Below, one piece after another: positions 1 through 64,000 of a stretch of 64,000 nt of DNA. Within the stretch, counting starts at the first letter, position 1. Each line of letters opens with the position of its first letter. This stretch comes from Branchiostoma floridae (Eukaryota; Chordata; Leptocardii; Amphioxiformes; Branchiostomatidae): assembly GCF_000003815.2 (NCBI RefSeq), contig NC_049984.1, positions 16,352,601 to 16,416,600 of the forward strand. The letters are read 5' to 3'. Made by a program: the position numbers and the translations under genes. Under the pieces are notes generated by a model. That model did not search any database and was not told where the DNA came from. It saw nothing but the letters and a program-made list of their open reading frames with translations.

Positions 1-92
1 TACTGATTGATTGATTGATAGATTAACTGATTGATTGATTGATTGACTGGTTGGTTGGTTGGTTGATTGATTAATTGATTAATTGATTGGTT
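1..92. repeat. TGAT/TGGT low-complexity tract
   Basis: The first 92 bases are imperfect tetranucleotide repeats (TGAT, TGGT, TAAT). No coding signal. It abuts the outer edge of the fold-back repeat that follows. Confidence 0.9.
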
Positions 93-672
93 GATCTGTT
101 TACGCCTAAGTTAAGCACGTGTTGACCCAATGACAGCTCGATCGTGCAAGGACTATTTAAACTATTATGTGTACTAGATCATAGCCTGATTCAATCTCGC
201 ATAAAGCAGCCCGCCCAACATATTATCCACCATCCTCCTAGAGGGGCCAGCTACAGCCCCGGACAGCAGAGTTTGTGTTAGGCTTAGGTTACGTTTCCAA
301 ACCGGGGTCCGGCCGGGCAGCTTTCGGGAGCGACAAGAACGATACAAAGAACATCAACATACACAAAATGTCAAGATAAGATTCATGGGCACAATATGTG
401 TATATTTCTAGGTATCCATTTTAACTTTTCGTTTCGTTTCTTAAAACATCACGACCGGACCCCGGTTTGAAATGTGACCTAAGCCTAACACAGACTCTGC
501 TGTCCGGGGCTGTAGCTGGCCCCTCTAGGAGGATGGTGGATAATATGTTGTGCGGGCTGCTATAAGCGAGATTAGATCAGGCTAGGATCTAGTACACTCA
601 AAATTATAGATAACCCTTGCACGTGCTGTTATGGGATCACAACACGTGCTTAAACGCGTGAACAGATCTGCG
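90..672. repeat. Large fold-back inverted repeat, arms about 220 bp
   Basis: Bases about 90-312 reappear as the reverse complement at about 454-672, around a loop of about 140 bp. Both arms contain the landmark CCTCCTAGAGGGGCCAGC and the block ACCGGGGTCCGG next to the loop. The inner half of the arms is nearly identical; the outer half has diverged with small indels. The shape is that of a fold-back transposon or a long-inverted-repeat MITE. No transposase frame lies inside. I could not define a clear target-site duplication. Confidence 0.85.
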
Positions 673-2264
673 GGGCCGCTTAAAGTGGTCGAACTGGTTT
701 TGCTGCATTTCCCAGGTAAAGCGTCCTGACAAACACTGCGCAGTCAGTCTACAGTAATCATTCAACTACTCAAGATTCCGAAACACTTCCGGAGCGGTGA
801 ATACGGTTTGTTGATTCTATAATAATAAGTCGTAATTGTTTGTCCCTGCTAGTGCGAAATGGGAACTAGTTTGGCCTAAATGCAAGTACGGTTGTACTGG
901 CAGTCAGGATTGGAAAAGCCTTCTTAATTTGAGTGGAAATAACGTGAGTCAGGGTCGACAAATACTTCCTAAGGGGATAGTACGTAGTAAAGGACCCCAA
1001 AGTGAATCGATACCTCAAAATCTAAAGCAGGGTGCACAGAGAAGGTGTCAAAATTGAATATATGTGAATACAATCTGCACAATATGTCCAAATGAACATA
1101 TATTTGCTCGATCTCTTTTCCTTCGCTCGTCCGTAGGAGGTCATGGAACTGTAGCCGACGCACATGCAGTGACCCGGTAACAGTATCAACTAAGGTACAA
1201 ATTCACGCTGTTCGAAGAAACCGTGATTGTAATCGAACTTATACAATCTCAAAACTGAACCATTCAGCACGATTTCGAAATTGCTGTTGTGCACCAGTGG
1301 TTGTGCACACGATAATAACTACGGCCTTTTCAATTACTGTAACACACTATACCCGAACTACTATTAGTGACAGGGTCAATTAAGGATAAATACTGTGTCA
1401 TGTGACCTTACGTAAGACACAAAGTGTCGGGCTTGCAAAAAAGACTCTTGCGGAATGCTCCCATGTCGTAGTGTGTGTTATTAAAAAGTACGTGGAACCT
1501 TGAGTTCAGGAAATAATTTTTCATGCGGCTGAATGGGCAAGAACTGTATTGGTTTCGTTCCCGTCCATGGGCCCGCCATTTTGTTTCCCAACAGAGTGGA
1601 TGGGGTGTACAATGGGAAGGGATGTCGCCATTTTTACAGGTTTGTGATAGCAGAACCAGTATTGGATAAGGTCCAGTCTTTGAGTGCCTCCACTTTGTTT
1701 AAAACCCACCTGAGAAAACACATATTTAGATGCGAAATGCACCAGAAGTTGAGAAAACGCATATGTTGTGTCCTCGAACAAAAGATTGTCACAACAGCAA
1801 TTCTAATGTCCGAATCCGGTATTCGAATCTTCAACCGTGCCATATTCGGTAAGTTCGAAATAGTTCGATTTACTCGAAGGAAGCCTGTGTGATACAACTT
1901 TAGAACTTGTGTGATACGGAAAGTTATCACATGGTCCGGAACACCCGTATCGAACGTTTTCGCGTCACAGGTATGACATAATATTGCTAAATACCATTTC
2001 GATTCATGAACGTGGGGCTCACCAGTAAAACTGGTCAATCCCAAGGCAGTAGAAGTTTTTGGAAGTTGCTCTATATTCAAGTTACATATTTATGAGAATG
2101 TCATTTACAATATTAGTACCGTAGATGGCATGTATCCGTAAATGACGTTTTCGTTCATGCATGGCATTTTCGTGTATTCTCCAGAAGGCGACGTCGAAGA
2201 GTCCCCGAAGCGTCAGATTACCATCACACCACTCCTGTCGTTCCCTCATACCTGCCAATTACAG
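673..2264. other. Upstream intergenic region, no gene recognised
   Basis: Mixed-composition DNA with only short accidental reading frames (60-150 codons) that overlap on both strands and have no recognisable domain. The last few hundred bases should contain the promoter of the first ATP-grasp-like gene; I saw no clear TATA box. Confidence 0.6.
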
Positions 2265-2272
2265 TGACGTCA
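2265..2272 (+). promoter_or_regulatory. CRE-like TGACGTCA overlapping the start codon
   Basis: A perfect palindromic cAMP-response-element core lies at the start codon, with its last base being the A of the ATG. It may be chance: TGACGTCA-like strings also occur inside the coding exon, where they encode the Val-Thr-Ser-Gln stretch. Confidence 0.25.
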
Positions 2273-3948
2273 TGGCCTACGTCATCCACCCCAGGGAGTC
2301 CCGCCCCTTCAGTTTCCTTCACCCTGCCATGGGGGACCGGGCGAAAACACACCCCACGGTCACCGCCTTCCTCCAACTCGACACAGAACAGATCATACTC
2401 AGGTATTCTTACGCTTCTTTCTAGTAACTCTCTTACCGTTAAATTTCAAATGTTGTTACTTGCATTAGTAAGACGACGATCAATGGTTCTGGATTTTGAA
2501 TGACCCTGAATGTAGCAAGATTTTCTTGATAGCGGTTGGCTATCGATTCAATGAATCTGCAGCTGGTGGCATGGATTCCACCAATAGCGGTACAGGTTGG
2601 TAATTTTCCTTATTCTTTCAGGTACTGCAAAGAACACAAAGACGTCCAACCGGAGGCTCTGTGGAAACTACTGACGTACCGGCCTAAACATTTCCGCTGG
2701 GCCGGAGGGGACCTCTTCCCGAGTGTCACCGCTGCCGGGCAGCGCGAGATGGTAGTCGTGGAGGTCAACTCTGTCCCGGCCGGACTGAAGTACATGCCGC
2801 ACGGTGGAACAGGTATGGACAGCGGCTACCACAAACTCATGGGCGAGACGTTCCTCGATACCGTCTCCAGTAAGTCCGAACCTTCTCTCAGCAGCCTGTC
2901 CCTGGCTATACTACACAACAAGAAGAACACGTATTGTCAACAAATAGAGCCTATCGCCTACGCCACGGCGCTGGCCGACATCACAAAGGAGCCTGTGTAC
3001 CTCGTGGAGACTTTCGTGGACCAGCCCAACATCCGCTGGACGGACGGCATCATGGAGGTCAGAGACGTGGAGGACCAATGGCACGCCATCAGAGCTGCCT
3101 TCCGTTACGTCACACAGAAACCGTGGACGCGCATCCCTCTCACCACCAAGACCGTCGTCTTTAACCACATCGCCAGTGATTTGTCCGGGGGAAGGAACAA
3201 GCTTCTTGCAGCTGTCGCGTATGAAGACTTCAACAAGCAGCAGGGGGGCACGGGGCTTCGCATCCGGACCCCCCGTACATTCCTGCGCGTGACCAAGGCC
3301 CAGATACCGACTGCCGTCCAGGCACTAGGCGGGAAAGCCGTCATCAAGGTCCCTTATAGCAACTCCGGACAGGGGGTGTACACTGTGACGTCACAGAAGG
3401 AACTGGACGAGTTGATGGCGCAGGACCTTAGGTACGAGAAGTTCATCGTCCAGGCCCTCGTCGGTCACAAGAACTGGTCTAGTTCCCAGTGGCACCACGC
3501 CTGCACCCTCCCGGACGAGGAGGGCAGGAAGTACGTCTTCGACACGCGCTTGATGGTTCATGCGACTCCTGACGGTTTCCGGCCGCTCTGCATCTTTAGT
3601 AGACGTGCCCACCTGCCACTGCCAGACACCTTGGACGGGACCGAGGATTCCTGGGAGTTCCTCGGCACCAATTTGACTGTGAAGGACACCGTCGGCGACT
3701 CGAAGTCGGACACAGAAAGGCTTCTGTCCGTGGACAACAAACCATTCGAGATGCTGAACCTTAACGTGGACAATTTGGTGGACGGCTTCGTTCAAACCGT
3801 CATGGCGACCATCGCCATCGACAAGATGTGCTGCCGCCTCGTACGGCCGGACAACTCGTTCGACTTCGAAGAATTCGTGGTGCTTGGGGAAGAAGGAAAG
3901 ATCCTGGAGGAGATCTACGATCTTTCGGACACAACCGATCGTAGTTAG
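2272..3948 (+). CDS. ATP-grasp-like protein, tandem copy A (2 exons)
   Basis: Exons 2272-2402 and 2622-3948, joined in phase 2 (donor CAG/GTATTC, acceptor TTCTTTCAG), give 485 residues. The start is the ATG opening MAYVIHPRESRPFSFLHP, which is conserved in the neighbouring copy. No signal peptide or membrane segment. ATP-grasp-like features are in the second half: a GGKAVIK strand with a likely nucleotide-contacting Lys, then a glycine-rich PYSNSGQGVYTV loop, then an acidic/hydrophobic FIVQAL strand, and later FDTRLMVHATP. An EVNS segment and HGGTGMDSGYHKLMGE near residue 100 are the best conserved part of the N-terminal half. An ATP-dependent carboxylate-amine ligase-type reaction is therefore inferred; the substrate is unknown. 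The order of motifs could fit a circularly permuted ATP-grasp fold, but I cannot prove this by eye. The gene is followed 1.6 kb later by its duplicate on the same strand. Confidence 0.8.
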
Positions 3949-5580
3949 TCAGTAAATAACATCAGGGGGAAGTGGTGGCGTAAGTAATACTTTTAGAGTA
4001 CAGTGGAAGCCGCTTATTAGGGAAGCCCATTTGCCAGCTGAATTTTCCTGACTAACCGGCGTTCCCGATTAAAAGATGTTGCTCGAAATGACCCGACTTG
4101 GGATTGGGGAGGGGGGCATTGGTGAACGTATCGCACGCATTGACACAAAGAAAACACAATCATTTCTACCACAAATAATCATGTACTTAATAATTTATCA
4201 AATATCGCAAGGAAATTCATTTTTATCTGTACAATCAGCAACTAGCTGATTTTTGCGCCAAAGTGTATTGCAAATAGCTGGTTTCCACTGTAGTAGATAT
4301 CTTTCACATCAAAAATGGCGGCACTGTATGTCCCTTCCCATCATGCACCACTCCCTTGGGGAACGAAATGGTGGTACCCGTGGACAGGAGTGAAACCAAT
4401 ACAGGTTTTGCAATTACAAGCTCTACATTGTACCTCAGTTCAGCTGCCAAGTGTTCGTATCACTGAAAAGCATAAATTGTAAATTAATTGACAGTGAGTC
4501 TATGTACCAAAAAGGCAGATTCCGAAGGCCACAATATCCAGATGATGCAACGTTCTGTTTTCTGTTGACTGAAGCTGTTGATGATATCAATGAAATTTTA
4601 TCAAGGGAACGGAGAGTTATCCTTTTTACTCGCATTCTTCTGTGTACTCACTATATACAAAGAGTATGAGCTATTATGATAAGGACTTTTATTTTTAGAA
4701 CTTTCTAACCCGGCATTCACAAAAATGGCGATTGTCAGGGCCTGGGTGCTGTATTAATAAGTCTAGCCTTAGTAGCTTAGGTCACTTAAAAACAAAGACA
4801 AATTCTCTCACTTCCGGTGTAGAACTGCTCGTTTCGCTATTAGCACATTACCGTACTGTGTAAAGCTCCTGAACCAAGACGGGTAATTTGTGAACGAACA
4901 GTAGTGAATCTTTCTTTGTGTAATAACTGACCAGTTATTGAAAACAAGTACATTTGTAGATGTTATTTTGTCACTCGATCCTTTTAATTGTGTTAACTAG
5001 TTAGAGGTTGAAATACTGACTGTAAAAAAACGACAATTCAGCCTTTTGTAAATGTGCTGCAAGAGTTTTTAATGTCAATGGCAATGAACTATTTCTCTCT
5101 CTATTAAACGTACATTTGCTGTTCCATGAAGGCGTGGTGCCCTAGATAAGGACTGTAATGTTATCTATATACCGTCTGACCTGATGTCTCAGGTGTCATG
5201 GTCTTTTCTTTTCTTCTGACGTCTTGCTTAGTGGTTACTTTTCAAGTTGCGTTACAAATAAATCTGAGCACCGTTTGTTTACCTGTTCTATCCATGAGAA
5301 AGCCAAGTCGTCTGACCACTCTGATAAGAGAATTATTTGATAGTTGGAAGGTGCTTTATATCTTTATAACGCCGCCTTTGAGAAAGGTATACTGTTACTC
5401 CCCGACATCTTGTTCAATATGAACGCATCACACCACAGGTGTACACAATACGGCTCCTGAAAGGGATACTGATACTCAAGCCTCTTTGATGAAAGGGATT
5501 TTCCCGCCATTTTCACCTGAGAAGGCAACCAGTCACACTGTCGTCTGCGGAGTTTTGAACTCCTCGTTGTTCTGTCTGCC
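3949..5580. other. Intergenic region between the two ATP-grasp-like genes
   Basis: AT-rich 3' flank of copy A and promoter side of copy B. Holds only overlapping short frames without domains. Small AAAATGGCG strings at about 4313 and 4723 resemble weak YY1 sites. No RNA gene or transposon terminus recognised. Confidence 0.55.
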
Positions 5581-8439
5581 ATGGCGTACGTGGTTTATCC
5601 TAGGGATTCCCGCCCGTTTAGCTTTCTCCACCCGGTGTTGCAGGGGTCCCGTCTACACCCTACAGTCGCGGAGTTTCTACAACTAGACAAGGAACAGATC
5701 GTATCCAGGTAGGAGTGCCATCTTGGACACCTGGTGTGCTTTTGTTGTGCTTAAAACGTGTTAACAATATACTTGTATATGGCAAATTCAGCTGACTAGG
5801 GAACTATGCAACAAACCATTACTAAAACTCGACGGATCCTCTACAACTTACAGTTACATTGCTTGCTAACGTTAGAACGTTATATGTATTTGGAAGAAAC
5901 GGCATATCTTATCACAACAACGCCATAACATAGGCAATGTTTGTTTGTTGCCAATGGCTTTAAACTCATATCCCAATTGAGTGAGCAAGATCTATTCGTA
6001 ATTCGCTTATACGTGTTCGTAATGAGAAATTTTACAAGGAGGAACTCGGTCTACCTGTGAGGTATGGCAGGCAAATTTCCCAACAACTTAATCTTATATC
6101 TAAATTCTCCGTAGTCGTGTAAAGCACGAGGCAGTTAAAGTAGTCCAGTCGGACCGGTCGGCTGTCATGATTTGATATGCGTTTCAGGGACGGCTAATGC
6201 CTCCGGGTACGTCGTATGTATGGGGTGTAGCGAATCCAGGCGCTGTCAGAAAAGGCCAGCAATCAGCGACCCAGTACAAAAAGAAATGGCCAAAAATGGC
6301 CATAGAGAGCCTGCTATAGAGGCTAGCGCTAGGCCCCGGGTAGGCAAAGTCAAAGACTTGGGGACCACAAGTTTTAAATGTTACGTTTAGACAGACATGG
6401 ACAATGCGGTACTGTATAACTTACTGTGGCAGTGCCACATACAAAGGACAGACAAAAGGTAAAGGCAGTGCCATTGATAGTTTGAGGCCTTGTACCTCCC
6501 CAACTGAAGTCAGGTACCCATTTTAGCACCTGGCTATTATATATGGGTGGAGTGAGGAAATGCCGTAATGCCTTATCCTAAGGGGATACGGTACTAGTAT
6601 GTGACATGACAGGATTAGAACCTGGGACCACTTTGTTCTGAGCCGAACACCGCCGTTAGCGATAGCCATGGCCTAGGTGCCGTGCTAGAGGTGCGGGTTG
6701 GGGTTTGGGGTGGTGTGGTGGAAATACTGAGCAGTCACATTTCCAAACCGACGACGGCAGCAGTGCCGGGCAATTTGAAACGGCGGGCGTCGCTTCATTA
6801 CATGTCATCGTTGTTTCGGACAAACGTTTTAACACACGGTAAACAATGGCAAATGTCCTTGGTAGCAGTTTCAGAGTTGTGCTCTTCTTTCCATTTAGTT
6901 GGTACCGGTTCAATCCTGGATAGGGCTCCTCGGTTAGGGTTGCAGCCATCTTTCGGAAGGGAAGTAAAAGGAGGTACCTCGAGTACCGTTACTGAAAGGA
7001 GGGAGGGCTAGCAATCCCTGTGTAAATGTAGCAGGGACATTTAGAGTTATAATGCTTCTTCGAAAAAAAATGACGTTTGCCAATTACCCTTTTCTTACAG
7101 ATACTGCGCCACGCACAAAGACATCAGTCCTGACGCTGTACGGGAGGTTCTGTCGTACCAGCCGGAACACTTCCGCTGGGCCGGGGCGGACCTCTTCCCG
7201 TGTGTGACCGCTGCCGGGCGGCGCGAGATGGTGGTCCTGGAGGTCAACTCGTGTCCCTGCGGACAGAAGTACATGCCGCACGGCGGTACGGGGATGGACA
7301 GTGGCTACCACAAACTCATGGGCGAGACCTTCCGTGACGTCATTGGCGGGAAATGTGATGCGGCCCTCCGTGATGCTCCAATCGCGCTCGTGCACGACGA
7401 CAGCGTGTTTGAGAACGGCGGGTACAAGTTGGCGCTGGCCGACCTGACGCAGGAGCCCGTGTTCGTCGTGGAGAGTCGCATCGACCAACCCCCGGAGAAG
7501 CAGACCATGCGCTGGACGGACGGGGTCATGGAAGTCAAGGACGAGGAAGGTCAGTGGCACGCCATCAGAGCGGCGTTCCGTTACGTCACACAGAAACCGT
7601 GGACGCGCATCCCTCTCACCACCAAGACGGTTCTCCTCAACCCCATCTCCTGCTGTCTGGCCGGCGCTAGGAACAAGCTCATGGCGGCAAGGGCGTACGA
7701 GGAGTTCAACAAGCATCAGGAGAGGAGCGGCCTGTGCATCCGCACGCCACGCACGTTCATAGGCGTCACCAAGGAGCAGCTCCCGGCAGTGGTGAAAACT
7801 GTCGGCGGGAAAGCCGTCATCAAGAATCCCTTCAGCAACTCTGGCCACGGCATCTACACGGTGACGTCACAGAAGGAGCTAGACGAGGTGTTGGCACAGG
7901 ACCTTGGGTACGAGAGGTTCATCGTCCAGAGCCTGATCGGGCACGAGAACTGGTCGACTTCCCAGTGGCACCACGCTGGAACCGTACCGGACAAGGACGG
8001 CAACAGGTACGTCTTCGACATGCGGCTGATGGTCCATGCGACACCTAGCGGATTCAGGCCGACTTGCTCGTTCAGCAGGCGAGCGGATCGACCTTTACCA
8101 GACCAAGTGGATGACGTCACCGCACCTTCGTGGAACTACCTCGGCACGAATCTGTCTCTAGACGACAGCCTAACCGCTTGGGAAGCCGACGCTGACCGAC
8201 AATCCGACGTAGACAAGCTCCTAACCGTGGATTGGGAAGATTTCGATAAACAGGGTCTCGGGCTGGACGAGCTGGTGGACGGCTTCGTCCAGACTGTCAT
8301 GGCGACGACGGCGATCGACAAGATGTGTCGCAGCCTGACCCGACCGGACGGGTCGTTTGATCTGGAGAAGTTTGACAAGCTGGCTGACGACAAGAAGATC
8401 CTGTCAGAAATCCAGGAGTGTCTCAAAAATGAGGGATGA
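5581..8439 (+). CDS. ATP-grasp-like protein, tandem copy B (2 exons)
   Basis: Exons 5581-5708 and 7101-8439 join in phase 2 at the same codon (an Arg before Tyr-Cys) as in copy A, giving 488 residues. The protein aligns end to end with copy A: MAYVVYPRDSRPFSFLHP at the start, EVNSCPCGQKYMPHGGTG, then GGKAVIKNPFSNSGHGIYTV, the FIVQSLIGHENWSTSQWHH stretch, FDMRLMVHATP, and a C-terminal FVQTVMAT helix. The intron is 1.4 kb against 0.2 kb in copy A. Long runs of identical DNA in exon 2 (for example around GTCACACAGAAACCGTGG) show a fairly recent or gene-converted duplication, while the middle (residues about 120-160) is diverged. The second exon is GC-rich compared with flanking AT-rich DNA. Function inferred only at the level of an ATP-grasp ligase. 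Confidence 0.8.
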
Positions 8440-8490
8440 ACAGGACACTCCTTCACCTCGAACTGTTCGATATACCGCATAAGCACTTAT

Positions 8491-8685
8491 GAGTACGCAT
8501 GTGCAGCGATAGGAATTATGTAAGGGTGATATGTCAAAGGATATAAGGCCCCTTAGACATAAAAAAGCACGTCTGGACATCGTTATGCAAATTGAGACAA
8601 TATTCGAGACGAGAACTGTTTACATGTCAGGGGCTTTCACCTTTGACATATTACCCACAATTCCTGTCACTGCACATGCGTACTC
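8491..8685. repeat. Inverted repeat in the 3' flank of copy B
   Basis: GAGTACGCATGTGCAG at 8491 reappears inverted ending at 8685, and the similarity continues inward through the ATATGTCAAAGG block to a central loop at about 8560-8620. Arms are about 65-70 bp with several mismatches. It starts 52 bases after the stop codon, so it is probably in the 3' UTR or just beyond; a MITE is the simplest explanation. Confidence 0.75.
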
Positions 8686-10977
8686 GGAAGTGTGAAAGAG
8701 CCTATCAAATCTTTAGTTTCAGGCAATAGGCTATCCCATTTTGAGATTGCCATGATTTCAGGACTTGGCATTGTGCTATTAACAGAGCATGGCTTTGATT
8801 AGCGTGTGATTTTAAAAAACTTTTGTGTTGCAATGGTTGTATTAGTTTTCGTCTCAACATTGACACGTCTTTGCTCAGGAATACTCCCAAAATGCAATAG
8901 ATTTCAAGAAGTGCATTGCGAAGATGTTGGATGTGGACATCCTAACTAAGGCTTGCATATTAACCCTCTGGGGCAGAATATATAACAAAAGCACAGTATA
9001 TCTTGTGCTATAATAGCACGTATATTTCCATATTCACAATTCATCTGTTGAAGATGAGATGAGATACGATACCATTTGCAATTTAGTCCATGTTGATTTT
9101 ATCATATTGATGACTTCCACTGTCTGGGAACCTCAAAATCGATACGAGTGTGCAAAAAAAACGGTTTGACCAAAAAGTACCTTCATTTTGAAATTTAAGT
9201 GGATAGGAAGGTTGATCAAATGGCTAGACACACACAGAGTGTGGTTCTTTTGCTTTGAAATCAACCTTGGCATTTTTCAACATTAGTATCCGTATTCATT
9301 ATATTTCTTTTCGCCATTGATTGTATATATTTGCTCTTTTTTTGCTGCAACCTTGTACGATTTACGGTATAGTAGCAATTTTCTTTTTAGAAACGGACGA
9401 ACATCGATGTGCTCGTATTGATGTCATTCACATAATCGAATTAACAAGGGAACAAATGTACTTCTGATCACTATAGTGATTGAAAGTGATGTGTTGTGTT
9501 GTGTTGTGTGTTGTCATGTTTGTCTTAGTACGAACTCTCATCCATACTACGTATGGGTTATTCCATAGATTGTAATGTTACTGTGTATTGCATAAAGCTA
9601 TGCTATGTTACATTTTGTACTTTACAATCTTCAAAAAATTGGTTTGTATGTTTAGTCATTATAGGAAATGAAAACGTTGTTTTGAACAAAATGTTGTGAA
9701 CTGATACTTTATATGTTGCACATTTATGATTGACATAATGATATTAATCTTTTGTTTGATTATATAAGATGAGCTTTCTCTCTGCTAGGATGCATGCATA
9801 TATACATATATGCTTATCTGTTTTCTTTCCTTTTCAGCAATGAAATGTTACACATCATTACATTACACCATAGTAGCAACCCAGTCCCAGTGTTACACAT
9901 GGAATTGTCACTGAGGAACTTACTATCTCGAGTTGCTATCTATAACTTACACATGTCGCCGAAAACAGTCACCTAAAATTGGCCAAATAGACAGAGTCAG
10001 TTAACGCACTGGTCGGCGACCGGCGCAAAACTACAGATGTGGTACTGTCTTTTTTGGCCAATTTCTACTATTCCAGGGACTGGTGATGTGGGGCGCGTGA
10101 TAGGGGCCTCGAATGTAGAGGTTGGGTCGCGAAGATAGAGGGGAGAAAATCGGTAATAATTCCGACCACTACTGTATCTCCGCGACCCAACCTCTGCTTG
10201 GAGAATACTCGACGGTACTATGGGAGGAGTAAGCGCAGCTACATGTCATTCAAGAATTGTGCCGGGGGCAAATATAGGAATGGTGAGCCATGGCGTTATG
10301 TTCGGCCGTGGCGCGATGTTAAGTGTTTAGGGTGAAGGAAGCTTAGAAGATGTAGAGTTTTGCATAAGAAATCAGAGAGGAGGAAAACGCTGGTGGTTAA
10401 CGTTAACGTCAGGTACGGTAGTCATTGATTTAGATCTGTGGGGCCTATGAACTTTTTCTTCACCTCACATATTTGAACAGAGACCAAAGTGGCAAAAGAT
10501 TTGATACTGTGTCTTGTATGTCGAAGCATTATGTTTGTTACCAAGACGCAAACGGACAAGTGAGAGTAACACCTGCTAATCTTCCGGCTCGGGGAAAGCT
10601 AACAGCAGGGCCGTGCATGAGTGCCGACTAGCGAGAAGGTTACAAAGTGCATGTAATCTTATCACCAATATACGAGTTGCACAATAAATTTCTTTTTCTC
10701 CTGTAACAAAAGCCGAACCTAATCCGCGATCCCTTCCACTAATTCATGCCTCGTTAAATTTAGAACTTGATTTACTGTAGCAAAAATGAGATTCCTTAGT
10801 TTTTGTACGAAAATGTTGCTTGAAAGGAAAACTGCTTCGAATCTGCGGTACAGAACGCTGCGCCTTTTTCACCGCCATTGGCAACTGTAGTTACAAGTGG
10901 TAGAGACAGATAAAACATTTTTACCAACGACAATGAGCTGATTTATCGTCAAAGAGGGGCCTTCCGTGAACGCTGAC
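8686..10977. other. Intergenic region upstream of CFAP418
   Basis: AT-rich, with a GTGTT-rich simple repeat near 9490 and no supported gene. Two small inverted repeats occur: TTGGCCAA-type ends at about 9976-10066, and a hairpin at 10114-10200. The part immediately before 10978 is the presumed CFAP418 promoter. Confidence 0.55.
10114..10200. repeat. Hairpin with AGAGGTTGGGTCGCG arms
   Basis: AGAGGTTGGGTCGCG at about 10115 pairs with CGCGACCCAACCTCT ending near 10196. The right arm continues as CTGCTTGGAGAATAC, a string found at other repeat edges in the window (near 20385, 42700, 58170 and 60250), so this is probably one end of a widespread MITE family. Confidence 0.7.
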
Positions 10978-13900
10978 ATGGCTGACGACATAGACGACCT
11001 CCTGGACGAGGTGGAGACGAAGTTTCTTGAGAAGAAGGAGAAATCTGGAGGTGTCGCCAAGAAGGCGAAGACGCCGGTGTCTAAAACAAATCCGAATGTC
11101 CCATCCAGGTAAGAAGAAAGGGGGGTCGAGGCCAGTTAAATCTTTGACGCTTCCAAGAAAAGAAAAGGACACATTGAAAATATTTCAAGTGGTATTGACA
11201 AACACACAGAAAACTATTGTAGTTGAGCCGAGAATGCATTCTGTTTAATGGTTACTTTAAAAGAACACTGCCTTTTATTACAAGGTGGGAGGGGGGCGTC
11301 ACCCTGAAAACTGCAATGCATGCAACTTACAAAAGAAATTTAATTTCGTCCATAACCTAGTCCTAATAGATATCATAGTAATACTAACATTAGCATACTT
11401 TTGTTTCCTCTGCAATAACTACAGTATACGTACTAGAATTTCTAGGCTGACAATAGATCATAATTTTTCTAATAACAACTAACATTTATATTATAACGTT
11501 GCCTTCTTACTTTGGGACAATCCCACGTTTCTAAAATAGAATCCTTTGTCAAATCATTTGCAATGTGTGTTTTGAAGTTCACAACCTTAACTCTGGTCCT
11601 ATGTAACATCTACCAATAATCAGTAACATAAGCCAACACGTGATATTATGTCTTGTAAACTGGCCAAGGATCTAGTACTTCTAGTAACTCTTGCCTTGAC
11701 CTCTGACCTGTAACACCTGTTTATCTGGGTTGCCTAGCGAACGGGGCGTCGGCCAGGTGTTCAAGTCGTTTGAGTTGTGACTCTCTGTTTTCACAGCAAT
11801 CAGTGTTATCTGCATGATAAAAGCCATGTCACTGAAAGAGAATGGTATGACCAGTCGTTTGAGACTCGGTCAATTATGCTGATTGTCTTGAGGTAGAATT
11901 ATATCTGACATGCCCTTGGGGGTAAAGAATGGCCAGCTGTCTTCTCTACAATTCCTAGAGAAAATGTAATGAATGATTTAACAGGCGGGCACCCTTATCT
12001 GTAGCTATAAATAACGGGTTTGTCAGTGACAAAACAAGGTAATCGGATATACCAAGTGTAAATGAAGTGACGTCTACAAGCAGATGTTTGGGGTGGACAA
12101 TTGTTAACTTTTCTGATCAGCTGACTTTTCTGACAGTCCTATGTTGTGTGTAATACTATATATATGATTTTAAATTTTAGAAATAGTCCCGCACATTTTG
12201 ATTTAGAAGCCCTGTACAAAAAAAGATATCTAGAATGTCTGTTTATCGGATTCATTGGAAAGGCACAATAACATTGTCAGGGCTCGAAATTCATTTTTGG
12301 GATTAGGTGCACTGGTGCACCGAGCTTGAAAAATTGGGTGCACCAAAAATTTTTTGGGTGCACTACTTAAATTTAAGTAATAACCTAATAATAAAACTTA
12401 GTTACAAGCTATGAAATTCTTAAACAAGTACCATGACAGAAATTTTTTATTATCTTTCTAACACTAACACTGTCAAGAATATGATGTAGACTAGCATACT
12501 TTGATATCTTTACATACATATATATGGCCTCCTTCGGTCAATATTGACCATGGTTACATACATAAACGTAAGAAAAAAATTGGGTGCACAGCTCCAATTT
12601 TGGGTGCACCTGGGTGCACATGCACCCAGTATTTCGAGCCCTGATTGTACTTGAAAGAAAGTGATGTTCAAGAAAACCTGAAACATTGCATAACTCAATG
12701 GTTTGATACAATATAATGATATTTCCTTCAAAATCAATATTTTCCTTTCTGCATCAATTCTAGTATGTGATTTTCTGTTACAAAATTTTTTTGACATCAG
12801 TCATTCAGTGCAGCTATGTCTGTTGAAACAGCTATGGTGTAACTTTTGCATTTTTTGTTTTTAACTTGTAGGAAGAAGTCAACAGGTGACGCTGACCTAG
12901 ATGCCATGATAGATGACATCTGTGAAGCACCTGAACCTCTGGAACCATTAGTGGTAAGGGCACCTGTAGTCACCTGACACCACACTTAACACCTGTAGTT
13001 ACCTGATGCCACACCAAACATGCACCTGTAGTTAGAAAATGCCACACCAAACATGCACCTGTAGTTAGAAAATGCCACACCAAACACCTGATGTCACCTG
13101 ATGCCACACCAAACACCTGCAGTCACCTGATGCCACACCGAACACCTGCAGTCACCTGATGTCACACCAAACACCTGCTGTCACCTGATGCCACACCAGA
13201 CACCTGCAGTCAAATGACAGCACACTAAAAACCTGCTGCCACCTGACACCACACAAAACACCTGCAGTCACCTGAGGCCACTCCAGACACTTGTAGCCAC
13301 CTCACACTACAGTAAACACCTGCAGTCACCTTAATCCACACCTTAGACCATCAAAATTCTGACATAATGTTTTCATGTACTTACACCAGGAAAAGTTTTG
13401 TTATGTGTTTCTTCTCTCTTGAGAGCTATGTTCTATGACTAGTATGAGGCAAGCATATTCTCTATTCCATCTGTAGGACAAGGCACCAGCTCAGAACTCC
13501 CCCAGGACTCCAAGAGGAGCAGAAGGGAAAAGAAGGTGATTATTCAATACATGTCTTGTCTTCAATACTTTGTTTATTAGTGCTTGAAATACGTCATTTG
13601 CAGATTAGGGCAGGTGAAATTGCAGCTGTGGAGGTGTTTCCTAGGTCTACCTGTACTACTAGTCAATGTATACATGTTTAACTAGCACAGTCCAAATACA
13701 ATAACACGAGTATTTATGTTACTTGGCTAATACCTGTACATGTATAACATGGTTGCAATATGTCCAGGACGAAGCAAAGGTCTGCTGCAGTACCAAGGAT
13801 AGCCTCTAGGAACCTAAGACTCACCCACACCAAATATCACCATCCATATCCATAAACACACAAGGACACACAAACGGACATGCCAAAACAATATCTCCAT

Positions 13901-15608
13901 TTGTCGTGGAGGTAAGAACTTAACTCTTGTTATTTCCTGTGACAGATGTGCAGTGCTGTACCTAGGAGGAAGCAAGCATGCCATGGGCCTGGGCAGCAGT
14001 ATGAACCAAAGGTAATCTTTACACTAGCATTGAACAAAGAACTATATGAAAGGATGCATTTTTGTGTGTGTGTTCAAAGCTATTCCATTATTACCTGAAT
14101 GGAGGTTATGTTTATGATGCTGTTTGTGTGTGTCTGTTGGCCAACAAGATTGGCAGTATTGATCAGCTTTTGTGTGTTTGTATGTTATTGGCTTTCCTTA
14201 GTATTGCAGTGAAACTTCTGGTTTTGATATCAGGTTCTGGATAAGCTGTGGTTACAATTTTCAGGTGGAAGATAGCTCTTGTACACAAGAAGAAGTGGCG
14301 TTGGTTTGAGTCCCCTAGCAGCTTGTTCTATAAATGCAGGGGTTGTTTTTGCTCAAGAGGATTGCTTAAGGAGGGGTTGATGGATCATCATGTTTTTAGT
14401 ATGGAGGTAGCTTTACTTGTATGTTTATGGATATAAGATGCAGGGCTCGAAATACTTTTTTCCGCATACCTGCACTGGTGCAGGTAACATTGAGAATTAC
14501 CTGCACCAGACAAACTTTACCTGCACCACTCTGAATTTAGGAAGTATGGGTCATACTAAAATTGTTGAGGAACCATTGCTATGTTTTCTTTTATAACTAA
14601 TAGGTGGCAACAGTCAATGCAGCTAATAACAATCCACATACACCTACATCATAGGACATTTATGTTAAATCACAGTACATGGACCAGTGCAGGTTAGGTG
14701 CAGGTAGACACCAGAAATACCTGCACAGCTCCAATTTTACCTGCACTAACATGCATATGCAGGTGGTATTTCGAGTCCTGAGATGTATCGAACTAGAAAT
14801 CTCTGATACATGTTTCTAATTCTAATTGTCCATGATGTTTTTGTTCACTAGATCATGTGATCAGCTACGCTGTACGGACTGTGACTTTCGCGTCGTGTTT
14901 TATGACAACTATGAGTGGGATGCTTCGTGCGAGTACCTGTTCTTCAGAAATAACGTCCCTGATTTCGGTAAACTCAAGGCCAAACTTAACAAAAGAAAAG
15001 GTGAGAAATTTTGCTGAAATATTTCTGAAGTATTAATGTTGATTCTCCAAAATTTACAATATATATAAGATGTTGAAAGATTTTTTGTCATGATTATTAA
15101 ATTTTTATGAATACCATACAGGCAGAAAGAGTGGATACTTATTTCAAAACCCACTATTGAAAAGAAATCAGTAATTCTATGCATCTATTCTGTCTACTGC
15201 ATGTTGCTCACATGTATTCTGCAAAACTTCAGTCAATTGACTTATCCTGACTGCCAATCACAATTAACAGTTCAACCAATTGTAGCATGGCAATTAATGA
15301 TTCAACCAATGGGAGAAAGTCTGGATTTAATCCTTTTATTTTGTATTTAAAGTTTAGATAGGTTGGGGCTTTTTGATTGGTCTATACTTAAAAAGCCATA
15401 CTCATATCAACAGTATAGTCAAACATATGATGACATGTATTTTTGTGCTTAACACAGAGCGTCTGATAACATATTTTCTCTTATGTTTTATGTATCTACA
15501 GGAAGCAGGGCCTATGCTTGCCAGTGCAAGTGGACATCAGTGCAAGACCTTGTAGACATTCAGAAGAAAACAGACTTCAAATGGGTCTGTGGAAAACATG
15601 CCTCCTAG
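10978..15608 (+). CDS. CFAP418: CFAP418 (C8orf37) orthologue, cilia- and flagella-associated protein (6 exons)
   Basis: Exons 10978-11108, 12872-12953, 13477-13535, 13946-14011, 14852-15000 and 15502-15608 join in consistent phase to a 197-residue protein (human about 207, from memory). The N-terminus [16 protein letters not shown] and a second acidic [10 protein letters not shown] block match the two short conserved segments of the family. The C-terminal domain starts at VLYLGG and continues through a cysteine-rich [11 protein letters not shown], then [20 protein letters not shown], then YACQCKW, ending WVCGKHAS. In vertebrates this protein works at the ciliary base and in photoreceptor disc formation; human mutations cause retinal dystrophy and a Bardet-Biedl-type ciliopathy. 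The middle linker is short and basic. Introns carry two hAT-like MITEs and a minisatellite. All cysteines of the C-terminal domain appear to be kept, so the gene looks functional. Confidence 0.93.
12278..12643. mobile_element. hAT-like MITE, GGGTGCAC subterminal type
   Basis: A 366-bp element in CFAP418 intron 1. Its ends CAGGGCTCGAAAT and ATTTCGAGCCCTG are perfect inverses. It is flanked by a 5-bp direct repeat ATTGT on each side. Six copies of (G)GGTGCAC lie next to the two termini in both orientations, a typical layout for transposase-binding subterminal repeats. No coding capacity. Confidence 0.88.
12955..13345. repeat. 29-bp minisatellite, about 13 units, beginning at a splice donor
   Basis: Tandem units close to ACCTGCAGTCACCTGATGCC plus ACACCAAAC run from the second base of CFAP418 intron 2. 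The first three units are 32-33 bp or carry a variant (GTTAGAAAA for GTCACCTGA); the last three degenerate. Each unit holds one or two CACCTG E-box cores. Confidence 0.92.
14441..14780. mobile_element. hAT-like MITE, ACCTGCAC subterminal type
   Basis: A 340-bp element in CFAP418 intron 4 with ends CAGGGCTCGAAAT and ATTTCGAGTCCTG (one mismatch) and a 5-bp direct repeat AGATG on each side. Its sequence next to the ends aligns with the element at 12278, but the subterminal motif is ACCTGCAC instead of GGGTGCAC at every matching position. Non-coding. Confidence 0.88.
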
Positions 15609-16250
15609 CAGGATAGCAGGGAACTGCAAGTTTAGTCAGTACTGGGGAATAGACCCATCCTAGGTGTCCATGACAATTATCAGTTCAGCCAATGAGAGAG
15701 TGGTAGCTTAGTGATTTGACCAATGAGAGAGTGGCTGCATTTCTATAATGTTTTTTGTGATCAGAAAGTAGAGGTGGACAGGGCCATGATACTATGACCC
15801 CCTCCTGCTTCTTCAAAATGTAGAAATGCAATATAGAAACATAAAAAAATGCAGCCACTCTCTCATTGGTCAAACTAGTAATTAGGATTCTCTCATTGGT
15901 TGAAATGCTAATTGTGATGGACAGTCAGTTTGGGGCTATTGGTGGGGCCAAACTGAAAATATCCTGGTAAAAAACAGGAAATGTTCATGTCTAATGAAAG
16001 CATTGTTACTTGCTGGAGGGCAGACCAATCTATTTACCTTTATCTGTAAAGTGTATATTCAACTGAACATTCCATAAGAACTATTGGTACCCGAGTCATG
16101 TGTCAATCACTTCAGCCTAAGAAATGGTGTAGTGTTCTGTAATGTCCTATAGACCAATCTTGACTGTCCATCACAATTAGCCATTTTAACCTTAACCAAT
16201 GAGAGGATGGCAATTAGTGGTTTGACCAATGAAAAAGTGGCAGCATGTCC
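15253..16250. repeat. CCAATGAGAG repeat cluster, three direct and one inverted unit
   Basis: Units of about 85 bp built on CACAATTA followed by two halves of TTGACCAATGAGAGAGTGGC occur at about 15253-15320, 15662-15745 and 16157-16247 (direct) and 15848-15935 (inverted). The middle direct and inverted units form a fold-back around a loop of about 100 bp. The cluster overlaps the last intron, last exon and 3' flank of CFAP418. The CCAAT strings look like promoter boxes but are explained by the repeat. Confidence 0.75.
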
Positions 16251-17852
16251 ATCCAGTGTGTGACTGTTTAACTTGCACTCTATGTTTTCTGTGTTTTCAT
16301 TTTGCATTCCCACGTTTAGCTGGGGACGCATGTTGCTATGGAGTTGGTGTATTGATGATACTATCGTATAGACAATGTTTTCTTTTCCTTGGCTTGATGC
16401 ACCTCAGGTTTCAAACAAACCGTAGATACTTCTCACTTCTTCACACCACTGTGCCTGTACATACATGATCTAAACTTGAAGAAAAGGACCAAAATGTATA
16501 CATCACCGGCAATTGTGAATGTGCAAATGTATAGTTAAACTGTTAGTCATTTGGTAGAAAGTTAAAACGAATGCTGCTATTGGTGATGTAGTGTAGTTTG
16601 GTAATGCCACAGTCCTAGTCATGCAGATTTAAAGATAACAGCATAAAGCTGTTGAATTTAATAGTTTGAAGGATGGCGAAAACATGCTTATTGTAAGAGG
16701 AAATTTTTCTATCTACTTCAGATTTTGAATCAAGGGTGGAGACACTGGAAAGAATATTGGGAAATCGAATATGAAGTAAATAGTTAATTACCATGTCAGG
16801 GTTAGATGTCAAGTTTTGCAAAAATTCACCTGCCCTAGATGGCAAGTACATAAAAACTACAATCGCCCAAAACAACTTTTCACTGACCCCAAATTTAATG
16901 ATGTATTGTATTGTATTGTATACAATGTATTTGTATGCATTTTCATTTCCCGCAAAGAAATTATTTTAATTTTTTAGTTTAAAAAAACACTTTAAAGCAG
17001 ACTTACGTCAGGCTTGTGGATGAATATCTATTGAAAAATCATCCCCAATCGGGCAAGTACTAGTATATGATAGGATATGCACATGCTTAATCAACACGTT
17101 CACAACATAGGCAATCAGGCCAGTGGACTTGTCCAAACTTGCATGGCCAACCATGTATGTCTGGTTGATTTGATTTTTGTGACATGGATGTCCAAACTGT
17201 GAACAGTAGTTGTACATGATTTAACCCTTTCCATGCTGAGTTACAGCCTCCTGGCTCCAATTTGTATTGTATTAGAAGGTGAAGCTGTATGGTAAAGGTT
17301 AAGTACTAGCAGTGGTGAAATAAAAGTTAGCATGGGTGGAATAAAGCTGGTACCGGTATTTAGTGTAATACTCCAAATCCTGTAGTGAGTTTACTACATG
17401 TAGATAACCGTAAAACATATTGTGTTAATGTTACATTTACCGGTATGTGTAATATCATTTAGGGTTCCGTGCAAACGTAGATTATGACTTTTGAAGCTAC
17501 ATTTATGCTTCATATTTTATTTGCTGTAGACATTGATATCCTGTTTAATGAGTTGTCAATGCAGATGATAATTTTTTTTCTTGTGTTATGTTGGACATAA
17601 TTAATGTGTGGTTGTATTTTTGATAGGGTGCAAGTAAAATGAGTGGAATTGGAAAATTTTGTATTCTTTTGGCTGAAAGGCCAAAACAAATTGTATGTTA
17701 GGTTGCAAGGTCTGGTTTTGTTTTACTTTCATGCTATAGATTAAAGACTGTGAAATACTTGCTTGTTCTCTACTTAATTGCAGTACATTACAGTAATGTT
17801 AACACACATGAGTCCACTGGGTATTCTAAGACCACCACATTGTCTTTTCCCC
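16251..17852. other. 3' flank of CFAP418, AT-rich, no gene recognised
   Basis: Likely contains the CFAP418 3' UTR. An AATAAA at 17319-17324 is one candidate poly(A) signal. A TTGTATTGTA simple repeat is near 16905. Short frames here have no domains. Confidence 0.5.
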
Positions 17853-18395
17853 TAAGGCCACAGCAAGTAAATTTTATGGATGACATCAGCGCGTGCATTA
17901 ATTTTCGCCTGATTTCAGAAAAAAAAACAAGAATTTTTTCTTCTGCAGGGATGGTCAACATGACGATAAAGTACCGAAATGAACAATTATGTTGTATTGT
18001 AGCCAAATAATTGTACTTGTAGAAGTGACACTTGCGAGGTACCCAGGGCTGTAGTTGTAGAAATGAAACTTATTGGATAGTTGTAAAAGTGACACCAATA
18101 TGGAAGCCATGATTGTGGTTACCAATTTTGTTGGTGATGCCAGTCTACCACACTAGTGTCACTTTTACCACACCAGTACATGTCTTGAATACAGGAATGA
18201 ATGCCTTGTTGGCTCTGATACCATGTTTTGTCCCTTCAATTCTTGTTACAACATTCATCACAACTTTATGGTGCCTATTTTTGAAAATATAGTCATCTTG
18301 TTTTTTTCCACCCATCTTGTTTTTTTTCGCCCTATCGCACTATTTTTGCAGTCTGCAGAGGATGTCATCCATAAAATTTACTTGCTGTGGCCTAA
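17853..18395. mobile_element. Non-autonomous element with AGGCCACAGCAAGTAAATTT ends, copy 1
   Basis: The left end AGGCCACAGCAAGTAAATTT followed by TATGGATGACATC returns as the reverse complement at 18361-18395. Internal landmarks TTTTCGCCTGATT, GATGGTCAACA and GTAGAAGTGACACT are shared, in the same order and orientation, with a second copy at 24616-25101. About 543 bp, no coding capacity. A target-site duplication could not be fixed. Confidence 0.8.
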
Positions 18396-19082
18396 GTAAA
18401 GAGAAAGTAAGAAGAAAACAAAAACCAAAATTATCTTTGAAGCAGCTTGGTGGTTTATTTTCAATAAATTACGCATTTCTAAAACAATGATAAAAAAAGC
18501 ACTCGTATCATATCATTGATTATCGTGAACAATAAACTCACTCATACAATTATTGTATTTATTTATCTAGGAATTGCATTTTGCCTGTAAGCAATTTTTG
18601 AAGATTCCTAGTAGGCGATCCCAACATAAATAACAGGACAGTTATCAATATTATGAACATTGTATGATCAAAAATAAATTAGATAAATACGTCAAGCATT
18701 GGATAGAAAATAGCAGTGGAATTTGCATATCAATTTGTATAACTTACATATCTGAGGGCTAACCAATATTCCTATATGACAACTTCCTATATAAATAAAT
18801 AATACAAAAGGAACACCAAAAACATCGGTTTCTAATCATTGGTAAAAAAAAATTCTATTAAACAATGTTTTACTTTCACTGGCCTATTACCTAAACGTTT
18901 AGAGTATTCTATCAAGACATATATAGTTTGTGCGAAACATTCCTACATAAGTATGAAATGCGTAATGTAAAGTAGTCAGCTCCAAAAGGGAGGTTTGGAT
19001 ATTCACGAAAGGTGACCAAAAGCTCTCGACCTCACCCAAATATTAGAAAGATGGACACCTTATTTCTAAGTGTGGCCGCGAA
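18396..19082. other. Intergenic AT-rich stretch
   Basis: No gene, RNA or repeat terminus recognised; lies beyond the poly(A) signal of the - strand peptide gene. Confidence 0.5.
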
Positions 19083-19088
19083 TTTATT
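19083..19088 (-). terminator. Poly(A) signal AATAAA of the secreted peptide gene
   Basis: On the - strand AATAAA lies about 115 bases after the inferred stop codon at 19204, a normal 3' UTR distance. Confidence 0.5.
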
Positions 19089-19203
19089 GGTCACATGTAC
19101 GTTGCTGTATAAGTGATACGTCGCTTGTTTTTTGTTTTTTTCTAAACTGCAGCTGCCCTGAGCAATGTTGAGGTGGCCCCGATTCTTCCTTGAACATCTT
19201 GCG

Positions 19204-22200
19204 TTACAAAACGCCGTATCTGGGATTCTTGTGTAGCCGCAGGAATGGTAGGATCTTCCGTAGAGACATCCGTCCCCGCACCGACCCTGTACTCCGCCTG
19301 AGAAGTACAGATAAGATAAAGAACGTCAGGAAATCTTCAAATCAAGGATAACATTACCTTCAAAACCTCCGATTTTGGAAATATCTGATTCAGCCAACGT
19401 CAGTGGTCCTCGTTCCGAAACTGTCAGTACACAGTGTTTGTCTATTTTATCGCCGTTGACATTTTCATCTACGTAGGATTTAGCCGTGCAAAAATTACTG
19501 ATCATAACTAAGTCCTTCCAAACTCCCAAGACTGAGAACAAGGCAACCTCGAAGATTCTTATTCTTATCAAACAATGTTTGGGGGTTTCTGAGGGTAAGG
19601 TTAGAGTTGTTGTGCAAGGTGGTTGATTGATCAATCAAATCCAGTTCAACACTAAACACAAACCAGGGTATGGATGATGATTGTGCATTACGTTAGATAT
19701 ACATCATTGATCATGATGTACTGCACTTGCTTTGAATTGTATACCTTAGCAATTTTTGTGTGCTGTCCTGCTGTCCATTGCCCTCGAGCTCTGCTGCTCC
19801 ACTGGTGCTGTCAGACGAGACAGCTGCTGTTCCACTGGTGCTGTCAGATGAGACAGCCGCTGCCGCCAGGAGGTCCTGCTCCTTCAGACTTCTCTTAAAG
19901 ATGATGGAGTCGCTGGTTTGACACTGACGGCTCCAAGGAGGCCTGGAGTCAGACAAAGATAACATATGTGCGTTAGGCCTACGAAAAAAAATGTGTTCCT
20001 TTGTTTTTGTTGACCGAAATGATCCAGCAAATGCGGTTTAACAATGTAAAACTGAAATGTATCAGGGCACTGGTATTTTCAATATTATGACGTTCTAAAT
20101 ATACAGATATACATGGTACAATAACAATTTTGTACAATACAAAAACAGAAATGAGACGTCCCATGTTGGAAAAAGATACTAGTCTACAACATTTCCTTCA
20201 CTCAGATGTTAGATTGAAAATATCATGTCCCTTCCCAGCGCTACTAGCGGCTGACCCAATAAAAAAGGTAGGGTCATCAAGATCTCCAAGCATCGGATCC
20301 TACCGTATATCATGAGATATACTAGCCCTGCTTCACTCTTTCGCGAACTTTTGATACTATCCAGTATGCTACCGTAGGATCTGCTTGGAGATTAGGGTTG
20401 TCTGCGCAGGTTTTGCTAACACAACACTTCTTAGTCCTTATTATTAGATAAAGGTTTTACAAGACAGAAGTACAAGTACTATCAGATAAGGATTAAGCGT
20501 TCTCTCGAGCTCTTGTCTCTGTTTTCTGTCGACGCGGTAGTCTGTTGATGATAAAATTTGCAAACACAGCGTTTACAAAGGAATCCACTGAGAAATGTGC
20601 GTGTGCCAAACCCTGTCAGTAAAGATTACATTTCCTGCATTGTTTGCCAAATAACCTGATGACGTACTCTAATAATACTATGACGTAAAGAAGGACGTCT
20701 GCCATAAAAATGTTTTGGTACATCCATATATGAAAAATTAAGGTATAGTTTTTACTCTATATGCGCGCGTGCCTGTGTTCATAGGAGAATATGATTTGGA
20801 TGGATTGCGTTGATATTTCGTACGTGGTTAGATCGATGTTGTCAGCGGTAAAGATCGATTTGGGCTTCCAAATCACACAAAAAATCATCGTAAGCATTTT
20901 TGTACTTTGACTATTTCCTACGATAAAGTATTCAATTATCTACATGTATGTTGTATGGTCTATATAGTTGGTAGCACATATATTCCCAATGTTTGTGTGA
21001 GGGAAGCAGTCGGAACGCGTGGCATGCCTCTTTGCTCCCCTTGGTGGCAGGTTGTTTACGAGGTGCAGACAGCGCCATGATAAAGACACGTCCCTGGGGA
21101 CTACATGGCCTTCACCCGAGGACCTTCCAGTCATCACTTGTCAACTAAACTTTATCAGATGTGTTTTCGGAGTGGTTTTACACTAAGGCTTAATCGTTGA
21201 GATGCCGTTCTGAGTGTGGTCTTTCACCCAATGGTCCTGTAGATCTTCAAACTACTAGTATATTTCAATGATCTCCAAGATCTTTCGGTGATCTCTCAAT
21301 GACCTCATTCACCAATGGTTTTGGGATCTTTTGGGTCACCCATCGGTTGCCCAAAGGTCTTTGTGCATGTCCTGTTCAAACGAGACATTTTAACGGTTTG
21401 CAAAGCAACAAAAGTTAAGTATTTGTCTCATCAAACGTTACATATGCTCCCCATTGCAACTGTAGCATACGCTGTGCTTCCTTTAGGAATATATGGTTTC
21501 TATTATCAATTTATTTTTTGCTCGTCAAGGACAGAAACTTCACTCGTTTTCTGGCGGGGTCATTTTTTGTAGTCTCTACCAGACTCCCGCCTGGCCGAAT
21601 TATAATAGGAGACTTTGGCCACGTAGGAATAAAAGCCTAGTAGGAGTTTATTGCATTGGTCAAGGAGGGAACCAACCGGCCGGCGGATAGCTGGATAGAC
21701 TGCAAAAGACTGACTGAAGTCCAATGGCAAATTTTTCCCTATTTGGCCAAATTCTTCTCTTTTTTTTCATCCAGCTGACACGTATGCTTGTTTTTCTGAC
21801 GTGTTCTGGAAGCGGTGTTTGTCACATATGAAGAGCAGTCAGAAAAATTGCGATCTTTCTTCCGAACATCTGCTTGATTCCGTGAGCTGAGGGGTGTACG
21901 TGCAGTGCGAACAATATTTAATGGTCACTGCATAACCTGACATATGACCAGTCACAGGACCTCATCTGGTTCTCGTCAGTCTGTGGTCTGCATGCCGGAT
22001 CTCGGACTGTGACTCAGCAAGACTGAACGGACCATATGACGTCATATGACGTAATACTAATAAACAGCCCAGGCTCCATTTTCAACATTTGTAAACGTTC
22101 AATATGTTTTTGTTTTTTCTCCCATAGCAAAAATTCATCTCCAGATCATGATCATCATGATTTAGGATCATTTTTGGGCAGTTTCAGAACCTTTGACTTG

Positions 22201-23565
22201 ACCGAGGTCTACCGAATGATCAATCATATGCCAGGTTTAATAATAGACCACTGAGCATGTGCTGCCATTTAGTGTTTGTCTGATTGACCTAGATCTATTT
22301 ACTGTATTACATACGTATATTAGAAGGTTACTGAAACGTGTCGCGACTGATAAGGGTTGGTGCCTTCATGGACAGATTTGGTCTCGCCATTTCGAGATAT
22401 TTCGACGCTACAAAATTCTTCTCGGGTCAGTGTTTCCAAATAATCGTCATCATTAATTTTGGACATGCCGTCTGTCCTACTGGCAGTAGTTTACCGATAT
22501 ATCCTAAGATTTTTTTTTTTTTTTTGCTTTCACAAACGCTGAGAGAACATCTTGCCGTTTATAAAGAGCAAATACAATGTTTTGAATGAAATAAGATAGA
22601 GAGTAATGGAACTTATAATAGCCCGGGTACCAGCCTTTTTAGGGTGCTGTCACATTTGTCGTAGGTCGTTGTACGATCTTGATATCGCATGATTTTCAAA
22701 CAGGCTGTGACAAAACCTACCGCCGTCTGATTGTGTGCGCCATTAGAACACATAGAGTCCATTCCAAGGCACCATGAGGGCTTTTATGTGATATTTGTAA
22801 TAAGTTTGCCTCACTTTGTATCTTTCTGCGACATCAGACATCTATAGCATGGCGTGTCAAACTCTAAAAATAACACGCAGTATGACGCCTACCTTGCTGA
22901 CTCTTTCAACAAAAAGCGTTCTCTATAAGCCATAGGGCATTTTATGATTTCCCGAACAAAAAAAAAATTCACTTTTAAAAAAAGGATTTCCCTAAGGTCC
23001 AGGAAGGTTTAAAACTGAATTCTATCTGCGTTTTTGTTTTGACGTCTTCGCCATAGTCAAGACGTGTTTTGCAATTGGATATTCCTATAGCTATTCACTT
23101 CTTCTGCATTTTCAGCTGTAGTCACAGTAGTGTCTTCTTGAAGTACATCTGTAACGTTGCAGCAATAGAAATGCCGTGAGTTTTCGAATATCCTCCAATT
23201 TCTAAATGGTATGTTTCAAATTTCTCTAGTATGGGAGGACAGCGGAAGACGTATTGACGCTGAATTGAAGGTAATGACGTCGACGCAGTGTCCTTCTGGT
23301 TCTCTGTCCTTCTACCAAATAGACAAAACGACGCTTAAGGTCCGCCAAAATCTCCCAAAAGGTTCAAGATGATGTTTTCTACAGAAAATGTAGATACTTA
23401 CGAGCAGTTGAATCTCATTCTTGCCAGTCTGGCTTCGTAGGTGGATGTCGTTGAGTCCTCTTCGGAACGGGCGACCCTGTGCGCCGCCGGCGCCGCCTCC
23501 ACTGTCCGCTCCAACACAACGAGAAGGAGGATCGCCCAGACTTTCATCAGAATCGTCGTCTTCAT
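19204..23565 (-). CDS. Candidate secreted peptide precursor (3 exons), not recognised
   Basis: Read on the - strand, exons 23565-23402, 19942-19745 and 19297-19204 join in phase 2 twice, with donors CTC/GTAAGT and AAG/GTATAC and acceptors CTCCAG and TCTCAG, giving 151 residues. The first 24 residues form a clear signal peptide (MKTTILMKVWAILLLVVLER then TVEA, cleavage likely after Ala). Then come an acidic Ser/Thr segment, RMRFNCSPPWSRQCQTSD with the only two cysteines of the mature part, a KR site, a low-complexity region with two copies of AVSSDSTSG, an RRR site, and a very basic tail ending LRLHKNPRYGVL. Exon 2 is open in only one frame, which supports the phases. The pattern (signal peptide, two-Cys loop, dibasic sites) suggests a neuropeptide or hormone precursor, but I cannot assign a family. 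The 3.5-kb first intron holds a MITE. Exon 3 is the weakest part. Confidence 0.5.
20281..20392. mobile_element. Short MITE with GATCTCCAAGCA ends
   Basis: GATCTCCAAGCA at 20281 is the approximate inverse of TCTGCTTGGAGAT ending at 20392. The right half (TTTTGATACTATC to the end) matches 42660-42709 almost base for base, so the two are members of one family. It lies in the first intron of the - strand peptide gene. Confidence 0.7.
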
Positions 23566-23607
23566 ATTGCTGTAGTGTTCAATAGCCCTACTGCTTTCAC
23601 AGTGCTG

Positions 23608-23629
23608 TATATAGAGGAATATATATATA
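23608..23629 (-). promoter_or_regulatory. TATA box region of the secreted peptide gene
   Basis: On the - strand, TATATATAT and CTATATA strings lie about 45-65 bases upstream of the inferred start codon at 23565, a suitable place for a TATA box with a short 5' UTR. It is an AT-rich repeat, so the assignment is tentative. Confidence 0.4.
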
Positions 23630-24044
23630 CAGGCTTACTCACTGTTGAGTTAATGGGACCTGGATGTGGTCGGCTAGAAGACTTCCGACCGAGATTAAAG
23701 TAAAAGTTTTGACCGAACGAAGACGGAAGTGAATACTACTATTCAGCCACGTATGGTTCCAACAAGAGTAATGCTTATGCTCCCAGCGAGCGGCGGCAGC
23801 CTTTTATTTAGACAAAGGAGGTACGCAGGTGGCCACGTGGCGAGCGGAGGAATTCGGGAAGGAAGGACAACCCCATTCCTGGCGAAGGTCACGAACAGTT
23901 CGAAATGATCACGGGCCAAACCATATGAAATTACTGTTTCACGTCAACTCTCCTTTTGTTTGCTTCCATCGATTTTGTCCACCGTGATGTTTCTATTTTC
24001 TTTCTCTCGTCCAAACATTTTATTCTATTTCCCAGATCTAACGC

Positions 24045-24261
24045 TAGTTTATCTTTATTCGCGGGGTAACCTATATCCGTTGTCTTTAAAAACAGGATAT
24101 TTAGGAATAACAAGTCGACGGATGGTCGTTTCGAACTGCAATATTTTGAAAATACAAATGTATACTGCAATTTGAAGACACCGTTCGTCGACTTGATATC
24201 TCTAAATACCATGAGTTTTTTAAACAGCGGATATAAGTTATCTCACGGATAAAGGTGAACC
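24045..24261. mobile_element. MITE with TTATCCGTGGGG-type ends, copy 1
   Basis: The left part TTTATCTTTATTCGCGGGG and the right part TCACGGATAAAGGTGAACC are imperfect inverses. The internal GTAACCTATATCCGTTGT and CAAGTCGA blocks match the copy at 27112-27316. Non-coding, about 217 bp. Confidence 0.7.
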
Positions 24262-24615
24262 AGCATTATTACATTTTCTTGGTTTAGACATATTCTACAA
24301 TACTGCTTGATAGCCTCAAAAAACAAACTTTTAACTCGAGAGAAATAGGCATGGAAAGCAAAGCGAGAAACGCTCTTGGCGGAAATCCCGCAGCCGGGCC
24401 ATGTTAGGCTACGGACGAAATGGTACACAACACGTAACCTATATACACGTAACCTATAAACTATATATGTACGTATGTACTACTGAACAACATTGCCTTT
24501 ACGGTTAAAGGATGAAAGCAAATCATTATCATCTGACCAACGTTATGACTGTCATTGCGGCCTCACGTGGCGTAAATAAGGTCAAATACATAAGTTGTCA
24601 CATTTGTTTTTATAT

Positions 24616-25101
24616 TAGGCCGCAGCAAGTAAATTTTATGGATGACAGCAACGCGCTCATTGATTTTCGCCTGATTAAAAAAAAAATATTCTACGGAGAT
24701 GGTCAACACGACGAGAAAGTACTAAGATGAGAAAATATGTTGTGTTATTATATAGCCTACTCATTGTACTTGCAGAAGTGACACTAGAAGTAGAAGTGAA
24801 AATAGTTTGACATTTGTCAAAGTGGTACCGAGTCAAGAGTGCAGTTGTCAACTTGGTATATGGTTATACCAGTCTCCCACACTTGTGTCACTTTTACTAC
24901 AATATTTTACTTCTTGAATACGGGAATGAATGACGTGTTGGTTGTTCTACCAGGTTTTGTCACGTCACTCCTCGTTTATGGTGTTAACGTTAAGAATTAG
25001 CCATCTTGGGTTTTTTTTACGTATCTTTGTATTATTACCCTATTCCAATATGTTTGCAGCCTGCAGAGGATGTCATTTGTAAGATGTACTCGCTGTGGTC
25101 T
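24616..25101. mobile_element. Non-autonomous element with AGGCCGCAGCAAGTAAATTT ends, copy 2
   Basis: Second member of the family at 17853-18395, same orientation, about 486 bp. The left end is well kept; the right end (CTGCAGAGGATGTCAT then GTACTCGCTGTGGTC) has more changes. Confidence 0.78.
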
Positions 25102-27111
25102 TGTAAGGCCTCTTACAAGAGCCTAGTAAATAAAGCATATATTATGGTGGCAGAATCAAAGTCCTTTTGTTGTATTTTAACTTCTGTTGTGCGGTTTCTA
25201 CGTTATATATATGCACCCTACAATACAGACAGTTCGTTCTATTTTATGTGCTTTGTCTAGACACGTTGGGTTCCGGGGCCAGAAGTATCCACAAAGGCCA
25301 GGTGTTTCTTATTCAAAGGCTGTGATGTAATCTAGAAATTCAACCCCCACAAAATTGCCTTTAAAACTTTGAGCCCCTCCTTGCAAAATACCTTGTGAAT
25401 GTTAAGAGAGAAAACGTCATCTACATATGTACCTGTTTATGTATTTCTTTCTTTTTTTTAAAGCTTTATTGAAAAGTCTCAATAATTACATAGTTTACAC
25501 TGTGACATCTTCATGTACAGCTTCATGACTATATCCCCGACTACTACAGATATACTTTTTACCTTACGTGCTTGTACAAAACTTTGACTGTGTTTTCTCT
25601 TTACTTTTACTGTATGATAAATGCATACGCATACTAAAGCCCTATGTACATGTATTTCTGATATTTCTAGAAGCCAAGGGGATGTCTGTTTATGATTCCA
25701 ATATTGTTATGAATGTCTGGGGCGCACATGTTCATTCAACCCATTTCGGAGAAGCCCGTCAGAAGTCCCCATTTGGTGAGACGGATATCCAGACGGTTAA
25801 ACACGTCTCCGTAGTAAAATATAGTCGGGGTGGGGTGGAGACTCATCAGTCTCGCTGGCCAGATGTGCCCGGGGGCGTAAGAGTTTTATATACAGTATAC
25901 CACCGGTACCTATGGCGTCCCCGTTGCTTAGCGACGGCCCTAGCTGCGCTCCCTGGCGGTTTGTGAGGGAATGCAACTGTCGTAAATCGTCATGGAGGGT
26001 AAATTTTTGAACAATCAAATTAATTGTTTCTGCAACATTCAGTCATATAACTTGTGTTATATGTAGTTTCCAAATTTGGAATGCCGAATCCGAAGTTATG
26101 AGATTCTCTGACGCTACATAGCTGATAAACAACAACAAAAAAAACGGATTGCGAAGCCTGTCGTTTTCTTGCGGAAGTGTGATTCAGTACGTGCTTGTAA
26201 ACATGTGCGCAGGAAGAGTCCAAAGTGCCGCTGAATCACACAACATAGCCTCCTTCGCAGACGTCTTGCAGTCCCGAAATTTATTTTTGGTGGAGGGCTG
26301 ATTCGCGATCTTCAACATTGGCTAGGGTACATGTATCTAATGTTTAGGGAGATGGAGTCTTCTATTCCCCCCAGCACAAGAGAACCTTGGCCATGTTGGA
26401 TATCGTTAAAAAGCGCACCCTCCAAAAATAGTTTCAAGAAGTCTGCAAAGGAGGCTAATTAATCTCCCGGAGGGAGGGAGGGGGATAGGACACACTTATA
26501 ACGATGGAACCGAACTATTGAGAGTTCAATCAATCGTAAATCAATAATGATATAAGCGGAAGCATGCGAAAACAAGTAAGGTCGCATGGCAAACCATTGC
26601 CAAAGTGAACAAGGGCATGCCCTCTTGTTCTTGTCGTTGTTAGCTCTTTTAATTTCCTCGCGTGCGAGTAATAGTTGAAATACGATCTAACATAACATGG
26701 ATATCCTTGCTATATTTGCTGACATCAGTACTAAAGAACATATAGAGTAGAGTAGAGAGTAGAGTAGATTCTGAACATATAAAATATCGTATACTTAACA
26801 TCCAGTACTTTAAGAAGGGACCTGAGTTGTATCTCGGACTGTAGCAGCTTTCATTGTGTTTGTTTGCGGTGTGTTTTCCTTAATGTGTTGTCTTATTCCC
26901 GGGCACAAAGAAGGCCATAGACTTACACAGTATACTCCGCCGCAATGAGACGGCTGTTTCGTAATGGTGGAAGGGAGGGTTCGATTACGTAACATTCTTA
27001 AGATATAAGTGTCGTACGATGCTTTCATTGTGTAAAGCGGGCCCTGATGATGACACGGGTAACAACTCAACACCTGTGTAAAGTTTTCTTCTACACTACG
27101 GTAAGTAACGT

Positions 27112-27316
27112 TAGGTCACCTTTATCCGTGGGGTAACCTATATCCGTTGTATTTAAACATAGGGTATGTTGGGATCGTCAAGTCGAAAGACTGTAGTTTC
27201 ACATTGCAGTAGTTTGAAAATATTTCATTTTGAAGCCCACGTCCGCTAACCTGAAATCCCTATATACACAGTTATAAAACAACGAATTAAGGCTACCCCA
27301 CGGATAAAGGTGAACA
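27112..27316. mobile_element. MITE with TCACCTTTATCCGTGGGG ends, copy 2
   Basis: TCACCTTTATCCGTGGGGTA on the left and ACCCCACGGATAAAGGTGA on the right are near-perfect inverses, better preserved than copy 1 at 24045. About 205 bp, non-coding. Confidence 0.8.
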
Positions 27317-27422
27317 AGCGTTACATGTACTGTATACCTTGAGCTCCTTGCTTTTCAAACACAATTAGAATGCCGCTTGCTTTTAGTTGACCACTTTTCT
27401 ATTGCTATTGCAAGGTGTGTAG

Positions 27423-27547
27423 TAGCCTGGAATCCAGCCTTGTTAGCTTGGGTCCACTCGCAACGGTCGCTATACTCCGCGACTAGCAAAAACTGTGTAA
27501 CTAGTTAACAACTTTTCATAATCCTAACCAGGCTGAATTCCAGGCTA
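27423..27547. mobile_element. 125-bp MITE with TAGCCTGGAATCCAGCC ends
   Basis: TAGCCTGGAATCCAGCCTTG at 27423 pairs with an inverse ending CAGGCTGAATTCCAGGCTA at 27547. The middle is a little over 70 bp. A TA target duplication is possible because both ends begin or finish with TA. Confidence 0.8.
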
Positions 27548-28314
27548 GGTTTCGATAAGGGAGGGGGCGTACTCTTTGCCAACCAGTTTTAAACTGTCTA
27601 ATCTTAGAAGTTAGATAACGTTTATTACCTTCGCCGAGAAGGTTATGTTTTGGGTAGCGTGTGTATGTATGTATGTATGTTTGTTTGTAGAAGACCAGAA
27701 TAACTCGAGAACGCCTGGATGGATTGTATTGATATTCGGTATGTGGGTAGGTCTAGACGAGACCTGGAAACGATTAGATTTTTGGCCCCCTAGTTCTATT
27801 TTAATCCGAACGAAAGGTAAAATTAAGATTCTGCGCATGTTTTTGTTAGACCAGGACGCTATGTATTGTGTACACTGACGGTGAAAAAAAAACAAGATCG
27901 CCAATAAGGGTGTGGCAAAACCAATAAAACCTGTTAACGAGTCGTGATTCCGCACGTGTGATGTGAGGTTAAACAATAGGGCCAAAGACCTCTGTCCTTT
28001 TATATAACCAAAATAGTGACGTTTTAAAATAGGCTAGGAGCTAATAGGATGCTTGCTTGTGTTTACACAATCTTTGCTGGCCGGCCGCTTAAATCCTTAA
28101 GGAGAGCGATTTGTCGCTAAGTAGGATGCGACCAAAGCAAAGGTCAACGCATTCACCATAGTAACGTATGCTGAACATGGATTATTATACTATGTTCTAA
28201 ACCATCTATCCATAGATGCCTTTGACAGTTTCTCTGTTCCTAAAAGTAGCTACGGAACTACGGTCTGTTGCTTTACGGTTCAAGTCTTTTGCTTTTGGTT
28301 CATTCCCACTTGTC

Positions 28315-28414
28315 NNNNNNNNNNNNNNNNNNNNNNNNNNNNNNNNNNNNNNNNNNNNNNNNNNNNNNNNNNNNNNNNNNNNNNNNNNNNNNNNNNNNNN
28401 NNNNNNNNNNNNNN
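28315..28414. other. Assembly gap (100 N)
   Basis: Exactly 100 unknown bases, the usual placeholder for a gap of unknown size. The sequence right of it is the CCGGA-rich repeat block, which probably caused the gap. Confidence 0.99.
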
Positions 28415-29246
28415 AAATATCATGAGTCAGGAATTGTCTTGTTATGTATCCGGACAAATAAGACTTTGCTGCTTTTCAAGATACGCGCCATTGACGTTTC
28501 TTGCCTCCGAATACGTGATATGTTCTACATTCTTTACATATCCAAGGTCCATATATTTCGATAAGGAATACCCGGACAAATTAGGAGTTTGCACGAAGCA
28601 TGATGTGCATTATTTCTGGGCCATTGTCAGATGACATTTTCAATTCATTATGTCTCAGAATATCATGAGTCATGAAATGTTTCAGCACATGCCCGGACGG
28701 ATAGAATTTCCCGTTCTTCCGAATACGTGTCAGGGACGTTTCATGTTTTCGAATTCATACTATTTTCTTTTCTTTCCATTTACGAGACATATCCGCGACA
28801 GATATTCCATGGATTAGTTTTAGGACAGATTCGAAGTTAGCATATTCTGACCGTTACCGATAAAGGTATTCTATACGTGAATTGTGAATCGGTGATTGTT
28901 TTATTGCGCATCTGAACAAATAAGACTGCATTTTTTTGCCGAAATTTTCGCTCCTTCCGAATTCATATTCCGTTCCATTTACGACAGATGTCCAAAACAG
29001 AAACATTCCAGAGATCAGTTTTCGGACAACTTAATGGTTAACAAATTACTTTTCTTGTCATACATGATGAATCTGAGATTGTTTTGTTGGGTATCCTTAA
29101 AAAGGTTTCCTATCTTGTCAAATACACGTCATTAACGTTTTTGCTTCTGTATATTATTCTACAACGAGTATGCCCGATGTCAATGCATGTTTACTCTTTA
29201 ATTTTCTGGTAATTGAAGCTTAAGCTTCCATATACATGTGCAAATA
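28415..29246. repeat. Degenerate ATATCCGGACA-containing repeat block
   Basis: Motifs such as ATCATGAGTCAG, TATCCGGACAAATAAGACT and TTCCGAATACGTGA recur at irregular spacing of roughly 200-250 bp with heavy divergence. It looks like an old satellite-type array that leads into the sharper duplication at 29247. Confidence 0.6.
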
Positions 29247-29962
29247 TACTGACATCGACATTTACAATCAAATGACACAGAAAGCAATCTTTGCGATGGT
29301 AACAATTATGAGTCAAGTATCATTGTTTCTTTGCATATCCGGACAATATCTTGAACAAAGTTCAGTCAAAACACTCCACCCCAGCGGTGCAGTTTGGGAT
29401 AGGTCCATATCCGGACAATATCATGAATAAAGTTCAGTCAAAACACTCCACCCCAGTGGTGCAGTTTGGGATAGGTCCATATCCGGACAATATCTTGAAA
29501 AAGTTCAGTCAAAACACTCCACACCAGCGGTGCAGTTTGGGATAGGTCCATATCCGGACAATATCATGACAAAAAGTCACTCATGATATTGAATACCAGC
29601 GTTGTACTGACATCGACATTTACAATCAAATGACACAGAAAGCAATCTTTGCGATGGTAACAATTATGAGTCAAGTATCATTGTTTCTTTGCATATCCGG
29701 ACAATATCTTGAACAAAGTTCAGTCAAAACACTCCACCCCAGCGGTGCAGTTTGGGATAGGTCCATATCCGGACAATATCATGAATAAAGTTCAGTCAAA
29801 ACACTCCACCCCAGTGGTGCAGTTTGGGATAGGTCCATATCCGGACAATATCTTGAAAAAGTTCAGTCAAAACACTCCACACCAGCGGTGCAGTTTGGGA
29901 TAGGTCCATATCCGGACAATATCATGACAAAAAGTCACTCATGATATTGAATACCAGCGTTG
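29247..29962. repeat. 358-bp tandem duplication containing 72-bp subrepeats
   Basis: Bases 29247-29604 are repeated at 29605-29962; I saw no difference between the copies. Inside each copy a unit of 71-72 bp (ATATCCGGACAATATC, then AAGTTCAGTCAAAACACTCC, then GGTGCAGTTTGGGATAGG) occurs three times, at 29335, 29407 and 29479, with a partial fourth at 29550. Small frames across it are by-products of the repeat. Confidence 0.92.
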
Positions 29963-31063
29963 CTGTGTGGGAATGGTCCATATCCGGACAATATCACGAG
30001 GCAACTTTACTCGTAAAGCGGTTATGCAAGCTGTGCAAAGTGCCGAGCAGACCAGTACGTTGGCATGTCAACGGTGCGCCTACTGGGGCAGTCGTTGCAG
30101 ATAACAGCCTACACCGCGCCACATCGTTTGCTGCTGTGTACAACTTTGAAACTGGTAAGTACGTGATGCATTTATTCACAAAAATAATGCACAAGTCAAT
30201 GCCATGTGTTTCCGTGAAACAGGCATGATGGATGACACTAACTTGCTTGGAACCATCTGGAGGAGTCCTTAGGTGACAAGACTATATTAGGAAGTCACAT
30301 GACTTGACTAGACCAATAGTAGACCAGCTGGTGACAGCAGTTAGGTTTGAAACTAGATTTGATTCTCAATTGCCGCTGCCGCTAGCCGCTACCGGACCAA
30401 GAAGTGAGTAGTGTAGCTCTCTAGTACATAGATTGTATATACATAGCAGTTACCGTTCTTAGTTCCGTATATGTCTGTCAGCAATGTCTGTTATCCCTTC
30501 CTAGTGTTTTGTGTATTTAATAATTAGTAGTGTGATCTCTTTGTAAAGATTGTTGTATGATAGATCACTTCTCTTTCAGCTGGAACCCCCGCGTGTCATC
30601 CCCGGCTTGTTTACAAATTGCCCGTTCCATAGTTAGTTAAATTCTCATATTATTTGTGCTGTATGTGCCGTAACGGCTGCTTCTAAACTTTCCTGTCCTG
30701 TTGTTTTGGCTGGCTAAATCTTTAATAGAACCAAGGAGAAACTGTAATCTCCTCACTAGGACCAATGTGATTGTGTGCATATAAAATTCCATTCGTTCTC
30801 TGGGGGTCCTTATCTGTGCCATCTGTGTGGCCCGCGCCCTTTGATGATAGCCGACTCCAGATTCCTGCCTTTGTCCCCGTCTTGTCCTGCTGTGATTTTT
30901 ATGGCCGTGTTGTTTGAATAATTTTACATGTACCGTTCATGGGTTCGGGGCAGTTACTAGCCGGTTTTTTTTCCATTCCAGCCGCTGAGGCTCTGTTTCC
31001 CAATCGCCTGTCGTGCCATGCCGACGACCGAGACCTACCTCATGGTAACACTTACGACAGTCT
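29963..31063. other. Region between repeat blocks, possible unresolved exons
   Basis: At 30003-30152 an open stretch ends at a good donor (ACTG/GTAAGTACG), and at 30960-30980 a strong acceptor (T-rich then CCATTCCAG) occurs. These signals hint at an old or lineage-specific gene, but no frame connects them with a recognisable protein. Otherwise AT-rich intergenic DNA. Confidence 0.3.
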
Positions 31064-31309
31064 GTGCCCGGTGCCGTTGTATCCTGCCAGAACTGTTTCT
31101 ACTCTGAAGACGGACGGTGCCTGGACTATGCAATGGAGCGGACTGTCCTCGAAACGTGCCGTCGATATTGCGGGGTCTTGCCAGAGCATCTTCCGTCGCC
31201 AATGATCGTCCGCTACCACAAAGACGCAGAAGAGGGTGCCCCGGACGATGATTCCACAGTCAACACGATACGGACTTATAGAGGACTTGAAAATGGACTG
31301 TCGTACTGA
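31064..31309 (+). CDS. Possible terminal exon, Cys-rich then acidic, not recognised
   Basis: An open frame (no ATG at its start, so only plausible as an internal or last exon) reads SCQNCFYSEDGRCLDYAMER, then CRRYCG, then an acidic EEGAPDDDS stretch, ending in a stop after NGLSY. An overlapping frame from 30939 is also open to 31205, starting after the strong acceptor, so the true frame is unclear and a frameshift may separate them. No domain recognised. It is flanked by CCGGA-rich repeats. Confidence 0.2.
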   Translation: MPGAVVSCQNCFYSEDGRCLDYAMERTVLETCRRYCGVLPEHLPSPMIVRYHKDAEEGAPDDDSTVNTIRTYRGLENGLSY

Positions 31310-31875
31310 TTTCGTAATGACATTTTTATCCTACGAATATTGATTGTATGGTTTATAACGTTAGACTTGTGTCGGATACTGTACATTTGATATTGTACAT
31401 TTAAACTGATCAGTTTTGTTATGATGTTATTGACTTGGGCTTGATATTATTGGATCTGACAGTGAACTGTTTAACTTTGGCTTCACTCGAGCTTCACTTT
31501 TTGTGAAGACCAATGAGGTTGTAGTGATCATGAGCTAAAACTTCCTTGGTAAGACTAAGAGACAAATGCATATTGATTTGCCCCTTGACGTTAACATGAT
31601 CTGTTCCTCCATATAATGTATTTGTTGTGATACTTGTGTCATGTGATTTATACAGGAAAGTCTTTGAAAAGCTTTCACAAAATGTAGCCTTACCGAGTTA
31701 GCATTTTCGGGGTTAAAACGGACAGGAAACGTTAAATATTAGGTATTTAGCATGATCGTAAAGTTACTGGATATTCTGAAATAATGTGTTGTATTGTTCC
31801 TATGATGTTTCAGTATATCTTAAGTTTATGCAACCTTTCCGGGGCGTAATAGCCCCGAACGCGCTCAGAAAATAT
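31310..31875. other. Intergenic, no gene recognised
   Basis: AT-rich DNA between the open frame above and the 121-bp repeat; nothing else identified. Confidence 0.5.
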
Positions 31876-32240
31876 GAAATATTCGGAACGTGTTTTGTCT
31901 CCAAAGAGTCCTAGAACGTTCCATTACTTGAAATCCGGATATGCGACATGATTATATGGTCCCATTCTTGACTCCTGAAATTATCCGGATTAATACGAAA
32001 TATTCGGAACGTGATTTGTATCCAAAGAGTCCGAACACGTTCCATTACTGGAAATCCGGATATGAGACGTAATTATTTGGTCCCGTTCCGGACTTCTGAA
32101 ATTATCCGGATATATACGAAATATTAGGAACGTGGTTTGTCTCCAAAGAGTCCGAAAACGTTCCATTACTGGAAATCCGGATATGAGGCAGGAATTAAAT
32201 GGTCCCGTTCCGGACTCCTGAAATTTTCCGAAAACGCAGG
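31876..32240. repeat. 121-bp tandem repeat, three copies
   Basis: The block GAAATATTCGGAACGTG begins at 31876, 31997 and 32118, a constant spacing of 121 bp. Each unit contains CCAAAGAGTCC, ACGTTCCATTACT, GAAATCCGGATATG and a TGGTCCC block. Copies differ at roughly one base in ten. The ATCCGGAT palindrome is present once or twice per unit. Confidence 0.9.
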
Positions 32241-33256
32241 GGAGTCATGTCAGATTTCGTCCGGATATATCCAGAAACGGTCCCGATCCGGATGTATACA
32301 AACATAGAAACGTCCGGAAATGACACCCTTTCGCACAGTGACCGTGAGGACCACACAACTGCTACACAAACTTCTGTCTCTCGTTTCCTCCTATCTCTAC
32401 TAGTTATATTCCATACATGTGCCCATCACGTGAGGGTCAAATGTCCGAGCAAAGGTCAAAATGTGATTGGAAGGAACGTCTTTTGTCCACTATTCTCGTC
32501 TATAGTAAACAAACCACATACTTCCTTGCCCTTGTACGTTCTGGCCTGATTACTAGTAAATCGCACCTATAGCGGCCCGTCCAACATCCGGATCGAGCCA
32601 GTCCTCTGCGGGGAGGGACGAGTTTTTTTAATACAGCCGACTCTGCCATTACACAGGCCACGCACGTTCATACTTTGTTTTTTTAGGAGGGAATCTTTTT
32701 TTTTAAAGTCATCCTCAATTTAAGTGATGTATGATGCTGTTGGAAGTAGCCTGTGTTTGCACAATCTCTCGCTGGCTGGGGTTAATAGCCCCCTCCCCGC
32801 GGTGGTGACAACTGTAAGGCCGGCCGCTAGGAGCGCGAATTTAGTCAGACTACTGTTTGAAGTAATTGACAGCGGATTCGCTTTCAGGCCGACAAAGTAG
32901 TATTTTTGGTTATATAGTCAGGCTACACAACGGTGGGTCAAAGTAAAGAATATCTTCTTTCCCACAAGATTTACCTATAAACTGATAAAAATGTCAATAC
33001 GCAAAGGACTTGAATATACACAATTGTGTGACTGATCCTTAAGTTACACCAATACAACTGAACTTTTAAATCATTGCAATGTATATTTCATATCAATACT
33101 ATCTAATACATTTTGCTCAGTGATTCAACAGAAATTTTAAAATAACACAACCAGTTAACCTTCTGTCATGGTTCTTTGTGAACTTTCCCCCTTCAAGTAA
33201 GCCATAACCAAAGGAAAACATACATCCTCTGAAATGTAGATTTGGCCTCAATGGTT
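32241..33256. other. Distal 3' flank of ZNF341, no gene recognised
   Basis: Further CCGGAT motifs up to about 32595, then the inverted-repeat arm at 32748-32835 and AT-rich DNA. Short frames have no domains. Confidence 0.5.
32748..32835. repeat. Left arm of a widely spaced inverted repeat around ZNF341 exon 11
   Basis: About 90 bp from AGCCTGTGTTTGCACAATCT to AAGGCCGGCCGCTAGGAGCG. The reverse complement occurs at 34567-34656, 1.7 kb away. A partial third copy (TGTGTTTACACAATCTTTGC then GGCCGGCCGC) is at about 28055-28110. Confidence 0.8.
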
Positions 33257-33262
33257 TTATTT
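33257..33262 (-). terminator. Candidate poly(A) signal of ZNF341
   Basis: AATAAA on the - strand about 330 bases beyond the stop codon at 33594. Confidence 0.4.
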
Positions 33263-33593
33263 TTTGCATCATTACATAGACTGTATAGTTGTCTGATTTG
33301 GTCCTACATGTTCCTAGTAGGCAGAATTCTGTATCAATTCATTTAAAAGTTACCAAGAAAAAAATGCAACAAACTGTGGAAAAAAAAAGAATTTTTCTTT
33401 AAAAAAAGGCAATCTTTCAGTTATCCATAAATTCAACACACAATTCCTTTCAGGATTTGGCAAATATTGTGATATTTCCGAATTCTAATTCAAAGTCAAT
33501 GGCACAATTACATCATGTACATGATTCACATTTCGAAACTACAAATTTACAACAATCTGGCCGCAACGCCCTCTTATATACAGTGCATTACTT

Positions 33594-36500
33594 CTAGCAC
33601 TCGTTGGTGGCCTCTAAGACGCCATCCTCCCCAGGTGCTAAGTTCAAGTGTGTTACGATGAAGGCTTGTGTGGGCTGTAAGACCTCCGCCCCTCCCATGT
33701 TGATCTGTACCACACTGTTATCACTCGCCACAAATGTCTGCACCATGCCAGAGGGCGTGGATATACCTATTCCTGTGGGCACCACGCTATCCTGTAGATG
33801 TGCGTCCCCACCCGGCTGAGAGTTCGCAGTCTGTTGGTTTGTCTGGAGCTGTTGTAACGAGTTGTTTCCATTGACACATTCCTGTTCGTTCTGTGGGGTA
33901 CTCTGGCACGCATCGCCCCCTCCTTCACTTTGCAAGTGAGCTTTGATGATATCTAAGTCTGTGTTGGTGGTGTCTGCGGCTTTGCCCTGGTTTTTACGTG
34001 GCCGACCTACGCCTCTTTTCCTCCTGTTACCCACGGCCTCTTTCATGGCAGCCGTCAGCTTCCTGGTTCGCCCGTGCTTGCTCTTCGACACGACAACGTC
34101 GTCTTCGCTGCCCTCGGGTCGACAGCGGTGGTCTCGGAGGTACTTCTCCCTGGCGAAACCTTTTCTACAGGTGTTGCATCTGATGGGGTAGTTGTCAGAG
34201 TGCATGCGCTCGTGCTCCTGTGTGAATAAATAGACAAATAGACTTTCATTACTGAGTCAAGTATATCAAAATGCAAGGACTGTTGGTCTTACAAAACACT
34301 GTTGATCAAAGTCAGTGTGAACAAACTGCCAACAGGTTAAACATACCATTTTCTAAACTTATGTATATCGCATGCTGTAATAGCAGAAAGATAAGTTTAC
34401 ATAGACATAAACTTCAGATATAGAAGGTAAAATGACTGGATAATGTGCATCAAGTGAAAGATATGTAAACTTCAGTGTATGCATAAATGGTCATATGGCA
34501 AACCATTGAAGTTATCTCAAAAACATTGAGCAAAACTGAACAGAAAAACAGCCTTGACTAAAATCACGCTCCTAGCGGCCGGCCCTACAGTTGCCACCAC
34601 CTTGGAGAGTGGGTCAGTAACCCAAGCCAGCGAGAGGTTGTGTAAGCACAGGCCAAACAGAAAGAGAGACTGAACCAAAGTTGCCCACCTGTAAATGTGG
34701 CTTCCTACTGAAGGATTTGCCGCAGTCTTTACACTTGAAGGGCTTGATGCCTGAGTGGGAGATTATGTGAGCCTTCAGCTTGTCCGGCCGATTGAACTCC
34801 TTAGTGCAGCCGGTGTGCGTCTTGAACGGACACTTGTACTTCTTCACGGGGTCGTGGATGAGCATGTGACGTTTCAACTTGTCCTTGCGGTTGAAGGTGG
34901 CGTTGCACTGCGTGCAGCTGTAGGGTTTCTCCCCCGTGTGGATGAGTGCGTGCATCTTCAGGTAGTGCTCTGTCTTGAACCGCTTATCGCACACATTGCA
35001 GACATGGTCGCCCATGGTTCCGTGCGTCGGGAGGTGGCGCCGGAGATACCTCTCACAGGGGAACACTTTGTCGCAGTGCGGGCACGAATAGTTGTGACTG
35101 GACGTGGCGAGGTGGTGGTCCAACGCCTCGGGCGAAGCGTACTTGTTCATGCACTTGGGGCAGCGGAAGTACCTGGGGCCCGGCCGCGGGCCCTGGTTGG
35201 GGTAGAGACTGTGGGAGTACTGGTGCACGCCCAGCTCGTACAGGGAGGGGAACTGTTTGTTGCACATGTGGCAGCGGTACGTCATCTCCTCCTCGTGAGA
35301 CTTGGTGTGCTCCAGGAAGGCCTCCAGGTCGTGGAACATGCTCCCACAGGACTTGGTGATGCACTTGTAGACCTGGAGGTGGGGAACATGTCTGTCAGCT
35401 ACTCAAAAAAAGTTGTGGTCTCACATCCATTCAATTTCTTTTACATGCTTGAACATGTACATTTTGTACATCAAATTTCTGACTTTGTTGCAAAAATGAT
35501 ATCTACAAGAATTTTATTTATTTACCTCATCAGAACTTTCAAATCTGTGAATTTGAATTTATTACAATTTTTGTGAAGTTTTTGCTTTAGCTTCTATACT
35601 ATAGCAACAACAGGTCAGGTCAACAACACTACATTCAAATATCTTGGCAATATGTTACAGTAGTGAGTAGATAGTATCTCATTCTGGTGCAGACTATGTC
35701 AAATCAACTGACATCTTTTGCACCACAATCACACCAAAACTACAGAGCTCAGGCCTGAAGAGTGACAGGGGTGCAAAAGATGTTGGTTCACTTGAAGATA
35801 AGCTTGCCTCCATATACCTTAGCCTGTTAGTATTTCTTACTAAAGACGAACTTCTAGCAACAATTCTATTGGTCAGGCCTCTCAAGGAGGCTCAAGGGCA
35901 ATAGTTACATGCATATTATTTTATTGAAATCCCTACCTGTTGGTTTTTGTGCTGAGTCATGTGAGACTTTAGCTGGAAGTAGGTTTTGAAGGTAGCCTGG
36001 CAGTAATGGCACTGGTACGAGTTGTTGATGATGACCTTGATCTCATCGGACTCTGCTGTCTCATCTTTGGCACTGTCACTCTCCTTGGAATCGTCATCCC
36101 CCATGTCTCCATTCCCCTTGTCCTCTGTGTGGAGAAAATACTATGTACTAGTTTGTTTGCTTTGCATGATTGTTAAAATTGCCTGATGGTTGAAGGCATA
36201 ACATATTTTTACGATTTTGCATTGCTGCATGTGACAGACATGGGCAGGGCAATGGGATTGGTCCATTCCAATAAAAATCTGTTTCTTACTCTATACTCTA
36301 ATGTCCATTTCCCCAAATGGGTACTTACCTTGTTCTGGAAGGTTGCTCCCAACATTCTCTGCGGGAGCCACCACGGAATCCCCGTTCTGATCCTCTAGTG
36401 CCTTCTCCACGATGATGGGGTTCTTGGGCAGGGTACAGGCTGTGCCTGATGGCCACACCTTAACGACCATTGACACAGATAACCATGGTCTGTAGAAANN

Positions 36501-39500
36501 NNNNNNNNNNNNNNNNNNNNNNNNNNNNNNNNNNNNNNNNNNNNNNNNNNNNNNNNNNNNNNNNNNNNNNNNNNNNNNNNNNNNNNNNNNNNNNNNNNTA
36601 ACTTTAGCATTATGGAGAACCCATTTTCCAGGTACTGTACATCTAGCAATCATTATGTTTTATTTTCCAGTTCTCAAGGTGCAAATTTATGACACTCTAA
36701 ATATGCATTTCAATCTATTACCACTGTACATTAGAATTGCTTCAACTACCACACAGGGATAAACAAGTCCACTAGCCCTATTGTCCAGGGCAAGTGAAAG
36801 TGCTGTTCGGGCAAGTGCATGTCCGATCGGGCATTGATTTTAGTGCAATTTTGATATACTTGTTACTTTTTACAGTCATGACATCAAGCACTTGTCTACA
36901 GAGAATACCATTGCTGGAAGTAAAAATGCATATACTAGTAACAGTGACATTTGAATTTTGGGCAAGTGAAAAATTGGTTCGGGCAAGTACATTTTTTATG
37001 TGCTTGCCCGATAGGACAAGTGGATTTTAGAAAACTTGTTCAACCCTGACCACATACAACACTGCAAAGACATTTAGTGCTTGCCGATATAGATGGATCA
37101 GATTCTACAGTACTTTTTTTACTGTACAGTTTCCCAAGATTGCCTAAACTGAAGAAAACACATAGAAGACGACCCACTACCTTGTGTGTTTGCATGTGCT
37201 TCTTCACGTTAGACTTCTGCGCGAACGCCCGTCCGCACACGATACACTGGAACGGCTTCTCTCCCGTGTGGCTGCGGATGTGCTGCTGGAGGTCAAAGTT
37301 CTTGGAGAACATCTTGTCGCAGTACGTGCACTTCAGCTTCCCCTGTTTCTTTGCCCCGCCCTGGCCGCCTCCCCCTGACTTGGAGCGACGTTTGGGAGTG
37401 CTCTGCGACACGTTCTGAATCTGTACGTCGGTGATGATATTGATGTTGTTGGGAACTGGGGGATTTTTCGCAGGTGACGCTCTCATCGGTACTGGTTGTT
37501 GCGGCATCATCACATGTTGTTGTTGTTGCTGTTGTTGTGGCTCTGCTACACGGACTGTCACTGGTTGTACCTGGGCAACAACAGATACATGATGTAATAA
37601 CTGCAGCCATGTGTATACTATGTTAAATAGTATGTTTATCAGTATGTAAAACCCTATTGTTGTGCCTGACCTAGTGAATTGCTTCATACTGTGCCTCTTT
37701 CTTTGGCAAATCTTGTAAGAATCTTTAATAGCTACAAACTTACGTTTGCGCAAATTATTATCTTCTAATGACCTGTAGTAATTAGAAAATGATTGCTTTC
37801 ATCTAATTACAAAAAAATCCTAATAACTATATATCATTAGAAGATATCAATTTGTGCAAACGTGAGTTTGTAGCTATCATCATTATGCACATGACAAACA
37901 TAGTTTCACTGCAGTGGTATGTTCCAAAGTGCTGTATTTTCTCATAGAAAAAAAATAATAGTACGGTCAATAAAACCTGATAAAGTCATCCATATGGTAA
38001 AAAAAATCAGATTTACAATTCTTTCATACCAATCTATTTTTTTTTTTTATTCTGTTTTCTTTAGCCAGGGTGACCCAACTCAGTGTAAGAAAGTCACCTC
38101 TTTACAGTGGGGCCCTAGATTACACAAAGTACATGTCATATCGACAATACATAACATACAAATAATATATACAAAAGACCGTTATCCATAATCATTCCGG
38201 TCGTGAGGTCAGAGGTCAATGTTCGTTGCGGCTCCATTCTTTCTTAATTCATTAATGAGAGAACAATGGAAGGTCAAAATGCCAATTTAGCCAGGTGAAA
38301 TACCATAAGATACTAGAGCAAAAGTTATGGCTACCTGAAAGGTCTGTCCAGGTATGGTAGAGGTGAGGACAGCAGTGTTCACACTGTTCATCCCCTGCAG
38401 ACTGGTGCTGGGCATGGGGCGGGGCTGCGACACCTGAGAACACAACAGGTGAGTTAGCACTTTCACCTGGACATTGTGTATCAAAACTTGTGTAAAAATA
38501 CAATATCTCCATTAGACTTGGGACCAAGGCTAACATTTCTTGAATTGAGTGGTAGGTTACAAGCTCAGGGTATACTGTAAAATGGGAGTTCTCAAATTCC
38601 CCTTCCCCTTCAACATTGAAACCCTGCATGGGTTTTACAGTTGGACTGCAAACGTTAAGGAATGCAACCCTTTTTAGTAGAATGCATGTTTGGTGAGTAA
38701 CACAGCTGGTATTCAATCTCATGACTTCTTGGTCCAGAAGCAGGGTGAACTGTACTACACATGCTACTGAATGTCTGTTCTTTAGATATCAAACCATAAC
38801 ATAATATCATTAATCCCACTCAAATCACACTCAAATGTTCCATAGAAGCATACATAGTCCGGTGGTCAGCGACACTGCCTCTGGAAGTAGAAGCTGTGAG
38901 TTCAGCTCTGTTGGTCACCAGACATTCACACTACTGGAAAGGGTTGCAGTCCTTAGGACAGGATGTTAACCTGTGGTCCCCTGTTCACTGTGATTGTAGA
39001 AAAGAGCTAGGGGAATTTCAACAATGAACCTAGTACCTGCAAATACTGTACATACCGTCTGTCTACTTTCTTACAACCAGTGGAAGAGTAGCTCTTCAGT
39101 GAGCGAAACTAGATCGATATAAGTTTCACTTTTACTTTCCTTACCTGAGCTTGCATGAATGGTCCAGACACCTGAACGTTCCCGCTGTGCATGGACTGGT
39201 TGGGACTGGTCTGGATGGTCATGGTCTGGTCCATACTGGACAGGGTGGTCATCAGGATCTCGTCAGCGTTCAGCACCATGTTCTGACTCATGTGTGCCAG
39301 GGGGGAGGGGGGCACCGCGCTGTAAGCCGCTGCCACCGCTGGGACCGGGGTCTGAAAGGTAATGTTTTAGTTATTTCTTTCAGTTTCCTTTTTCTTTTAC
39401 AATGATAGCTCTCTCATCAGTGACTAAGCACAGATTACCAGAGAAGCCATGAGTACACATATACAAACAAGACAACAGTATATATGCATGGGAAGCAAAT

Positions 39501-42500
39501 TACTAAATCATTATCCATACTTGCATAACCGTGCCAGGTTGCAAGGCTTGGAGTTAAGACTAATTAGTAATAAGAGGTCTACTCTTTTGCACAGTGTTTG
39601 GAATGTATGGATGGAGCAGATTTTACATGTAGCAGAAGTGAATTCCAGCTCATTGCACCTCAATAAGCAAATGTCCTGACTTTTGGCAATCGCAAAGATT
39701 GGTTCAGGTGTTGTTTTTTTTAATGGCTCAGCCAAGCGAGGACAAAAATAACGGAACAGTCTGCAACTCACATCCTCCAAATATCACTGGACTGTGGTAG
39801 GCTCAAATGCTGGCAAGACTTCATCCTTTCATAACACAGTGATATTTCAAGGCACCTTCATTTCACTTTAAACAGGCCTTAGGCAGTTTACAGGTAGATC
39901 AACCTGTGTGTCGTAACACACTGTATGTGAACCAGGAATTATTATCACAGTGTGGGACAAAAAGGTATCAAACGGATTTCTCCAGCTTTTAATTTTTCCG
40001 TCCCACTCATTGTCTGAGAGCCGATGTTGTTGATTCTCGCTGTTTCATTTGTCATTTCGTAAGCTTGCAAAGATACATTTTCACTGGTTTTAAGTCATGA
40101 AGCCCAGATTTTTTGGACACATAGGATGACATTTTTGTCTATTCCAATAAGCAAATTTCCATCCCAAGACAGGTCCAGGAAACAGTCCTAGTATAAATCT
40201 GGGCAAATGACATCAATGTCTGCCTAATCATAAAAAAAAGAAACCAAATTTCAATGTATGTCTAATCATAGAAAAGAAACCAAATTCTGTATACCCTCAT
40301 TCCACTAGCACGGTGCTCTTGCCACACTCTGCGACCAAAAAATTTGACAGATTGCTCAACGAATTTTATAGAAAAAGAACAAATCTCTTTATGCTTTGTG
40401 CATTTTGCTGTTTTTTCAGTCACACTTTTAAATTTTGCATGATAGCAAGAATGAAATCAAGGTTACACACATCCCTCTTAGGTCGCAGTGCAGCGCAATC
40501 AACGTCTTGTGAAATGGGGCCTTATGATTAGCAATATACAGTTACTGAGTTAGCAACTTTTCTAACCCTGCCCTTACCATGTTGCTGACCATGCTGACGG
40601 GCTGCCTGTTGAGCCCGTGGTGTGGGAGGGAGGTGGTGAAGGCGCTCTGGTTAGGGTTAGATCCCGGGGGAGGAACCACCTGTGTGTGATGTATAAAACA
40701 AAACGTTAAGTATACATTCAAGTATACACCTTCTGCTAGTTGAAACACAGGGTAAGGGCATAGAGGATCTAAATTACAGTATAGGGGCCCCCTATGCTCA
40801 ACTGCACTGTCGAGAACCTTAAGGTGCGCTTCCACCGCACCTGTGTCAAGCTTGCGTCACTGCAGGGTTCGAAAGATACTCAACGAATGTCAGAGATAAA
40901 AAACGAATTTTCTTTCTTTTTGTGTATTTGGTCGTCTTCTAAGTCATGATTTTATGTATTACACAATATCTAAATTATACAAAATCGGAGAAAATACTAA
41001 AACAGTGACATAGTGAACGAACCCCACAGTGACGCAAGCTTGACACAAGTGCGGTGGGAGCGCACCTTTAGATTGCATTTGTCAGAACCAGTATGCTTGG
41101 CTAAAAATGCAAGCAGAGCAAAGTCGCATTGCACTTGAAAAACATAATGCTTCACCTCCCTTGAGGATGACTTTGACAAGCTAGACATTGCCATACACTT
41201 GTGGAGAAGCCATTGTTGCTTTAAACTCTTTATACCAGTTGGTGATCTGAATATCACCACACCGGTAGGACCACTGCCCAGCTTCTTATCCATGGTCAAA
41301 AGGAAGAGGCTGCAGTGGTTTGGACATGTATTTAGATGGAAAGGAACACAATCCTACAAGGAAAAGCAGAAGGAATGCGACCCCGCCAAACATGGATCAG
41401 CGATGTAAAGGAGTGGTCAGGAAGGACGACAACCCAGCTGACCATAATGGCTGTAGACTGTTACTGTGTTAGAAGTGGAAAACCTTTTTCAACAGACAGA
41501 CTGGCCCTATGGCTACCAGCTATGGGACTGAGTGAGAGAGAGTGAGTGAGATCTGAATGTAGATACAGATGAACCTACAGACCTGACGTACTGGCTGCTG
41601 TTGGGGCATGGGCTGGCAGTGTTCCCTTTTGTGGCTCATGAAGGTGGGCAGGCTGGTGAACTGTTTCTTACACTTCCCACACTGGAACACGTCTTCATCA
41701 TCACCTGGAGCAACAATATCGTCTGGTCACTGCCAATTGTTCAACCATGTAACAGTGGAGTTCAAGCACTGCCAAACTGTGGTTAGGATTTAGCAATTCT
41801 CACTGCCAAGTCCCGGGATTGATTCCCAGTGTGGGAACCAATGAAACAACCAGAGGGGCGAGTAGAACCGAAAGAAACAACATCCCGACTCAGCCGGATC
41901 ACAAATCCAAAGTGCAAACCACAACGCCAAAAGCTCAAAGCTGTTGGCATGGTCAGTTTGGCAGCACTTGAACCCCACTGTTACAACCATCTAACTCCAA
42001 TGAGCATTACATACAACATAATCGCTGAATGAATTACAATTGCTAGAGCACTCAAAGTGGTAGAGCATAATCAGTCAGTACATCCTACTGATTCGTTCCT
42101 GTCTAGTGCAAAACAAAGGAAAGTGAAGTCATCATTTTACAGTAAAAGGTTACAGCAAAAATTACGATAATATGACTACTGCAAACATATCAAGAGTTAC
42201 AGTACCTGGCCCTGCTGTTGGCTCAGCCACCTGACCCTGCTGGGAGTCCAGAAGGGACTGAACAGCCAGTGCTGTCTGGTTGTCCATCGTTACTGCAAAA
42301 CGGGTACAGGTATAATACATGGTGAGGACTTACTGTTACCGTATAATCTTTTATTTTACTTCACCATTAGAGAGGGATGGAGGTTTTTGCAATGGTCTAA
42401 AAAAATCCTGTAGTACAGTACTGCTAGTGGCAGATGATATGTGCATTGTATCTCACTATCTGTGCAGTGTTGACTTGCCTGGTATATTAAATCAAAGAGA

Positions 42501-43566
42501 AAATCAAACATGGTTTTGCTCCTCACTTGAAACTACTAGTGGAAGACAGGACTTACATTAGTAATCTCCAGGCAGATTTACCTGTGGTAATAGATAGTTG
42601 GCCAAAGGGAGTCATCAGTTACTGGGAGCCAAACACACCTGTGGCTGGCTTCACTCCCCTGGAAGCTTTTGATACTATCTTATGCTATCATAGGATCTGC
42701 TTGGAGATTAACATCCATTAGAAGAGAGTTGATTTCCCTTGTCTTAAGTTCCTAATTCTTTTCGAGTTACATTGCCTCAACTCAATAATCTTTTAATTTT
42801 TTTTGCTCCACATAATCCTCAAATATCATTTTATTTTTTTCGTTACAGAGGCAGTCCCTATATATCAAACAGAAGGTGCTTGTTGGGCCAAGAAGCTTGA
42901 AACACCAGCCTTCATGGCCTTTATTGACATGTGGACACCCCCGCGAAATTTCGGACAATGGATCAATCCGTAAACAGGATTTTTGGTAGACAGGGTAGCC
43001 ATCTTGTTCAGAAATAGAAACAGCAATTGGGTTCTTCCCTAGCCAAAGAAATCGCCATCAATTCCGTTTACCGACAACTTGCGGTGTAACCACTGTCTTG
43101 GGAAAGTGAAAGGAGATTGGCACGTCTTTGATTTTGGCGAAAGTTTTGCGGACGGAACTCCGATTGGACGGCGAAAGAAAGACGCTTTTCTAATTAACGG
43201 CCACACCCGGCAGTTCTTGGTCCAACAGCACCCTTTATGTCAAACAAATCTTTATAAAATAACTTTCTATGCCCTCCCAACCAACTGGACATACAAGTAC
43301 AACTTAAACATTGAATCTAGGACAAGTTCATTACAGTTGTAGAGTGCAAATAAAGCCAAGCTAGACAAAGGAAGAAATTTGATCGCCATTTTGTTGGCTG
43401 TGCCAGCACCCCCTTGGAATGGGGGTTTTTGCCAAAGGCACTTTTCTTGCCATAAAACTGTGATCAAAACGGTACAGATGAACAAATAAGGAACACATTT
43501 TATTGAGGAATAGTCAGAGATGAGTTAAAACTTACCTGTTAGCGCGTCAAATAAGGATTGCGCCAT
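33594..43566 (-). CDS. ZNF341: ZNF341 orthologue, C2H2 zinc-finger transcription factor (11 exons)
   Basis: Exons on the - strand: 43566-43536, 42292-42206, 41704-41583, 40679-40578, 39351-39145, 38433-38335, 37570-37181, 36458-36329, 36124-35937, 35372-34689, 34217-33594. All joins keep phase and give 887 residues (human about 854, recalled). The N-terminus [10 protein letters not shown] then [14 protein letters not shown] matches vertebrate ZNF341. There are 13 fingers: one in exon 3, two in exon 7, one in exon 9, eight in exon 10 (the last split by intron 10) and a C-terminal C2HC finger. A PSPLAHM segment in exon 5 and a Q-run in exon 7 are linkers. In mammals ZNF341 binds the STAT3 and STAT1 promoters and is needed for immune regulation; the target here is unknown. 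The tail after the last finger has an [10 protein letters not shown]-hook-like motif, then a non-basic region. It is divergent to ZNF236. Introns contain a MITE trio, a LINE fragment and a sequence gap. Confidence 0.95.
34567..34656. repeat. Right arm of the inverted repeat around ZNF341 exon 11
   Basis: Reverse complement of 32748-32835 with about 15 percent differences, in ZNF341 intron 10. Ends CGCTCCTAGCGGCCGGCC and CGAGAGGTTGTGTAAGCAC are the best matched parts. Confidence 0.8.
34689..35372 (-). CDS. ZNF341: ZNF341 exon 10: eight-finger array
   Basis: The largest finger exon (228 codons). In order: an atypical finger with CITKSC, then CHMC, CPKC (longer spacing TSSH), CPHC with [24 protein letters not shown] with [13 protein letters not shown], a long CPFKTHTGC finger with NRPDKLKAH, and CKDC whose His pair is completed by exon 11 (EHERMH). 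The order and even the odd-spaced fingers match mammalian ZNF341, the main reason for the orthology call. Confidence 0.95.
36499..36598. other. Assembly gap (100 N) in ZNF341 intron 7
   Basis: Exactly 100 unknown bases about 40 bases upstream of the acceptor of exon 8. The flanking acceptor (GTCGTTAAG) is weak in pyrimidines, but the exon reads VWPSGTA as expected after the HK end of exon 7, as in vertebrates. Confidence 0.99.
36754..37048. mobile_element. hAT-like MITE, GGGCAAGTG subterminal type
   Basis: A 295-bp element in ZNF341 intron 7. Left end CAGGGATAAACAAGTCCACT; right end inverse CAGGGTTGAACAAGTTTTCT. Flanked by ACCACA on both sides (6 bp; 5 bp if the terminal A belongs to the element). 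GGGCAAGT occurs about six times in both orientations near the ends. Non-coding. Confidence 0.8.
40822..41067. mobile_element. MITE with 50-bp inverted ends and TTA target duplication
   Basis: Left AGGTGCGCTTCCACCGCACC then TGTGTCAAGCTTGCGTCACT pairs with the inverse at 41019-41067; the arms are about 50 bp with five or six mismatches. TTA flanks both sides (40819-40821, 41068-41070), as in PIF/Harbinger-type insertions. Non-coding, in ZNF341 intron 3. Confidence 0.88.
41292..41545 (+). pseudogene. LINE reverse-transcriptase C-terminal fragment
   Basis: One frame gives [13 protein letters not shown] and another, shifted near 41345, gives [19 protein letters not shown] followed by TTQL. This order is typical of the end of non-LTR retrotransposon polymerase proteins (the WFGH and GRP-type segments). 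It lacks the catalytic domain, has at least one frameshift, and lies antisense in ZNF341 intron 3. Confidence 0.75.
41744..41990. repeat. Inverted-repeat element with GTAACAGTGGAGTTCAAGC ends
   Basis: ACCATGTAACAGTGGAGTTC then AAGCACTGCCAAACTG at 41744-41779 pairs with the inverse at 41954-41990. The interior has a GGGATTGATTCCC palindrome that faintly resembles a tRNA B-box, but no tRNA can be folded from it by eye. It begins 40 bases upstream of ZNF341 exon 3. Confidence 0.75.
42562..42710. mobile_element. MITE with TAATCTCC ends, relative of 20281-20392
   Basis: Begins TAATCTCCAGGCAGAT and ends ATCTGCTTGGAGATTA, perfect over the outer 8 bases, consistent with a TA target duplication. It shares its right 50 bases with the element at 20281. 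In ZNF341 intron 1. Confidence 0.78.
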
Positions 43567-43569
43567 CTT
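43560..43569 (-). promoter_or_regulatory. YY1-like AAGATGGCGC motif at the ZNF341 start codon
   Basis: The ATG of ZNF341 lies within AAGATGGCGC, close to the YY1 consensus AAGATGGCGGC, which in vertebrates often overlaps start codons just downstream of transcription starts. Confidence 0.5.
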
Positions 43570-45347
43570 TGCCGCTTGGTTTTGGCTCGGCTCGCTCGGG
43601 CAAACGACGGCCTTGCCTTGTGATGGCTGGAGGCGCAAAGCACGCCGGGAAATTGTGGAGCTTTGTGGTTCAGGGTCCTTGCTTTCGTCCAAGCAGAGGT
43701 TTAACGCTCTGAGTTTTTACGTCTTTCTGTGCGTTTTTATCAGGCTTTCCTATTTCTAGGGTTTTCTCTCTGTCAGCTAGGCAAATCTGACAATATAGCA
43801 CGGAACAGAAAAATGACAGAAAATGCCTAAAATTACGTCAAAATTAGCCGGAGCCAAATTCTGCTTTGAGAGCATTCGTTCAAGAGTAACGTTAGCTTTC
43901 TGCCATTTGTTTTCTCTTTATGATTGAAAAAAAAAACATGAAAAAACAAGTGGAAAAACAAACAACTGCATCGAAGTTGGCTTACGAGTTTAATAGCGCA
44001 TACGATCATGTCCGAATTGATCAACATTTCTGTTTGGCCAACTTCTTATTTGGGGGGCCGTCGGACCTGCAAAGAATATGACATGTCGACCTCTCGATCA
44101 ATATGAAAACTTTTAATTAAAAGAGGTAGATCTGCTGCTAAAACATAAAACTGTCTGCTAGTTATCAGGTAGATTCAGCTATAAGAAGACAATTGATTTT
44201 GATAGGCGTCACTGAGACGTTTAATAGGCAAGATCTTGACAGGAAACGATTCGCTGACCGAATTTATTCTTGAGACCGGTGTGCAAATGTCTTATCTTAG
44301 CGGAATAACGTTAAATGTACTTTGCCAAATGCCATAGCTGTATAGACTTCTGTACTGTATCCGCCAAAAAGCATTGGCAACTCGACAAAAACGATTTGCT
44401 GACTGCGTTGACTGTCAAGAACTACAGTCGTAATGAAATGAAAATCGATTTTCAACGGATCAATGATGAAGTCATTAGAGTACGGATGTTAGTTTCTTTC
44501 CCCAAGAATTTTACAAATACAAAATGTGATGACAATCAATTAAATAGTATCTAAGTTAATTATCAACTGTTTGGGAGGTACGAATTCCGTTCAGTTTGAA
44601 TTGGTTTTATATAGAAATGTCACAGAGAGGTAACTTGAATTTGTACAAGATGGCACATTTGTACAAGAAGGTAATTTCTATCCGGATATTTTATTTTTTC
44701 CCCATCTCTCAAGTTCCGTTTCTTCCTTACTTTATTCACCTTTTCTTCATTTTCTTCTTTCTTTCTTCTTTCTTTGTATATTCATCTATCTATCTATCTA
44801 TCTTTTCCTTAAATTCCTTTCAAAATATTGGGTCGAACTGTCAGGCAGGCGTGCTAGCAAACACGCGTATTAATAAAGGACCTTCTTGGTCAGTCTTGTG
44901 GTGAAACCCTTGGTCAGTAAATTACAAGATTACAAGGAATAACATCTAAAAGTACGTAGAAAATTAAACTCTTTGTAGTGCAAACTTTAACTTGAGAAGA
45001 TGAAATCTGCAGTTCTAATATATATTTGATTAATGTTGGTGAAATATGAGACTTCCCGCCACTTTCTTCAAAAATTCAAATGACGGCTCACATCAACACG
45101 GAATAGATTAGCGGAAAGTATTTGATTATTCTGTACCTAATCAAGCTAAGTTTATGCAAATAACATCACATTAAAATTGAAATGTTTATTTCAAAACGAT
45201 TTTTATAGTATTAGGGTAGTACGAATTTATGGTGTTCTTCTAATGTTTTATTTGTTTTACATATTACTTGTAGCGTTGTGATGCGGTTTCCTTTCAGCGC
45301 GATGATGGCAGCCTCGTTCTGAGACAACCGAAGCCGAATCCTGTTTA
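43570..45347. other. Divergent promoter interval between ZNF341 and ZNF236
   Basis: About 1.8 kb separates the two start codons. GC content is raised close to each gene and low in the middle, where a TTCTT/TATC simple repeat lies at about 44745-44805. Short frames here have no domains. No third gene is evident, so the interval probably holds two separate or shared promoters. Confidence 0.6.
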
Positions 45348-45357
45348 CCGCCATCTT
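45348..45357 (-). promoter_or_regulatory. YY1-like AAGATGGCGG motif upstream of ZNF236
   Basis: CCGCCATCTT is the inverse of the YY1 consensus and sits 33 bases before the ZNF236 start codon, in the presumed 5' UTR. Confidence 0.5.
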
Positions 45358-45389
45358 GGTTTATGTTGTTGCACTGAAAGTACCGCCAA

Positions 45390-63903
<18,514 letters not shown>

Positions 63904-64000
63904 GTGAGCCACGATAGAGAAATTACAAGTATTGGTTGTGTAAAAAGAGTATCTTTATTCAGTGACGTACCAACCTGATGAAACTATGCTATTCACAGTA

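What the first reader, a model, noticed from the sequence alone, without database searches (positions are those of the whole stretch)
12278..14780. Coordinated replacement of a subterminal motif at six matching sites in two related transposons
The elements at 12278-12643 and 14441-14780 share their termini (CAGGGCTCGAAAT) and internal segments such as ACAGCTCCAATTTT. Yet at each of about six aligned sites, in both orientations, one has GGGTGCAC and the other ACCTGCAC (for example GGTGCACTGGTGCACC against ACCTGCACTGGTGCAGGT near the left end, and GGGTGCACAGCTCC against ACCTGCACAGCTCC near the right). Only the outer three bases of the motif differ. Independent mutation would not change all copies in step, so this looks like concerted change of transposase-binding subterminal repeats when DNA-binding specificity shifted. 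hAT transposases are known to bind such subterminal repeats; the concerted shift is my inference.
Basis: partly seen in the sequence, partly recalled or inferred. Interest (0 to 1): 0.75.

Follow-up and report, generated by a model that had tools for sequence, protein, structure and literature searches.

The report
Transposon families with swapped binding sites
Two small jumping genes that share the same tips and the same eight site positions carry different versions of one short motif at every site, and full-length relatives suggest that each version is read by its own variant of the jumping enzyme.

Summary
In the window, eight TGCA sites lie at identical offsets in both elements; outer triplets differ at 23 of 24 bases, cores at 0 of 32, spacers at 23 of 75. 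Genome-wide, left ends with two facing sites number 779 pure GG type and 480 pure ACC type, against 0 and 3 mixed. Further types share the tip: AC[T/A]TGCA in the same register, and ACATGCAA and GGGAC in a similar register on one end only. Duplications are 5 bp, so these are hAT5-like, not ordinary 8-bp hAT. I found transposases beside GGG-type (C1, C9), ACT-type (C172, 64% identical over 415 residues) and GGGAC-type ends (C19, 32%); each has a zf-C17orf113 finger match, below cut-off for C19. Between GGG and ACT transposases the finger is less conserved (25 of 53) than the following region (226 of 336; p=0.0055). Reading: subterminal arrays are finger-binding sites that changed as sets while the tip stayed. 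Binding is unproven, and for ACC only transposase relics without a finger were found, so the window's own GGG/ACC pair lacks the protein-side test.

The parts
12278..12643 (+). E1: GGG-type non-autonomous element (MITE), 366 bp, 5-bp target duplication ATTGT
   Evidence: the GGG MITE consensus is 96% identical to the left 94 bp and 81% to the right 180 bp of the autonomous GGG element
14441..14780 (+). E2: ACC-type MITE, 340 bp, 5-bp target duplication AGATG, right tip with one mismatch
51577..51831 (+). E3: second ACC-type copy in the window, right tip decayed, about 255 bp
   Evidence: right border by eye
12305..12322 (.). E1 left facing pair of sites (AGGTGCAC, TG, GTGCACCG)
   Evidence: cores at 31 and 39 from the tip
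12336..12343 (+). E1 left site 3, GGGTGCAC
   Evidence: core at 62
12356..12363 (+). E1 left site 4, GGGTGCAC
   Evidence: core at 82
12582..12589 (+). E1 right site, GGGTGCAC (before AGCTCC)
   Evidence: core at 56 from the right tip
12602..12609 (+). E1 right site, GGGTGCAC
   Evidence: core at 36 from the right tip
12612..12627 (.). E1 right facing pair (GGGTGCA..TGCACCC)
   Evidence: cores at 26 and 20 from the right tip
14468..14485 (.). E2 left facing pair of sites (ACCTGCAC, TG, GTGCAGGT)
14499..14506 (+). E2 left site 3, ACCTGCAC
14519..14526 (+). E2 left site 4, ACCTGCAC
14719..14726 (+). E2 right site, ACCTGCAC (before AGCTCC)
14739..14746 (+). E2 right site, ACCTGCAC
14749..14764 (.). 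E2 right facing pair (ACATGCA..TGCAGGT); the first half is ACA where the family consensus has ACC

Best explanation
The two elements are deletion-derived passengers (MITEs) of two related hAT5-like transposon families. Each family has, or had, its own transposase. The transposase's N-terminal zinc finger (zf-C17orf113 type) probably binds an array of short subterminal sites held at fixed distances from the cleaved tip (cores at 31, 39, 62, 82 on one end and 20, 26, 36, 56 on the other), while another part of the protein recognises the shared tip CAGGGCTCGAAAT. When a family's finger changed its preference, all sites of that family came to carry the new outer triplet (GGG, ACC, AC[T/A]) while the TGCA core, the tip and the spacing stayed. 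In more distant families the core changed too (ACATGCAA, GGGAC), with the tip kept and the register similar on one end only. Shown: the shared tip, the register of the three TGCA types, the coherence within ends, the 5-bp duplications, and a transposase beside each of three motif types. Inferred: that the finger binds the sites, and that a shift in specificity drove the change of the array.
For: Consensus ends of GGG, ACC and ACT types align with no indel over 91 + 66 bp; GGG vs ACC triplets 23/24 different, cores 0/32, TIR 0/26, spacers 19/75. Coherence 492:5 within ends against 241 mean disagreements in shuffles. Genome-wide pure 779 and 480 against mixed 0 and 3; ACT pure 127. A complete GGG-type element at C1 (L064:21-3833, duplication ATATG) encodes a protein with zf-C17orf113 and Dimer_Tnp_hAT. 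A C172 transposase ends in ACT-type repeats, cores at 31, 39, 62, 81 and 89. A C19 transposase ends in GGGAC-type repeats like those of the GGGAC MITEs. A C13 relic ends in ACC-type sites with cores at 31, 39 and 82. Finger identity GGG vs ACT 25/53 against 226/336 for the following region, p=0.0055. Hermes, another hAT, binds a quasi-palindromic pair of subterminal repeats with its BED finger (PMC10368747, passages and section 7 read).
Against: No intact ACC transposase was found, so GGG/ACC has no protein comparison. DNA-binding fingers may diverge faster for other reasons. The C19 finger sequence was not seen and its Pfam match is below cut-off. The first exon was not compared. ACC vs ACT shows no excess of triplet over spacer change (8/24 vs 30/75, p=0.63); there the argument rests on all eight changes falling on the third base. 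In the far types the register is not kept on both ends: GGGAC left ends have TCCC/GGGA at 22, 30, 56, 77, 89 and the ACATGCAA right end has cores at 28, 35, 55, 78, 86. Interiors of GGG and ACC MITEs are unrelated. The finger shows no credible match to a solved structure.
Confidence: 0.75

Rival explanations
1. Array birth instead of concerted mutation: each family built a fresh subterminal array by duplicating one new site at helically spaced positions, and the old array was lost. The sites agree because they are recent copies of one another, not because they mutated together.
For: Sites within a type are near identical, and several lie about 10 or 20 bp apart. MITE interiors are unrelated between types.
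Against: Spacers between the sites still align without indels and differ at only 19 of 75 positions between GGG and ACC consensus ends. Fresh arrays would not keep spacer similarity such as AAAATTGGAGCTGTGCA at the right end.
Confidence: 0.15
2. Stepwise change through a permissive intermediate: a transposase that tolerates several triplets let single sites drift, and a later narrowing fixed one triplet everywhere. This is a route to the same end point as the best explanation, so its odds overlap with it.
For: The ACT type mixes ACA and ACT at its right end (consensus triplets ACA, ACT, ACA, ACT; 3 right ends). ACC, ACT and ACA differ by one base each.
Against: GGG to ACC needs all three bases to change, and mixed left ends are 0 and 3 genome-wide.
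Confidence: 0.4
3. The motif changed to escape a host DNA-binding repressor rather than to follow the transposase.
For: Nothing found here; general possibility.
Against: Three motif types each lie beside a different transposase, two of which have clearly diverged fingers, and the TGCA types keep the register relative to the cleaved tip.
Confidence: 0.05
4. The two families are unrelated at the motif level and merely share tips through recombination or convergence.
For: Interiors do not align.
Against: Ends align colinearly over 157 bp; transposases of the GGG and ACT types are 63-64% identical.
Confidence: 0.05

Closest known systems
hAT5 group of hAT transposons (5-bp target duplications; Kapitonov and Jurka 2007, seen only as cited in PMC12730594, passages read)
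   Same: 5-bp duplications and hAT dimerisation domain
   Different: Added here: families with a common tip and, for three types, a common register but different subterminal motifs. Placement in the hAT5 clade was not tested by a tree.
Hermes (hAT) left end with subterminal repeats bound by BED fingers (PMC10368747, passages and section 7 read)
   Same: Several short sites inward of the tip, the first two facing each other as a quasi-palindrome; zinc finger ahead of the catalytic region
   Different: Hermes motif is AAGT/AAGC, mostly not aligned between its ends; here octamers at fixed offsets; the finger is zf-C17orf113 with other ligand spacing
Kat1 and Tgf2 hAT transposases with end or subterminal repeat requirements or finger binding (PMC4763223, PMC4890040; starts of abstracts in search listings only)
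   Same: Finger or subterminal repeats contribute to activity
   Different: Single systems; no families with swapped motifs in what I saw

Membership tests
hAT superfamily | C-terminal hAT dimerisation domain in the partner transposase | tested here: met
   PF05699 in P0001, 39.5 bits vs cut-off 21.4; PF05699 also hits C172 and C9 over the cut-off
hAT superfamily | 8-bp target site duplication (the usual state; 5- and 6-bp groups are described) | tested here: not met
   Duplications are 5 bp: exact in 23 of 30 GGG, 7 of 16 ACC, 1 of 1 ACW and 2 of 5 other complete MITEs
hAT5 group | 5-bp target site duplication | tested here: met
hAT5 group | Transposase falls in the hAT5 clade | not tested
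hAT superfamily | Intact DDE catalytic residues | not tested
   Not mapped
   Finger matches PF25431 zf-C17orf113 in P0001 and P0002; no BED model listed up to E = 1
MITE of the GGG-type autonomous element | Ends shared with an autonomous copy, interior deleted | tested here: met
   GGG MITE consensus vs L064 element: 96% over left 94 bp, 81% over right 180 bp
MITE of an ACC-type autonomous element | Ends shared with an autonomous copy | tested here: inconclusive
   Only a relic with in-frame stops beside an ACC-type end at C13; a second relic at C19:2754856 has a truncated end (by eye)
Transposase-binding subterminal repeats | Direct binding by the transposase | not testable with these tools
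   Needs a binding assay

The most novel reading that the evidence does not exclude
A natural series of transposon families in which the DNA-binding finger and the whole array of its sites were rewritten several times while the cleaved tip stayed put (and, among the TGCA types, the spacing of the sites too), which keeps each family's passengers separate. Counting back from the first histidine after the CxxC, the GGG and ACT fingers share Asn at -4 and Arg at -7 (candidates for reading the constant TGCA core) and differ at -1, -2 and -5 (Lys, Arg, Lys against Ser, Thr, Pro; candidates for reading the variable triplet).
Probability: 0.4. Interest if true: 0.75.

Novelty: new variant of a known kind. 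Interest (0 to 1): 0.62.

Why it matters
How a transposase can change its binding specificity when it must be matched by many sites at once is, to my knowledge, an open question, and related families are usually too distant to compare. Here families with the same tip and the same site register, two of them with transposases 64% identical over 415 residues, sit in one genome with over a thousand ends. That gives a direct way to derive a recognition code for this finger class, and to test whether escape from non-autonomous passengers drives new specificities.

Tried and rejected
Ordinary 8-bp hAT was rejected on the 5-bp duplications. Independent variation of sites was rejected. An unrelated origin of the ends was rejected. 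Other hAT hits were looked at for the shared tip: the stretches fetched at C2, C3, C17, C1:14303030 and C1:2246400 gave only scattered matches with three or four mismatches, and those at C8 and C13:21780886 none within three; only about 1.1 kb beyond the domain was seen (about 0.3 kb for C8 and C13). ACC finger: the expected places beside the C13 and C19 relics held no recognisable finger. C5:5154224 lies beside a GGG-type end in the opposite orientation to the autonomous element (by eye) and was left open. Tails of two C6 relics showed no tip (L075 none, L076 a three-mismatch match). Solved structures: no match for the transposase, two chance-level matches for the finger. Papers: none of four tip strings occurs in the main texts of the held library; no paper held all five terms on coevolution of transposase and subterminal repeats. 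Sampling: L001-L040 came from an exact CAGGGCTCGAAATT search and favour the GGG type; L041-L060 were picked by me for ACC, ACT and odd ends. 20 of 123 ends had fewer than two readable template sites and were dropped. The shuffles ignore common descent.
Full report
What is there. E1 (12278-12643) and E2 (14441-14780) are complete short elements with 13-bp tips and 5-bp flanking duplications, ATTGT and AGATG. Cores TGCA lie at 31, 39, 62 and 82 from the left tip and at 20, 26, 36 and 56 from the right tip in both. The outer triplets differ at 23 of 24 bases, the cores at 0 of 32, the spacers at 23 of 75, the tips at 1 of 26. A third copy, ACC type, is at 51577-51831. The site classes were defined after looking and sites in one element are not independent, so the Fisher value (7e-9) is a description, not a blind test.

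Genome scale. The window lies in a 513-Mb genome with 431 contigs. The exact 14-base tip CAGGGCTCGAAATT occurs 641 + 606 times, the reversed control 0 and 1. Tip plus two facing TGCAC sites occurs 843 + 803 times, control 0 and 0. Of the first 100 listed, the first triplet is AGG in 53, ACC in 29, ACT in 13, GGG in 2, and TGG, AAG, AGA once each. Left ends with both facing sites of one type: GG/GG 779, ACC/ACC 480, ACT/ACT 127. Mixed ACC then GG: 0. Mixed GG then ACC: 3, with matched lengths 37, 48 and 53; one of them is L056. Of the 100 listed pure ACC matches 93 are 44 to 46 long, the rest 38, 47 (twice), 51, 53, 58 and 64. ACC/ACT mixing was asked but not answered. In 103 of 123 sampled ends with at least two readable sites, site pairs agree 492 times and disagree 5 times for GGG against ACN (1000 shuffles: mean 241, least 202). 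For ACC against AC[T/A] the figures are 183 and 16 (shuffles: mean 84, least 65). These counts show that mosaic elements are virtually absent; since copies of a family share descent, they do not count independent events.

Families. Consensus ends of the GGG, ACC and ACT types align without indels over 91 and 66 bp (34, 11 and 7 left ends, 22, 12 and 3 right ends). GGG vs ACC: triplets 23/24, cores 0/32, tips 0/26, spacers 19/75. GGG vs ACT: 23/24, 0/32, 0/26, 33/75. ACC vs ACT: 8/24, 0/32, 0/26, 30/75; read from the triplets printed, all eight ACC/ACT changes are at the third base. A fourth type, ACATGCAA (L006:836-1206), has cores at 39, 62 and 82 on its left end, the first site being degenerate, but at 28, 35, 55, 78 and 86 on its right end. 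A fifth, GGGAC (L018, L037, L040), has TCCC at 32, 43-44, 65-66 and 86-87 on the right end of each of these three MITEs, and at 32, 42, 64 and 85 on the end beside the C19 transposase; its left ends differ (22, 30, 55-56, 77, 89). Its right tip is CAGGCCTCGAAAT, and CAGGCCTCAAACT beside C19. Among 52 complete MITEs the 5-bp duplications are exact in 23 of 30 GGG, 7 of 16 ACC, 1 of 1 ACW and 2 of 5 other. Median K2P to consensus is 0.059 (GGG) and 0.060 (ACC), so I see no age difference; interiors of GGG and ACC are unrelated.

Transposases. C1:12810110-12814100 (L064) holds a complete GGG-type element, 3813 bp, duplication ATATG. Its large exon (P0001) matches zf-C17orf113 (residues 33-90) and Dimer_Tnp_hAT; a near-identical copy is on C9. 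The C172 transposase is 64% identical over residues 7-421 and 59% over 423-712, and ends in ACT-type repeats (cores at 31, 39, 62, 81, 89); its far end was not fetched and its frame spans an N run. The C19 transposase (32% identical over 37-443, finger match 26.4 bits, under the 29.5 cut-off) ends in GGGAC-type repeats like those of the GGGAC MITEs; its finger sequence was not fetched. For ACC a relic with in-frame stops on C13 ends in ACC-type sites with cores at 31, 39 and 82, and a similar relic with a truncated end lies on C19. Between GGG and ACT transposases, 25 of 53 finger residues are identical against 226 of 336 after the finger (p=0.0055); in the 19 residues up to the second histidine 8 are identical (p=0.04), a stretch chosen after looking.

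How it most likely works. In Hermes the finger's third helix, just before the first histidine ligand, enters the major groove, and base contacts come from Q64, S66, N67 and R70 and two main-chain groups. By the same count, GGG and ACT fingers keep Asn at -4 and Arg at -7 and differ at -1, -2 and -5. This mapping is inference: ligand spacing differs and no solved relative was found. I read the arrays as docking sites for fingers of a multimeric transposase, in register with the cut. Constraint on the tip, and on the register among the TGCA types, explains what stayed; a change of finger preference explains why all sites changed. Whether sites drifted one by one under a permissive finger (the mixed ACA/ACT right end of the ACT type hints at this) or a new array displaced the old one is open.

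Comparison. By 5-bp duplications and the hAT domain the elements fit the hAT5 group (cited in PMC12730594, passages); a tree was not made. The finger is not BED by Pfam. I know of no report of families with a shared tip and register and swapped motifs, but the searches behind that are few, mostly seen as listings, and the library is open-access only.

Noticed in passing
window 12961-13374: An array of 29-bp units (CACCTGCAGTCACCTGATGCCACACCAAA-like), about a dozen copies, lies between E1 and E2.
   Followed up: no
window 51880-52070: Beside the third ACC-type copy an open stretch reads like C2H2 zinc fingers (by eye, no family search).
   Followed up: no
C6 (28 Mb) of the same genome: hAT transposase matches are crowded on C6: 11 of 33 PF05699 matches and 11 of 31 P0001 matches, on about 5.5% of the genome; several contain stop codons.
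   Followed up: no
L006:836-1206: Element with the same tip but ACATGCAA sites, one copy seen complete with an exact 5-bp duplication.
   Followed up: partly
L018:56-584, L037:65-769, L040:5327-5939, L082: GGGAC-type family with left tip CAGGGCTCGAAATTAAC and right tip CAGGCCTCGAAATTAAC; the end beside the C19 transposase resembles it.
   Followed up: partly
C11:14953183-14953347: The best zf-C17orf113 match of the genome (65.5 bits) beside a weak match to the C-terminal part of P0001, possibly a host gene derived from such a transposase.
   Followed up: no
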